Of a stretch of DNA of 64,000 bases, positions 1 through 64,000 are shown one piece after another. The DNA lies in NCBI GenBank assembly GCA_003136315.1, contig PLDW01000475.1, positions 15,570 to 79,569 of the forward strand, read 5' to 3'. How positions within the stretch are numbered: position 1 is the stretch's first letter; each line of letters opens with the position of its first letter. The DNA comes from Gemmataceae bacterium. Lineage in GTDB: Bacteria; Planctomycetota; Planctomycetia; Gemmatales; Gemmataceae. The position numbers and the translations under genes were made by a program. Under the pieces are notes generated by a model, which made no database searches, was not told where the DNA came from, and saw only the letters and a list, made by a program, of their open reading frames with translations.

Positions 1-59
1 TCCCATTTGTACGTCTAATCGTCTTTTTAGAGATGCGAGAGCCTCAACGGGTTCCTGTA

Positions 60-983
60 TCAGGAGGATGTCACCAGGCTAGCATGGATCACCACCCCGT
101 CCTTGGCGAGAACGGAACCGTGCCACTTGCCGTCAGGTTCCCCGCGGTATTCCTCACCGAGACCGGCTGCGGGAACCGCTTCCCAGCCCTGGGTCCGGAA
201 CGCGGTGATTGCCTCCCTGACCTCGGTTTCGCTCGGTGGGGGAGCATCAGCGGCTTCGAGAGCATCCATCGTGGCTCCGGAGAGCAAGCGCGGCCACACC
301 TCCCGGCATGTGTTTGGACAATCGAATATGTCCACGAGAACCACTTTTCCGCCGACTGCAACAGCTAACCCACTCGCCCCTTCGGGATATCCCATGTGTG
401 AGAGATGTTCGTCCACGGCTTGCTTTGCAGCGGTGAAGGTGTCGGACATCGCCATCGTGGGCGAGGATGTTCCGTGGGAGGACATCTGCCGACTCACTTC
501 CGACCACACCCCACTCTGGTCGGACCCGTGACCCCGGCCCGCCTTGGCAGAGCCGCTCACGGAGGACTTGAGTACCCCCCGGAGTTTGGCCGAAGAGCCC
601 GTTTGCGAGGGTGAGAAGTGCTTTGAGGTGTACCTCCATCTCCCCTGCTCCACGCAACTGACCGGCAGCACGGTCCGGACCCCCGCCCCGATCAGAACCG
701 AGGTGTTCAGCACCCGGTTCTGCTTCGCTCCACGCAGCTCTTCGCCTTCGATAAAGAGGACTGGGCGATCGCCTTTGTTTTCGACCGCGAGGCGTGGCAC
801 GTTACCGCCCTCGGTCGCTTCCTCGACCACCACCGTCCCGTCGGCGAGGGCCGGGCCAGCCAGCCGGTACGAGGCCGGGATTGGCTGATCGGTGTAAAGT
901 GGGAACACGGAGAGTCGGGCGTGGGTGAGGGGAGAGCCGACGCGAACCTCGGATGTGGTGAACATACGCACCTTCTTGGACAT
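60..983 (-). CDS. ARPP-1-like (DUF6569-type) domain protein
   Basis: ORF with 'LAVENKGDRPVLFIEGEELRGAKQNRVLNTSVLIGAGVRTVLPVSCVEQGRW', characteristic of the ARPP-1 family. In-frame ATG at 983 chosen as start. Confidence 0.75.
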   Translation of the reverse strand: MSKKVRMFTTSEVRVGSPLTHARLSVFPLYTDQPIPASYRLAGPALADGTVVVEEATEGGNVPRLAVENKGDRPVLFIEGEELRGAKQNRVLNTSVLIGAGVRTVLPVSCVEQGRWRYTSKHFSPSQTGSSAKLRGVLKSSVSGSAKAGRGHGSDQSGVWSEVSRQMSSHGTSSPTMAMSDTFTAAKQAVDEHLSHMGYPEGASGLAVAVGGKVVLVDIFDCPNTCREVWPRLLSGATMDALEAADAPPPSETEVREAITAFRTQGWEAVPAAGLGEEYRGEPDGKWHGSVLAKDGVVIHASLVTSS

Positions 984-1156
984 GCGAACGAGAGGGAGAG
1001 AGAACCGCCACAAGACTATTCGCTCCCGGCTAGTGAATCTTTCATCGGCCCAGCCAGGACCGGGAGCAGGTGACCCTCTTGACATGCTGGCGGCTGGGAG
1101 GCGTCTGGGATACGGAAGCGAAATCGAATTGGATGACTTTTCCGGGGTTTCTTGGC

Positions 1157-2329
1157 ATGGACTTTACAGCGGTTATCTTCGTGCCCGCCCTGGTCGGGTC
1201 CGTGATTACGGGATTCGTGTTCGCACTATTCGCTGCGCATTACTACCTCACCGTTCTTCAGAGTACTGCCGCTGGGTGGAAACGGGTGACATGGCCAGCC
1301 GAGCCCATACTGGACCAGTTCTGGAAAGTGTTTTACCTGGCCTGGTTGTTGGTTCTGTGGCTCGGCCCCGCGTGGATCCTCGGGCGGGGACTTGGCCGCG
1401 GATCGGAGGGGGTCTGGATCACGTATGCAGTGCCGTTTGTGGCCTTGTGGATTTGCTACCCGATCAGTCAACTCTCCTCCCTTGGTGGCCCCACGATCTG
1501 GCTCCCGCTCCATCCCGAAGTTTTCGACAGGCTCGCGCGTCGTCCGTTCGCGCTTGTGGGTTTCCTCATCCTGAGTGCGGGTGTGTTGGCGGGGCTCATC
1601 GCAGCGTTTCGCGCGGTGTTTATTACATCCGGGCTCCACTGGCTCTTCATTGGAAGCCCACTGATGATCATCGCAGCTCTCGTTTACGCCAGCCTACTCG
1701 GTCGGCTCTCGTTCGCGATCTCGTACACGAAAACCATGTTTTCCGGGCGAAAAAAGAAACGGTCACCGGAGACCACTGAGTCCAGGCCCAAGCCCGTGAA
1801 ACAGGGGGATGACGGAAATGACGAGACAACAGGCACGGACGATGGATCGGCATTCGTGCAACCCAGCGACCTGCCCCCGATTGACACTCCAGACGAGGGG
1901 CCACTCTCAGGTTACGATGTGACATTCGATGCTCCACCCAAGAAGGCCGGTAAGCGGGTTCGGGCGGAGATGGCGGAAGCCGCAGATCAGACTGACAATC
2001 CCGATTCCGAGACGCGAAGCAAGTCGACTCGCCGGGTGCGCGCGGAATTGGACGAAGATGACGCCGCTTACGATGTCACTCAGACAGAAGCGATTCCCGA
2101 GGAGCGTGCACCCCAAAGCGTCTTTGAGCCGAGAGCGGATGAGATGCGACTCCTCAACCGGGACGACAAGCCAAAGCCCCCCAAACGAGTCTGGACGCTC
2201 GAAGTGCTGGCATTCCTCTTCGACCCTGGCGCGATTGCGGTCATCGGGCTCCTGTCGTTTCTGTGCATCGCGGTGGGGGGAATGGTGCGGATCGCGCGGG
2301 CACTTAACCCCGTTGCAGGGGAACCGTAG
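1157..2329 (+). CDS. Planctomycete multi-pass membrane protein with a charged cytoplasmic linker and a C-terminal TM segment
   Basis: Several hydrophobic segments (VIFVPALVGSVITGFVFALF, ITYAVPFVALWICYPI), a low-complexity acidic/basic linker, then a C-terminal TM (IAVIGLLSFLCIAVGGMV). In-frame ATG at 1157. Confidence 0.6.
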   Translation: MDFTAVIFVPALVGSVITGFVFALFAAHYYLTVLQSTAAGWKRVTWPAEPILDQFWKVFYLAWLLVLWLGPAWILGRGLGRGSEGVWITYAVPFVALWICYPISQLSSLGGPTIWLPLHPEVFDRLARRPFALVGFLILSAGVLAGLIAAFRAVFITSGLHWLFIGSPLMIIAALVYASLLGRLSFAISYTKTMFSGRKKKRSPETTESRPKPVKQGDDGNDETTGTDDGSAFVQPSDLPPIDTPDEGPLSGYDVTFDAPPKKAGKRVRAEMAEAADQTDNPDSETRSKSTRRVRAELDEDDAAYDVTQTEAIPEERAPQSVFEPRADEMRLLNRDDKPKPPKRVWTLEVLAFLFDPGAIAVIGLLSFLCIAVGGMVRIARALNPVAGEP

Positions 2330-2375
2330 CACCACCGGACAGAACTCCTCGACTGGGAGGCAGAGTAGAGCGAAA

Positions 2376-2491
2376 CCGCCCTTTGGCTCCCCCTTCCTTC
2401 TTAGGGAAGGGGGTTTGGGGGGTTAGGTTCCGCCCTCACCGCCCTTTGGCTCCCCCTTCCTTCTTAGGGAAGGGGATTGGGGGGTTAGGTT
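2376..2491. repeat. Tandem near-identical ~53 bp units, each with a C-rich/G-rich hairpin
   Basis: CCGCCCTTTGGCTCCCCCTTCCTTCTTAGGGAAGGGGG...GGGGGGTTAGGTT occurs at 2376-2429 and again at 2439-2491. Confidence 0.85.
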
Positions 2492-2604
2492 TTCTGCGGA
2501 AGTCCTTTGGATTTGCATGTCTCCCCGCGGACGAGCCTGTCATTCGTGATGCGCGATAGAATAGCCTCTCGACTCGCCCTTCACATCGTCTCGAAGGATG
2601 AATC

Positions 2605-2967
2605 ATGCCGAAGTTGACAGTCGAGGGGGTTGGGGCGTTTGATGTGGCCGATGGGAAGCGGCTCATCCTGGCTCTGACGGATGATGCCAAAGTTGACCAA
2701 CTCCACGCTTGCGGGGGGAACGCCCGATGTACGACATGTCGGGTCGAGTTCGTGACCGGTGAGCCCGATCGCATCACCGAGGCCGAAAAGGCCGTCCTCG
2801 CGGCCAAGGGTGTCACCGGCGTCCGGCTGAGCTGCCAGATCGTCTGCGACCACGACATGACAGTGCGGTGTATCAGTCGACTCGCCGGGAGCGGTCGCGT
2901 GGACGCTGGAAAACGACCTCAGGATGCGATTATTCCGCCCCCGGTCTGGATTTCTACGACTTCTTGA
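2605..2967 (+). CDS. 2Fe-2S ferredoxin-type protein
   Basis: Cluster-binding motif CGGNARCTTCRV and a downstream Cys in 'VRLSCQIVCDHDMTV'. Confidence 0.8.
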   Translation: MPKLTVEGVGAFDVADGKRLILALTDDAKVDQLHACGGNARCTTCRVEFVTGEPDRITEAEKAVLAAKGVTGVRLSCQIVCDHDMTVRCISRLAGSGRVDAGKRPQDAIIPPPVWISTTS

Positions 2968-3236
2968 GCTGGGCCCGGAGATTGCCCTTGTGGTCGAGAA
3001 TCGGGCGCGCTGTCCATGTCGCGCTGACCCTCTCGGCGGTCGTATGTTGTGCGTGGTCGCTGTTCAGAGAATCTCAGCGTCCAGACCCAGGCTTATACGA
3101 CTCACACGCTGACAGGTTCTATCATCGCCAGCGATGGCCCGGAACGTGACCTCGGATGGCCGCTTGGGGTAACGGAGGTACTGGAGTCCAAGGTCAGTTC
3201 GCTGACCGAGAATTGCTGACACACGGTGTTCCACGT

Positions 3237-5963
3237 TCAGTCCACGAACGCGAACTCGTTACTCAGGAGCAACACCTGGGCATATTGCTCCCACGGGCCG
3301 AACGCGCCATCACTCTTCCCACCGCTGCCGACGAACGCCCGGCCAAGCCCCATCTCGTCGGGAGTCGGGTTCCGATTCAACACCGCCCGGTAAATCCGGA
3401 TCACTTTCTCGTCGGTGGACTTCGCCGCGATCACCTCCGGGCGATTGACCAGGGCTTTCGCTTGCTCGGTCACGAATGGGCTATTCAGCAGGAAAAGGGC
3501 TTGCTGGGGGACGGTGGTCTGGAATCGCTGTGGGCTGTGCTGATCCGGACTGGCCAGGTCGAACACGCGGAAGGTGCCCGGGAGGTTCGATCGGTCGAGC
3601 ATCCCGTACACCGTCCGACGTGTTGTAAAGGGAGCCTTGAACAGGTCGACTGGCCTTCCCCCCACCGTCAGGTCGAGCCGACCGGCAGCGAAAAGGAGCG
3701 AATCTCGCATCGCTTCAAAGTCGAGTCGGCGGCGGTTCTGCCGACCGAGTAAACGGTTGTCGACGTCTTCAAAGTCACTCCGCGTTCCACGGCCCGCATT
3801 CCGGGTTCCCGAAGACTGTTGGTATGTTGCCGAGAGCATGATCCGCTTGTGGAGTCGCTTCACATTCCATCCGTCGGCTGTGAACCCCGCCGCCAGCCAG
3901 TCGAGGAGTTCCGGGTGAGTTGGGGGGTCGCTCCGTAGGCCGAAATCGCTCGGCGTGCGGACCAATCCCTGGCCGAAGTGTCCGGCCCAGACCCGGTTCA
4001 CGAACACACGGGCAGTGAGCGGATTGTCCGGACTGGCAATCGCACGGGCCAGTTCCAGTCGCCCGCTTCCGCTTGTGAACGGCTTGCGACTTGGTCCGGC
4101 TGCCACCCCGACCATCTGCCGTGGGACGGCCGGGCCGCGATTCCCCGGATTGCCGCGGAGAAAGACAACCGGTTCGACGATCGGGCCGTCGTTCAAAACG
4201 TGAGCCCGCGGCGGGGCGGCGGGGCTGGTCGCCTTGAACACGTCGATTTTCTTTCGGACCGCAGCGATCTGGTCCCGGTCGAGTCGGTTGAAGATCTTGT
4301 CGGCGTCGGCGATGGGAATGTCCGTCGGTCCGCCCGGCCCGAGGACAGCGGCCAGGGTCGGTTGGCCCTTCGGGGCGTCCGCGATGAGCTTCGCGACTGC
4401 TCCCAGCGCGGCCCGGAAGGTCTTCGGTTGAGCATCGGCCAGCGCCTTGATGACCAGCGGGTGCGCGGGTTTATTCGGGTTCTTGCCGAGCCCAGCGATC
4501 ACATCCGGTGCCTTGGCCGGGAAGTCGGCCTCGGGGATCTCGTGGAGTTGCCCAAGCGGCCAGAACACCGGCGAATCCGCCTTGAGTTGCCCGGTGAGAT
4601 ACTCCCGCCACCGCCCGAACACAAATCCACTCAGATCGCGCTCCCGGACAACAGCGGGAACTCGCCCACCCGCTCTGTCCTTGGTGTCCAGAACAGCCCG
4701 GATGTATTCGGCGATCCCGTCTGCTGACCGGAGTTTCGCCACTGTCGCAGCGTGGTGTTTGGCGACTTCTGCGGTGTAGGCGGCTTCCCGCTTCGCCAGC
4801 TCTTTCTCGAACGCCTCGACCTCCGCGGTCAACTTGGTCTCACCCAGCAGCGGAAGGTCTTTCGGTTCGACTGAACTGGCGAAAATTCCATAGAGCGAGT
4901 AATAATCCTTGATCGGGATCGGGTCGAATTTGTGGTCGTGGCACCGGGCGCACCCAACCGTCAGGCCCATCAACCCACGTGTGACGACATCGATGCGGTC
5001 GTCGATAATGTCCGGCGTATTATTGAGGAACCGCCGACCGAGAGTGAGAAAGCCCATCGCGGCGAGGGCCTTGGAGTCACCATTGGTTGGGAGTTTGTCC
5101 GCTGCGAGTTGTTCCACCACGAACTGGTCGAACGGCTTGTCCTCGTTGAACGCCCGGATGACGTAGTCGCGGTAGGTGTAGGCGTAGGGGAAGTTACGGT
5201 CCTCGGTGAAGACGTAACCCTTGGTGTCGGCGTAGCGAGCGATGTCGAGCCAGTAGCGGCCCCACCTCTCCCCGTAGTGCGGCGACGCGAGCAACCGGTC
5301 CACGAGATTCTCGAAGGCTTGAGGAGAGTCGTCCTTCTCGAATGCCTCGATCTCCGCAGCCGTCGGAGGTAGGCCGAGTAGGTCGAAGTACACTCGTCGA
5401 GCGAGTGTCCGCTTGTCGGCCTGGGGGGCGAGGGTCAGCCCTTTCTCAGCCAGCTTGGCGGCCACGAACCGGTCAATCTCGTTGCGAAGTTCGGCTTTCG
5501 GGCCGGGGACTTCCGGTAAGACCGGCAGCCGGATTGGCTGGAAGGCCCAGTGCTTGCGAGGGTCGGCGGTGTTCGCGACGCTGACAGCGGTCGGGTAAGG
5601 AGCACCCATCCGCACCCATTCGGTCAGGGCGGCGACGGAGTCGGCCGGGAGCGGCCCTTTCGGGGGCATCGGGAACTCACCTGTCCGACCGACCGACGCG
5701 ACGAGCCGACTCTTGGCCGGGTCGCCTGGGGTGACAACCGGGCCATTGTCGGCCCCGGCCTTGAGACCCGCGGCGGTGTCGAGCCGCAACCCCGCACTCT
5801 GTTTCTTCTCACCGTGGCACGAATAGCACTTCTCGGCCAGGACCGGCCGGACCTTCTTCTCGAAGAACTCAATCCCATCAGGGGATGGGGCGGCAGGATC
5901 GGCAGCGACGGAAGGAAGGGCGCAAGCGCAAAGCACCGCATGGGTTGTGAACCAGCGTAACAT
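3237..5963 (-). CDS. PSD1 and planctomycete cytochrome C domain protein (PSCyt1 + DUF1549 + DUF1553)
   Basis: CYSCHGEKKQSAGLRLDT haem-type motif, 'HWAFQPIRLP', 'YGERWGRYWLDIARYADTKGY', 'NPLTARVFVNRVWAGHFGQGLVRTPSDFG'. Confidence 0.92.
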   Translation of the reverse strand: MLRWFTTHAVLCACALPSVAADPAAPSPDGIEFFEKKVRPVLAEKCYSCHGEKKQSAGLRLDTAAGLKAGADNGPVVTPGDPAKSRLVASVGRTGEFPMPPKGPLPADSVAALTEWVRMGAPYPTAVSVANTADPRKHWAFQPIRLPVLPEVPGPKAELRNEIDRFVAAKLAEKGLTLAPQADKRTLARRVYFDLLGLPPTAAEIEAFEKDDSPQAFENLVDRLLASPHYGERWGRYWLDIARYADTKGYVFTEDRNFPYAYTYRDYVIRAFNEDKPFDQFVVEQLAADKLPTNGDSKALAAMGFLTLGRRFLNNTPDIIDDRIDVVTRGLMGLTVGCARCHDHKFDPIPIKDYYSLYGIFASSVEPKDLPLLGETKLTAEVEAFEKELAKREAAYTAEVAKHHAATVAKLRSADGIAEYIRAVLDTKDRAGGRVPAVVRERDLSGFVFGRWREYLTGQLKADSPVFWPLGQLHEIPEADFPAKAPDVIAGLGKNPNKPAHPLVIKALADAQPKTFRAALGAVAKLIADAPKGQPTLAAVLGPGGPTDIPIADADKIFNRLDRDQIAAVRKKIDVFKATSPAAPPRAHVLNDGPIVEPVVFLRGNPGNRGPAVPRQMVGVAAGPSRKPFTSGSGRLELARAIASPDNPLTARVFVNRVWAGHFGQGLVRTPSDFGLRSDPPTHPELLDWLAAGFTADGWNVKRLHKRIMLSATYQQSSGTRNAGRGTRSDFEDVDNRLLGRQNRRRLDFEAMRDSLLFAAGRLDLTVGGRPVDLFKAPFTTRRTVYGMLDRSNLPGTFRVFDLASPDQHSPQRFQTTVPQQALFLLNSPFVTEQAKALVNRPEVIAAKSTDEKVIRIYRAVLNRNPTPDEMGLGRAFVGSGGKSDGAFGPWEQYAQVLLLSNEFAFVD

Positions 5964-6207
5964 TCAAATCCCTCGTCGGGACGGGTCGAGTGGCCGAGGC
6001 AGGGGGCGAGTGCGGGGAGGCGGGAGTATTCTACCCCACCAAACCCCGGGCGGCGAATCGAGTTCAAGCCTGGAACGATCCTTTTTCATCGGGTCAAACT
6101 CGTTGCTCGTGGCCGGTCCAAAATCGGAGAGGCAGGTTTTCGTGGGGAGAGCAGAGGAAATCGAGCGATTCTGGGAATGACGACGCCCGAGGCGCGTGAT
6201 TAACTCG

Positions 6208-6232
6208 CCTTGAGGGTATCTCAGGGTTTTTT
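6208..6232 (+). terminator. Possible intrinsic terminator/attenuator hairpin upstream of the protease island
   Basis: CCTTGAG-GGTAT-CTCAGGG (one G-U pair) followed by TTTTTTG. No plus-strand gene ends upstream of it. Confidence 0.4.
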
Positions 6233-6360
6233 GTTTTTTTTCTTTCCTCTGAGCACGGCGTCCCTACAATCTGGCCTTTAACTATCAGCAATTGATCAGG
6301 TTGACACGATCGGCCCTGTTGCCGAGTTGCCCAATTGCAGTGCCCTTACGCCGGTGCATC

Positions 6361-7527
6361 ATGAGCTCCGATACTTCAACTCATTCCGCCAAAGCTCAAG
6401 AACCCATCGCACAGTTTGATGGTCCGCCGCCCGAGGAGCACCCGCTCTATCATGAGGTGGTAACATTGGCTGACATCCTTGGCAAATCTCTAGCCTTCAC
6501 TGATTTCCACTCATCACATTTAGTCGGTTACAAAGACATGATACATCTGAATAAACTTTCTGATGAACTACGTGCGTTCTGGGGAAATGCGAAGTGCCAA
6601 GGTGGGATATATGGCGTGGGTGTCGGGACGGGGAAGACGCCCAAGGATACTTCGCCGAGGGTAGTGTTATACGTTCGTGATCCAGTTCGGTTCAAGAGAA
6701 TATTTCGGAATTACACTCGTCTCCGGCTCCCAGGGGCCACACACGAACACATCATCCAGTTTGAACAGGTTGGGCTGTTCCGGGCATCTGGCCGGGGGTA
6801 TACTCGTCCTGCACACTGCGGCTGTTCAGTGGGGCATGCGTATCAATTGGGTGGGAGTATTGGGTGTCTGGTCAATCGCGTGGGCGAGGCGGATGGACAG
6901 GTTTATCTCCTCTCAGCTGCTCATGTCTTGGCCGCGAACAATGCAAGCCGCCCAGGTGAACCAATTTATCAGCCGGCCTTACGATACGGCGGAGATCGGA
7001 ACAATCCATCTCATAGAATCGGGGAGCTTGTGAGTTATACCCCTCTCATCAACGGTGGCACGGGGGATGTGGCAATAGCAAAGCCTGATTCTCGGGTGCA
7101 TGTCACACCGGTCATCTGGGACCAGCGACACTCCTTATCTCAAGGTGCGACACGAATCAGTCAGGTCGGAGATCGAGTTCCAGTCGGGGGAAGGACACCG
7201 AGACTCCGGGAATCGATTATCCTGCACTATGGTGCAGGATCTGATAATGCCGGCTCTGTCGTTGGGACTGTTTATTCTATTCGTACCACCGTCATCGTTC
7301 GATTTCCAGGGTTTAATTGGGTGACCCTGCGTAACATGGCGATTGCCGAGTTGAATATTACGGAAGGGGATTCTGGTGCCGGGCTGTATACTCCCGATAA
7401 CTATTTGGTCGGAATAGTATGCGCACGTGGGCCTGGCTCGGAAAAGCAGAAGCAGAAGCCTGTTGCAGTGTTTACACCATACCCGACAGCTGCCTCTGCC
7501 CTTGGGGTTAGCATAGCTGGGGTGTAA
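6361..7527 (+). CDS. Trypsin-like (chymotrypsin-fold) serine protease with an N-terminal accessory domain
   Basis: Order 'LLSAAHVLA' (His), 'GDVAIA' (Asp), 'EGDSGAGL' (Ser). N-terminal segment 'GGIYGVGVGTGK...PRVVLYVRDPVRF' typical of protease-associated domains. ORF track opens at 6292; in-frame ATG at 6361 is a plausible start. Confidence 0.75.
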   Translation: MSSDTSTHSAKAQEPIAQFDGPPPEEHPLYHEVVTLADILGKSLAFTDFHSSHLVGYKDMIHLNKLSDELRAFWGNAKCQGGIYGVGVGTGKTPKDTSPRVVLYVRDPVRFKRIFRNYTRLRLPGATHEHIIQFEQVGLFRASGRGYTRPAHCGCSVGHAYQLGGSIGCLVNRVGEADGQVYLLSAAHVLAANNASRPGEPIYQPALRYGGDRNNPSHRIGELVSYTPLINGGTGDVAIAKPDSRVHVTPVIWDQRHSLSQGATRISQVGDRVPVGGRTPRLRESIILHYGAGSDNAGSVVGTVYSIRTTVIVRFPGFNWVTLRNMAIAELNITEGDSGAGLYTPDNYLVGIVCARGPGSEKQKQKPVAVFTPYPTAASALGVSIAGV

Positions 7528-7619
7528 TATGAGAAAGTGGTGAGTGCTTGGTAGGGTTCCCCATCCTCCCCCGATTACTAGTCGATTTTTCATCGGCGAC
7601 GGCATTATTCTTGCGGGGA

Positions 7620-7940
7620 ATGATTGCGATGGCAAAGGAAAAAGGGAACGATCTGGTTGATTACGAAGATGAATTGGCGATTGCAGTTGCAAATGCTTAC
7701 AGTTGGTGGGTTGGGCGAGGGGGTGTAATGGCTGTGGGTTTGGGACGAAATCCGTACCCAGATGCTCGTTCCGAACACCCATACGTCATTGAGGTCTCTG
7801 TCGGACCACTCGTCCCAGGGGTCTCAGACGGACCCTTGACCGACCTGCACGAGAGCGAAGAAGTGGTGATGCCAACTGGGGAGCGAATCCGATTGCCTGT
7901 CGTCCTTCAACAATCCGACAGTTTTTTTATGGATCAATAA
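7620..7940 (+). CDS. Small protein, possible variant of the protease-associated N-terminal domain
   Basis: 'GRGGVMAVGLGRNPYPDARSEHPYVIEVSV' resembles the GGIYGVGVGTG...VVLYV segment of the upstream protease. Confidence 0.5.
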   Translation: MIAMAKEKGNDLVDYEDELAIAVANAYSWWVGRGGVMAVGLGRNPYPDARSEHPYVIEVSVGPLVPGVSDGPLTDLHESEEVVMPTGERIRLPVVLQQSDSFFMDQ

Positions 7941-7975
7941 TGCTTCTCTTACCCATCCCCAGCCGGTAACTTATC

Positions 7976-8350
7976 ATGTCATGGTGGGACAATTTCTGGA
8001 ACGTTTATCCTTGGCTTCTTGCGGGGGTTCTATGTAGCTTGGTGATTCCTTGGGCCAAGGCTCAACTCTGGCCTCCCATCGCGGTTGCCGCTAGCGAACA
8101 GGCAAGATCTGTTTGGAAAGAAAGGCTATCATGGCTCTGGGCGTCAACTAAGCCGTACTTAGGCTATGTCGTGGCGTCGTCAGCAATTGCATTTTTGCTG
8201 TTTATGACCTGTCGAAAAACGCAACTCTCAAGTCCGCAACTCGTTGTTTCGGATGCCGATGCGTTTTTTTTTGGCTTTTTTGCAGACTCAGTGATCGCGA
8301 AGATGAACGGCCGAGAGCAGCCACTTACATCAGACGATAACTCTCGCTGA
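7976..8350 (+). CDS. Small two-TM membrane protein
   Basis: Hydrophobic segments WLLAGVLCSLVIPW and LGYVVASSAIAFLLFM. Short spacing after the preceding gene. Confidence 0.5.
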   Translation: MSWWDNFWNVYPWLLAGVLCSLVIPWAKAQLWPPIAVAASEQARSVWKERLSWLWASTKPYLGYVVASSAIAFLLFMTCRKTQLSSPQLVVSDADAFFFGFFADSVIAKMNGREQPLTSDDNSR

Positions 8351-9068
8351 ATGGGTGGTTGGGGAAATTGAACCTTTGTGGGCATTTTGGGGCTGGGGCA
8401 CACCTGAACTTTCCGCTGGACAAATTTGTTCACACAGTCGACTGTTAATCCGGGATCAATGAGCATTATTCCGTCCAGGTCGCTAAATCGAAATCTGCAG
8501 CGCCTTCCCCGTACAGGGGTTTCTAATCGCATGCAGCACACCATTGGTGACTTTAGTTGTTACGTCACCAGAAGTTCGGGCCACTGTCAACTGAATGGCC
8601 AGACGAGATTCAGTTCCTTCCCATTTTTTCGGTGAATCCACCTCTACCCCTCCCTCATATCTTTTCTAAGATACGAGTTACCCCCTTTGGGGACTGGGTA
8701 CGATCTCTGTGTCGTAAGTCTTTACACAACCGTCGATTAGGTTTGCCAAGAAGACCGACTGCGGTAGGTGTTCGGTATGTGGATTCTGCTTGCCTGGGAT
8801 TTCGTCGCATTGGGCGAGCAAGAATCTCCAAACCGAGTCTGCAAGCCTGTTTTCTGCCCGGACCCCAGCCTCTGCTACGCTATTTTCGGCCGCCCATCGG
8901 AGAAGCGATCAGATGCTGTGTCGGATGGCAGGCATGCTTCCCTCTGCTGATCACCGCGGTAAGATTGTTCGGCGAACCTTGTTGACAACCGTTCATGGGT
9001 GCCATGTATGGTTCAGCCCGAGCTGAACCTGACTGACCCCGTGAGCGATCTTTCCCGGGTGGCGACTA

Positions 9069-9506
9069 GTGGATCACCGTAGCAAGTTCTCCGAGGATGC
9101 GCTCCCGTTCGAGGTGGTAGAGCGAATCCTCTTCCTCGATGGCTCGCCAAATGCTGGGTGGAGCATTCCCCGGCAAGTCAAGTGGCTCGAGGATCTGCTT
9201 CGGTCTGCCCCCCGGGCAAACCGTGTCTGCGGTCGCTTACGGGCGTTACTCAAGCGTTCAGGGATGGGCGCACTTGACAACCTAATGAAACACATCCGTC
9301 AGTTCGGAGGCGAAGCCCGATGCCTCGGCGGTATCCTTGGTTGTAGAGTGTCGACCAACGGAGATTCGTCGCCACTTCTGGAACTCATCGTTCGAAAAGC
9401 CGATGTGAGGCGGTTCACCCAGGTTCTTGGAGGCCGGATTTCTGTGTCCGTCTACCCGAATGGTCCTGCGCACCACATCGTAATGATCTCCGATGATTCC
9501 ACCTGA
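9069..9506 (+). CDS. Small protein sharing the protease-associated domain
   Basis: 'LDNLMKHIRQFGGEARCLGGILGCRVSTNGDSSPLLELIVRKADVRRF' aligns with 'LNKLSDELRAFWGNAKCQGGIYGVGVGTGKTPKDTSPRVVLYVRDPVRF' of the protease. GTG start. Confidence 0.55.
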   Translation: MDHRSKFSEDALPFEVVERILFLDGSPNAGWSIPRQVKWLEDLLRSAPRANRVCGRLRALLKRSGMGALDNLMKHIRQFGGEARCLGGILGCRVSTNGDSSPLLELIVRKADVRRFTQVLGGRISVSVYPNGPAHHIVMISDDST

Positions 9507-9651
9507 AATGGCACAATCTGACTTGCTTCGCTCAAAGCCCAGCCTTCCCTTTTGGCTTCGAAAGTCGACCGAGAGGGCCACAATCCCTCACCCAGCCACT
9601 CGATTCTTCGCATCTTCGCCAAATCTGTTAGACATTTTATATTGCAATCTA

Positions 9652-9671
9652 ATTAATATTATAATATTAAT
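9652..9671. repeat. Perfect 20 bp AT-only palindrome
   Basis: ATTAATATTATAATATTAAT is identical to its reverse complement. Confidence 0.95.
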
Positions 9672-9874
9672 ATTAGTGCTAACTGTCGCGAGTTGCAAAC
9701 AAATGAGATTTGTTTGTGATATTAGCTCTTCCATAACTGCTGCTAGTACTGTATGGTGCGTCATATTCAACGCACTAATTCTGTCGGTCTTATTCGTTTC
9801 TGGCGACCTCAGCACCCCTGGACAGCCGAGGACGCCTTTCCCTCTCGGTCCGAAAGCCATAAGGTAGATGTATT

Positions 9875-11320
9875 ATGAAGAACCTTCCGCTCCTGACCGC
9901 CCCGACTCGATCCCCCGTCGTCCCAACCGGCGAAGGGGAACGGATGGTCCGGACGTTCAGCATGATCAGCCTTGGCTGCCCGAAGAATACGGTCGACTCC
10001 GAGCGTATGCTTGGGAAACTCGCCGGGGAGGGGTACGCCCTCCGGCCGGACGCCGATGGGTCCGATGTTGTGGTGGTCAATACTTGCGGGTTTATCGAAC
10101 CGGCCCGGCAGGAATCGCTTGCGGTCATTCGGGAGATGCTTGCGCTGAAGAAGACGGGCCGAATCGGAGCCGTCGTGGTCGCCGGATGCATGGCCGAACG
10201 GCAGCGGGAGACGCTGCTGGAGCAGGTTCCGGAGGTCGACCAGATTGTCGGCGTATTCGGCCGGGAGGACATCGCCCGCGCGGTCGAACTCGCCACCCTG
10301 AAGGCGAAAACGACCGGCGGGCTCGGAAGCTGGGAGTTCCCGGCACACGATTTCTTTCCCCCCGCTCCGGTCCGGGCTCTCGACGACACCGCCCGACTCC
10401 GGATCACTCCCCGTCATTTCGCGTACCTCAAGATCAGCGAAGGGTGCGACCGCCTCTGTACCTATTGCGCGATCCCCAAGATGCGGGGAAAGCATGTCAC
10501 CAAGGCCATCGAGGAAGTTGTCCGGGAGGCCCACGAACTGGCTGCGGATGGTGTTCGGGAACTCATAATTGTTGCCCAGGACACGACTTACTACGGATTC
10601 GATCTCTACGGCCAGTCCCGACTTGCCGACCTCCTCCGGGCAGTCAGCCAGGTTGATGGAATCGAGTGGATTCGTGTTCTCTACGCCTACCCGGAGCACT
10701 TCACCGACGAGGTGATCGAGGCTCTTGCGACCACGGATAAGGTGATCCCCTACCTCGATATGCCGCTCCAGCACATCAACGATCGGGTGTTGAAGAGGAT
10801 GCTCCGGCGGGTCGATCGGGCCAGTACCGAGAAACTGATCGAACGACTCCGGAAAGATATCCCCGATCTCGCCATGCGGACCACCTTCATTGTGGGGTTT
10901 CCGGGTGAGACCGATGCCGAGTACGAGGAACTGAAGCAATTCGTTGTGGGAATGCGTTTCGAGCGGATGGGCGTGTTCCCGTATTCACGCGAACCCGGAA
11001 CCCCGGCCGACAAACTCGACGGGCACATGCCGGAGGATGTGAAGAAGGCCCGGGTCGCGGGTGTGATGGAGATCCAACAAGGGGTCGCGTTCGGGTGGGC
11101 TCAGTCTCAGGTCGGGAGGGAGCACCCCGTGGTGATTGATGGTCTGGACCCCGAGTTTGCAAATCACTTCCGGGGCCGGACTTACGCCGATACTCCGGAC
11201 ATCGATTGCGCTGTCCGGGTGAAGGGGAAGAGCCTCCGGCCCGGGGACTTCGTGAAGGTGAAAGTGACTGCGGCCGATGGGTACGATCTCGCTGGCCGGG
11301 CGGTTGGCCGGCCGTGGTAG
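9875..11320 (+). CDS. rimO: Ribosomal protein S12 methylthiotransferase RimO
   Basis: 'SLGCPKNTVDSERMLG', 'NTCGFIEPARQES', radical SAM 'ISEGCDRLCTYCAIPKMRG', C-terminal TRAM-like region. Confidence 0.95.
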   Translation: MKNLPLLTAPTRSPVVPTGEGERMVRTFSMISLGCPKNTVDSERMLGKLAGEGYALRPDADGSDVVVVNTCGFIEPARQESLAVIREMLALKKTGRIGAVVVAGCMAERQRETLLEQVPEVDQIVGVFGREDIARAVELATLKAKTTGGLGSWEFPAHDFFPPAPVRALDDTARLRITPRHFAYLKISEGCDRLCTYCAIPKMRGKHVTKAIEEVVREAHELAADGVRELIIVAQDTTYYGFDLYGQSRLADLLRAVSQVDGIEWIRVLYAYPEHFTDEVIEALATTDKVIPYLDMPLQHINDRVLKRMLRRVDRASTEKLIERLRKDIPDLAMRTTFIVGFPGETDAEYEELKQFVVGMRFERMGVFPYSREPGTPADKLDGHMPEDVKKARVAGVMEIQQGVAFGWAQSQVGREHPVVIDGLDPEFANHFRGRTYADTPDIDCAVRVKGKSLRPGDFVKVKVTAADGYDLAGRAVGRPW

Positions 11321-11803
11321 CCGCACTGACAGTTCACTCGATACCATTTGGTCCGGGTGGCGACATCGTTTACGGCTCACTCAAGCCCCAGGAGACTTCC
11401 CCTCGCATCGGCCCCGAGGGATTTGATCAGCCTCAGATCAGATTTCTCCTGAGCCGGTGCGAAAAATCTCCATGCCAATCCGGGTGTTTCAGGTACTCCA
11501 GCAACACCGACACTCTGACCGAATGGACCGCTCAAGCTGAGCCTGACGATTGTGATCGGGGCTCCTGCCAGAAGCGCCAGGGGAATGCATGGGTAGGATT
11601 CCTCCCCCCTGAAATAATTTCATTTTTCCCGTTGCATCCCTCGACGCAGCCAGCTAAGACTTAACTTAACCTATTGTTTAGGCGATCTCGACTCACATTT
11701 TCTCTCCGGATTTTCGCCAGACTCCACCCCGTTTTGTGATCACCGTGAACGTGATGTTCGCCGCTCACATGGTTGGTGGGACAAGACGATGTATATGCAT
11801 ATA

Positions 11804-11834
11804 TTGATACGTATAATTTATTGATACGTATAAT
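11804..11834. repeat. Direct repeat TTGATACGTATAAT x2 upstream of the DUF1559 gene
   Basis: 14 bp unit at 11804-11817 and 11821-11834. Contains the palindrome ATACGTAT and TATAAT-like boxes. Confidence 0.8.
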
Positions 11835-11890
11835 CGGGCAAGACTCGATTCTTCGCCCGTATAGACCTCATTGCGGAGGGGGGCGTTCTG

Positions 11891-12889
11891 ATGGACACTA
11901 CTGTCGCACGGGTGCGCCGGGGTTTCACGCTCATCGAACTGTTGGTCGTGGTCGCGATCATCGCGATCCTGATCGGACTACTGTTGCCCGCCGTCCAGCA
12001 AGTCCGCGAGGCCGCCGCCCGGACACAATGTATCAACAACCAGAAGCAGCTCGGGTTGGCCCTCCACAACTACCACGACGTTTTCGGCTGCTTCCCCTCC
12101 GCCTGTCAGATTGGGCAGACGTGGTACACCAATTACATACGGCCAGCCCCGCCAAGCGGGATCAATCCGGCGACCGGATACCCCTACGCCGGCCCGTTCT
12201 TCAGTTGGACGTACCAGATCTCCCAATATTTCGAGCAAGGGAATGTCTACAATCTGTTCAACAACACTCAGTGGCCCTGGTGGCAGTATCAGGCCAATGG
12301 CCAGACCATTAACTCGATCCAAGTCAAGATTATGGCCTGCCCATCCGATCCCCGTGGGGCTCTGATCTGGGACCAGGGGCAGTCCGATGCGTCGGCCATC
12401 TCCGAATACCTGGCGGTGAACGGGCGAGATCAGTTTTATGAGGACGGCGGGCAAAACGGGATCCTCTACGTCAACTCCTCCGTCTCGATCGTGACCATCA
12501 CGGATGGGACTAGCAACACACTGCTCGTTGGCGAGCGACCGCCATCGATCGATCTCCTTTACGGGTGGATGTGGGCCGGGTCGGGAGATTCGCCCTACTA
12601 CGGGGCGACCGACGTGAATCTTGGGACATCCGAGGTGACCGACGGGGTTCCGAACGGGCCGCGAGATTTTTTCCGCCCCGGGAGCTTTATCGACCCGGGC
12701 AACCTCCACCGGTTCCACTTCTGGAGCTTGCATCCGGGTGGTGCGAATTTCCTCTTTGGCGACGGTGGGGTCCGGTTCATCACCTACTCGGCCGGGACGC
12801 AATTCGTTGGGACTTATAACGGGGTTCAGTTAACCTTGATGGATGCGTTGGCCTCGCGAGCTGGCGGCGAGCCGGTCAGCCTCCCGTGA
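11891..12889 (+). CDS. DUF1559 domain-containing protein with type IV pilin-like N-terminus
   Basis: '[55 protein letters not shown]' and C-terminal '[19 protein letters not shown]'. Confidence 0.95.
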
Positions 12890-12953
12890 TCGACTCGGTT
12901 GGAAGTGTTCTGCGCGGGAATCTCGCCCTGTTTAATTTCCAAGACATTCTCCC

Positions 12954-13130
12954 ATGACTCGATCGATTCGCAGGGCTCTGGGAATGGTGCTGGCAGCGTG
13001 CGTGATCGCTGGTTCCGGGTGTGGAAACCGCAAGGACGACAACCAGCCCAACCCCGAGTTGAAAATTCCCGACATCAAGCCAAGCAGCCGCACCGGTTCA
13101 AAGGGCTTGGTGAAAGACCCCACGAAGTAA
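12954..13130 (+). CDS. Small putative lipoprotein (58 aa), absent from the supplied ORF track
   Basis: Translation MTRSIRRALGMVLAACVIAGSGCGNRKDDNQPNPELKIPDIKPSSRTGSKGLVKDPTK*. Signal peptide plus lipobox-like AGSGC, just after the DUF1559 gene. Confidence 0.7.
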   Translation: MTRSIRRALGMVLAACVIAGSGCGNRKDDNQPNPELKIPDIKPSSRTGSKGLVKDPTK

Positions 13131-13249
13131 CGCCCGCCTTTCCGACTCTCCTCTCCCCGGATACTTCCTTTTCCCAGCCGTCCAGATGCCACTCCGGCCC
13201 GGGACCGGGACAATACACGCATGTCCCGACCGCCCCCGGAGCCCCACCA

Positions 13250-13873
13250 ATGCTGCACCCTCCCACCGGGGGACTCGCGTCCCTTGACTCACCCAAGTCC
13301 CCTTCCGAACCACTCCTGAACGTGCCGAACCTGCTCTCGGCGGCTCGCATCCCACTGGCGATCGTGTTGTTTGTGTGCGTGGTCCACCTTGCCTGGCTCG
13401 CCGGGCTGGTGGTGTTTCTCGCGGCCACTGCAACCGATTGGCTCGATGGTTGGTGGGCTCGGAAATACGGCCCACTCACTCTCGTCGGACGGAACCTCGA
13501 CCCGATCGCCGACAAGGTTCTGGTCTGCGGGGCCTTCATCTACCTGATTCCGGTGCCCGCGGCGGGGATCGACCCGTGGATGGTCACGGTCGTGGTCATC
13601 CGGGAATTGGTGGTGACCGGTATCCGGGGCATTGTTGAGGCAACCGGAAAGAAGTTCGGGGCGGACTGGTTCGGGAAGCTGAAAATGGGGCTCCAGTGCG
13701 CGGTCCTCATCGGAGTGTTCCTGATCCAGTGGTTGCGAACAATGCAAGGAGCCGAGCCCATTTGCACAATCCTGGCACCGATCCAACAGGTCTTGCTCGG
13801 GCTCATGCTCCTGGCCACCCTTGGGAGCGGCTTGCACTACCTCGTCAAGGCTTCGCGGCTGATGCGGACGTGA
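13250..13873 (+). CDS. pgsA: CDP-diacylglycerol--glycerol-3-phosphate 3-phosphatidyltransferase
   Basis: CDP-alcohol phosphatidyltransferase motif 'TDWLDGWWARKYG..TLVGRNLDPIADKVLV'. ATG at 13250. Confidence 0.9.
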   Translation: MLHPPTGGLASLDSPKSPSEPLLNVPNLLSAARIPLAIVLFVCVVHLAWLAGLVVFLAATATDWLDGWWARKYGPLTLVGRNLDPIADKVLVCGAFIYLIPVPAAGIDPWMVTVVVIRELVVTGIRGIVEATGKKFGADWFGKLKMGLQCAVLIGVFLIQWLRTMQGAEPICTILAPIQQVLLGLMLLATLGSGLHYLVKASRLMRT

Positions 13874-13928
13874 TCAATACGGCTAACGGGCAGGGTTGGC
13901 GGGCAGAACCTCGAAGGAAGACAATCCG

Positions 13929-14756
13929 ATGATGACATCCACGATCCACCTCCACGGTTCCGCCGTTGCGTTTACCGATACGGCCGCTCAGCCCACCCTC
14001 GTTTTGCTCCACGCTTTCCCATTCGATCGAGAGATGTGGCTGCCGCAACTGAAGGCATTCGCGGGGACAACGCGAGTGCTCGCGATCGATCTCCCCGGAT
14101 TTGGGGCATCGGCGCCCAGCCAGGTGACGTTCACGGTCGAATCCGTGGCGGACACCGTGGCGAAACTGCTCGATGCGGTCACAGGGACCGGGCAGGTGGT
14201 GATCGGTGGGCTGTCGATGGGCGGGTACGTGGCGATGGCGTTCGCCCGTCGCCACTCCGGCCGAGTCGCGGGGCTCATCCTGGCCGACACCCGCAGCGAA
14301 CCGGACGACGCCGCGGCCAGGCAGGGCCGGGAGAAGACGATCGCTCAAGTAACAGAGGTCGGGGCGTCTGGGATCATCAACCAGATGCTCCCGAAGCTCC
14401 TGAGCGATGCGACGCGGGCCAACCGGCCAGATGTGGTCAGCACGGTCCTGCGGATCGCATCACGCCAGACCACCGAGGCGGTTGTCGCAGCACTCCTTGC
14501 TCTGCGTGACCGACCCGATGCCACCACGGGGCTGGACACGGTGACCGTCCCGACTCTGATCCTGGTAGGTGAACACGATGCGATCACTCCGCCGGTCGTG
14601 GCGGCGGCGATGAGTACACGAATCCCGGGGAGCCGGGTCGTAATAATCCCGGGGGCCGGGCACCTGAGCAACCTGGAGAACCCGGACGCCTTCAATGCTG
14701 CGGTGATCGAGTTCCTGTCCACGGTTGACCCGGCATTCCCGTCAGTGAAAACGTGA
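13929..14756 (+). CDS. Alpha/beta fold hydrolase
   Basis: 'LVLLHAFPFDREMW', nucleophile elbow 'GGLSMGGYVAM', 'LVGEHDAITP', 'GAGHLSNLENP'. Confidence 0.9.
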   Translation: MMTSTIHLHGSAVAFTDTAAQPTLVLLHAFPFDREMWLPQLKAFAGTTRVLAIDLPGFGASAPSQVTFTVESVADTVAKLLDAVTGTGQVVIGGLSMGGYVAMAFARRHSGRVAGLILADTRSEPDDAAARQGREKTIAQVTEVGASGIINQMLPKLLSDATRANRPDVVSTVLRIASRQTTEAVVAALLALRDRPDATTGLDTVTVPTLILVGEHDAITPPVVAAAMSTRIPGSRVVIIPGAGHLSNLENPDAFNAAVIEFLSTVDPAFPSVKT

Positions 14757-15054
14757 ATGTTCGCACGAAGGCGGAATCGGTCGGTGGGTAACGTACTCGC
14801 GCCGTTGCCAGGGTCTCCCCAACACTCCGTGGAAACGTCCCCACCCGCTGCGGTTCCCGCACATCCATTTCAGATGCCGTTGTAGACGGCATGTTCGGCG
14901 TAGTCGAACCTGTTGCGTGAGCGTCCCTTCATACCGGCGGGTCGGCCGATTGGCATCACCACCCACGGCCGATTACAGTGGAGTGAAAGACTCGGGGCTC
15001 TCCCCGGTGGCCCGGGTCGTGACAATTCGGGCGGCTCCCGACTCGAGGGCAGCC

Positions 15055-15363
15055 ATGGCATCGCGCCCCCCATTTCGGCGTAACCACTCCGATCCACCCG
15101 CGGACCGCCCGGTTGGCCCCGGCCGGTCCCCAGCCCTCCGCTATCGAGTCTGTCTTCATCGGACAGCCGACAAGGAGCTGATGTTTGTCGTCCGGACCGT
15201 CATGGATCTGACCCAATTTGGTACGGCGGAGGCCGAGTTCCGGATGTGGGAAGCCTACCACCGTGGCCGGTCAGTCGTGGTGGTGACTCACCTGGAACGT
15301 GCCGAACTGTATGTCGAGCAGTTCGCCGACCGCGGCCTTTCCGCCAGCATCGAACCGGCCTGA
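15055..15363 (+). CDS. clpS: ATP-dependent Clp protease adaptor ClpS-like
   Basis: 'MFVVRTVMDLTQFGTAEAEFRMWEAYHRGRSVVVVTHLERAELYVEQFADRGLSASIEPA' follows the ClpS pattern. Confidence 0.75.
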   Translation: MASRPPFRRNHSDPPADRPVGPGRSPALRYRVCLHRTADKELMFVVRTVMDLTQFGTAEAEFRMWEAYHRGRSVVVVTHLERAELYVEQFADRGLSASIEPA

Positions 15364-15387
15364 AGTTCGACCCGAGGGCCTGCGTTG

Positions 15388-16878
15388 TCAGAGTATCTCG
15401 GCTACCCGGCCGTCAGCCAGTCGTAACCGTCGGAAAGCGGTCCGAGGGATTTCGTCTTCGTGGTGGCTGACGAACAGCAAGGTCTGGTCTGCCCCGAGGT
15501 GGCGGTCGAGCCAGTCCCGGATGCGCTCGGCCGTGGCCGCGTCGAGTCCCTGAAACGGCTCATCCAGTATCAAGAGTGGAGGCCGCTTCACCAGCGCGCG
15601 GACAAGCAAGACTAACCGCTGCTCGCCTGTCGAGAGTTGCCGGAATGGCCGCCGGGCCAGAGACGCAATCCCAAATGCCAGGAACATCTCGCGTACCGCG
15701 CTGTCTTGTTCGGGCGTTGTTGGTCGATCGGCAAGGGTGTCGAAGAACCCGGTCGTGGCCACCCGCTCGGCAGTCATCGGCTGGGTGAAATAGAGGTGAA
15801 ACTCCGGCGAGATGAGTCCGACCTGCCGTTTCACATCCCAGATGCTCTCCCAGGTCCCACGCCGGCGACCGAACAGCCGGATGTCGTTGCCATACGCCTG
15901 CGGGTGGTCGCCGCAGAGGAGACTGAGCAGGGTCGTCTTCCCGGACCCGTTCGGCCCGACGACCGCCCATCGCTCCCCGGTCCGGACCGTCCAGGTGATC
16001 CGGTCCAAAATGGTTCGCCCGCCGTGCGTCACTATCACGTCGCGGAGTTCGACAATCGGTGACCCCGCTTCCGAATCCGAATCGCCAATCTTCAGAGGTC
16101 GCCCCTCGACCGTCCCAGTTGGTTCATCTCTCGACTCCATTCTCCGTTCCGCGTTCCGAGCTCCAAGTTCCGCGTTCCGCGTTCCGAGTTCCATCACATT
16201 CGTCACCCACCCGGGGACGGCCTGTGGAGGACCAATCAGGACCAGTCGCTGCCCCTCCTGGACCAAGGTGCCGAGGAGGGCCGTGAGGTCGGCCCTGCCA
16301 GCGGCGTCGAGGCCCAGGTAGGGGTCGTCGAGGATGAGCAATTCGGGCCGGGAGAGTAGTGCCCGGGCGATCCTGGCCCGGCGTGTTTGGCCGTTCGAGA
16401 GTTTGATGAATGACACCGGCAGCCGATCTTCCACGCCGAGCCGGCGGGCCACCTCGCTGACTGCAACATCGGTCGCACCTGTTCCAGAGCGAAGGTATTG
16501 ATCGAGGGAGAGTGGCTCCTCCGAGTCGGCAAACTCAAATCGCTGTTGGTAGTAGTGTCCGGCATAGTTGAAGAGCCGGGACTCTTCCTTGAACGCAACG
16601 TGACGGATGACTTCGGACGGAGCAGCGACCGGGTGCCCGGCCGCCCGCAGTCGATCGAGCAAGGGCCAGGTAATCGATCCGGACTGGATCTGGTGGCGGC
16701 CAAGAAGTGTTTCAGCGAGCGTCGTCTTGCCCGAGCCGATCGGACCCGTTACGGCCCAGATCTGGCCCTCGCGGATGGTCGAGGAAAAGTCGCGGAGGAC
16801 GACCGGGCCGCCTGGCCGGGCAATGGTCACGCCGTCCAGGACAACGAGGGGTAGCCGTTCCGGTGGGTGGGGATTCAT
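15388..16878 (-). CDS. Dual ATPase-domain ABC protein (ModF/PhrA-like)
   Basis: Two Walker A motifs (GPIGSGKTTLAETLL, GPNGSGKTTLLSLL), signature motifs (LSNGQTRRARIARALL, LSTGEQRLVLLVRALV), no TM domain. Confidence 0.85.
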   Translation of the reverse strand: MNPHPPERLPLVVLDGVTIARPGGPVVLRDFSSTIREGQIWAVTGPIGSGKTTLAETLLGRHQIQSGSITWPLLDRLRAAGHPVAAPSEVIRHVAFKEESRLFNYAGHYYQQRFEFADSEEPLSLDQYLRSGTGATDVAVSEVARRLGVEDRLPVSFIKLSNGQTRRARIARALLSRPELLILDDPYLGLDAAGRADLTALLGTLVQEGQRLVLIGPPQAVPGWVTNVMELGTRNAELGARNAERRMESRDEPTGTVEGRPLKIGDSDSEAGSPIVELRDVIVTHGGRTILDRITWTVRTGERWAVVGPNGSGKTTLLSLLCGDHPQAYGNDIRLFGRRRGTWESIWDVKRQVGLISPEFHLYFTQPMTAERVATTGFFDTLADRPTTPEQDSAVREMFLAFGIASLARRPFRQLSTGEQRLVLLVRALVKRPPLLILDEPFQGLDAATAERIRDWLDRHLGADQTLLFVSHHEDEIPRTAFRRLRLADGRVAEIL

Positions 16879-16885
16879 CCCCCTG

Positions 16886-17818
16886 TTATACGGTCGGCCC
16901 GGACAGTGAAAGGAGATCACCGGCCCCTTCAGCCAGGAGCATGGCGGCCAATTCCTGGCCGATCGCGAGCGGGGTCTCCGCCGGGCCGGTGTGAGTGGCA
17001 ACCACCCGCCGCCGACCGTCCGGGGAGAGTACTGCTCCCCGCAGGGTAAGGATTCCATCCTCCACCCGCGACGTGGCCCCTATGGGGACCAGACAGCCAC
17101 CTCCGAGCGTCAACAACATCGCCCGCTCTGCCTGCACCCGGCGGAATGTGTCGATGTCGAGCAGGGCCGTGACCAGATCCTTCGTGGCAGCGTCGTCTGC
17201 CCGGCACTCCAGCCCAATCGCCCCCTGCCCGACGGCCGGGAGCATCCAGGAGGGGTTGAGGATTTCGGTGATCTGGTTGGCGAGTCCAAGCCGGACCAGC
17301 CCGGCCTCGGCCAGGATGATCCCGTCGAGATCCTGCTCAGCAAGTTTGCGTAACCGGGTCTCGACGTTCCCACGGAGGTCGATCAAGTGCAATCCAGGCC
17401 GGCGATTCTGAAGCTGGGCTCGCCGCCGGAGGCTGCTGGTGCCGATCACGGCCCTGTCCGGGAGGTCATCGAACCGCCGGTATTTGTGAGAGACGAATGC
17501 ATCACCGGTCGGCCCGCGTGGGGGGACCGCAACGAGTTCGAGGCCCGGCTCGGGGATTGTCGGGAGGTCTTTGAGGCTGTGAACCGCCACATCGGCCCGG
17601 CGCTCGTGCAGGGCGGTCTGGATCGCCTTGGTGAATACGCCAAAGCCGCCCATCGCGGAGAGGGCCGATGCCTGATCCCGGTCGCCGTGGGTTTCGATGA
17701 GGACAAGTTCGACCGGCCGGTCGCTAACGACCGCGCGGAGCCGGTCGGCCACATGATTCGCCTGCCACAGAGCCAGGTGACTGCCGCGCGTACCGAGTCG
17801 CAGGGGGGTAAGGGTCAT
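16886..17818 (-). CDS. hemC: Hydroxymethylbilane synthase (porphobilinogen deaminase)
   Basis: 'LRLGTRGSHLALWQA', 'HSLKDLPT', 'IGTSSLRRRAQL', 'DLRGNVETRLRKL', 'AVGQGAIGLECR', 'GGGCLVPIGA'. Confidence 0.95.
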   Translation of the reverse strand: MTLTPLRLGTRGSHLALWQANHVADRLRAVVSDRPVELVLIETHGDRDQASALSAMGGFGVFTKAIQTALHERRADVAVHSLKDLPTIPEPGLELVAVPPRGPTGDAFVSHKYRRFDDLPDRAVIGTSSLRRRAQLQNRRPGLHLIDLRGNVETRLRKLAEQDLDGIILAEAGLVRLGLANQITEILNPSWMLPAVGQGAIGLECRADDAATKDLVTALLDIDTFRRVQAERAMLLTLGGGCLVPIGATSRVEDGILTLRGAVLSPDGRRRVVATHTGPAETPLAIGQELAAMLLAEGAGDLLSLSGPTV

Positions 17819-17916
17819 GAACGCAATTGTAGGTAAGGGGACGCGGAACGGGGAACGCGGAACGTTCGACGCCTCGGCCAAAGAGAAAAAGATATCTGAT
17901 ACAAGAATAAATCTGA

Positions 17917-18055
17917 ATCACGAAATCACGAAAGACGAAAGTACAAAATAGCCAATATTTCCGATTTCGTACTTTCATCTTTCGTGATTTCGTGATGAAA
18001 TCCTGGCTTTTCTTTTCATGCTTCGTCTTTCGTGGTTTCGTGATGAAGTCTTGGT
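17917..18055. repeat. Inverted repeat plus third degenerate direct copy (TTTCGTGATTTCGTGAT family)
   Basis: Left arm 17917-17944 and right arm 17969-17996 are inverse complements over 28 bp with one mismatch. A further copy, TTCGTCTTTCGTGGTTTCGTGAT, follows near 18022. Confidence 0.9.
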
Positions 18056-18135
18056 TTTCTTGTTTTGGCCTGCGTTTCCATTAGCCCGGGAGTATCATAA
18101 CTCTCCTCTTACCCCGACTCGTTTTCGAGCATTCC

Positions 18136-20499
18136 ATGCGTCTTCGCATTGCCCTTGTCGCTGGCTTGGTCGTCCTTGCAGCGATCGTCGTCGCGATTGG
18201 GCCGCGGTTCGTGGTGGCCGACGATCAGCCCGTTCCGCCGGGAATCGAGAAACGGGTGCCACTCACGACCTCGACCGTGGTCGGCTTCCCCGACCCTCCC
18301 CCGCCCTACCGCGTGACCCGGGTGCTGACGACCTACCGGCCCGAGTACCCGATCATGGTCCGGGCCATCCCTGGCAGCGACCAGATGCTCGTGATCACCC
18401 AGCCGCAGGCGTACGGGCCGACCACGATCTCTCGCTTCCGGGACGCCACCGGCACCACCGTTGCTGACGCCACGAAAGTGCTGGTCACCCCGAACGGCGG
18501 CACCGCGTACGATATCGCGTTCCACCCGAAGTTTGCTGAGAACGGTTACGTCTATATTGGCTGGAATGGTCGAGCCACCGACCAGAAGAAAAAGCACTCG
18601 AAAATTACCCGGTACACGATGAAGACGGCCGCCCCCTACGACCTCGATCCGAAGAGCGAGGCGGTCGTGATCGAGTGGGAGTCGGACGGGCACAACGGGG
18701 CCGCGGTCTGCTTCGGAACCGACGGGATGATGTATGTGACCAGCGGCGACGGCACCACCGACTCGGACGCCAACCTCACCGGCCAGCGGACGGATCTGCT
18801 CCTCGCCAAGGTGCTGCGAATCGATGTCGATCACCCGGCACCGGGCAAGATGTACGCGGTCCCCAAGGACAACCCGTTCGTTGGGGATGCGCGGTTTGTT
18901 CCAGAAACCTGGGCCTACGGGTTGCGCAATCCCTGGCGGATCACCTCCGACCCGAAGACCGGGCACATCTGGGTCGGTCAGAATGGGCAGGATCTGTGGG
19001 AGCAGGCGTATTTCGTGCGGAAAGGGGAGAACTACGGGTGGAGCGTGTGGGAGGGGAGCCACCCGTTTTACCCCAACCGGAAGGCGGGTCCGACCCCGAT
19101 CACGAAGCCGACGGTCGAGCACCACCACTCGGAGGCCCGATCGCTCACGGGCGGAATTGTGTACTACGGCGAGAAGCTGCCCGGCCTGAAGGGGGCCTAC
19201 CTCTACGGCGACTATTCCACGGGTCGGATCTGGGCGGTGAAGCACGATGGCGACAAGGTGGTCTGGCACAAGGAGGTGGCGATCACCTCGATGAAAATCA
19301 CAGGCTTCTCGACCGATACGAAAGGCGCACTCCTGATCTGCGACCACGCGGGTCCGGGTCAGGGCGGCTTCTACACCCTGGAACTGAACCCGGCCCCGAA
19401 GGAGCCGAGTACGTTCCCGAAGAAACTCTCCGCAAGCGGGCTCTTTGAGTCGGTGAAAGACCACCGGATGAAAGCCGGAGTGATCCCGTACTCGGTGAAC
19501 GCATCCTTTTGGTCGGACGGGATGTACAAGGAGCGATTTATCGCTCTCCCGGCCGGTGAGACAATCGGGTTCACACACACGCGGGGGTGGAATTTCCCGG
19601 ACAAAACCGTGATCGTGAAGAGTTTCGCGGCCGAGGCGACTGAGGGCGACCCGGCCTCGCGAAAGTGGATCGAGACGCGGTTCCTGACGAAGCAGGAGGG
19701 TGAGTGGTTCGGGTACAGCTACGTCTGGAACACTGCGGGGACGGATGCCACCCTGGTCGAAGCGAAGGGGATGGACCGGGAAGTGGTGATCCGTATTCCG
19801 GGGGGTGGTGAGCGGAAGCAAGTGTGGCACTACCCGAGCCGGGCGGAGTGTATGGTGTGTCACAGTCGAGCGCAGAATTTCGTGCTTGGGCTCTGCGAAA
19901 TCCAGATGAACAAGAACCACGACTACGGCGGGGGGCGTGTGGAGAACCAACTCCGGGTACTCGAACGGCTGGGGATGCTGAAGGCGGAGAACCTCGGAGA
20001 TGTCCAGAGAAAACTGGCCGCCGCTGACGCCGCGAAGGGTCTCAAGAATACGCTCGCTGACGGGTTCGTCATGCTCCACCAGCCGCAACCCGGGCAGAAG
20101 GAGGCAAAGCCCGCGAAACTCCTGAACCAGTCGCCGGACCAGTTCAAGAAGCTGGTTGATCCCTACGACAAGACGCAGGATCTGACGCTCCGGGCGCGGT
20201 CGTGGCTGCACGCGAATTGCTCGTCGTGTCACGTCGCGGCGGGAGGTGGAAACGCGCAGATCGATCTGGAGTTCGGAACCGCACTGGACAAGATGCGCAT
20301 CCTGGACGTGAAGCCAATGCACCAGACCTTCGACCTCCCCGACGCCCGGCTCCTGGCTCCGGGTGCTCCCGACCGCAGCGTACTCATCCACCGCCTGGGC
20401 ACCCGCGGCCCCGGTCAGATGCCCCCGCTGGCGAGTACGCGGGTCGATGCTGCTGGAGTTGAACTGATGCGGGAGTGGTGCCGGTCGCTGGGGAAATAG
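18136..20499 (+). CDS. PQQ-dependent sugar (glucose/sorbosone) dehydrogenase-like protein with C-terminal cytochrome c-type region
   Basis: 'DIAFHPKFAENGYVYIGW', 'VTSGDGTTDSDANLTGQ', 'YGLRNPWRITSDPKTGHIWVGQNGQDLWEQ', then C-terminal CMVCHSR and CSSCHVA motifs. Confidence 0.85.
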   Translation: MRLRIALVAGLVVLAAIVVAIGPRFVVADDQPVPPGIEKRVPLTTSTVVGFPDPPPPYRVTRVLTTYRPEYPIMVRAIPGSDQMLVITQPQAYGPTTISRFRDATGTTVADATKVLVTPNGGTAYDIAFHPKFAENGYVYIGWNGRATDQKKKHSKITRYTMKTAAPYDLDPKSEAVVIEWESDGHNGAAVCFGTDGMMYVTSGDGTTDSDANLTGQRTDLLLAKVLRIDVDHPAPGKMYAVPKDNPFVGDARFVPETWAYGLRNPWRITSDPKTGHIWVGQNGQDLWEQAYFVRKGENYGWSVWEGSHPFYPNRKAGPTPITKPTVEHHHSEARSLTGGIVYYGEKLPGLKGAYLYGDYSTGRIWAVKHDGDKVVWHKEVAITSMKITGFSTDTKGALLICDHAGPGQGGFYTLELNPAPKEPSTFPKKLSASGLFESVKDHRMKAGVIPYSVNASFWSDGMYKERFIALPAGETIGFTHTRGWNFPDKTVIVKSFAAEATEGDPASRKWIETRFLTKQEGEWFGYSYVWNTAGTDATLVEAKGMDREVVIRIPGGGERKQVWHYPSRAECMVCHSRAQNFVLGLCEIQMNKNHDYGGGRVENQLRVLERLGMLKAENLGDVQRKLAAADAAKGLKNTLADGFVMLHQPQPGQKEAKPAKLLNQSPDQFKKLVDPYDKTQDLTLRARSWLHANCSSCHVAAGGGNAQIDLEFGTALDKMRILDVKPMHQTFDLPDARLLAPGAPDRSVLIHRLGTRGPGQMPPLASTRVDAAGVELMREWCRSLGK

Positions 20500-20555
20500 G
20501 GGGGCAGTGGATTTTGCAACACCGGTTGGAGAGGGTGGGTTAGTCTGATACCGGC

Positions 20556-20862
20556 GAGGCATTGCTCGCCGGGTGGGGGGTAAGCCTTCACGACTCGCAA
20601 AGCTCCACCCCCCACCCGCCTGCTTCGCGGCGACCTCCCCCACAAGGGGGGAGGTGAGAAAGCTGGCCCGTCTGTTGTCATCGCCTTTTCACCCGTAGAA
20701 GCCTGCCGCCTCAACCCTTGTGGAATTAGCTCTCACCTCCCCCCTTGTGGGGGAGGTCGGCCCGGCTTTGCGGGCCGGGTGGGGGGTATGCCTTCACAAC
20801 TCGGATAGCTCCACCCTCCACCACCACGCTTCGCAGCGACCTCCTCACAAGATCAGGGGTGA
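20556..20862. repeat. Pair of GC-rich repeat elements with a perfect 28 bp inverted repeat
   Basis: GACCTCCCCCACAAGGGGGGAGGTGAGA (20632-20659) and its exact inverse complement (20731-20758). Related flanks 'GGGTGGGGGGTA(A/T)GCCTTCAC(G/A)ACTCG' appear beside both copies. A related fragment lies near 24238-24290. Confidence 0.9.
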
Positions 20863-20897
20863 GGAAAATGCCATCCGGGACACGGTCCCACACGAAC

Positions 20898-23800
20898 TCA
20901 CCCCAGCAACCCGCCAACCCGACCGATGAGATCCCCGACCTTCTTGGCGGCCTCCTCGGCGAACATGCCGACGCTCAGGGCACCGTTCACCCAGCCCTTC
21001 ACCTTGTCAAAAGTGGCGCTCAGTTTGCCCTTCTCCGGGTTCGCCGATGTGGCGATGACCTTGGCCTCCTCCACCGCGGTCACCGTCTCGTTGAGCCTGG
21101 GCTTGACGGTCGTGTGAACCTCCACAGTCTTGAGAATGCCGAGGAGCTCGTCGAGCAGTGTGACAAGCTGCGCAGCGGTCTTTGCGTCCATGCCGTGCTG
21201 CTGCGTCAGGTTGCCTGTGCTCGATGCCGTCGCCCCATCACCGGTCGCCATCGCCCCAACTTGGGAACCCTCGACTTTGGTGTCATACTTTGCCACAGAA
21301 GCACCTCCACTATTAAAGAAATAATAGATATCACCCGACGAATATTGCTTAAGCAGTAATTGATTACTCGGCTCTGGCCCGACTCCCTCAAGGAGATTCT
21401 TCACGAGGAACGGTTTCTCAGCTCCTTTATAGGCATAAACCTCAACTCCTTGGCGTTCAAATTCAACCAACGTTTCGTACTCAATCGCGGCGTCCGGCTT
21501 CCCCGGCACAATGACTGGAACCTTTGCAGTGATCTTCAGGTCGCCGAGCAATCCATGAAGTTTAACGAAGGCGATCCGGACCACTGCCAATGCTCCCCGG
21601 CGTTCGCCCTTCGGTCCTGCCACGAAGACATGCACCCGTCGATTTTTCCGGTCAGCACGGACCAATACTTCGCAACCATCGACAGTCAGCACGACCCCAC
21701 TCGCCCAGGCTCTCCAGTTCGGTGACATGTGGCGGTGCATTTCGACAATGAACCTGGGCAATAGCCACGAAGGCAAGTCATCATAATCATACCGAAACCG
21801 CAGGCTGCCCGCCTCATCCAAGTTCAACTTCGGTTCCTGCATTGCCAGTAGCGCAGGGACGAGGTAGCGGCCCGGGTGGTCGTCGAGTTCAAAGCTGAGG
21901 TTGAACCGCACCATCATGTCGGCGATGAACGGCCACAACTTCTGCGGGTATCGGTCGGCATTCTTCAGGTCTGCCAACATCTGCCCGAGGTCTTTTTGGT
22001 CGAACTCTCCGCCGGCTTTTATCACATCGTCGTGAGTCAGAATATGATACACGGCTGTGGTCAGCCAGTTCGGATCCAGCAGTGTCGTCTCACTGTGCTT
22101 CACCACCACCCCGATCTGGTCGAGCAAGGCGAGCAGGGTGTCCTGCTCTGAGTCTCCCGTGACCCCGGCCTCGACACAGATGGTGGCATACCTCGCTGTC
22201 GTGAGCATCGACCGCTCACGAGCGAGGTTTCCCACATCCTCCTTCACCTTGAAATAGCTCTTCGGCAACCAGTCCCGAACATGAGGAAGATCCCTCCTGG
22301 CAACGTCCACTATAAGCCTGCGCAGTTCGGCGATGTTCTTGCCCCCTTCGGGGAATCTCATCGGATCCCGGCAGGAGGTGCGGATGAACTCCCGAATAGT
22401 GGGGTACTCATTCCGTAACCGGGCCTCATCCAGGCGGAGGTCGTGGGGTTTCTCGGCCTTGTTCACCACAACGATCACTGGAACCTCTTCGCCTCCACGG
22501 TTGCGGACCGCCCGCATCCAGTAGTGCAGAACGGCCTCGGCGTCAGAGGTGTTCTCCCGGCGGGCCTCTAATACGATGAGGTAAAGCGACCGGGCAGTGA
22601 GGAAGAACTTGTGTGTCTCGTGCAGCACCTCTTGGCCACCGAAATCCCAGACGTTCAACCGCAGCGGATCCTCACCAGCGGCGCTTCTCTCCACGTCCCA
22701 CTTGGCGACATTTATGCGGTCGAGGATGGTCACCCCTGGCGTCTTGGCCGAGTCGACACACGGCTGATTTTCCACGAGGTAATTGACGAGGGCCGTTTTC
22801 CCTACGGCTTCGTTCCCGATCACAATCAACTTCGCCTCGTTTAGTTGACGCTTCCCTTCCTGCTCCCCACGGACATAGTACGCCCGGATGGCGGCCGGAT
22901 TATTGGGGTTGTAGAGGAGTTCGTTCGGGATTCTTAAAGACGGGATCTTGGATGCGTTCAAATGCACGAGCCTGGTGAGGCCGACGGCCACCGCTCTCAC
23001 ACCTGCGTCTGTCACCCGCGCGCAACCGGCGAGATCAAGAAAGGTGATGTCAGTTAGCCCCTTGGCCACTGCTTTAACCCCATCGTCAGTCACTTGACGG
23101 CACCAGGCAAGATTGAGAGAGGTGAGCCCTTGCAGCCCAGCCGCGACCGCCTCTACTCCAGAATCTGTCACCATGTTGTCGTCGAATAAGCTGAGGAATG
23201 TCAGCTTATTCAGCTGATCAGCCACTGCCTTCACACCCGCATTCGTCACCCCTTCACAATGGGTGAGATCCAGAACAGTGAGCCCAGTTAGCCCGTCAGC
23301 CACTGCCTTCACACCCGCGTCACTTACTCGACGACACCAGGCGAGATTCAGGGAGGTTAGCTTTCTCAGCCGAACGGCGATCGCCTTTACCCCAACGTCG
23401 GTCACCTGACCACAACCGTAGAGGTTGAGGAAATGGAGTCCGGTCAGCTGATCGGCCACTGCATTCAGCCCGAGGTCCGTCACCTTGTTGCAGTTGGCAA
23501 GGTCGAGTGAGGTGAGGTGCTCCAGCCCCTCAGCCACAGCCCTCACCCCGACGTCCGTCACCCTCTCGCAGCCGTCAAGGTTGAGTGAGGTGAGCCGCTT
23601 GAGTTTGTCGGCCACCGCCAGCACACCCGCGTCCGTTATCCGCAGGCAGCCACTGAGGTTGAGGGAGGTGAGTTCCATCAGCCGCTCAGCCAAGAACCTG
23701 AGATCCTCATTAGTGAACTCCAACTCCCGCGGCAAATACTTTCGCAAGTTGAGTTCGGACCCAGGAGTATTCTGGAAATCGGAGAGGATCTGTGAGACGA

Positions 23801-23924
23801 GATAAGACGGCACGGGCGGCCTCGCTGGAAAGTGCGTGCGGGATCGAAGTCTGCACTGTCGAATCATACCAGCCGATTCTCGCCAAAACAACGGACTCGC
23901 ACCATCGATCGGTGAGAACTCCAC
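20898..23924 (-). CDS. Roco-family protein: leucine-rich repeats, Roc GTPase, COR, C-terminal extension
   Basis: About 11 LRRs of type 'LTSLNLxGCxxVTDAGVKAVA'. GTPase motifs GNEAVGKTAL, DFGGQE, NKAEKP. COR-like 'TLLDPNWLTTAVYHIL'. Confidence 0.9.
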   Translation of the reverse strand: MEFSPIDGASPLFWRESAGMIRQCRLRSRTHFPARPPVPSYLVSQILSDFQNTPGSELNLRKYLPRELEFTNEDLRFLAERLMELTSLNLSGCLRITDAGVLAVADKLKRLTSLNLDGCERVTDVGVRAVAEGLEHLTSLDLANCNKVTDLGLNAVADQLTGLHFLNLYGCGQVTDVGVKAIAVRLRKLTSLNLAWCRRVSDAGVKAVADGLTGLTVLDLTHCEGVTNAGVKAVADQLNKLTFLSLFDDNMVTDSGVEAVAAGLQGLTSLNLAWCRQVTDDGVKAVAKGLTDITFLDLAGCARVTDAGVRAVAVGLTRLVHLNASKIPSLRIPNELLYNPNNPAAIRAYYVRGEQEGKRQLNEAKLIVIGNEAVGKTALVNYLVENQPCVDSAKTPGVTILDRINVAKWDVERSAAGEDPLRLNVWDFGGQEVLHETHKFFLTARSLYLIVLEARRENTSDAEAVLHYWMRAVRNRGGEEVPVIVVVNKAEKPHDLRLDEARLRNEYPTIREFIRTSCRDPMRFPEGGKNIAELRRLIVDVARRDLPHVRDWLPKSYFKVKEDVGNLARERSMLTTARYATICVEAGVTGDSEQDTLLALLDQIGVVVKHSETTLLDPNWLTTAVYHILTHDDVIKAGGEFDQKDLGQMLADLKNADRYPQKLWPFIADMMVRFNLSFELDDHPGRYLVPALLAMQEPKLNLDEAGSLRFRYDYDDLPSWLLPRFIVEMHRHMSPNWRAWASGVVLTVDGCEVLVRADRKNRRVHVFVAGPKGERRGALAVVRIAFVKLHGLLGDLKITAKVPVIVPGKPDAAIEYETLVEFERQGVEVYAYKGAEKPFLVKNLLEGVGPEPSNQLLLKQYSSGDIYYFFNSGGASVAKYDTKVEGSQVGAMATGDGATASSTGNLTQQHGMDAKTAAQLVTLLDELLGILKTVEVHTTVKPRLNETVTAVEEAKVIATSANPEKGKLSATFDKVKGWVNGALSVGMFAEEAAKKVGDLIGRVGGLLG

Positions 23925-24325
23925 GATGGGGGTTGGGGGCGGGGTGCTGGTCTGCTGCGGGGCAGGGATGAGCCGATCTCCCGCAATCGTCGCTGCCGCC
24001 CTGGCACTGGCACACCACTCCAGTCACGACGAGTCGATGCAGATCGTTGCGAAATGCCACCCCCTGGACCTCTCGCCGCCGCTCTGGGCGGAAGTCTGTG
24101 GTGCAACGGAACGGGCCAGGTGAAACCCCAAGGTCTCGTCCAGGAACACCACCGAGATGTGGCGTGCGCTCCGAATCTTTGGCCTGAAAAGCCGTTCTTG
24201 CCGAACCAAGCTCATGCCTCGCCTATACGACGTGGTCAGCTTCACCCCCCGGCCAGCTCGCAAAGCCAGGCCGACCTCCCCCATATACATTAAATTCACC
24301 CCGTGCGTCTGTCGAAAGCTCTCTC

Positions 24326-25795
24326 ATGAACCCGATCCAAAATCACCTGCTCAACCTCACCCGGCGACAGTTCTTCGGCTCGTCCGGGCTCCGTCTCGGA
24401 GGCGCTGCGCTGGCCATGCTCGCTGGCCGGTCGGTAGGTGCAACCGAACCCGCCAGCCCCGCCCGGGTCCACCCTCCGCTGCCGGGGTTCCCTCATTTCC
24501 CGCCCACGGCCAGGTCGGTCATCTACTTGCACATGAACGGCGGGCCGAGCCAGCTCGATACCTTCGATTACAAGCCGAAACTGGTCGAGCAGTTCGACAA
24601 GGATCTGCCAGCCAGCGTCCGGATGGGCCAGCGAATCACCACCATGACCAGCGGCCAGGCCCGGCTCCCGGTCGCGCCGTCGTTGTTCAAGTTCGCCCAA
24701 CAGGGAAAGTGCGGGATGCGGGTGAGCGAATTGCTCCCGCACACAGCGAAATGCGTCGACGACATCGCGTTGGTGCGAAGCGTCCACACCAACGCGATCA
24801 ATCACGATCCGGCGTGTACGTTCGTGATGACCGGAAATGAAGTTCCTGGCAAACCGAGCATCGGATCGTGGCTGGCCTACGGGCTGGGGAGCGAGAGTAA
24901 CGACCTCCCGGCGTTCGTCGTGTTCACCCCCTACTGGTCGTCCGGTGCAGCAGCGCAGGCCCTATTCTCGCGGATGTGGGCGAGCGGGTTCCTCCCAGGC
25001 AAGTTCGGCGGCGTGGCACTTCGTAGCGTTGGCGACCCGGTCCTCTATGTCCAGAACCCGCCGGGAGTGAGCCCAGCCAGTCGGCGGGCCATGCTCGACA
25101 CCCTGGGCGAGCTGAACCATCGGACGTTCGACCGATATAGTGATCCCGAGACCCTCACCCGGATCTCGCAGTATGAGATGGCATTCCGGATGCAGACGAG
25201 CGTCCCCGACCTGACCGATCTGTCGAAGGAGACGAAGGAGACACTCGACCTCTACGGCCCGGAGGTGAGCAAACCGGGGTCATTTGCGGCCAGCGCTCTG
25301 CTTGCCCGTCGACTGGTGGAGCGAGGCGTCCGGGCGGTCCAGATCCTCCATCGAGGATGGGACCAGCACGGAAACCTGCCAAACGAAATCCGTTCCCAGT
25401 GTCGCGACACCGATCAGCCGACTGCGGCGCTTCTCACGGACCTGAAGCGGCGAGGGCTTCTCAACTCGACTTTGGTGGTCTGGGGGGGAGAATTCGGTCG
25501 GACGGTGTATAGCCAGGGCGGCCTGAGCAAGACCAATTATGGCCGCGACCACCACCCGCGGAATTTCTGCATGTGGCTGGCCGGGGGCGGGATCAAGGGT
25601 GGGACAGTTTACGGGGAGACAGACGACTTCAGCTACAATGTGGCCACAAATCCGGCCCATGTAAACGATCTGAATGCGACGATTCTGCATTGCCTCGGGA
25701 TCGATCACACAAAATTCACGTTCAAGTTTCAGGGTCTCGACCAGCGGCTGACCGGGGTGGAGGAGCAGCACCCCATCCGGGAACTTCTGTCGTAA
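24326..25795 (+). CDS. DUF1501 domain-containing protein
   Basis: '[22 protein letters not shown]', '[20 protein letters not shown]', '[12 protein letters not shown]...[30 protein letters not shown]'. Confidence 0.95.
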
Positions 25796-25947
25796 GCGAG
25801 ACGGCCGGAAATGACTTTCCACGCTTGTGGGTGCCACGGGCGGCTTGACCGCCCGTGTGACGCCTTCACGGGCGGACAAGCTGCCTGACACCCGATGCTG
25901 CTGGGAGATTCACTCCCGCCGCCTACCTCACCTCGTTACGATTGCGA

Positions 25948-26529
25948 TCACGCGGCCTGCTCCAACCGGCCCCCGGAATCACTCACCACATACTTCTCCC
26001 AGCGGATCTTCTTGGTGATCCGTCTGGCAGCCCGGGGCCGTCCTGGGTGATTCCAAGCCCCACCGGAGGGGGCCGGAGTCGGCACCCATCCGGCGGCCTT
26101 GTAGATCGTGCCCGCGTGGGCATCGCGGTCGTGGTAACTGATCAAGCGCGTGGCCCCACGACTCCTGGCCAAATCCCGGACCATCCATCCAAGCATGCGG
26201 GAAGCTGTGTTCCGCGGCGCGGCCGGTGCAATTGCAAACCGCCTGAGTTCGAGGCAAGATCCGTCTTGCGGAAGCAATCGCGCGACTGGCCGACCCCAAA
26301 CCGCGACCGCGAATCGGTGGCCGTCAGATTCGGCTGCGTAGCAAATCCACCCGGCCACTCGCTTGTCGAGATGGGGCAGAGTCGAGTGCCACTGCCGATT
26401 CAGATCGAGTGCCTCGTCCAACCCGATTGGGCCAAACACCAGATTGGCGAGGGATGGCCGATCCTCTTGTGCGGCCAGCGTTGGAAAACTCGTACTGGGG
26501 GCAGGCATTTTCACCTCGGGCATCTGCAT
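25948..26529 (-). CDS. GNAT-fold protein resembling Mom / XF1762-like phage proteins
   Basis: 'VAVWGRPVAR...CLELRRFAIAPAAPRNTASRMLGWMVRDLARSRGATRLISYHDRDAHAGTIYKAAGW', a layout seen in Mom-like DNA-modification acyltransferases. Confidence 0.6.
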   Translation of the reverse strand: MQMPEVKMPAPSTSFPTLAAQEDRPSLANLVFGPIGLDEALDLNRQWHSTLPHLDKRVAGWICYAAESDGHRFAVAVWGRPVARLLPQDGSCLELRRFAIAPAAPRNTASRMLGWMVRDLARSRGATRLISYHDRDAHAGTIYKAAGWVPTPAPSGGAWNHPGRPRAARRITKKIRWEKYVVSDSGGRLEQAA

Positions 26530-26845
26530 CGCGGGTTGAACGAAAGCGCCAGAATCCGAGTCGAACGGTTCTCTCCCGACTGGTCGATCGGGTGTGTCCC
26601 GGTATCACCTCTGGCGCAGGAACCCCGGTCGGCGGACGGGGCCGACCGGGGTTGGGAAGACCCCGGCCAGGTGGTCGCGACTCCACCGCCTCTCCCTCGG
26701 TGTAGCCGCCGCACCTGTCCCGGCCGGGGCACACCATCCTTGCCTGGAGGGTTGCCTGCTGGGAGTGGTCTGGCGAGATCGGTAGGTTGCATTTTGTGCC
26801 AGAGTGGGCCTGGCGAGGTGGGAATGGCCTGTGTGACGGTAGACG

Positions 26846-26870
26846 AAAAAAGCCCCGGAGAGACCGGGGC
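26846..26870 (-). terminator. Rho-independent terminator, minus strand
   Basis: Minus strand reads GCCCCGG-TCTCT-CCGGGGC-TTTTTT. Lies just downstream of the TIGR03009-like gene ending at 27004. Confidence 0.8.
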
Positions 26871-27003
26871 GAGTGAGTTTCCTTTCTGATGCCAAGCTCT
26901 TACGCGGCAAGCGATGCGATCAGGAACTGAGTGATCTCCTCCGTCCGGGAGACTCTCTCATCATTGGCGGTCATGTCAGCCGCGAGGTGGCTCGATTGCC
27001 GGA

Positions 27004-28230
27004 TTACTCTTTCTGCTTGATATCGCCCTCGGAGGGAGTGTCTATCGCAGGGGGTATGGGTGGCGGGGTGGCCATCAGCCAAGCAGGAAGCTTGACAGAC
27101 TCGAATCCCTTTTGGAGTGGTCCAGCGGGTCCGGGTTTGAGGGACGATGTGAACTTCAACTGCCAGCCCGGTACTCCCACATACTGGAAAGCTTTCTCGT
27201 CGATGTCGGGTACGTTCCACTGGGGCTTCTTGTAAATCCACTTCTCGCTGTCACCATTCGATTTCAGAATGAATAATTCGGCCGGTGCATAGGGAATATT
27301 AGGGGACTTCACATTCGGCCCTAACAGGGCGATCCGAATCTGTTTATATTGCGTCCAATCAGCCGGATGATATGGATTGAGATCAAGATAAATATAATAT
27401 TTGTCTTCTTTAAAGAGTGTAATCTGGAATCGTTCTAGATACTTTTTTGCGCTGATCTGAGACAACACAGAAATTGCCATATCTTCATGAGGCCTCGCGG
27501 CAAAGGTCAACCACCGGCCGAAAAACCGATTGCAGGACAGAGGATCGGCGATCTCGATCTTGTCATCGATAATGCGATATTCTGTAATAGTCTTTGTTAA
27601 ATTATTGTATTCATAGGTCATCTTTCCATTGCAAATGTAAGCCTCAAAGTCAGATCCGGTTGGATCCCCCACTCTGTCGATCCGTATCCGTGTGAATCCC
27701 GGACGCATGTGGAGCACGCTGCCTTTGAACTGCTTCGTCTGTTTGAAGGCGGATTCCGTCCGGGTCAATTCAAAGATGGCGGAGACATTGGTGACCCCTT
27801 CTCGTTGCTTCTCCCAGGCTGCCAGATGTGCGGCCAGCCTTGGGTCGACAGTTGAGGCCGGAGGCAGCGGGGCGACTGGGGTCGGCGTTACAGAAGGTGC
27901 TGACGCCACTGGGGGGACCGGGGTCGGCATGACTGGAGGTGCCGCCGCCACCGGGGCAAGCACCACAGGAAGGGCGGGTGCAGGGTAGACCCAGACCGTC
28001 AGGGTTCGAGAAACTCGGACGAATTGATGCCACGCATCGGCCTGCAGAGGGGCCACCGCAACGACCATCCCGACAAGGCTGACTGCGAACAGTCCGACAA
28101 TCGCGCGCGACCGGAACTTTTCCATTAGCATGGTGCGGAGCACTCCTTGCAAGAGTTCAGTCACACCGGCGGGCATTGCACTGGGTGGCCGGACGTGTGG
28201 TCGCAGCGGCCAAAGCAGTCGCGACCGCAA
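27004..28230 (-). CDS. TIGR03009-like planctomycete protein, truncated paralog of the downstream-coordinate sigma fusion
   Basis: 'AAHLAAWEKQREGVTNVSAIFELTRTESAFKQTKQFKGSVLHMRPGFTRIRID' parallels the 28435-30315 protein. True start is possibly the internal ATG before MEKFRSRAIVGLF. Confidence 0.75.
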   Translation of the reverse strand: MRSRLLWPLRPHVRPPSAMPAGVTELLQGVLRTMLMEKFRSRAIVGLFAVSLVGMVVAVAPLQADAWHQFVRVSRTLTVWVYPAPALPVVLAPVAAAPPVMPTPVPPVASAPSVTPTPVAPLPPASTVDPRLAAHLAAWEKQREGVTNVSAIFELTRTESAFKQTKQFKGSVLHMRPGFTRIRIDRVGDPTGSDFEAYICNGKMTYEYNNLTKTITEYRIIDDKIEIADPLSCNRFFGRWLTFAARPHEDMAISVLSQISAKKYLERFQITLFKEDKYYIYLDLNPYHPADWTQYKQIRIALLGPNVKSPNIPYAPAELFILKSNGDSEKWIYKKPQWNVPDIDEKAFQYVGVPGWQLKFTSSLKPGPAGPLQKGFESVKLPAWLMATPPPIPPAIDTPSEGDIKQKE

Positions 28231-28270
28231 CAGTTATGGCGTCTGACCGGGGAAGAGTACCTTCTCCAGG
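28168..28270 (-). pseudogene. Frameshifted relic of the sigma-factor C-terminal linker upstream of the truncated paralog
   Basis: Another minus-strand frame translates as NSPGEGTLPRSDAITVAVATALAAATTRPAT, matching LLSQSPSRAAVPPPLAAATVRLATPG of the intact copy. The reading frame shifts before MPAGVTELLQGVLRTMLMEK. Confidence 0.65.
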
Positions 28271-28434
28271 GCTGTTACTCAATCGCAGGTTGAGTAGGTC
28301 TACTGTAAACGGATATAACCTGTTTTTCTGCAAGGATTTGCATGGCGGATGTAGGCGTCTGGATGACGTGAACCCTGAGCCTGCCCGCGGTGTCCTTTCA
28401 GATTGCAGCAGAGCAGGACTGCGCCCGAACCAAT

Positions 28435-30315
28435 CTACACTGGCGGTTTGTCATCGTTCGGGGGTGGGGGGTCAACTGCTGGGAGTATAGGTGTCGGGAC
28501 ATCCATGAGTCGCGCGGGACGTTCCACAGACTTGACCTCCTCGGGTGGTTGTTCTGCCTCGGGTTTCTTGGCTGGGATCGACTTCAACTGCCAGCCAGGG
28601 ATCTTCACACACTCGAAGGCCTTCTCGGTCACACCGGGCACATTCCACCGAGTTTCCTTGAACCTCCAGCTTTCGGTATCACCGTTCGGTCTCAGGATGT
28701 AAAGTTGGGCAGGCGAGTAGGGGACGAGTGGGGCCTTTACCTTCGGCCCCATGAGGGCGATTCGGATCTGCTCAAATTCCTGCCGATCGGCCGCATCTCG
28801 TGGCTTAATATCAAGGTAGAGATAATAATTATCTTCTTTAAAAAGTGTAATCTGATATCGTTCAAGATATTCTTTTGCACTGATCTGAGACAAAACTGAA
28901 ATCGGCATCCGCTCAGCGGATAGGCTGACAGAAAACATCCGAGCGAGGAACTTTCCCCACCAGGACGCAGGATCGACGGACTCGACTTTGTCGTCAGACT
29001 TAAGATCGGTAAGATCAATTTTTTTATCGTTAAGATGATATTCTGTAATGGTCTTTAATAACCCGTTATATTCATAGAGCACATTGCCGTTGCGGATATA
29101 AGCCTCATAGTCGGCTTTTGTTGGGTCCGCGACATTGTCGAGCCGAAGCCGGGTAAAATCCGGCCGCATGTGGAGCACGCTGCCTAGATAGTGACGCTCC
29201 CGTTTGAAGACCGATTCCGTCTTGGTCACCTCCAAAGAGGCGTAGACATTGGTGAATCCCTCTCGCTGCTTCTCCCAGGCCGCGAGGTGGGCCGCCAGTT
29301 TCGGGTCGACAGTCGCGGCGGGAGGTTGCGTCGCCACAGGTGGTGGCATCACCGGAGGTGCCGATACCACCGGGGTCACCACAACCGGAGGAGCGGGAGC
29401 CGGGCAGACCCAGACGGTCGGGGCGCGGGCCACTCTGACAAATCGATGACACGCTTCCGCCGGAAGGGGGTCCACCGCCACGAGCATCCCCACGAGACCG
29501 CACGCGAACAGTCCGCCAATCGTGACCGATTTGAGCTTTTCCATAAGCATGGTTCGGAGCACTCCTTGCAAGAGTTCATTCACACCGGCGGGAACCGCCC
29601 CGGGTGTGGCCAGACGAACAGTCGCCGCGGCCAAGGGTGGTGGGACCGCAGCTCTTGAGGGCGATTGGGAGAGAAGACTTCCGAGCCCTGCGGCGGGAAC
29701 GACCCCCCGAGCTCGAAGCGCGGCTGCGAGAAGTTTCCGGGCCTTGGCCAACCGGCTCGATAGCGTCCCCTCTGGAATCCCGAGCCTGACTGCCGCATCC
29801 TTCCGGCTCAGCCCGTCCAGCTCGCAGAGCACCACCACGGACCGAAGCCAGTCCGGGAGGCCGGCGATTTCCTCATCGAGCGCCAGGAGTTCGTCGGGAT
29901 CGGCAGTCAGCGGGAGTGGAGCGGGTCGGTCCGGGAGAGTGGGCACGGAGAGTTCTCGCTTCCGGCGACGATCAGTCCGGGTGCGTGCGGTTCGGGCGGT
30001 GCGGACCGCGACCCCGTAAAGCCACCCGCGAACCGCTTCCCGTGGCCGGATTGTCGCTGCGCGACGGATCAGGACCAGGAAGACTGCCTGGAACGCCTCG
30101 TCGGCGAGGTGGGAGTCTTTCGCAACTCGCCGACAGACGGCGAGTACCATCGACCCATGCCGCGTAACGAGCATCTCGAACGCCTCCGGATCGCCAGAAG
30201 CGATAAACCGGGCAAGCAGGCGTGCATCGGATGTTTCGGGGTCGGTGGAGTTCGCGAGAACGGTCTGGCCGATCCGGGACAAACCAGCCGAGATCGGCCT
30301 GGAGGCATTCGGCAT
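28435..30315 (-). CDS. ECF-type RNA polymerase sigma factor fused via a TM segment to a TIGR03009-like domain
   Basis: N-term 'DARLLARFIASGDPEAFEMLVTRHGSMVLAVCRRV...DEAFQAVFLVLIRRA' (region 2), 'LPDWLRSVVVLCELDGLSRKDAAVRLGIPEGTLSSRLAKARKLL' (region 4), TM 'IGGLFACGLVGMLVAV', Pro-rich linker, TIGR03009-like C-term. Confidence 0.9.
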   Translation of the reverse strand: MPNASRPISAGLSRIGQTVLANSTDPETSDARLLARFIASGDPEAFEMLVTRHGSMVLAVCRRVAKDSHLADEAFQAVFLVLIRRAATIRPREAVRGWLYGVAVRTARTARTRTDRRRKRELSVPTLPDRPAPLPLTADPDELLALDEEIAGLPDWLRSVVVLCELDGLSRKDAAVRLGIPEGTLSSRLAKARKLLAAALRARGVVPAAGLGSLLSQSPSRAAVPPPLAAATVRLATPGAVPAGVNELLQGVLRTMLMEKLKSVTIGGLFACGLVGMLVAVDPLPAEACHRFVRVARAPTVWVCPAPAPPVVVTPVVSAPPVMPPPVATQPPAATVDPKLAAHLAAWEKQREGFTNVYASLEVTKTESVFKRERHYLGSVLHMRPDFTRLRLDNVADPTKADYEAYIRNGNVLYEYNGLLKTITEYHLNDKKIDLTDLKSDDKVESVDPASWWGKFLARMFSVSLSAERMPISVLSQISAKEYLERYQITLFKEDNYYLYLDIKPRDAADRQEFEQIRIALMGPKVKAPLVPYSPAQLYILRPNGDTESWRFKETRWNVPGVTEKAFECVKIPGWQLKSIPAKKPEAEQPPEEVKSVERPARLMDVPTPILPAVDPPPPNDDKPPV

Positions 30316-30495
30316 GGGTTCCTCCTGAACCAACCACCGGGGTCCGTTACCCTTATTGGCACCAACAGGGGAAGCGCGTCTCGCGATTTCTGGACCGCCC
30401 CGGTTGGGGGGTCAGGAGAGTGATTGGCGACGGAGATAGTCTACCCACTCCCCGCCGGCCGCCCAGAACGCGAAAGGAAATCCGATGTGTGCTTC

Positions 30496-31383
30496 TTACG
30501 GCCCCACTGCCAGGGTGGTGATGAGCGATTCGGTGGTGCCGTCGGGTGAGTAGGCCTCACCTTCCAGGGTGAGCATGACTTCCTGCTGAAACGGGCTCTC
30601 CGGGCTTTTCGGGTTGAACCGGACACTCCCGAGGGCGAACGATAGCACAGCGTTCCCGTTCGTGAAGGTCGCATTCACCGCGGCCCCGACCGCTCCGATC
30701 CCAAACAGGTCTGTGAACGGACCGAAGGGAACTGCGAGTCGGACGCTCACCTTCCGGGTCAACTTGTTCAGTGTCGTCAAGGTACGACTGTTGAAGAACC
30801 GGCTGCGGTCGATCCCGTTCGCGATCGAGAGTTCGAACTCCTTGGCCTGGACGGCATCCGAGCCGATGGTCAGAACGCAGTCGGTAAACAGGAAAGGCTG
30901 TGTGCTGAGATCCAGTGACAGACTCGGGAAAAACCCCGAGACAGAATAGTCCTGGCCCACCATTGAGAATTCCACTTCCAGAGCTTCCCCCTGGGTGCCC
31001 TTGAACTTCGCCTCGTCCACTGCGACCCCAGAGAGCAGCCACATTGCTCCGGCGTTCGGATCGAACCCGACGAACTGAGTGGGTGGTGTATCACCCAGCG
31101 GGTAGGTCACAGTGCCGGAGCCAGTCGGCGTGCCCCCGAGTGCCCACGGGAGCAGGACGGAGAGCTCGAGGCTGGTCGGATGCGTCTTGAGAGTCGGCTG
31201 CACGCGTGTCATGTTCTTCCGCACACGTGCCGTGTCCTTGGTGTACTTTCCTCGGGTTCCATTCAGATCCTTCAATTCGTCCTCGACCCCAAGAGCGAAA
31301 TCGACGAAATCGAGCCGCTGGGTGAGGGTGGAGGTCGGTCCAATCGCCAGTCGGCTGAGGGCTGTGGTTGCTGGGGCAGTCAT
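30496..31383 (-). CDS. Phage tail tube-like protein
   Basis: Position at the end of the head module plus tail tube-like composition ('TQPFLFTDCVLTIGSDAVQAKEFELSIANGIDRSRF'). Confidence 0.55.
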   Translation of the reverse strand: MTAPATTALSRLAIGPTSTLTQRLDFVDFALGVEDELKDLNGTRGKYTKDTARVRKNMTRVQPTLKTHPTSLELSVLLPWALGGTPTGSGTVTYPLGDTPPTQFVGFDPNAGAMWLLSGVAVDEAKFKGTQGEALEVEFSMVGQDYSVSGFFPSLSLDLSTQPFLFTDCVLTIGSDAVQAKEFELSIANGIDRSRFFNSRTLTTLNKLTRKVSVRLAVPFGPFTDLFGIGAVGAAVNATFTNGNAVLSFALGSVRFNPKSPESPFQQEVMLTLEGEAYSPDGTTESLITTLAVGP

Positions 31384-31442
31384 CTCAACTCCCGTTTAAA
31401 ACGTGATGTGTCGAATCGTATCGGTTGGTCTGACTTTGCTTG

Positions 31443-32147
31443 TTACGCGCCGAGGCCACGCAGTTCGCGGGTGATGCAGCGGACCGTCAGCTCGGACACG
31501 ACCTGCGGCCGGTCGGCTTCGACAGCCGCGATTGGTCCGCCCTCGACCTTACAACGGACACTCTCCGGTACCCCGGGAAGCCGTTGGTTGATGAACGCTC
31601 GAAGGATCGCCTGCCGCCACGAGCGGTAGGTATCCCGGCGAGCTTCATCAAACCGGAAGCAAACGTCCTTCACCAGCACCCGGACGCCATGCCCGATGTC
31701 GTCCCGCCCATTGGTGGCTGCCTCGTCCGTATCGCGCGCGCCTTCCGTGGTCAGGACGACGCACGGATATTCGAGGACTGCCTGGTTGTCGGCATAAAGC
31801 GAATCGTACACACGCTCGGTACACGGGAGTGCGAGGAGTTGCAGCCGTGCAGCGACCGCCGCGAAACACCGGGCTGCAACCGAGTCGGTGCCCGATGTCA
31901 CACCGAAGTAAGCGATCCCGGAAAGACTCGCCGGAGCCGTCAGCGCATACCCGAAGTAGTAACCCTTCGGGAGAGTGAGGGAGAGGCTTCCGTCGCCAGT
32001 CAGGGTTCCCGCCGTGGTCCAGACTCCGGTCTCGATTCCTCCGTCAACCGGAAGAATGAACACCGTGTTCAGGCCACCCGCCGAGCCAGTGACGGCGGCG
32101 GTTGCTCCGGTCCCATCGGCGTTGTCGGTAATGGTCAAGGTCGTCAT
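31443..32147 (-). CDS. Putative phage neck/tail-completion protein with N-terminal beta-rich domain
   Basis: Co-directional position between tail tube-like and adaptor genes. C-term 'YRSWRQAILRAFINQRLPGVPESVRCKVEGGPI'. Confidence 0.45.
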   Translation of the reverse strand: MTTLTITDNADGTGATAAVTGSAGGLNTVFILPVDGGIETGVWTTAGTLTGDGSLSLTLPKGYYFGYALTAPASLSGIAYFGVTSGTDSVAARCFAAVAARLQLLALPCTERVYDSLYADNQAVLEYPCVVLTTEGARDTDEAATNGRDDIGHGVRVLVKDVCFRFDEARRDTYRSWRQAILRAFINQRLPGVPESVRCKVEGGPIAAVEADRPQVVSELTVRCITRELRGLGA

Positions 32148-32200
32148 AGGGAATGGTCGCGCTCGGAGAGTCAGTGAATGCCCTGGGTCGGGCTCGGAAG

Positions 32201-32695
32201 TCAGATGGAATCGGCCCCGCCGCCGGAAAGCGACACATATCCCGCGTGTGGCCCGAATCCCTGGCGGTCGTATTGCCGTGCAAGCGCTGCCGCAGCAGCG
32301 CTGTCACCGCTCGACACCCCGCCTACGGCGGACGCATTCGTCGGCGGGGCGACGGCCACTCCACCGATCATCAGTGTGGTCATCCCGCGCAACTCCTCAC
32401 GGCGATCAAGGGACTTGAGGGCCTTGTCCGAGTACGCTTCCCCCCCCGCCCCGCCACGGGTCAGAGCCCAGAACGTACCCAGATCGCGGGCATAGACCGT
32501 CACAGAATCCCAGGCATCAATTTGAGCCTGGGTGTATCCGAGCCCCATCAGGAGTTGACTGACATCGTTGGTGGCCGAGGTATTGGCGTCGGCACACAGA
32601 TCGGTCCACCGGGTGGGGAGTTGTGAGACATCCGTTCCGAGGGCATCCGCCACTCGTTGGAGAAGGTCGCTGGTCGTGATCCACGGGCCGGGCAT
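32201..32695 (-). CDS. Putative phage head-tail connector
   Basis: 'WITTSDLLQRVADALGTDVSQLPTRWTDLCADANTSATNDVSQLLMGLGYTQAQIDAWDSV', located right after the capsid gene. ATG at 32695. Confidence 0.5.
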   Translation of the reverse strand: MPGPWITTSDLLQRVADALGTDVSQLPTRWTDLCADANTSATNDVSQLLMGLGYTQAQIDAWDSVTVYARDLGTFWALTRGGAGGEAYSDKALKSLDRREELRGMTTLMIGGVAVAPPTNASAVGGVSSGDSAAAAALARQYDRQGFGPHAGYVSLSGGGADSI

Positions 32696-32805
32696 GGGGT
32701 CACCGTTGGGGAAGAATCGGCAGGGCGAGATTACGCAAGTGAGCGCGGATAGGACGGACTCAGTCTGACGCACCCGATCCCATCTGCACTCACTCGACTG
32801 TCTCG

Positions 32806-33846
32806 TCAGAACGGCGCTGCTGCGTTCAGGATCGCAAAGCCTTCGGTGTAGTACGCGACTGGCCCTCCGTTGTGGCCAGCTCTGAGGATCACCTGGCAGG
32901 GATCTTTCCCTCGCCGGTCTTCGACCTGATACCACTCACCGGGTGCGGCCCGTTCATTCTGGGCTGCCCGGGTGAGCCGATACTCTCCGAGCGGCTCTCC
33001 GTCTTCCCGCAGACCCACCAGAACCATCGTCCCGTTCGTCATAAATCGACTGAACACCGGAGACTCACCGGGCGGGTCCGAGTAGAAGCCCTTGTCGTAG
33101 ACCCGGACCGGGGGCAGATCATTCGAGAGCAGGAACTCGTTCATTCCGTCCAGGTTGTTGATCGTCTGTCCGTACTGAAGCCGGCGACCATTGAGGTCGG
33201 CCGTGTTCTGGTTTTTCAGGATCAGGTTCGCGGTTGGCCGACTGCACAGGATGTAGCCCTTCTGGAAGCTGACCGACTTGCCTAACTCCAGTGTGGGGAT
33301 CAGATCTCGGATGAAATTCAGTGGCTGACTGTTGTTCAAGTCACTGAACAGTACCGGCGGCGTGAACGAGGGGACGTTGAACACGTCCTGATGGTACACG
33401 ACCCCTTGCGCATTGGCGGCCTGGAACCCACCGGTAGTGATGAGGGATGAGATCGAGAACTCGCACCGGTCCAGGAACCGCCGGGTCAGATGCTGGGTGC
33501 CCCGTGCGGCCTGGCTGTCGTAATTCTCGAAATCGTCCCACTTCCCGGCGTCTCGAAGATCGGTCAGCTCCTGCTCGGTAATTGTGTAGAAGTCGCCGTA
33601 GTACCCCGGCGCCACCCGGAACTGATCGAGCCCAGGCTTCCGGACTGCTCCAGTTGGACCGCCCAGCCCACGGGCCGCCTGGAGGCCAGTTTCCACCTGT
33701 CGCCGCTCGTAGATCAACTCGGTCTCGTCCACCTTCACAAGTGGAAAGAGTTTCAGCAGTTCCCGGGACTCCATCGCCCGTGGAAGGTACAGTTGCATCA
33801 GCTTGCGGAGCTTCACTGCTCCCTGAAGTTCCAACGTGGTCGGCAT
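32806..33846 (-). CDS. Phage major capsid protein (gpE-like/HK97-fold candidate)
   Basis: 'VDETELIYERRQVETGLQAARGLGG', 'LPPVRVYDKGFYSDPPGE...RFMTNGTMVLVG', consistent with gpE-type capsid proteins. Position after decoration gene. Confidence 0.7.
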   Translation of the reverse strand: MPTTLELQGAVKLRKLMQLYLPRAMESRELLKLFPLVKVDETELIYERRQVETGLQAARGLGGPTGAVRKPGLDQFRVAPGYYGDFYTITEQELTDLRDAGKWDDFENYDSQAARGTQHLTRRFLDRCEFSISSLITTGGFQAANAQGVVYHQDVFNVPSFTPPVLFSDLNNSQPLNFIRDLIPTLELGKSVSFQKGYILCSRPTANLILKNQNTADLNGRRLQYGQTINNLDGMNEFLLSNDLPPVRVYDKGFYSDPPGESPVFSRFMTNGTMVLVGLREDGEPLGEYRLTRAAQNERAAPGEWYQVEDRRGKDPCQVILRAGHNGGPVAYYTEGFAILNAAAPF

Positions 33847-33958
33847 CGGGATTCCTCAAAACGGGTCTGACGGATCTGGTGAATTTGTTGAGTATCGGGC
33901 AGAGGGACGGGGCGTCCGGCTGTCACTCACAGCCTGGAACCCCGCCCTCCAACCCCTG

Positions 33959-34705
33959 TTATTGGATTTCCACAATCGCCCCGGGAGACGTGATCGAGGC
34001 ACCTTGCTTCAACTTCCCGAAGGTGCCTGGCGTGCCATTGGCCGGGACGGCGTTGGAGTCGAGGCCGATCAGGTCGGATGCGTTGAATTCGCCGCTGATG
34101 AATGTCACCGCTGTGAGGTTTTGGGTCGCGCCGAATTCGTCGATCACCGAGCCGTTCACGGCAGTTCGGGTGTTCGACTCCAGGATGCACCTGGCCACCC
34201 CGGAAGCGTAGGGCTGGTAATAACCCACAGGCCCAGGGCTTCCTGCCGTGGTGGTGACGGAGGTGACCGTGGGGGTTGTCCCTCCGGTCAGCGCGTTCGT
34301 GATGACCGTCGGCAGTGGAATCGCACGATTGGCCAGTTCGTTCCCGTAGGTCACTGTCCAAGGCCCACCAGCCGAGCCGGTGACAGTCCCATTGTTGACC
34401 CCCAGGACATCCTGAATCGCTGTCTGAACCTGGGCTGCGGTTGCGGTTGCGGCGATTGGGTCCGCGAGATCGAACCCGCCATTCACCGACGGGTAGCCGA
34501 GAGTGAATGTTCCTCCGGTTGGGGAACCATTCACGGTGATCGTCTGGACGGCCGACTGGGCGGCGATGTTGACCTCTTCCAGCACCTGTCCGGCGGAGAG
34601 AGTCAGACCGCCGGCCAGTCGAACGGTCTGGGTTTTGGCCCGTTCGGGATACCGGGCGGGCTTGATCTTGCTGCTTGTGAGCGTTTTCTGCGGGGAGAAG
34701 GGCAT
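33959..34705 (-). CDS. Phage head decoration-like protein with inserted beta-rich domain
   Basis: Ends 'YASGVARCILESNT...FISGEFNASDLIGLDSNAVPANGTPGTFGKLKQGASI'. Insert 'VQTITVNGSPTGGTFTLGYP...TVTGSAGGPWTVTYGNELA' typical of phage structural proteins. Confidence 0.6.
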   Translation of the reverse strand: MPFSPQKTLTSSKIKPARYPERAKTQTVRLAGGLTLSAGQVLEEVNIAAQSAVQTITVNGSPTGGTFTLGYPSVNGGFDLADPIAATATAAQVQTAIQDVLGVNNGTVTGSAGGPWTVTYGNELANRAIPLPTVITNALTGGTTPTVTSVTTTAGSPGPVGYYQPYASGVARCILESNTRTAVNGSVIDEFGATQNLTAVTFISGEFNASDLIGLDSNAVPANGTPGTFGKLKQGASITSPGAIVEIQ

Positions 34706-34827
34706 TGGTTCCTCGTGGGTTCCTGGGTTATGGCGTTCAGGTTTCTGATCGTCCTGTCATCCGATCGCGAGGCCGCGATGAGTGGTTTGTGAGCTTGAAG
34801 ATTTCAAGATCTAACAGACCGACAATT

Positions 34828-36237
34828 TCACTTCTTTCCGCTCACTGTCTCGCGGAGTTTCGGAATGTGTCGCGCAGCCCGCAGGACGAAGGGGTCGGCG
34901 AGCGGGTCGCCAGCCTCGGGCGCGCCGATCTCTTCGCGGAACATCGGGCCGGGAGGAAGAGCGTTCAGATCGTCGAGCCACGCCTGGGCGGCCGTCTTCC
35001 CGCGCTCAGGACCGGCACCGAACACACGCACCCGATCCTTCGCCAGGCCGGCGGTGAGGTACGTGTCGCGCTGCCTCCGGGTGATCGCACCACGGAGGAT
35101 GGCTGAGTCCACCGCCGCGGCCACCCTGTCTCCGAAGCTGGCAGCGGCCGTCTTTTGGCGACCACTCTCGGCCGCTTCAAGGGCGCCGACCCGTTTCGTA
35201 AGACCGCCAACACAGTCTGCGAAGGCCGCCATCATGGTCTGAGCGAAGGCTGGGGTGGCAGGGTCGTCCGCGTAGGTTTTCCAGGCGGACATCATTTGTT
35301 CGGCTGGGTCGGCCGAATCATCCGAAAAGCTCTCCTGGTCGTCGGACATCTCGGCCGGGTCAGCGCCGCCCTGGAGGGCAGTGAGGATTTGTTCAAGGGC
35401 ATCGTCGGAGAGCCCGGCGAATGGCGGCTGGGTGGCATCCACCCCAAGCGCCTGGAGTTGCTGAACAATCTGATCATGCACGGAAAGATCCTCGGAGGGT
35501 ACGCGGAGAACAGAACTCGGAACTCGGTTGGGCCGACGGGATCGTTGCGAGGCGGACGTGGACTTCCGCTCTCGCTTCTTCGCATCCCGTCCTGGCGTGA
35601 ACATCTCGGAGAACGCGATCGTGTGGGAGGCGTAAGTGCGGCCATCGCGGGTGGCGAATGTCGGTTGATGGGGCACAGCGGCCGCCACCTGCGCCATCGC
35701 ACGAACCCAGGGGCCAAGGTTCGTTGAGGGAGGCACGGGAGTCCCGTCCGGGTAGACAGCGACCGGGCGTGTAAGCCCCTTGAGGGCGGGTGGCTCCTCG
35801 CCCAGCAGAGCAACGCCAGTCAGGATCGGGCCAGGGATGTTCGTGGATGCGTCGCGGGGGTCCGGGAGGTCATCAATCAACTCGACCGACCCGGATCGCA
35901 GAAGCCCGGCGTTGACGGCTGCCCCAACATCAACTGGAACCTGCGCGAGTCGCCGAATGATGAACATCCCCTTTGGGGAGAGCCCGGCCAGGATCACACG
36001 ACCCAGGGCCGGAAACCCGAGGCTCCGGGCGAACCGTTGCTCGGGGTCGTGGCCAATTTTGGCGGTGACCTCGACATGCGGAGCCGATCCCGTGCTCAGG
36101 CGGGCGAAGTTCGCAGCCATCCGTCGGATATCGGCGGGGCTGTAGTAGAACCGACCCTTGTGCCACCCTGGGCCAAACACGACCCAGTTGCGGATCTCGC
36201 AGGTCGATCGATCTGGGGCAGTGTGTGGCTCACGCAT
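34828..36237 (-). CDS. Phage head maturation protease/scaffold (Mu gpI-like)
   Basis: 'VVFGPGWHKGRFYYSPADIRRMAANFARL...VTAKIGHDPEQRFARSLGFPALGRVILAG...GAAVNAGLLRSGSVELIDD...GPILTGVALLGEEPPALKGL', then a scaffold-like C-term. ATG at 36237. Confidence 0.75.
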   Translation of the reverse strand: MREPHTAPDRSTCEIRNWVVFGPGWHKGRFYYSPADIRRMAANFARLSTGSAPHVEVTAKIGHDPEQRFARSLGFPALGRVILAGLSPKGMFIIRRLAQVPVDVGAAVNAGLLRSGSVELIDDLPDPRDASTNIPGPILTGVALLGEEPPALKGLTRPVAVYPDGTPVPPSTNLGPWVRAMAQVAAAVPHQPTFATRDGRTYASHTIAFSEMFTPGRDAKKRERKSTSASQRSRRPNRVPSSVLRVPSEDLSVHDQIVQQLQALGVDATQPPFAGLSDDALEQILTALQGGADPAEMSDDQESFSDDSADPAEQMMSAWKTYADDPATPAFAQTMMAAFADCVGGLTKRVGALEAAESGRQKTAAASFGDRVAAAVDSAILRGAITRRQRDTYLTAGLAKDRVRVFGAGPERGKTAAQAWLDDLNALPPGPMFREEIGAPEAGDPLADPFVLRAARHIPKLRETVSGKK

Positions 36238-36353
36238 GACCACAACATCACCGACAGGGTTGCCTGCCGGGCAGGTTGACTTGCGAAAATCGACTCGGAT
36301 TTGATCAGGTTTGGTGCAACAGGGGGTTCGGAAATGGGGTGCTGGAAAGTGAA

Positions 36354-36391
36354 CCGGCCGCCCGCGTGTCTGGAAGACACGGGGCGGCCGG
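36354..36391. repeat. Strong hairpin between portal and protease genes
   Basis: CCGGCCGCCCGCGTGTCT-GGA-AGACACGGGGCGGCCGG: about 17 bp stem with one bulge, no adjacent T-tract. Confidence 0.8.
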
Positions 36392-36481
36392 TTGGTGGCA
36401 GGAGGTAAATGCAGGGTGGGGTGGCCCCATCTTAGCATTAACTCTTGCGTTTCTCGACTAGCGCCAGTATCATAATGACGA

Positions 36482-39400
36482 TCACTTCGGTTTGGTCGAT
36501 TTCGGTTTGGTCGACTTCGACTGGGTTGCGGGGAGCAGTCGAGCCAGAGCTTCAGGAGGGAGGCTCTTGAGTAGGTCTGCCGCGAATGCCTCTTTGTCCT
36601 CCGCCGAGAGGTTCGTTGCGAGGTGCCCAAACACCACTTTCTTCTTGTCCCGCTTGAGGTCGGCGAGCGATTTCGCCACAACCTCGGGGTTGTTGACCAT
36701 CACGTCGGAGACGACAGCACCATCATGTTTGTCACGTGCAACTTTCATGGCACCCTTCACTTTCGTCCAATTCATATCGGTTATGGCCTTCGACACCCTT
36801 TCCGGCAGCGTATTATCCTCACCCCGAGCCCATTTCTCCACGTCCTCCTTTGATGCTATCATAGTGGGAGATTGGTGGTCACCGCCTTGATTCTTGTACT
36901 TACCCTGCCCGAAACCAGGGTAAATGTGAACCCCGTTGATCTCGGGGTGTTTTGGCTGAAGATTCAGGGTGACGCGGGCGAACCCCTTATCATTGTGTTC
37001 ACCACGAGACATTTCATTCGTTACAATTCGAATGTCATTTCCTCGAAAATCATCTTGTGCTCCTGGCCCACCTGTGAGCAACTTAAAGTTGATCACGGCG
37101 TTGTTGTTGTAGCCATCCCACCCTCGTTGTTGAGCAAGTTTTACGCCTGCGGGACCCAGCAATCGGCTCATCAGCACCTCGTTCGCAGACGCGGCCCAGC
37201 CTTTCAGTTTGCTATTGGCCTCGCCACTGGCGTGGTGATGAATCAAGCCGTAGAGGTCGGCATTGGATTTGGTCTCCAGGTGATTTGCGCGCTCTCTGTC
37301 ACGGGCTAAATCTTTCGGGGAGTTCCTCGCCACACCAGACTTTTCTCGCCAATCGGACGGCAACAAGTGATCCGTGATTAACTTTTCCCGTTTAGCCGCA
37401 CTTTTCTTCTTGAAGTCATCGAGATTCCCGAGTTTCGGCTTGTCAAGCGGGTCAGGTTTGGGCGGATGCCCCCCAGGTACTGGTCCCGACGGTGGTGTGG
37501 GCGGTGTCCCTTTCGGTGCCCCTGCGCTTGGCTTTGGTGTGTGTCCCTCTTTCTGCTTCTCGGCCTCCTTGTGTGCCTCCTCAAACGGAAGCTCCGGTTG
37601 GACGCTCCTCTTGATCGCCTCAGCACGTTGATTCGTTTTCTTCGGACCTGTCTTACTCTCGGCCGATTTTTGAACGAGAACCTTGGCCTCAGCAGGCGAC
37701 AGGGATTCGACATCCCGCAGTTTTGCCTGCTGCTTCTCGGGGCCGGGGGAGCTGGGTTGGCCCGTGGAGCGGTCAGCTACCCCCGTCCTGGCCTGTGGCT
37801 GATCAGTGCTGGCTTTCTTTCCCGCCGACTGTCCGCCGCTTGCCTTCGTCGGCCCAGAGGTGCCTCCCGACTCCCGCTGCTTGGCTCTCTCTTGCGCGGC
37901 CCAAATTGCCTCCGCTTCCTTGCCCCACTTCAACACTCCCTTTTCGTTCTTGATCCGCTCCGGGCTTTTATCCGTCGGGGATTTCTCCCAGGCGAACGTG
38001 TGGGTTCCCGGCCACGCCGAGAATGTGGTTGGCTCGGTTCCAACTGGGCCGTGGGCTTCGTCATCGTCTCCCCACACACCCTCCGCGCGGAGCCTGGTGA
38101 CGGTTGCCGCCAATCGAGCCGGATCGCGGCCAAGGGCCGCGAGTCGCGCAACCGCGTCCTCGTCCCCGCTCGCTTTCGCCTCCAGCATTGCCTGGATCAG
38201 CTCGGGAAACCCGTCCGATGGCTCCTCCTCGCCCTGAGCGGATTCTTCACCTGGTGAATCCGAGTTTGATCCTGCCCCATCCGGCGGCGAGTCCCCCGGT
38301 GGTGACCCCCCTGGCTGGGTCGGGCCGCCGCCGAGTTCATCTTTCGGGCCGGTTGCCGGGGGAATCTGGAGGACATCGTGTGCCCACTTCGCCGACACCG
38401 ACAGGCTCAACCGCTTCGCCCGCTCGATAATCTCCAGACGGGTCCGCATCTCGCCCCAGTTCACACCACCCAGAGCCACTGATGGCAGTCCCACCCCCGG
38501 CCCGAAATTGGCCCGCACCAGATCGGGAACCAGCTCTCGCGTCAGGCATCGTGCAACCGCCCGGGCGAGCAACTCCTCCACGGGGTCGCTCCCCGCACCC
38601 TGGCTGACCGAGGCATCTCCGCGGCTCTCCCCAGCTCCGGCATTGCTCTGCATGAAGGGCGTGTACGCACCTCGTACCGCCAGAAAGATATCCTCGCGCA
38701 GAATCCGGACTTTTCGCTCGAACGCATCGTATCCCGTGGCACTCGCGAGATTCAGAAGCGCGATCTCGTCTTCCTTCGGCGTGACCGCCCAGCCCGATGC
38801 CCGCAGCGATTTGAGCGCTGACTCCATCTGCGGCCGTGTGCCGGGGTGCGAGACCTTCCCGTGTGCGTACGGCTGGGAGTACAGTCGCAGGGCGATGTGC
38901 CACATCTTGTAGGCATCTGCGATCAGGGCTGCGGAACGGTAGGCCGCCCGGAGATCGCTCTGGCCGAACGGGCTGTCGAACATCTCCGCGTGCGTAAACA
39001 GGATCACTTTTGCGGGATCGAACGTGCGCAAGCCACGGACTGTACTCACCACACCGAGGACATTGCGATACGCATCCATCCGCAGCATCAAATGCTGGGT
39101 GTCTCTTCCCTTGACGTGCCGTAACCCGTGGAAACCGCGCCAGCGCTGGGAGTCGTCGACACCCCGGAGTACCTTTTCGGCAATGCTGAACCCATCGATC
39201 AGGGCAGGCCGCAGAACGGTCAGAATCAACCCGTCCCAGCCGTCCCGGGATCGCCGTACGGTCCAGTCGACGAACTCGGCAGCGGCCCGGTCGGCGGGGC
39301 TGTCCTTATCCTCCGGAATGACCGACACATCCAGCGCAGCGACAGCAGCAGCCTTGCCATCAATGGCGCTGCGAATCGCTGGCTCGGACCGGTGGTAGTC

Positions 39401-39685
39401 CCGGTAGGCCCGCCGCATTTCGGCGGTCTCGCGGCCGTGGTCATCCAGGTCAAGTGGGCCGGTGTAGGGCGGCACATAGGCGTCCGCCCGGAGTTGATCC
39501 GCCTCCGGGTTTGTCCGGACCGGCGCGATGATCGGAGACCACTGCCCGTCCCGGTAAGCATCCGACCCCCACGGGTCCGACACCCCCGGGTCGGAGGGGA
39601 CCAGGAAGGGATTGGCACCCACCAGTGAAGTCCGGGTAGTCGTTGGCCAAACCCAGGAGCGTAACGTGTCCAACCAGCCAGGCAT
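36482..39685 (-). CDS. Phage portal protein (DUF935 / Mu gp29-like) with long low-complexity linker and unassigned C-terminal domain
   Basis: 'YHRSEPAIRSAIDGKAAAVAALDVSVIPED', 'GLRHVKGRDTQHLMLR', 'FTHAEMFDSPFGQSDLRAAYRSAALIADAYKMWHIALRLYSQPYAHGKV'. Linker and about 280 aa C-terminal region have no recognised motif. Confidence 0.8.
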   Translation of the reverse strand: MPGWLDTLRSWVWPTTTRTSLVGANPFLVPSDPGVSDPWGSDAYRDGQWSPIIAPVRTNPEADQLRADAYVPPYTGPLDLDDHGRETAEMRRAYRDYHRSEPAIRSAIDGKAAAVAALDVSVIPEDKDSPADRAAAEFVDWTVRRSRDGWDGLILTVLRPALIDGFSIAEKVLRGVDDSQRWRGFHGLRHVKGRDTQHLMLRMDAYRNVLGVVSTVRGLRTFDPAKVILFTHAEMFDSPFGQSDLRAAYRSAALIADAYKMWHIALRLYSQPYAHGKVSHPGTRPQMESALKSLRASGWAVTPKEDEIALLNLASATGYDAFERKVRILREDIFLAVRGAYTPFMQSNAGAGESRGDASVSQGAGSDPVEELLARAVARCLTRELVPDLVRANFGPGVGLPSVALGGVNWGEMRTRLEIIERAKRLSLSVSAKWAHDVLQIPPATGPKDELGGGPTQPGGSPPGDSPPDGAGSNSDSPGEESAQGEEEPSDGFPELIQAMLEAKASGDEDAVARLAALGRDPARLAATVTRLRAEGVWGDDDEAHGPVGTEPTTFSAWPGTHTFAWEKSPTDKSPERIKNEKGVLKWGKEAEAIWAAQERAKQRESGGTSGPTKASGGQSAGKKASTDQPQARTGVADRSTGQPSSPGPEKQQAKLRDVESLSPAEAKVLVQKSAESKTGPKKTNQRAEAIKRSVQPELPFEEAHKEAEKQKEGHTPKPSAGAPKGTPPTPPSGPVPGGHPPKPDPLDKPKLGNLDDFKKKSAAKREKLITDHLLPSDWREKSGVARNSPKDLARDRERANHLETKSNADLYGLIHHHASGEANSKLKGWAASANEVLMSRLLGPAGVKLAQQRGWDGYNNNAVINFKLLTGGPGAQDDFRGNDIRIVTNEMSRGEHNDKGFARVTLNLQPKHPEINGVHIYPGFGQGKYKNQGGDHQSPTMIASKEDVEKWARGEDNTLPERVSKAITDMNWTKVKGAMKVARDKHDGAVVSDVMVNNPEVVAKSLADLKRDKKKVVFGHLATNLSAEDKEAFAADLLKSLPPEALARLLPATQSKSTKPKSTKPK

Positions 39686-39773
39686 GAGGCACCCCCTCGC
39701 GGGAGAGTGTCCCGCGGGCGGACTATGCCCCGTGCGGTTGCCTGCCGAGAGGTGCTGATGAGAAGCCCGGCCT

Positions 39774-39881
39774 CCAGGGCTGACGCCCTGCGCTACTGTC
39801 TACCGCCCCTTTGGGGCGGAATAGCATTGGATTTAGGCCCCAAAGGGGCCGTCAGATAATAGCCCAGGGCGTCAGCCCTGG
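39774..39881. repeat. Nested inverted-repeat (REP/cruciform-like) element
   Basis: Outer arms CCAGGGCTGACGCCCTG (39774-39790) and CAGGGCGTCAGCCCTGG (39865-39881) are exact inverse complements. Inner hairpins CGCCCCTTTGGGGCG and GGCCCCAAAGGGGCC. Confidence 0.92.
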
Positions 39882-39919
39882 TCGGACTTGTCGGACTTGT
39901 CGCACTCACGAATGACTGG

Positions 39920-41239
39920 TCAAAACCGCCACTCAAGGCCCAGGTTGAGCGTCTGGACCCACAGATCGGAAGTGGTCGCGTCGCGACGAGATGGATTGGC
40001 CGGGTTCACCTGGAAAGGGTTGGAGCCGGTCACTGGCGGTGTGGGGTCAATCACGTCTGGCCCACGGACGAGATTGTTCATGTACAGAAAATTGTACCCG
40101 ATGAAGACACGACCGTGCTCGCCGATTTGACGACCGAACGTCAAGGCCGTTGTTGGCATCACACCGAAACGGGTCTCATCTCGCGACCCGTTTTCTCCCG
40201 GACGGGAATAGAACCCATACGGCATCACGACACCGTTCACTCGGAATTTACCGTTCGCCTCCGTGTCGGTCAAAACCGCTCCGAAGGCCATTTTCGCGGT
40301 GCCACTCACGAACCACCGTCCGACCCGGTACTCACCGGCAAGTCCGATCTGTCCGCCGTGGAACTGGTCCAGCGCCGAAATGTCATCCCGGAATCGTTCG
40401 ATCGCGATCTCAGCTCCGATCCGCTTCCCGTAGATCGTGTAATCTTCCCCAAGGTTCCCATACCGATACCCGACCAGTACATCGAGCCGGCCGGACGAGT
40501 CGCAGAACAAGTTCTCACGATAGTTCACGTCGGCCGCCGCGAACCGGGTGGTGAGCCCGGCCTGGTAGGCACCTGCGTATCCAGTGGCTGGGTTGGCGAG
40601 TGTGTACGACCCCCCTCCAGCAGTCGGCAGGTAGAAGGCGGATCCGTTCGAGAAGATAACCGTGTTGGTGTTGCCCGGGGCCAGGTAATCAAAACTGGCA
40701 TCGATTCCGTGCGTGTGATCGGAGTTCAACCAGACACCGCCGGTCACACCCACCCCAGCCCGGAACGGAATCGATAGACCTCCGTCGCCATAGGCGACAG
40801 GCCCAGTTGGACTTCCGACCCGCAGGAGGGGGGGGGCATGGGCAGAGCTCGTCCACCCCAGCTCGAGCATCGAGCTGATCCAGAACCGCCCGGCTGGCCC
40901 GCAGGCCTGCGACGAGGCCGGGAGTGTGTCGGGAACCCGATCCGGCAAGTAGAAGTAGCCAGGGTCGTACTCGCCGCCGGGTCCGCGTGGAGTGGGAAGC
41001 CCTGGCGGAGTCTGGCCAGGCTGGGGAACGGGAAGGAGTGGGGGGAGGTCGCAATCGCTGAGGGTTGTCTCAGGTGGAGAGCCGGCAACGGGGCGAGCAA
41101 CAGGGTTCGCGAAGTCGGGGAGGGTTCCCGGCTGTGCAGCAGTGTTGCCAAACGTCAAGAAGGCGATTCCGCACGCTGCCACCCACCTGGGGAGATCGGG
41201 CAGGCGTCTAGGGAATAGGGGTCGGAAGGCAGGGGGCAT
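39920..41239 (-). CDS. BBP7 family outer membrane beta-barrel-type protein
   Basis: Signal peptide, 'RFWISSMLELGWTSSAHAPPLLRVGSP', 'GGVWLNSDHTHGIDASFDYLAPGNT', alternating beta-barrel pattern, terminal Phe. Confidence 0.8.
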   Translation of the reverse strand: MPPAFRPLFPRRLPDLPRWVAACGIAFLTFGNTAAQPGTLPDFANPVARPVAGSPPETTLSDCDLPPLLPVPQPGQTPPGLPTPRGPGGEYDPGYFYLPDRVPDTLPASSQACGPAGRFWISSMLELGWTSSAHAPPLLRVGSPTGPVAYGDGGLSIPFRAGVGVTGGVWLNSDHTHGIDASFDYLAPGNTNTVIFSNGSAFYLPTAGGGSYTLANPATGYAGAYQAGLTTRFAAADVNYRENLFCDSSGRLDVLVGYRYGNLGEDYTIYGKRIGAEIAIERFRDDISALDQFHGGQIGLAGEYRVGRWFVSGTAKMAFGAVLTDTEANGKFRVNGVVMPYGFYSRPGENGSRDETRFGVMPTTALTFGRQIGEHGRVFIGYNFLYMNNLVRGPDVIDPTPPVTGSNPFQVNPANPSRRDATTSDLWVQTLNLGLEWRF

Positions 41240-41273
41240 CGTTTCCTCGGCGCTGAAGAGAAGGAGCCTGCCT

Positions 41274-42128
41274 TCAGAATGCACTACCCGGTTCGACCAG
41301 TGGGAACAGGTAAGTGCGGAGGAACGCTGGAGTTAGCATTCCATGATGGCCACCGGTGTTCCCGGTCCAGGCCAACTCGGCCGACCAGAAGTGTTGTCGG
41401 AGGCGGCCCGCTTCAACCTCTGCCGCTGCAACTGGGTCGCGGACCACGAAGCCGTGTCGGCCAGCGGCCCGAGTCCAGTGCCGGTCTGTCGTTCCGACCA
41501 CACGGGTCACCAACCCCAGCGCCACCCAGTCCTTCTTGCTGCAAAACACATCCAGTCCTTCCCGGGCAGCCTCCATTGCGGGGCGAATATCGTAGCCAGT
41601 CGAGACGGACGGAGCGAGCAGGATCATTCGATCGATGGAGTCCGGCGGCAGAGTCTCTCCCGCAGCCAGGGCGACCGCACACCCCGCACTGTGGGCCACA
41701 ATCACTACCCGCCTGCCGGGCTCCAGGGCCTGCCGTTCGCGAATTACGACCGCCAACCGAGCACCTTGAGTCCGGGCGTGGGGAAGATCGGTCTGGTCAA
41801 GGAGCAAGCGACGATACCCGTGGGACCACGAGAACGGCACCAATTCCACCGAGTTGCCGACGAGAGTATTCGCCTGGCTCATAGCGGTGGAGCAACCCCG
41901 CAGATCCCCCGCACCGTCGAGCACCCACACCAGAGGTCCATTCGCGGCTGGCCGGAGGGAAATCTCATTCGGCACCGGACGGTTGCGGCCTGTGGTGGGC
42001 GATCCCGTGCCAGTTGCGATCCCACTCGCTGGGGAAGGAGTTCGGCCGAAAAACCCTGCTGCGAGGTGCGGGCCACTCAGCCCCATCACCACCCCGATAA
42101 CCAGCCCATATCGGAGAATCGAGGACAT
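41274..42128 (-). CDS. Secreted alpha/beta hydrolase-like protein
   Basis: N-terminal signal-like segment, nucleophile elbow 'VVIVAHSAGCAVALAAG', C-terminal 'GGHHGML'. Confidence 0.7.
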   Translation of the reverse strand: MSSILRYGLVIGVVMGLSGPHLAAGFFGRTPSPASGIATGTGSPTTGRNRPVPNEISLRPAANGPLVWVLDGAGDLRGCSTAMSQANTLVGNSVELVPFSWSHGYRRLLLDQTDLPHARTQGARLAVVIRERQALEPGRRVVIVAHSAGCAVALAAGETLPPDSIDRMILLAPSVSTGYDIRPAMEAAREGLDVFCSKKDWVALGLVTRVVGTTDRHWTRAAGRHGFVVRDPVAAAEVEAGRLRQHFWSAELAWTGNTGGHHGMLTPAFLRTYLFPLVEPGSAF

Positions 42129-42381
42129 TCGATGAAACCCGACAGGATGGGAGATCCAGTCCGATTCCGACATTTACTATCCGCGATCAAAGGGTGCAAC
42201 TCCAGTTCGATGACGGCTCGGGTCGATGGCGAATGTTACGCAATTTCACATTCTGTCAGGTCGGGGGGCAACTATGGGACGTGGGATCACACTGATGGCA
42301 CAGCTCGGACGGGCGCTGTTCGCCCCCGCAACCGGAGATACACTGACTCTGTCGCAACCGCCCCCGAGGGGAGGCCGCAGG

Positions 42382-43338
42382 ATGGCCCGACGAGTCAAGG
42401 TCCGACGAGTCATCTTGATCGTGTTCAGTGGACTCGCGCTCGCGATTGCCGGGCTTGGGCTCTATTCTCTGATCTGGGACAGCCCGCAACCTCCGGTTGT
42501 AGACGAACCAGTGGCCCCTGTCCAAGCCGCCAAGCCGGTGGGAACGAATGAGTTTACGCAACTTGCCGAGACCGATCCGGTCGGCATGTTCCGTGCATGC
42601 CTCTCGTCGTATGCCGAAAAGGCAAAGGGGTTTACCGCCGTCCTGGAGAAACAGGAACGGGTGGCTGGCACCCTCCACAAGAGGGAGATCATCCGGATCA
42701 CGGTGTGGGGGGAAGTTTCGGAGCCAAACGGTGTGCCTCCGGCCATTCACGTGAGGATGATCTGGGAGAAGGGGTTCCGGAAGGATACTTTCGGGTCCAC
42801 AGTTCACGGAAGCCTGTACCCGGCCGGAGAGCACGCCAACCAGATCACCGTCTACCGACCAGACGCTTGGATCAAGGAATGGGCGATTGACTCAAAAGGG
42901 TCGTTGGCTCGGAACGCTTCCCGGTTCTGCATCCGCGATTCGGGGATCTACCGGGGAATGCTCCGGACATATGATGCGTGGAACAAGCGGCATGAAGCGG
43001 GGGAGCTCAAGACCGAATACCTGGGAATTAAGCGGATCGAGCAGACGGGGAATCGGGAGTGCCATGTCATCCGCCGGATTTGCCGCCAGCCAGAGGCGGA
43101 CCGCTTCTCTCTCGACGAGGAAGCCTCGACTGATCCCAAGGTCATCGCCCGGGACGGCTTCAGCGAAGTGACCGTGATGATCGACGTCGAGAAGAGGCTC
43201 CACCTCGGGACAATTTTGAGGCAGGCGAACGGTGAACTGATTGGGGAGTATTACTTCCGGGACGTGCAACTCCTCGTAACCGAGCCCCCTCCCGAGACGT
43301 TCACCGTTGCGGGGTTGATTGCTGCGACCAAGAGCTAA
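42382..43338 (+). CDS. DUF1571 domain-containing protein
   Basis: 'SYAEKAKGFTAVLEKQERVAGTLHKREIIRITVW...GSLYPAGEHANQITVYRPDAWIKEW', TM near N-terminus. Confidence 0.85.
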   Translation: MARRVKVRRVILIVFSGLALAIAGLGLYSLIWDSPQPPVVDEPVAPVQAAKPVGTNEFTQLAETDPVGMFRACLSSYAEKAKGFTAVLEKQERVAGTLHKREIIRITVWGEVSEPNGVPPAIHVRMIWEKGFRKDTFGSTVHGSLYPAGEHANQITVYRPDAWIKEWAIDSKGSLARNASRFCIRDSGIYRGMLRTYDAWNKRHEAGELKTEYLGIKRIEQTGNRECHVIRRICRQPEADRFSLDEEASTDPKVIARDGFSEVTVMIDVEKRLHLGTILRQANGELIGEYYFRDVQLLVTEPPPETFTVAGLIAATKS

Positions 43339-43371
43339 ATCGTTCCGGGGTGGGGCGGGATCGAGAGGAAA

Positions 43372-45747
43372 TCATCCACCCGTGAGTGGGGCCTCCATGA
43401 CCCGCTTGACAGCGGCAGCCAGGTCTTCCGGGCGGAAGGGCTTCTGTAAGAATTCGGTACGACCGTGGCGACTGCCGTACTTTTCTCCGGCAAGCCGCCG
43501 ATCCGTGTAGCCGCTGATCATCACTGCGGGGATGTCCGGAGCTGTCGCCCGAATGGAATCCAGTAACTGATCCCCTGTCTGTCCTGCCATCACCACATCG
43601 ATCACTGCGATGCGGATGGCTTCGTGATACTGCCTGAACAGATCTAGCCCGGCGAGTCCGTCCCCTGCGAGTAGCGGTTCATACCCCAGATCCTGAAGTG
43701 TCGAGGCCACCACCTCGCGGATGTACATCTCGTCATCCACAACCAAAGCGAGCGGAGTGCTCGCGGTCGCTGGGATCACCGAACGAGTGGGGCGGTCATC
43801 GGGTTCTCCCGAGCGGGATTCCAGTCCGAGCGTGGGAGAGTCGGCCGTGGGCCAGAGGATCTGGATCGTTGTCCCTCGACCCGATGCGCTCTGAACCTGG
43901 ATGGCCCCACGATGTGTTCGGACGATTCCCAATACCGCAGGAAGACCCAGCCCTCGGCCCGGGAAATGGCTTGTAAAAAACGGGTCGAACATTCGCGATT
44001 GAATCTCCGGAGTCATCCCCGGCCCGTTGTCGGAGATTTCTAGCCGAACATAACGGCCAGGCGTAGGTACGAGTCGGAAACCGGCAGTGGAGTCCCCCGG
44101 TTCGACCGTGATCAATCCTGTCCGGACCGCCACAATACCTCCCTCCGCGACGGCTTCTCCTGCATTCATCAGGAGATTCACGAGCACTTGCCGGACCTCT
44201 CCGGCATCCGCGCGGAGAGGGGCCAGAGCCGAGTCGAGATCGACTCGAATCCTGGCGAGTGGAGTCGTGAGACTGAGCAGCGAGACCGATTCCTGGATCA
44301 GTTCGTTCAGGTTGGCTCGTCCAGATGGGGCCAGTCCCTGACCGGCATACAACAGCATTTGTCGGCACAGTGCCGCAGCCCGTTGAGATGCCTCTTCGAT
44401 CTGTCCGAGGTAGCCGCTCGACGACGGATGGCCCAACCCAACTCGGCTGGCTAACCCCGCACAACCCAGGATGACGGTCAGGATGTTGTTGAACTCGTGC
44501 GCGATTCCACCTGCCATCACCCCAAGACTTTCCCACTTCTGAGCCTCCTGCAACTCGCGGTCGATTTTCGCCCGCTCTGCCTCGGCCAGTTTTCGGGCCG
44601 TAATGTCAGTCGTCACTGCGACGATCCGCACAGGAACCCCAACTGAGTCGCGAATAATCTGACCACGAACAGAGAACCACCGATCGGTTCTGTTGGCTTG
44701 GGAGACAGGACCACGAAACTCATAAAACAGATCTTCACCACTCTGGACCGACCGTTGCCAGGCGACTGCGATCCCTGGCAGGTCGGATGGGTGGACAGCG
44801 CGGCTCGCACCTTCCGGCGTGGTATAGTCGCCAGTCGGGGGAAGACCGAAGAAGGTGGCGAAATCGTCCGACAGATTGCCTCGACTGGCGATCAGATCCC
44901 ATTCCCAGCCGATCATCCTGGCACTACTCAAGGCAGCCCGAAGCCGTGCCTCACTCCGGGCGAGGCTCTCTTCGGCCGTCTTCCGCTGAGTGATGTCCAG
45001 AACCAGCGACAAAAACGAGACGAACCGCCCCTGGTTGTCGTGACGGATTGAGTTGTGCCACTCGCACCAGATCACGGCACCGGATTTGGTGTAGTTCCGG
45101 TTGACCATGACATTTCGAGGGTTCCGTTCCGCAATCATCTCACCGATGAGGCGCGCCACCATCTCAGCATCGTCATCGTAAACCAATCGCCATTCAAATG
45201 GTTGCTTCCCCACCACCTCGACAGGCGACCATCCAAACACATTCTCCGCCTGCCCCGTCCATCGGGTGATGCGGAACTCATGGTCCCACTCGATCACAGC
45301 GAGGGGGGTGTTGTCGAGATGGGCCGCCAGTTCACTATCGGCCCGCGTGAGAGACACCCGGACCAATCGCGCGGTGGTGACGTCGATGAGCAACCCGGCC
45401 CAAAGAGTGGTACTGTCTTCCTCAAGGTGTGGTATGGCCCGGATTTGAATCGTTCGAGTCTGGCCTGTCCGGGTTCCGAGGATGGAGAATTCGATCGGGC
45501 CGAAGGGATGGTCCTTAACAAGTCGTGCCTTCAGTTCCGGGAAAGTGGGGTCGCTAAGATGGGGAAACGAGAAACGGGCGGCAAGTTCGCACCCAAGAGC
45601 TGCAGGGGTTGTGTCGAACGCCTCGGCCGTCACGGCGGAGATTTCAAACGCGACCTGACCGTTCGGTCCCGTTCGGGCTGTAAACATCGCTCCACGTTCC
45701 GGCTGGTAAGCTGGAGCTGGAGAGTACGAGGGTTCGGTGGGCGGCAT
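43372..45747 (-). CDS. Hybrid sensor histidine kinase (PAS domains, HisKA, HATPase, receiver)
   Basis: 'GGIAHEFNNILTVILGCAGLA' H-box, 'LEISDNGPGMTPEIQSRMFDPFFTSHFPGRGLGL' ATPase, 'LVVDDEMYIREVV...AVIDVVMAGQTGDQLL' receiver, PAS/PAC segments. ATG at 45747. Confidence 0.92.
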   Translation of the reverse strand: MPPTEPSYSPAPAYQPERGAMFTARTGPNGQVAFEISAVTAEAFDTTPAALGCELAARFSFPHLSDPTFPELKARLVKDHPFGPIEFSILGTRTGQTRTIQIRAIPHLEEDSTTLWAGLLIDVTTARLVRVSLTRADSELAAHLDNTPLAVIEWDHEFRITRWTGQAENVFGWSPVEVVGKQPFEWRLVYDDDAEMVARLIGEMIAERNPRNVMVNRNYTKSGAVIWCEWHNSIRHDNQGRFVSFLSLVLDITQRKTAEESLARSEARLRAALSSARMIGWEWDLIASRGNLSDDFATFFGLPPTGDYTTPEGASRAVHPSDLPGIAVAWQRSVQSGEDLFYEFRGPVSQANRTDRWFSVRGQIIRDSVGVPVRIVAVTTDITARKLAEAERAKIDRELQEAQKWESLGVMAGGIAHEFNNILTVILGCAGLASRVGLGHPSSSGYLGQIEEASQRAAALCRQMLLYAGQGLAPSGRANLNELIQESVSLLSLTTPLARIRVDLDSALAPLRADAGEVRQVLVNLLMNAGEAVAEGGIVAVRTGLITVEPGDSTAGFRLVPTPGRYVRLEISDNGPGMTPEIQSRMFDPFFTSHFPGRGLGLPAVLGIVRTHRGAIQVQSASGRGTTIQILWPTADSPTLGLESRSGEPDDRPTRSVIPATASTPLALVVDDEMYIREVVASTLQDLGYEPLLAGDGLAGLDLFRQYHEAIRIAVIDVVMAGQTGDQLLDSIRATAPDIPAVMISGYTDRRLAGEKYGSRHGRTEFLQKPFRPEDLAAAVKRVMEAPLTGG

Positions 45748-45973
45748 CAAAGCCTCCGCGAGCGGCCGGAGATCGTCCCCCCGGACGAATAATGGTGCGA
45801 GTCGTGTTGGGGGAACGTAGGAAAAAACAACAATGATTGTCCTCGCGGTACGCGCGGGGATTGTCGAGAGGATTGTAGCGAGTCGAGGCCCAGAAAGGAG
45901 GCGGTGTCGAGGCCCCTCCCGGATAGCAATTGCCGAAACGTCGGACCAAGGTTGGTCCGGGAAAGAATCTTGA

Positions 45974-46474
45974 TTAGAGGAGCAACTGCATGTATGCCAC
46001 ATCGAGCCATCGGCCGAACTTATACCCAACCTCTCGGAAGCATCCGACAGGTTCAAACCCCAGAACCCGTTGAAGTGCGAGGCTACCCGGGTGTTCGGTG
46101 CAAGCCCCGCCGATAATGGTGTGATGCCCCGCCGCCCGCGCTCGCTCGATGAGGTCGGCCAGCAGGGCACGCCCGATCCCACGGCGAAGACCATCAGGCT
46201 GGACGTACACCGATGCCTCCACGGACCGGGCATAGGCACCCCGGGACTTCCACGGCGACAGCGCTGCCCAACCGATGATCTCCCCGTCCACCAGGGCAAC
46301 GACGACCGGGTGGGCCGGAGTCCGGTTGTGGAGCCACTCAAGCCGGTCATTCTCTGTCTCGAGTTCGACCTGGAAGGTGCATGTTGATGTGGCGACGTAG
46401 TGGTTATAGATGACGCGGACAGCCGGCATGTCGTTGTCTGTCGCGAGTCGTATGTGTACGTGAGCCAGTCCCAT
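45974..46474 (-). CDS. GNAT N-acetyltransferase (phosphinothricin acetyltransferase-like)
   Basis: 'IRLATDNDMPAVRVIYNHYVATSTCTF', 'VEASVYVQPDGLRRGIGRALLADLIERARAAGHHTIIGGACTEHPGSLALQRVLGFEPVGCFREVGYKFGRWLDVAYMQ'. Confidence 0.92.
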   Translation of the reverse strand: MGLAHVHIRLATDNDMPAVRVIYNHYVATSTCTFQVELETENDRLEWLHNRTPAHPVVVALVDGEIIGWAALSPWKSRGAYARSVEASVYVQPDGLRRGIGRALLADLIERARAAGHHTIIGGACTEHPGSLALQRVLGFEPVGCFREVGYKFGRWLDVAYMQLLL

Positions 46475-47132
46475 CCCTCGTCTCCACAACCCCGGAATTT
46501 CCGCTTCGAAACTCCACGAATCCCTCGACACCAGATCGGTCACCTGACTCTGAAAGAGAGGGGAGGGTTCGTTTCTCTCCGATCGTCCGAATCCAAGGTC
46601 AGATCGTAGAGGAGAGAATCCCGCAACCCCAGCCAAAATTCTTTTTGTCCTTGCGACTGCGGAAGCGGCGACATCTCATGGCAACTGGAATAGGCTAGTA
46701 CAAACCCGTCGCCCTTCACCCCTCCCCGGGCAGACATGATGTCAACGAATGCCTCCAACGGACTCCCGACTGAATGTCGCGAGATCCGTGTTTCGTCCAA
46801 CTGTCGCGAGCAACTTCTCAATGATGATGTTCGTGTTGGTCCGGTCCTGACATTCGGGACGGACTGGGCGGATGATGGGGTTGCCACCAAGGTGGTGGCC
46901 ACTCCCGTGTCTCAACACGGTTTTGTCTCGGACTGGGAGATGCCGGCCGCACCGCCCAGTGACCCCCGGCTTGGGACTCGCTAAGGAGTGCTCTGGAGCC
47001 AAGCGATCCCGGAACCGCATACAGGCAACGGCCAAACTCGACACAGGTGGCCAGCAGTCGGGCGTAACCGTGTGTTGGCCACTATTCGGGGAAGCTGCCA
47101 CCGGCCAGGAAGCGGAGGCTTCATCCCACTCG

Positions 47133-50100
47133 TTACTGGGGGATGTCGAAGAGTGTCACGGTCGATTCCGGAGTCTGTTCGTACACCGCCAGGGTCCGGC
47201 CGTCCGGTGCAATTGCGAATTCGGGGTCAGACGATTTACAGGTCACGCGGCCGATGACCGTGCCTGTTGACCATTCAATGACTTCGAGAATGCCCAGGTT
47301 CTTTTCCGACTTCCGCCCAACCACGACCACCCGGCCATCTCCGGACACGACGGGCGGGGAGTTGAAGAGGTCATACCCATTCCCTGCAAACGCCCGGAGA
47401 TCCGTTCCAGACTGCCCGTCGATCACCCGTGGAAGTTTTGGTTGGGCTTTCGCTCCGCCATCTTTTTCTGGTCCTTTGAATGCGATGACCCGACCATCGT
47501 CCGAGATATTACCAACGATACGTGAGTTTTGTGCCGTCGCGGGGGCGTGAATCCAACCCCCGTCCCCTCGCCCGATCGGCAACTGGAACCAGCCGATTCG
47601 ACCGGATTGCTCAGCCACGAGGATTTTGCCTGAGTCGGCAGTGAAATGGGCCGACCCACCCCGCCACTCGAACTGGACGATGGATTTGTTATTCGTCAGG
47701 TCAAACAGTTGGAACGGGACAGGGGGGGGGTTCTTTCCTGCCTGGGGTTTCCCATTGCGGGCCACGGCCAGATACCTGGCATTAGGAGACAGGTACACGC
47801 TCAACTCCGTTGCCAGCCCCAATTTCGGTGGGATTGGCGGAAGGGGATACTGGGTGGTCTCCAGTCCGGTCTTGACGAGCCACACCCTCACCTCATTATC
47901 GCTCTCCATGTACGTCCCGACCTGCCCGTTTGAGAGCGGGAAGATGCCAGTCACCTTGGTGGCACTGAGAGCTTTGAACCCGGGGCGGGGTTCACCGGTG
48001 TTCAGGTCAAAGGCATTGAATGAAGCTGTGGAGGACGTGGCGCAAAAAACCGTATCGTTTCCCGGATCCACTACAAGCACGGGTTTCCCAGTCCCGCTGA
48101 TTTTTTTCGCCCATCGCGAGGCCAGCTCACCCCCGCGGTTGGCAGGTTTTACAGGTTCTACTGGAGGATCTTTCTCTTTTGCCGGAGGGTCTTTCTTGAT
48201 TGGAGGGACCAAATCCTTCGGAACCAAGGCCACAATGTCCTTGGGAATGTCAAGCACCAGGATCGATTTCCCCAAGCGACCAGCGACAATGGATTTCATG
48301 TCCGAAGTGAAGTACGCTGAGGTCAAGTCGGGTCGCCCTGCTCCGAGTGAGAATCGACCGACGACACGTCCGGTGTCGATGTCGATCACCTCCAGAAACG
48401 AAGTCTTGTCGGGACTGGCAGGGTCTGGAGAGGTGACAACAAGCACCCATCGGCCATCCGGCGAGAACCCACTCGATGGAATCGGCTCTCGTCCAGCGAA
48501 CGAGGTCACGATTTTTCCTGACCGAGAATCAATCACGTGGACAGTCCGGTCTGCCCCCCAGAGCACCCGGCTTCCGTCAGGAGAGACGGCGGAGATGGTC
48601 GGTCGGGTTCCAATCGGGAGAGCGACTTCCCCGTCGGCAGTGCCTGTGGAGAGTTTGAACCAACGGCACTTATCCAGATCCGCAACGAGCAACTCGTCTG
48701 CCTCTGTGAACCGGAATTCCGGACGTCGGACGCTGAGGTTGAGAACCGGTCGTTTCCCCTTGGCGTCGAACACCTGGATTTGTCCGGCGGGTGATGGACT
48801 TCCGTTCGCTCCCATCATCCAGGTTCCAGCGATCACATACCGACCGTTCGGAGAAACATCAAAGAGCATTTCCCCGGTAACCGCCGGTGGGTTGCCAACG
48901 GGCAACTTCCCCACGACCTGTCGGCTGGCGGGATCCCAGATGACGGCCTCCGGTAGGTTCGCCGCCCACGAGACGACTTTACCATCTCCTTGGGGGCGGA
49001 ACTCCCAGAGCCGTGTGCCATCAGTAAATATCCCTGCCAGGCCAGGATTGGGTGTTCGCAACGAATAGATTTGAATCGGTCGGCCTGGCAGGTAGGCGAG
49101 CAACCAATCGCCATCCCCGGTCGGTTTGACCCAGACCCGATCTTGTGTGTTAATCGCAACCCGGAACTGGAGTTCAGGAATGGGGGTAGGAGCAGGTGGT
49201 GGTTTCTCAATGACGATCGGTGGAGGATCTTCTTTGTCGAGCTTCGGGGTCGAATTGTCAATCGGACCGACGGGGTCCGCCCCTTTCGGCGTGTCTCCTT
49301 TCGGTGCCTCTGGCTCCTTCGGTCGGAGATTGGGTTTGGGGACTGGTCGTGACCCCTCCTCCTTCGAGACAGCCGACAATCCGTCCAGGAGTCGGTCAGA
49401 GGATGGCCGCTTCGGGGTGAGCAGGAACAGACCACCGACGAGGGTCACGGCTGCAAGCATGATCGCCCCACCGACAATCATCCCCATCCCAACCCCGCGG
49501 CCCTGCGAGCGGCGCCGGGGAGGGGGGTCATCGTCCCAGTCCTCGCCACGCTCCGAGTCGGGCCTCCGGCCAGGGCGTGAGGACAGCCGACGGTCGATGT
49601 GCTGCTCCGGTTCCTCGTCCAGCTCTGGTTCCACGATCTCAGGCGGTGGGGGCTCAACCTGGGTCGGAGTGACTTCCGTTGCAACCTCGCCCAGAAGTGT
49701 CGAGGCCTCATCGGCGGTGTCGGGATCGAGTGGGAGTGGCTCACCGTCAGGGGCGATCTCGTCAAGCCACGGCGTCGCGGCGAGTGGCCTCTGGCATGCG
49801 ACAGCGAGCCGGGCGACAAGGAGGCGCAGAGAGTCGTTCGGGGACTCCCATAATTCTCGAAACAAGGGCGAGCGAGCGGGGTCTCGAAAATCGGTATCGA
49901 CGAACAGGAGGTTGTCCCCACTATCGTACCGCTGCCAGAGATCAGAGCCAAACACTTCCATCGCTTTGAGGGCGGTCGCGACCACGAGATGAGGGAACCG
50001 GTCGAGTTCGGGAGAGTAGGCTCGAGTCGAGGCTCGTGTGGGGTGCTGGAAGTTGGGATGTCCGGCCTCCCCGGAGGGGGTATGGGCGAGGCTGGGGACA

Positions 50101-50654
50101 AACATCCCGTCGTAGTCGATCAGTTTGAGCCCATAAGCTCCCGGCCGGCTGCCAGGGACCAGCAAGACGTTCCCATGCTGGATATCGGCGTGGGCGATTC
50201 GTTCATCTCGGAGGCGTCGACACAGGCGCACCCACATCTGGAAGAGTGCATTCAGCACAGGTGCGCGGTCCGCGTTGTGCTCGACAACACGGTTCAAAAG
50301 TGCGCCTTCGACCCACTCCATCTTGATCACTGGCCGCCACGCACCGCGAACCCAGATCCCGTCGGCCAGGAATGTGAAACCGACCGTGAACGGAAGTTCG
50401 GCCCGGGTGAGGACATCGGACACCTGGGCATAGCGCTGGGCGAGGCCCGATACAGGTCGCGTGAAGCATTTGACCGCCCAGTCCCGACCATCCGGTCCAC
50501 GGATCTGGTAGACGTCGGCGAAATTTCCGGACAGGGGGAGGGGAAGGCCCGTTGGTCCAGCGACTGCCTCCCCGCCTTTCAAATCGGGGTCAGAGAAAAC
50601 CGCCGAGGGGTTCTGGATGGCCTCGTTGAAGTCTTGCGGTAGCGGCCAGTTCAT
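47133..50654 (-). CDS. Protein kinase-like domain, TM segment, C-terminal WD40/propeller-like repeats
   Basis: 'IAHADIQHGNVLLVPG', 'LKLIDYDGMFVPSL' catalytic-loop/DFG-like motifs, TM 'GMIVGGAIMLAAVTLVGGLFLL', propeller-like repeats ('VSPDGSRVLWGADRTVHVIDSRSGKIV'). ATG at 50654. Confidence 0.85.
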   Translation of the reverse strand: MNWPLPQDFNEAIQNPSAVFSDPDLKGGEAVAGPTGLPLPLSGNFADVYQIRGPDGRDWAVKCFTRPVSGLAQRYAQVSDVLTRAELPFTVGFTFLADGIWVRGAWRPVIKMEWVEGALLNRVVEHNADRAPVLNALFQMWVRLCRRLRDERIAHADIQHGNVLLVPGSRPGAYGLKLIDYDGMFVPSLAHTPSGEAGHPNFQHPTRASTRAYSPELDRFPHLVVATALKAMEVFGSDLWQRYDSGDNLLFVDTDFRDPARSPLFRELWESPNDSLRLLVARLAVACQRPLAATPWLDEIAPDGEPLPLDPDTADEASTLLGEVATEVTPTQVEPPPPEIVEPELDEEPEQHIDRRLSSRPGRRPDSERGEDWDDDPPPRRRSQGRGVGMGMIVGGAIMLAAVTLVGGLFLLTPKRPSSDRLLDGLSAVSKEEGSRPVPKPNLRPKEPEAPKGDTPKGADPVGPIDNSTPKLDKEDPPPIVIEKPPPAPTPIPELQFRVAINTQDRVWVKPTGDGDWLLAYLPGRPIQIYSLRTPNPGLAGIFTDGTRLWEFRPQGDGKVVSWAANLPEAVIWDPASRQVVGKLPVGNPPAVTGEMLFDVSPNGRYVIAGTWMMGANGSPSPAGQIQVFDAKGKRPVLNLSVRRPEFRFTEADELLVADLDKCRWFKLSTGTADGEVALPIGTRPTISAVSPDGSRVLWGADRTVHVIDSRSGKIVTSFAGREPIPSSGFSPDGRWVLVVTSPDPASPDKTSFLEVIDIDTGRVVGRFSLGAGRPDLTSAYFTSDMKSIVAGRLGKSILVLDIPKDIVALVPKDLVPPIKKDPPAKEKDPPVEPVKPANRGGELASRWAKKISGTGKPVLVVDPGNDTVFCATSSTASFNAFDLNTGEPRPGFKALSATKVTGIFPLSNGQVGTYMESDNEVRVWLVKTGLETTQYPLPPIPPKLGLATELSVYLSPNARYLAVARNGKPQAGKNPPPVPFQLFDLTNNKSIVQFEWRGGSAHFTADSGKILVAEQSGRIGWFQLPIGRGDGGWIHAPATAQNSRIVGNISDDGRVIAFKGPEKDGGAKAQPKLPRVIDGQSGTDLRAFAGNGYDLFNSPPVVSGDGRVVVVGRKSEKNLGILEVIEWSTGTVIGRVTCKSSDPEFAIAPDGRTLAVYEQTPESTVTLFDIPQ

Positions 50655-50752
50655 TGTCTCGGCTCCTGCGCGGCTGGAGAATGGTGCTGCTGTCGGAGTC
50701 AACCGTGATCACTCGCGACCTGGGTCGACGGCGGGGCAACTGGAAGCGTGGG

Positions 50753-51601
50753 TCATCCCCCCGCTCCACCGGGGGGGCTGACCCGAGTCCCGATGTCCAG
50801 GAACCGAACAAGCGCAGTCGGGTCGGCGTTGATCACCACCCCGCGGGCACCGTCCTTGATTGCAAACCCCTCCGCGCGGGCCGATTCAAAGAGCTTCGGC
50901 GGGAGGACGCTCGACATCTTGAACAAAGCCTTGGCGTACTCGTCCACCAGTTGGTCCTCGTTGGCCGGGAAGTAGGTTGGTGGAATCGGGGCGGCTGTCA
51001 ACAGGATGTTAAACAACAGGGCGTTGCCATCGTTAGGCTCGATCATCCGAATCAGCCATGCCTTTCCCGCGGGGTCACCATCGGTCGGTTCCCCGTCGGT
51101 GAGATTGAGCACGACGGGTGGAAATGCCGCAGGGTAGGTCTCAGTGAACACTCGGACCGTCTCTGCAGCGACATCGAATGCCGAGCACATCGGGGTCGGG
51201 CCGCCCGCTTGCGGCTCGTACCAGACCGGGAATTTGATCGTCTTCTCAATGACTCCCCCAGCACCATCCGGGGTTAGCCGGGTGCGCGATTCGATCCGAA
51301 GTGGTGTGTCACTTAACTGGCTGATCGGAACGAGCGGCCGGGACAGGATGTTCCCACCCAGGCCAGACCGGACCTCTCGACCATAGCCGATAAGACCGAC
51401 ATGGAAGTAGTCCCGGACACCACCAGCTTTGGCGGACCGAAGAACCAGATTTTGGATCAATCGGTTGACGGCGTCGGCCACAACAACGGCCTTCGATTGG
51501 CCCGCAGCCCCGGCAATCGGGTCGGCCATCGACTTGGACTGGTCGACGAGAAGGAGTATGCAAGCCGGGTTAGTCCGGCTAATCTGCGCATTGTAAGGCA
51601 T
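50753..51601 (-). CDS. von Willebrand factor A domain protein
   Basis: 'ILLLVDQSKSMADPI' (DxSxS MIDAS motif), 'VLNLTDGEPTDGDP'. Confidence 0.9.
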   Translation of the reverse strand: MPYNAQISRTNPACILLLVDQSKSMADPIAGAAGQSKAVVVADAVNRLIQNLVLRSAKAGGVRDYFHVGLIGYGREVRSGLGGNILSRPLVPISQLSDTPLRIESRTRLTPDGAGGVIEKTIKFPVWYEPQAGGPTPMCSAFDVAAETVRVFTETYPAAFPPVVLNLTDGEPTDGDPAGKAWLIRMIEPNDGNALLFNILLTAAPIPPTYFPANEDQLVDEYAKALFKMSSVLPPKLFESARAEGFAIKDGARGVVINADPTALVRFLDIGTRVSPPGGAGG

Positions 51602-51900
51602 GGCACGCGGCCCCGGGCGGTTGAACGCGTCAGTGCGAAAAATTCACCCCCTCTGTCATATCCGATTTCGGTCCCAACCTCCAGCCCCCTCGGGTGCAAA
51701 CCGGAACTGCGGTCTTGAGGGAAGGGCTTTTTCCCTGCTCCGGTCGCCCGAATTCACGCCCTCACGGAACTCCAACCCCTCTCCCTGCTCCTTCGATTCG
51801 CATCCAACTGGCAACGCCGCACATCAAGATCCCGTAGCGGATCATGCTGAGGTGATCCACAGTTCCGGAGGAGGCACTCGATCAGCCAGGCGAGGACCGA

Positions 51901-52986
51901 TCATGACGAGTTGCTCTCGGCCCCCTTCTGATGATGACTCAGGGCAGTCGATGAGGATCCACGGATGAGACCAAGAAATGATCGGAGAAGCCCCGGTCCA
52001 CGCGATTCGTGGTAGAACGAGGCGGCCGGGAGTTGTGCGGTCAACCGTCGGTACGCCGGCCCCAGATTGTGAAAGGGGATGGTCGGGAACAGGTGGTGCA
52101 GGGCGTGATACCGAAGCCCAAGTGGGGCCCATAGTTCCGCCCACCACCCGCCTGGGTGGTCGCTGCTGTCGCGAAACTGACCGAGGTGGTCAGTGGGTTG
52201 GCTACCGGAAGCGAAGTGGTGGGCGCTGAGCATCCTCAAACGATTCAAAAACAGTGCCAGTGTGTACGCTCCGTACCAACACACCAGCCATCGCCACGAA
52301 AGCTCCCCTGCCAGGGTTAACGCAACCGGTGGTAACCACAGCAGAAGGATCACACACTCCGACTGGAACAATCGTTGCCGAGCCTCGGTGGACATCACTC
52401 GGACATAGCTCGGATTGATCACGTAGCTTGAGACCGAGCGGACAAGGAAGCGGCGAAGTCGAGGGACAAACCACGAGATGGGAGCTGCGACCAGAAAGCG
52501 CAAAAATGCGATCGGGCAGATCAGGAAACTGAGTCCAAGGTAATAGAAGATCGCCACTGGACGGCCAGCCAGGGGAAGGTATTCCGGATCGACGGCGGTG
52601 CCATAGGTGGCTCTGCGATGGTGGTCGAGGTGGACCCCTTCATACAGGACCGACGGAACCATCCACGGATGCCCGACAATCCAATTCCAGGCTAGGTGGA
52701 TCCCAGGGATCTTCTCCCGATTCTGGTGGGTCAGTTCATGAATCATGACAATAGCACGATACCAGAGGAGAGCGGCAACGCAAGTCAAAACGACTGTCAG
52801 AAGGAGCGAGCCTTCCCCACTCGCTGCGAACAGGAGTGCTGCCCAGGCGGCTGGTCCGGTGAGGAGCAACTCCCTCCAGTACTGCCACGGGGCGGGGGTG
52901 AAAAGATCGCGGATGAGTGTGTGAGCAGCACGGATCTCAGAAGCAGAGGCGTGGGAGATTGGCGGAGTCACGGTCGGCTCTCTCAA
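51901..52986 (-). CDS. Fatty acid desaturase
   Basis: His boxes 'HELTHQ', 'HLDHHRR', 'HALHHLFP'. TTG start proposed at 52986, just after the stop of the preceding desaturase. Confidence 0.85.
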   Translation of the reverse strand: MREPTVTPPISHASASEIRAAHTLIRDLFTPAPWQYWRELLLTGPAAWAALLFAASGEGSLLLTVVLTCVAALLWYRAIVMIHELTHQNREKIPGIHLAWNWIVGHPWMVPSVLYEGVHLDHHRRATYGTAVDPEYLPLAGRPVAIFYYLGLSFLICPIAFLRFLVAAPISWFVPRLRRFLVRSVSSYVINPSYVRVMSTEARQRLFQSECVILLLWLPPVALTLAGELSWRWLVCWYGAYTLALFLNRLRMLSAHHFASGSQPTDHLGQFRDSSDHPGGWWAELWAPLGLRYHALHHLFPTIPFHNLGPAYRRLTAQLPAASFYHESRGPGLLRSFLGLIRGSSSTALSHHQKGAESNSS

Positions 52987-52988
52987 GA

Positions 52989-54128
52989 TCAGGACGAAGC
53001 GACGGTTGGATTCCCCTCTGGCCGCCGCGCGGGGGTGGTCGGTGTCCCATCGTAATCCAGCCACTGTCGTCGATCGTAATCGTACAGCCGGCAGGTCCGG
53101 AGAATCCGGAGGAGATATCCCGGGGTGAGTCGTTCGACCGAGATGTCCGTTGGGTACGCCGCTTCCAGGATATCCTGGACACGTGGGAGATTGTAGAGCG
53201 GAATCCGTGGATCGACGTGGTGGGCTGTGTGTTCCAGGATGTTGTGCATAAACCGGTTCAAGCCGAATGGGAGAACGACGTGTGTGGTGCTTTCGACGGT
53301 CGCTGTGTAGTAGTCCCAGTCGTCCCGGCTCAAGAAGCAGATCGCCTGAGGGTGCATGTGGTGAACGAGATCCACCAGGGCGATTTGGTATGTGAAGCCA
53401 AGGTACGGCAAGACCATTCCGAGGAGCACCACCCCGAGAGGCCCGACCGGGTCGGCCCACGACCACCCCTCGGCGGCCTGGGTGAGAGCGAACAGCCCAC
53501 TGAACATGGCTACCGCAAACCCGATGACCAGGAACCGGTCGAACCAGTTCTGTCGATGGCGAGTGCCGATACCTTCACGGGGCGGGAAAAGGAGATAGGG
53601 GATCCAGTTCCCGACTGTCCAGTAGAACGTTAACCCGATCGGGGTTCGGAGAAGCCGATACCAACCCCGCCTCCAGACCGATGCGTTGCGGTATTCCTCG
53701 GCCGTCCACGGGATCCACACCATATCGCGACCGCGGACCCGCAGGAAGTTGTGGTGGAGCAGGACGTGTGCGCGAACCCACGCAGCCAGTGGGGTGAACG
53801 TCGGGAAGAACGCCAGCCGGGCGACCCACCGGTTTGCGCGCCGACCGGGGACGAAGCTTCCGTGCCCCGCATCGTGCGCGATGACATACAGGAACCCGAC
53901 CAGCACCGTGGCAGCCAGGACGCACACTCCCTTGAGCCACCACCAGGGAAGGATGACAGCGCCGGCGACACACATCAGATAGGCGATGAACTCGGCGGTA
54001 ACAACGAGGATGGCCGGGAAGTACCGTCGCTGCCGGGCGTCAGCGGGGATGGTTCCCAGAAGTGTCGTTGTGCTGGGTTTGTGCGGAGTCATCCTTCCTC
54101 CGGGGACGCTTTCGGGCCTGAGGTCCAC
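52989..54128 (-). CDS. Fatty acid desaturase
   Basis: His boxes 'HDAGHGS', 'HVLLHHNFLR', 'HTAHHVDPRIP'. GTG at 54128 abuts the PKS stop codon; ATG at 54092 is an alternative. Confidence 0.85.
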   Translation of the reverse strand: MDLRPESVPGGRMTPHKPSTTTLLGTIPADARQRRYFPAILVVTAEFIAYLMCVAGAVILPWWWLKGVCVLAATVLVGFLYVIAHDAGHGSFVPGRRANRWVARLAFFPTFTPLAAWVRAHVLLHHNFLRVRGRDMVWIPWTAEEYRNASVWRRGWYRLLRTPIGLTFYWTVGNWIPYLLFPPREGIGTRHRQNWFDRFLVIGFAVAMFSGLFALTQAAEGWSWADPVGPLGVVLLGMVLPYLGFTYQIALVDLVHHMHPQAICFLSRDDWDYYTATVESTTHVVLPFGLNRFMHNILEHTAHHVDPRIPLYNLPRVQDILEAAYPTDISVERLTPGYLLRILRTCRLYDYDRRQWLDYDGTPTTPARRPEGNPTVASS

Positions 54129-57100
54129 TCAAACCGGGCAAGTCGTCGGATTGTTGGTCGCAAACTGGTCGTGGAATCGTCGGACCAATTCGTCCGGCAT
54201 GAAGTACGTTCCGCATTGTGGTCGGGCGGCTGTGATTTCCAGCCGGGCAAGCCCGTGGTAGTGAGCGAGCAAGTCGACTGGGTCGGCCAACCCCACGGTT
54301 GCCCGGAATCCCTCGAACCGGTCGGTGAGGAGCGCTGAGAGGATGCATGCCGTCAGTTCCCGGGGATCTCTGGCAAGTTCCCGGAGGAACGCCTCTGTCC
54401 CGAAGCGGGCCACCATCTCTTCAGCCCCCGGGGGCAAGAAAACGGATTCCCGGATCGGGTCTGGCAGACGCACCATTCCGGCGTTCCCGAACAGGACATC
54501 GGCTGTCGCCTCGGCCCGTTGGACCGCCCGGTCGAGTGCGAACCCCGGCGGGTAAGAGTCGTCAATCACCACCGTGCCAGGGCGGAGTTGGTCCACATCC
54601 ATGACCTCCGGGACGCTGACGGCTGTGAGGATGGTTGTGGCCTCGTAGAGACCATCTGGCAAGCCGCGGTCGGACGCAAGCACCCGGATCGGCCCCCGGA
54701 AGCCGTGACGGTCGCGAGCACAGCGAGCGATGATCTCGACCTCATTCCGCTTCGCGAAAACATCGCAAAGTGTGATCTCCCGGGGATGGGGGAGAGCATC
54801 CAACAGCAACGCCAAACAGGATTGACCGATCGACCCGAGCCCCAGGACAGCAAGGTGCTCCTGATCGGTCTGGCGACCTGCCCGGTCGAGCATGCTCTGG
54901 AGGTTCAGCACGACCGCCGCAGTCGTTGTCGCGTGGCCCGTTGTCACCCGCAAGCCTGAGTCCCCTCCCAGCCAATCCTGGACCATCCGCCCGTAATTCG
55001 TGGCCGACGGAATGAGTCCGGTCAACGACAGGCACCGGGCGCCCCGACGACGTGCCAACTCCCCGGCCTTGCGAACGAGTTCGGAAGCCCGCGGCGAGCC
55101 AAAGAGTTCCTTTCCCCGGATTGGGAGGGTGATGACACCGATCCGCCCGTAGGGGAGTTCGTAAAGGTGACTGACGAACGGATCGGTTCCGAATAACCCC
55201 CTGAACTGATCGTCTGACACTCCACCGACAGTACATACCCGGTCCGGGACGTAGAGGAGGGCCGCAGCGTCAAACGCCATGTGCTCCAGCACTCCGTTCG
55301 CCGTGGTCCGGGTGAAGACCCGAAGAAATTCCTCGTCAGGGAGCGTTTCGAGGAGATGGGAAGCAGTGACGACCGGCTCCGTCAGCTCTGGCACAGTGGT
55401 CGTGACACTGGTCTCGAGTGGGCCGTCCGTCGCAGCGGGAACGGCTGTGAGTTGGCGGAGGAGAATCTCCGCAAGTCCGGAGAGAGTCGTACCGGCCGAA
55501 AGCTGATCAATTGGGACATTGGACTTGAAATCCCGGTCGATCCGCAGCTTGAACTCAAACGCCATCAGGGAATCGACCCCGAAGTTGGTGAGCGGAACAG
55601 TGGGGTCGAGGCTCGATTCGTCTGCCCTCAAAACGGCGGCCAGCCCGCGTCGGAGGTGGTCGATGAGGTGGCCGAGTCTCTCGCTCGACGGCCGGGCCAG
55701 GAGCGTTGCGGTTGCGTCCAATCCGCCTGACAGAGTCGTCCCGTCGGACCTCTGCTCCAACACCACCGCGAGGCGGTGTGAGAGGCTGGCGGCCGGGTTG
55801 GCCTCAGAAAACCTCGCCCAGTCGACGCTCGCGACACCAACGGAGGTCGCGTCCCGGCGGAGCAGGAACTTCAGGAACGCAAACACTTCGGCCGATGGGA
55901 GAAGGCCGAGACCGACCGACTCCAGGTAACGTGCGAGGGGAGCGTTGTCCGCAACCACTCCCACTTCGGCGAGCGGACCCCAGTTGACTGCCAGGGCCGG
56001 AAGACCTGTCGCACGGCGGTGGCTGGCCAGGGCGTCGAGAAATCGGTTCGCTGCCACGTAGCTTGCCTGGGCGGCTGAGCCGACGAGCGTCGCGATTGAC
56101 GAGTACATGACGAACCAGTCGAGCGGGAGCTCCCTTGTGGCGAGATGCAGATTCCACGCCCCTGCGACTTTCGGGGCGAGAACCTTCTCCAGTGAGGCTC
56201 GGCCAACCCGGGCGAGCGGTTCGTCGAGTAGCACCATCGCGGAGTGAACAACACCAGCGAGCGGTGGGCGTTCGCCCGCGCCCGATCGGATGAGCCGGTC
56301 GACTGCTGTCGGGTCGGTGACGTCACAGACGACAATTTCAACCTCGACCCCTCGGGCGAGAATCGCCTCGACCGTTGCTCGCGCGGTATCGGATTTCGCC
56401 CCGCTCCGGCTAGCAAGGACGAGCCACTTCGCCCCCTGATCAGTGAGCCACTCCGCTGTCCGGAGACCAAGCCCGGACAGGCCCCCGGTGATCAAATAGG
56501 CCGCATCTGCCCGCACAACCGGCCGCTCGTGCGCCAAAACCCGCTGAGGCAGGGAGGTGGGGTCCGGGGTGACCACCAGTTTCCCACGATGCTTCCCCTG
56601 GGCCATGAGTCGGAAGGCATCCCCCACCTGCTCGGTCGGGTATGCCGTGATCGGCAGCGGGGTGTATTCTCCCTGGGTGAAACGTTCGAGGATCGCTCGT
56701 AATCGGCGGCCCACCCAGACCGGTTTCCGGGCAATCACCCCAGCCAGGTCGACTGCATGGAACGACACACAATTGCGGAAGGGGTGCAAGTCGAGCGCTG
56801 CGTTTTGGAAGATGTCTTTCTTCCCGATCTCCACAAACCGGCCATCCGGTTTGAGGAGTTCGAGGCTACGGGGAATGAACTCCCCGGCCAGCGAGTTGAG
56901 GACCACATCGACACCCCGGCCCCCGGTTGCCGAGTGGACCCCACTGGCGAATGAGAGGTTCCGGGAATGAAAGACGTGGTCGACCCCCTGCCCGCGGAGG
57001 AATTCGTGCTTGTCCGGACTGGCCGTTGCGTACACCTCGGCCCCCAGCCGCCGGGCGACCTGGATGGCGGCCTGCCCGACGCCGCCGGCTGCCGCATGAA

Positions 57101-60100
57101 TCAGAACCGATTCCCCCGGTTCCATCCGGGCGACGTCCGACAGGCAGTAGTCGGCTGTCAAGAATGCAATGGGGATGGCTGCCGCTTGCTCGAATGACAA
57201 ATGGGATGGCTTATGGCCAGCGAGAACGGCAGGAACCCGAACATAGTTCCCAAATCCGTGCGCAGCGACGGCCACCACCGGATCACCGGGCTGGAAGTCG
57301 GATACGCCGCTCCCAACTCGGCGCACCACACCTGCAATCTCATCGCCGAACGATCGATTTTCAGTCGGAGCGAGGGGGTAGATATCGAGGGCCTTGAGGA
57401 CATCGCGGAAGTTGAGCCCGATCGCCCGAACCTCGATCTCGATTTCATGAGAAGCTGGCGGATCGGGGGGCACATCGACCCAGGCCAACCCATCCAGGCT
57501 GCCAGGTTCAGTGGTCCGCAGGACGTAGGACGTCGCTGGAGTGCTCGGGACGGTGAGCCAGCCAAGGCTGTCCGGGTTCACCGTCTGGAGTCGCCCGGTG
57601 TATCGGACGCCGCGGCGGTGCGCGATCTCGTCTTCGGGCGGAGTGGAGACGATCTCGCCAAGAGCCTCGTCGATGTGGGTGGCAGGCGTCGACGCGTCGA
57701 GGTCGAGTAGCCGGCAGGTCACGGAGGGTAGTTCTGTCGCGATCGTGCGGAGCATCCCGGCGGCGGGTGCCTGGAGCAGCCCCGAGGGGGAGATCCCGCC
57801 AAACTCTGTATCAGGGGTGGCACCGGCTGTCACGAGCCACAGGGTGAGACCTTTTGGACCACTGGCAGCGAGTTCCTGGGCCGTCTTCCACAATGGATCG
57901 AGTGCAGCCAGCACACCTCCGACGGAAGGCTGTTCGCCGGCACCGATCCCGGCCACCCAAACCACGACAGTCCCGTTTCCCTCGGCTCGCTGGAGAAACT
58001 CTGGAACGAGGTCATTGGAGGCAGTTTGGTGTCCCACCCAACTGCCGAACGCTTGCAGACCGCAGACCAGATCCTGCGCCAACTCGGCTGGGTCGATGAC
58101 CAGCCACGGCCCTGCGAGGGAGGGTGGTGGAGCCGTCTCCTTCGGAGTCGGAGTCCAGACCTCCCGGAATATCCGGCTGACGCTCCGCGTGAGGTGGCTT
58201 TCCTGCGGCTTCGTCACGCAGCAGCACCCTGCAAGAGTGGCAACCCACTCCCCGTCTGGAGTGAAGACATCAATGTCCGCGAACCACCTCACGTCCTGGA
58301 TATGGACATCTCGGATGTGGCAGACAACCGCAACCCCGGCCCGACGCCGCCAGTCGACCCGGTCGACCCGCAGTGGGAGGAACATTGCCTCCCGCTCCTC
58401 GTCCACGGGAGTGGCCCGGAGGACAGCCTGAAGCACACCGTCAAGAAGGGTCGGGTGCAGGTAATACCGGTCGGCCTCATCGTGAAGAGACGGGTCGAGA
58501 GAGATTGCCGCCCACACGTCTGGACCTCTCGTCCAGAGGCGGCGGATGGTCCGAAAGAGCGGCCCGTAATGATGCCCTGCAAGGTCGAAACGGGAGTACA
58601 GGTGACCCGGGGGCTCCTCCACGGCGTCCGCAGGAGGGGTTCGGTCCGTGATCGGCGGGCCAGCTCCTGGGCCGGAGTCGACCCCGCGCCGGGCGGAACG
58701 GCTAAACGGCTCCCAGCCACGGCCCGAGTCCTCGACTGGGCGAGCAGTGACTGCGATCTTGCGGGATCCGGGGTCGAGGGTGGTCCGAACGATGAGTGGC
58801 TCGTCGGCCCAGAGTACACGATCGAAACCCACGTCGTCCAGTCCAACAGGGTCGGCAAATGAGCCGTCGGCTGCCGCTGCCAGCATTAGTTCCAGGTGGG
58901 CAGCAGCCGGAACCACTGCACGGGTGCGGAACCCGTGATCAGGTAGGTAGGGAAACACCGCCGCCGACAGACACACCTCCCACTGGCGGACCGGTCCCGG
59001 CTCCCGCACTCCCAGGAGGGGGTGCGTTGGGGCGACCAGCCGGCGGCGGCGGGAATCTTCCCCCTCTGCCCAAAATGTCTGTCGTTGCCACGGGTGGTGG
59101 GGGAGCTCGGCATGGAGGGTTGGCCCAGGGGCGAATCCTGCCCAGTCGATCGGCACCCCGCGAGCGAACAAAGCGGCGGCCGACTCCGCCAGACATCGTT
59201 GGCCATCTTCTTCACGTTTCAAAGTTGGGACGACGACCGCTTTGCTCGCTGCCCGCTGGACATATCGGAGCAATCCGGGGTGTGGCCCGACCTCGACGAA
59301 CAACTCCGCCCCTCGGTCGACGACGGACCGGACTGCGGCGGCGAATCGGACTGGCTCGCGGACGTTCCTCCACCAGTACAACCCAGTGAGATCCGCCCCG
59401 GCCAGTTCCGTGCCGGTGACCGTGGAGATAAACGGAACCTCACTCGCCCGTGGTGCCAGCCCGTTCACCGATGCGAGGAACCCCCTCCGGCAGGGGTCCA
59501 TCGCAGGGGAGTGGAAGGCATACGGGAACGGGAGCAGCCGAGCGAACGCCCCTCCGGACGCGAGTTGGTTGACGGCGGCTTGAACCGCGTCGGTCTCTCC
59601 GGCGAGGGTCAGGTCCGCCGGACCGTTGTAGGCCGCGACACACAGCCGACCGGAGAATTGGGCGAGGAGAGGGCCTGCGTCAGCCTCCGAGAGCCCAACC
59701 GCTGCCATCGCCCCAGCCCCGCGAGTGGTCTCTTGAGCCGCCGACCGGAAGACGATCACCTTGGCCGCGTCGGCGAGGGTCAGGGCTCCGCTCACATACG
59801 CTGCGGCGACCTCTCCGATGCTGTGCCCGAATACCGCCACAGGACGAATACCCCATGTCCGCAGTAGCCGGTAAACCCCGACTTGAAGGGCAAACAGAAC
59901 GGGTTGCCCGATATCGGATCGGAACACCGACTCGTCTCCGCGTGACATCTCTTCGACGAGGCTCCGACCCCAGTAGGGTCGGAGTGCAGCGTCCAACTCC
60001 TCCACCGTGTCCCGGAAGCGGCAATCGGTCCTGAGCAGGTCTCGCCCCATACCCGGCCACTGGGTTCCCTGGCCGCTGAACACCACAGCAACTGCTGGTG

Positions 60101-61670
60101 AGCTAACACCAGATTGGCCAACGAAACACCCGCGGCCAGAGGGACCGTCGCGGAGCGAATCTGCCGCTGCGGCCGATGTGTCCGCGACGACAACGACCCT
60201 GTGCGAGTGGTGGCTGCGGCGGCAGCGGGCTGCGGCGGCGAGGGTGGGGACCAAGGTCGGGTCGGCTGCCTCCAGAACTGTAGCGTCGGCCCGCATCGCC
60301 TCGACCAGAGCGGAAGCGGAACGTGTGGAGACGGTCCACACGACCCGGTCAGGTGGCCGACCCGCGAGTGAAGGTGCGGTCGGAGGCGGGGATGAAAGAA
60401 CCGCGTGGGCATTTGTCCCACCAAATCCGAACGAGTTCACCCCACCGTACAGGTAGCCATCAGCGGCTGGCTCCCAGGGTGTGATTTCCGTTGGAACCTG
60501 GAGGTGGAATTGGTCGAAAGGGATACGGGGGTTCGGGGCCGCGAAGTGGACGTTCGGAGGGATGGTCCGGTGTTGGATGGCGAGGGCAAGTTTGATGAGG
60601 CCAGCCATTCCTGAGGCGGGCTCCAGGTGCCCCAGATTCGATTTCACCGACCCGATCCAGAGTGGCCGGTCAGCCGGTCGGGAGGCTCCAAGAACCCGGC
60701 CGATTGCCGTTGCCTCGATCGGATCCCCGACAGGTGTTCCCGTTCCGTGTGCTTCTACGTAGCCGACCCGAGCAGGAGGAACACCGGCCAGGCGATAGGC
60801 TTCGGCCAACATGGCCGCCTGTTGGCCCTCGCTGGGAACAGTGAGCCCGCCCGTCCGGCCGTCTTGGTTGGTGACGGTCGAGCGGATGACCGCATAGACC
60901 CTGTCCCCATCGGTGATCGCCCGGGAGAGGGGTTTGAGGATCACAACCGCCGCCCCCTCCGCTCGCACGAAGCCGTCGGCGGCGGCAGCAAACGCACGGC
61001 ACCGACCAGTTGGGGAAAGCATCCCGGCCTTACTGAATGCGACCGCCACGTCGGGCTGAAGGATGGCATTAGCACCACCCACCAGGGCAAGCGGGATGTC
61101 GCCGCGCCAGATCGCCCGGCACGCCAGGTCCAGAGCGACCAGTGCAGATGAGCAGGCGGTATCGACAGACAGACTCGGACCGCGCAGGTCGAAGGTGTAG
61201 GACACCCGGTTGGAGGCAATGCTCAACGCTCCCCCAGTGCTGGTGTGCATGTCCGCATCATACCGACCACGCTTCTGAATGTCCCCGTAATCACACGACG
61301 AGATACCAACGTACACACCGGTTCCGGACCCCGCCAGAGAGGCTAACGGGTATCCGGCGTCCTGGATCGCCTCCCATCCGGTCTCCAGCAGCCACCTCTG
61401 CTGGGGATCCATCCGGGTGACTTCTCTTGGGGTCAACCCAAAGAAACCCGCATCGAAACCCGCGGGTTCACTGACATAACCTCCCCAACAGGAGTAGGTC
61501 CGGCCCGGAGCGCCCCGGTTGGGGTGGTAATTGGCCTCGATGTTCCACCGGTCCGGTGGTGTGTCGGTGACCAGATCGGCCCGGGCGAGGAGCTTCGTCC
61601 AGAGAGTGGCCGGGGAGTGTACCCCGCCAGGGAGTTTGCACCCGATTCCCGTAATCGCGATCGGTTCCAT
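54129..61670 (-). CDS. Type I highly reducing polyketide synthase (KS-AT-DH-ER-KR-ACP) fused to a C-terminal AAR-like reductase
   Basis: KS 'VDTACSSALVALDLA', 'VEAHGTGTPVGDPIE', 'KSNLGHLEPASGMAG'. AT 'GQGTQWPGMGRDL', 'GHSIGEVAAAY'. DH 'LPDHGFRTRAVVP', 'LHPTLLDGVLQ'. ER 'HAAAGGVGQAAIQVARRLGA'. KR 'YLITGGLSGLGLRTAEWL'. ACP 'NFGVDSLMAFEFKLRI'. C-term 'TTGHATTTAAVVLNLQSML...LAVLGLGSIGQSCLALLL...VVIDDSYPPGFA'. Confidence 0.93.
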   Translation of the reverse strand: MEPIAITGIGCKLPGGVHSPATLWTKLLARADLVTDTPPDRWNIEANYHPNRGAPGRTYSCWGGYVSEPAGFDAGFFGLTPREVTRMDPQQRWLLETGWEAIQDAGYPLASLAGSGTGVYVGISSCDYGDIQKRGRYDADMHTSTGGALSIASNRVSYTFDLRGPSLSVDTACSSALVALDLACRAIWRGDIPLALVGGANAILQPDVAVAFSKAGMLSPTGRCRAFAAAADGFVRAEGAAVVILKPLSRAITDGDRVYAVIRSTVTNQDGRTGGLTVPSEGQQAAMLAEAYRLAGVPPARVGYVEAHGTGTPVGDPIEATAIGRVLGASRPADRPLWIGSVKSNLGHLEPASGMAGLIKLALAIQHRTIPPNVHFAAPNPRIPFDQFHLQVPTEITPWEPAADGYLYGGVNSFGFGGTNAHAVLSSPPPTAPSLAGRPPDRVVWTVSTRSASALVEAMRADATVLEAADPTLVPTLAAAARCRRSHHSHRVVVVADTSAAAADSLRDGPSGRGCFVGQSGVSSPAVAVVFSGQGTQWPGMGRDLLRTDCRFRDTVEELDAALRPYWGRSLVEEMSRGDESVFRSDIGQPVLFALQVGVYRLLRTWGIRPVAVFGHSIGEVAAAYVSGALTLADAAKVIVFRSAAQETTRGAGAMAAVGLSEADAGPLLAQFSGRLCVAAYNGPADLTLAGETDAVQAAVNQLASGGAFARLLPFPYAFHSPAMDPCRRGFLASVNGLAPRASEVPFISTVTGTELAGADLTGLYWWRNVREPVRFAAAVRSVVDRGAELFVEVGPHPGLLRYVQRAASKAVVVPTLKREEDGQRCLAESAAALFARGVPIDWAGFAPGPTLHAELPHHPWQRQTFWAEGEDSRRRRLVAPTHPLLGVREPGPVRQWEVCLSAAVFPYLPDHGFRTRAVVPAAAHLELMLAAAADGSFADPVGLDDVGFDRVLWADEPLIVRTTLDPGSRKIAVTARPVEDSGRGWEPFSRSARRGVDSGPGAGPPITDRTPPADAVEEPPGHLYSRFDLAGHHYGPLFRTIRRLWTRGPDVWAAISLDPSLHDEADRYYLHPTLLDGVLQAVLRATPVDEEREAMFLPLRVDRVDWRRRAGVAVVCHIRDVHIQDVRWFADIDVFTPDGEWVATLAGCCCVTKPQESHLTRSVSRIFREVWTPTPKETAPPPSLAGPWLVIDPAELAQDLVCGLQAFGSWVGHQTASNDLVPEFLQRAEGNGTVVVWVAGIGAGEQPSVGGVLAALDPLWKTAQELAASGPKGLTLWLVTAGATPDTEFGGISPSGLLQAPAAGMLRTIATELPSVTCRLLDLDASTPATHIDEALGEIVSTPPEDEIAHRRGVRYTGRLQTVNPDSLGWLTVPSTPATSYVLRTTEPGSLDGLAWVDVPPDPPASHEIEIEVRAIGLNFRDVLKALDIYPLAPTENRSFGDEIAGVVRRVGSGVSDFQPGDPVVAVAAHGFGNYVRVPAVLAGHKPSHLSFEQAAAIPIAFLTADYCLSDVARMEPGESVLIHAAAGGVGQAAIQVARRLGAEVYATASPDKHEFLRGQGVDHVFHSRNLSFASGVHSATGGRGVDVVLNSLAGEFIPRSLELLKPDGRFVEIGKKDIFQNAALDLHPFRNCVSFHAVDLAGVIARKPVWVGRRLRAILERFTQGEYTPLPITAYPTEQVGDAFRLMAQGKHRGKLVVTPDPTSLPQRVLAHERPVVRADAAYLITGGLSGLGLRTAEWLTDQGAKWLVLASRSGAKSDTARATVEAILARGVEVEIVVCDVTDPTAVDRLIRSGAGERPPLAGVVHSAMVLLDEPLARVGRASLEKVLAPKVAGAWNLHLATRELPLDWFVMYSSIATLVGSAAQASYVAANRFLDALASHRRATGLPALAVNWGPLAEVGVVADNAPLARYLESVGLGLLPSAEVFAFLKFLLRRDATSVGVASVDWARFSEANPAASLSHRLAVVLEQRSDGTTLSGGLDATATLLARPSSERLGHLIDHLRRGLAAVLRADESSLDPTVPLTNFGVDSLMAFEFKLRIDRDFKSNVPIDQLSAGTTLSGLAEILLRQLTAVPAATDGPLETSVTTTVPELTEPVVTASHLLETLPDEEFLRVFTRTTANGVLEHMAFDAAALLYVPDRVCTVGGVSDDQFRGLFGTDPFVSHLYELPYGRIGVITLPIRGKELFGSPRASELVRKAGELARRRGARCLSLTGLIPSATNYGRMVQDWLGGDSGLRVTTGHATTTAAVVLNLQSMLDRAGRQTDQEHLAVLGLGSIGQSCLALLLDALPHPREITLCDVFAKRNEVEIIARCARDRHGFRGPIRVLASDRGLPDGLYEATTILTAVSVPEVMDVDQLRPGTVVIDDSYPPGFALDRAVQRAEATADVLFGNAGMVRLPDPIRESVFLPPGAEEMVARFGTEAFLRELARDPRELTACILSALLTDRFEGFRATVGLADPVDLLAHYHGLARLEITAARPQCGTYFMPDELVRRFHDQFATNNPTTCPV

Positions 61671-61694
61671 GCGGGGGGGTCTCGGTAGTCCAGG

Positions 61695-62606
61695 TCAGAC
61701 GACAGTGGGGACAGAGGCGTGTGGTGCAGGTGCGGGCTTCGGCCGCTTCACTTTCCACGCCATACCGACCCGCTCCATAATCCAGATCAGGCACCAGGAT
61801 GCATCTGGCTGCCACCACCGGAGGCCGTGGCGGGCGGAATAGGGGAAGGCGTGATGATTGTTGTGCCAACCCTCTCCCAGAGCTAGCAATCCGACCAGGA
61901 GATTGTTCCGGCTCTGATCGCCGGTATCGTGAGGGTGGCTTCCCCACAGGTGGGTGACCGAGTTCACCGCGAACGTCACCTGGAGGGCTGCGAAGTGGCG
62001 GAGCGGACCACCCCAGAGAAACCCGATCAGAGCGTCGTAGGCGGTCCCGCCAATCAAGAACCCGGCGGCTGCTGGCAACGACATGCCGAGCAGATACCAG
62101 TGGAACCAGTGGCGGTCGATCCAGGCGAAGTCGGCACGCCGAGTCAAATCCCGGACAGTGTTACGGGGATAGACGAATCCGTTCACATACACCCAACCGC
62201 CATGGGCGTGGTAGAACCCCCGCAGGAACCCCAACTTACGGTCTCCCAGGAGATATGGTGAGTGGGGGTCACCGGCCTGGTCACTGTGCTTGTGGTGCCT
62301 GCGATGGGTTGCCACCCAGAAGAACGGCGACGACTGCCCCGCCATGCACCCAAGCACCATCAACACCCACTCCACCGGGCGAGGTGTCGCGAACGACCGG
62401 TGGGTAAAAAGACGGTGATATCCGACGGTGATCCCCACCCCTGTGACGACTGCCATGATCGCAAACGCAATGATTGCGTGGGGTGGGAGTCCTTCAAAGT
62501 AGGCCAACCCGACGGCTGCTGTCGATCCGACAGCGAGCGCGAGGGCAATCGGCCGACCATTTACCCCGCGACAGGCCGTGTATTCGGCCCGGACCGAGTC
62601 ATCCAT
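61695..62606 (-). CDS. Acyl-CoA/acyl-lipid delta-9-type desaturase
   Basis: 'GYHRLFTHRSF', 'WVATHRRHHKHSDQAGDPHSP', 'GEGWHNNHHAFPYSARHGL'. ATG at 62606. Confidence 0.93.
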   Translation of the reverse strand: MDDSVRAEYTACRGVNGRPIALALAVGSTAAVGLAYFEGLPPHAIIAFAIMAVVTGVGITVGYHRLFTHRSFATPRPVEWVLMVLGCMAGQSSPFFWVATHRRHHKHSDQAGDPHSPYLLGDRKLGFLRGFYHAHGGWVYVNGFVYPRNTVRDLTRRADFAWIDRHWFHWYLLGMSLPAAAGFLIGGTAYDALIGFLWGGPLRHFAALQVTFAVNSVTHLWGSHPHDTGDQSRNNLLVGLLALGEGWHNNHHAFPYSARHGLRWWQPDASWCLIWIMERVGMAWKVKRPKPAPAPHASVPTVV

Positions 62607-63011
62607 GAGTCCGGTCTCCGGCGGGATCGTCCCGCCCCACAAGCAGGTCAACAGTCTGCGTCGGTTGGGCGACGAAGGGGGTGTCGAGACGGGCCGGGTG
62701 GCGGCGAATACGACAACGACCACCATCCCTTCGGTGGCCGCCCACACACACAGGGACTATTGTGCGGCGACACGGTGGGTGCGGCAACCGCTTGGGGCGT
62801 GGAATTTCCCGGAGAGAAGACCCGAGGTGGTCAAAAGCGACCACGACTGGGTGGATTGGGCAAACCAGGCGACTTTGCCGTCTCCAATTTGCACCAATCC
62901 AAGCCAGGAAGGGTGAAAACCCACGCCTGAAGCGCTGGCGGTCCTGGGGGCGCCCGGGTATCATTCCCCTCACTTTCTCAATTCCGAGCCCGACCCTCCG
63001 GAAAACTCGCT

Positions 63012-64000
63012 GTGGCTAACATCGTGATCATCAACCCCAAGTTTGAGACGTCATTCTGGGGTTTCGAGTTCGCACTTCCGATTTTCGGGAGGCGTGCCAA
63101 CATGGCAGTTGGAGCGCTCCCATTACTTGCAGCCCTGACGCCACCGGAGCACACCGTCACACTGGTCGATGAGTCGGTGGAGTCAATCGACTTCGAGCAG
63201 GTCGCCAGGGCCGACATCGTCGCCTTGACCGGAATGAACGTCCAGCGTCAGCGGATGCGTGAGGTACTGACCGAGTTGAAGAAGCGAGGCGTGTTCACAG
63301 TTGTCGGGGGGGCATGGGTGAGTATTGAGGAGGAGTACTTCGGCGACCTTGCGGATGTGATCTTCGTTGGGGAGGCCGAGGAGACGTGGCCGGAGTTCCT
63401 TCGGGACTGGCAGTTGGGGAGGCATCGGCATCGTTACGAACAGGCAGCCAAAACCGACATGACCCGCGTTCCGACACCCCGGTACGACCTCCTCAAAACC
63501 GACCGATACTTGTTTGGCGCGATCCAGTTCTCCCGCGGGTGCCCCTTTCAGTGTGAATTCTGTGACATCATTGTCACCTTTGGTCGTCGGCCAAGGCTGA
63601 AAACGGCTGCCCAGATCATTGCCGAACTCGACGCCATGTATGCCAACGGGGTCCGGGACGTGTTCGTGGTGGACGACAACCTGATTGGGAACAAGCAGGC
63701 AATCAAGGGGGTGCTGCGGGAGTTGATCCCCTGGCAGGAGGCCCATGCCTTTCGGGTGGCATTCTTCACCGAAGCCTCCCTCGATCTGGCGGAAGACCAG
63801 GAACTGATCGACCTGATGGTCCGTGTGAATATGATTTCCGTTTTCGTCGGGATTGAGAGCCCGAATGATGCAGCGTTGCGTGAAACGAAAAAATATCAGA
63901 ACGTCAAGAAAGGCACAACGATCCTCGACCGGGTGCACAAGATCCAGAATGCCGGGCTGGAAGTGATGTGCGGTATGATCGTCGGCTTCGACAGCGACGA
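63012..64000 (+). CDS. B12-binding domain radical SAM protein (truncated by window end)
   Basis: GTG start; VANIVIINPKFETSFWGFEFALPIFGRRANMAVGALPLLAALTPPEHTVTLVDE... then 'FSRGCPFQCEFCDIIVTFGRRPRLK' (CxxxCxxC) and 'SVFVGIESPNDAALRETKKYQN'. Not in the supplied ORF track because no stop lies in the window. Confidence 0.88.
   Translation, partial: MANIVIINPKFETSFWGFEFALPIFGRRANMAVGALPLLAALTPPEHTVTLVDESVESIDFEQVARADIVALTGMNVQRQRMREVLTELKKRGVFTVVGGAWVSIEEEYFGDLADVIFVGEAEETWPEFLRDWQLGRHRHRYEQAAKTDMTRVPTPRYDLLKTDRYLFGAIQFSRGCPFQCEFCDIIVTFGRRPRLKTAAQIIAELDAMYANGVRDVFVVDDNLIGNKQAIKGVLRELIPWQEAHAFRVAFFTEASLDLAEDQELIDLMVRVNMISVFVGIESPNDAALRETKKYQNVKKGTTILDRVHKIQNAGLEVMCGMIVGFDSD

Follow-up and report, generated by a model that had tools for sequence, protein, structure and literature searches.

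The window, i.e. the stretch of 64,000 nucleotides analysed here, is part of contig C523 of the Gemmataceae (Planctomycetota) genome G000. We confirmed by an ORF check four tightly spaced open reading frames on the minus strand at positions 51901-62606, in the order D1, PKS, D3 and D4, encoding a highly reducing PKS (HR-PKS) with an AAR-like domain at its C-terminus and three desaturases. The genes and the domains of the PKS are:

61695..62606, minus strand: D1, SCD-type (acyl-CoA Delta9-like) membrane desaturase (303 aa; ATG 62606, stop 61695)
54129..61670, minus strand: HR-PKS with C-terminal AAR-like domain (2513 aa; Pfam and NCBIfam domains, motifs intact)
60393..61670, minus strand: KS (PF00109/PF02801; TACSS, EAHGTGT, NLGH)
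59175..60083, minus strand: AT (PF00698; GHSIGE / YAFH)
58218..59024, minus strand: DH (PF21089/PF14765; His and Asp present)
56568..57518, minus strand: ER (PF08240/PF00107/PF13602)
55968..56504, minus strand: KR (PF08659, E=1.2e-63)
55464..55655, minus strand: ACP (PF00550, E=9.1e-10; DSL)
54156..55337, minus strand: AAR-like / PigE-type thioester reductase domain (GLGSIG at residue 2277; Cys2442 codon 54345-54347)
52989..54092, minus strand: D3, membrane desaturase (367 aa from ATG; 379 aa from GTG 54128)
51901..52971, minus strand: D4, membrane desaturase-superfamily enzyme (356 aa from GTG)

The gap between D1 and the PKS amounts to 24 nt, the PKS stop codon is abutted by GTG 54128 as a possible start of D3, and TTG 52986, a possible start of D4, is located 2 nt past the D3 stop. 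The original prediction of co-directional genes with near-zero spacing holds, its spacing figures being right or nearly so. The true start of D3 is probably ATG 54092, located behind GGAGGAAGG, instead of GTG 54128, and translation of D4 probably starts at GTG 52971 instead of TTG 52986, the former matching the start of the homologue in genome G035 (GTG, MTIPTPK...). Just upstream of D1, a B12-binding radical SAM gene is encoded on the opposite strand (window positions 63012-63998); no such gene was identified beside the cluster in the related genome G092.

Pfam assigns the domain order KS-AT-DH-(ADH)ER-KR-PP-binding to the PKS and detects neither a thioesterase nor a methyltransferase. In a motif scan all catalytic motifs checked were intact, including the cofactor motifs of ER and KR, the KR YxxxN motif and the ACP DSL motif, with Thr replacing Gly in the DH motif HxxxGxxxxP. 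All domains of a highly reducing type I PKS (KS, AT, DH, ER, KR and ACP) are present with their catalytic residues, and both analyses bear out the KS-AT-DH-ER-KR-ACP architecture lacking a thioesterase that had been predicted. Among full-length NCBIfam models, that of the mycobacterial lipid synthase Pks2 (NF041183) comes closest, with 1228.7 bits compared to a cut-off of 2400, i.e. about half of it, so that the PKS has a lipid-type single-module architecture without being Pks2 itself; for the KS-AT region, modular PKSs and mycocerosic acid synthase are the nearest PDB matches. Pks2 and mycocerosic acid synthase share the single-module lipid synthase architecture KS-AT-DH-ER-KR-ACP with the PKS described here, but they have no C-terminal reductase. 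The Phe in the AT motif YAFH presumably indicates malonyl(-CoA) rather than methylmalonyl specificity of our enzyme. The PKS consists of a single module and the operon encodes no loading module; the module would probably be used iteratively. Codons differing between G000 and its relatives do so mostly at the third position, a bias that fits purifying selection.

The C-terminal part of the PKS, comprising approximately 400 residues (~2112-2505), is not matched by any Pfam family. Searching the PDB with phmmer retrieved 9e4s and 9e4x (both E=5e-70 over 372 residues), homologous over nearly the whole length and described in the PDB as 'amino acid adenylation domain protein', a molecule name assigning them to an NRPS in contrast to the fully reducing PKS found here. 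NRPS relatives of the release domain already have solved structures; a literature search on the 9e4s structure returned nothing relevant. Within NCBIfam, the domain matches the N-terminal part of PigE (5.6e-9), and a profile of 12 members matches, among solved structures, PigE (4ppm, 2e-12) and, more distantly, the cyanobacterial AAR SeAAR (6jzu, 5e-4). The PigE model in turn matches all 12 members, the AAR model two of them. The domain is absent from the matches to the long-chain acyl-ACP reductase equivalog TIGR04058 (E up to 1; cut-off 449.7 bits), showing that it is no AAR sensu stricto; in direct sequence comparison its similarity to AAR is weak and partial, and the AF2 model of the domain has a pLDDT of 40, too low to be used for a fold match.

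The nucleotide-binding glycine motif of AAR/PigE-type reductases is present (GLGSIG at residue 2277), and Cys2442 is invariant in an alignment of 12 diverse members. A profile alignment (E=5.4e-9) of the domain family with L055, an aminotransferase-AAR fusion of G000 matching TIGR04058 at 2.1e-26 with its AAR half, places the Cys of the L055 sequence LACMAETLL opposite to Cys2442. TamH is classed as AAR with a putative catalytic Cys887, compared with Cys294 of SeAAR (PMC9594044), and PigE is described as forming an aldehyde by thioester reduction (PMC8341465). A placement of the catalytic site at IDxxYP, according to which the catalytic Cys would be lost, was dropped, since the profile alignment and the TamH paper put the Cys into ELTACILS, where it is invariant. 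The matches to PigE and AAR, the Cys alignment with L055 and the two papers make the assignment as AAR-like well supported; as homology, the AAR-like domain of the original prediction is thus corroborated by 9e4s, PigE, the AAR profile and the invariant Cys, with reductive release as aldehyde being its likeliest chemistry. L055 itself (contig C328, 1557-2444 and upstream) shows the TamH domain order, and open frames of 868-907 aa in the other planctomycetes G657, G529 and G724 give matches looking similar to it.

HR-PKSs carrying the AAR-like domain are encoded in four of the 95 Gemmataceae genomes (G000, G092, G035 and G033). A fifth listed match (E=5e-5) was left out of this count, the match on contig C69 of G076 (E=5e-5) being taken as unrelated, and L003 was rejected as a random hit, its frame being interrupted by many stop codons. 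Elsewhere in the Planctomycetota, the domain terminates NRPS, PKS-NRPS or KS-AT-KR-ACP proteins. It is located at the end of NRPSs in G402, G448, G534 and G544, with the order A-T-C-A-T-AAR-like in the four planctomycete NRPSs checked by Pfam, in a KS-AT-KR-ACP protein of G145, and at the C-terminus of probable PKS-NRPS hybrids in G463 (L023/L024) and G720 (L103), frames of ~5,100 aa whose NRPS part was judged from N-terminal adenylation-like sequence and length. The loci L025, L026, L098 and L101, as well as L099 and L100, encode planctomycete NRPSs ending in an AAR-like domain; NRPSs of this type are predicted to release peptide aldehydes. Copies are also found in Streptomyces, and a Pantoea stewartii plasmid carries a stand-alone copy (L019, 7824-9113) neighboured by NRPS, KS and luciferase-like monooxygenase genes. 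Among the relatives collected, the domain occurs on a fully reducing lipid-type PKS only in the four Gemmataceae, and in the tree these four domains group together as a single clade (100/100) separate from the remaining copies, among them those ending planctomycete NRPSs.

All three desaturases match PF00487 above the cut-off and contain three His boxes each, identifying them as membrane fatty acid desaturases and substantiating the three His-box desaturases predicted from the DNA. D1 (PF00487 E=5.6e-21) matches the acyl-CoA desaturase 1 structure 4ymk (E=1.7e-29), D3 (E=1.4e-26) shows a weak similarity to DesA Delta5 far under the cut-off, and D4 matches PF00487 with E=9.2e-26. D4-like proteins with 34-43% identity are encoded elsewhere in the phylum in genomes without such a PKS, and so is one with 48-50% identity in G076; comparing the neighbourhoods of D4-like genes across the rest of the phylum revealed no functional context common to them. 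In several genomes of other planctomycetes (L077, L078 and L080), D4-like genes adjoin, in divergent orientation, a gene for a stand-alone ketosynthase.

The cluster is split over two contigs in G092. Contig C596 carries a D1 orthologue (71% identical) followed in the same order by the start of the PKS (KS 89.5% identical), and contig C59 carries the rest of the PKS, an inverted D3 homologue (42-43%) and a D4 orthologue (65-66%). A D4 orthologue (58%) directly follows the PKS in G035, and no desaturase is located downstream of the PKS in G033, the contigs of both genomes ending upstream. No D3 homologue was found in G035 or G033, the inverted gene of G092 being the only one. D1 flanks the PKS in both genomes in which that side is readable. 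D4 is present in five of the 95 family genomes, one copy being a fragment; three of the five are among the four genomes encoding the PKS domain, and each of these three has D4 next to the PKS (hypergeometric p ~3e-4 for the co-occurrence, relatedness being ignored). Genes outside the four-gene set differ between the genomes, which sets the operon boundaries at D1 and D4, and as one genome has D3 in reverse orientation and another lacks it, D1-PKS-D4 remains as the core. Synteny in related genomes had been named beforehand as a check on whether the desaturases are unrelated neighbours: D1 and D4 are retained beside the PKS, D3 is not. Judged from sequence, the grouping of the PKS with desaturases is more than chance. 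In G092, a second large KS-AT protein (L002, 11003-16186) is encoded ~2.5 kb downstream of the D4 orthologue.

We propose a model, which we regard as reasonably probable, according to which the locus is a lipid operon combining chain synthesis by the HR-PKS, reductive release as aldehyde and desaturation by the linked D1 and D4, and by D3 where present. The single-module HR-PKS, probably acting iteratively, would assemble, bound to its ACP, a linear acyl chain that is largely saturated; the AAR/PigE-type domain would then move the acyl group to Cys2442 and reduce the thioester with NAD(P)H resulting in a long-chain aldehyde. Double bonds would be introduced by D1 and D4, and also by D3 in genomes having it, before release as acyl-CoA or lipid, or desaturation may alternatively follow the conversion of the aldehyde to an alcohol, ether or ester lipid. 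SCD-type desaturases normally act on acyl-CoA and DesA-type enzymes on lipids, so that the aldehyde itself need not be the desaturase substrate. Iteration, the aldehyde product and the linear chain are steps we infer. The operon probably makes an unsaturated lipid, aldehyde-derived ether or wax-type lipids being possible products.

The PKS and its release domain might act as proposed while the desaturases are membrane-fluidity enzymes placed beside them by chance and not acting on the PKS product, as suggested by G033 lacking downstream desaturases, by D3 being inverted or absent in the relatives and by the presence of at least four more genes for SCD-like desaturases at other sites in G000. 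We consider this unlikely given the very tight spacing in the window and the D1 and D4 orthologues staying beside the PKS while the outer neighbours differ. Concerning the C-terminal domain, the SbnB model weakly matches eight of the 12 members (best 3.6e-6), as would fit an inactive or otherwise acting Rossmann domain, e.g. an SbnB/ornithine-cyclodeaminase-like one, with the chain being handed over as thioester or hydrolysed. The PigE model, however, is stronger and matches all members, conservation extends to the GxGxxG motif and the Cys, and the domain recurs at the C-terminus of carrier-protein enzymes, the place of a release domain, rendering such a function improbable.

AAR supplies the aldehyde for alkane synthesis in cyanobacteria and some membrane desaturase-superfamily enzymes cleave chains, which would suit a hydrocarbon pathway from aldehyde to alkane or alkene with one desaturase-superfamily protein as decarbonylating or deformylating enzyme. 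Yet no aldehyde-deformylating oxygenase (ADO) of the cyanobacterial type was detected in the G000 genome (92.5% complete), weakening the hydrocarbon-like product considered in the original prediction, and neither D3 nor D4 shows any link to a decarboxylase or decarbonylase; this is the least supported reading and we judge it very improbable.

The proposed reductive release of an HR-PKS chain has parallels in known systems. The reductase domains of PigE (prodigiosin) and TamH (tambjamine) belong to the same AAR-type superfamily and have the conserved Cys at the position found in the PKS domain, and PigE as well as the coupled TamA-TamH cascade reportedly convert a thioester to an aldehyde; both reductase domains are fused to an aldehyde-consuming aminotransferase, whereas the domain described here is part of a PKS, and no aminotransferase is encoded nearby. 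SeAAR has the acyl-ACP type of substrate and the Cys mechanism proposed for the PKS domain, but is a stand-alone enzyme working with ADO for alkanes. SDR-type thioester reductase (TR) domains, reductively off-loading PKS and NRPS chains, are functionally analogous but constitute a different family, and the PKS shows no TR match in Pfam.

Every part of the operon belongs to a known kind of enzyme. No described pathway uniting a fully reducing lipid-type PKS, AAR-type release and linked desaturases was found in the searchable literature, which mostly excludes subscription papers, in agreement, within this coverage, with the original view that the gene combination is not a described pathway. We found little literature on AAR-type release domains ending assembly lines, and these have no Pfam family. 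That the locus represents a dedicated pathway, in which an HR-PKS with NRPS-style AAR-type release yields a long-chain aldehyde for a polyunsaturated lipid class new to planctomycetes, is a tentative proposal to which we give somewhat less than an even chance. By virtue of the fused AAR-like domain, a single protein is predicted to lead from malonyl units to a long-chain aldehyde, and the same operon encodes desaturases. If true, this may be of use in oleochemical engineering and would tie planctomycete genomes to a new lipid.
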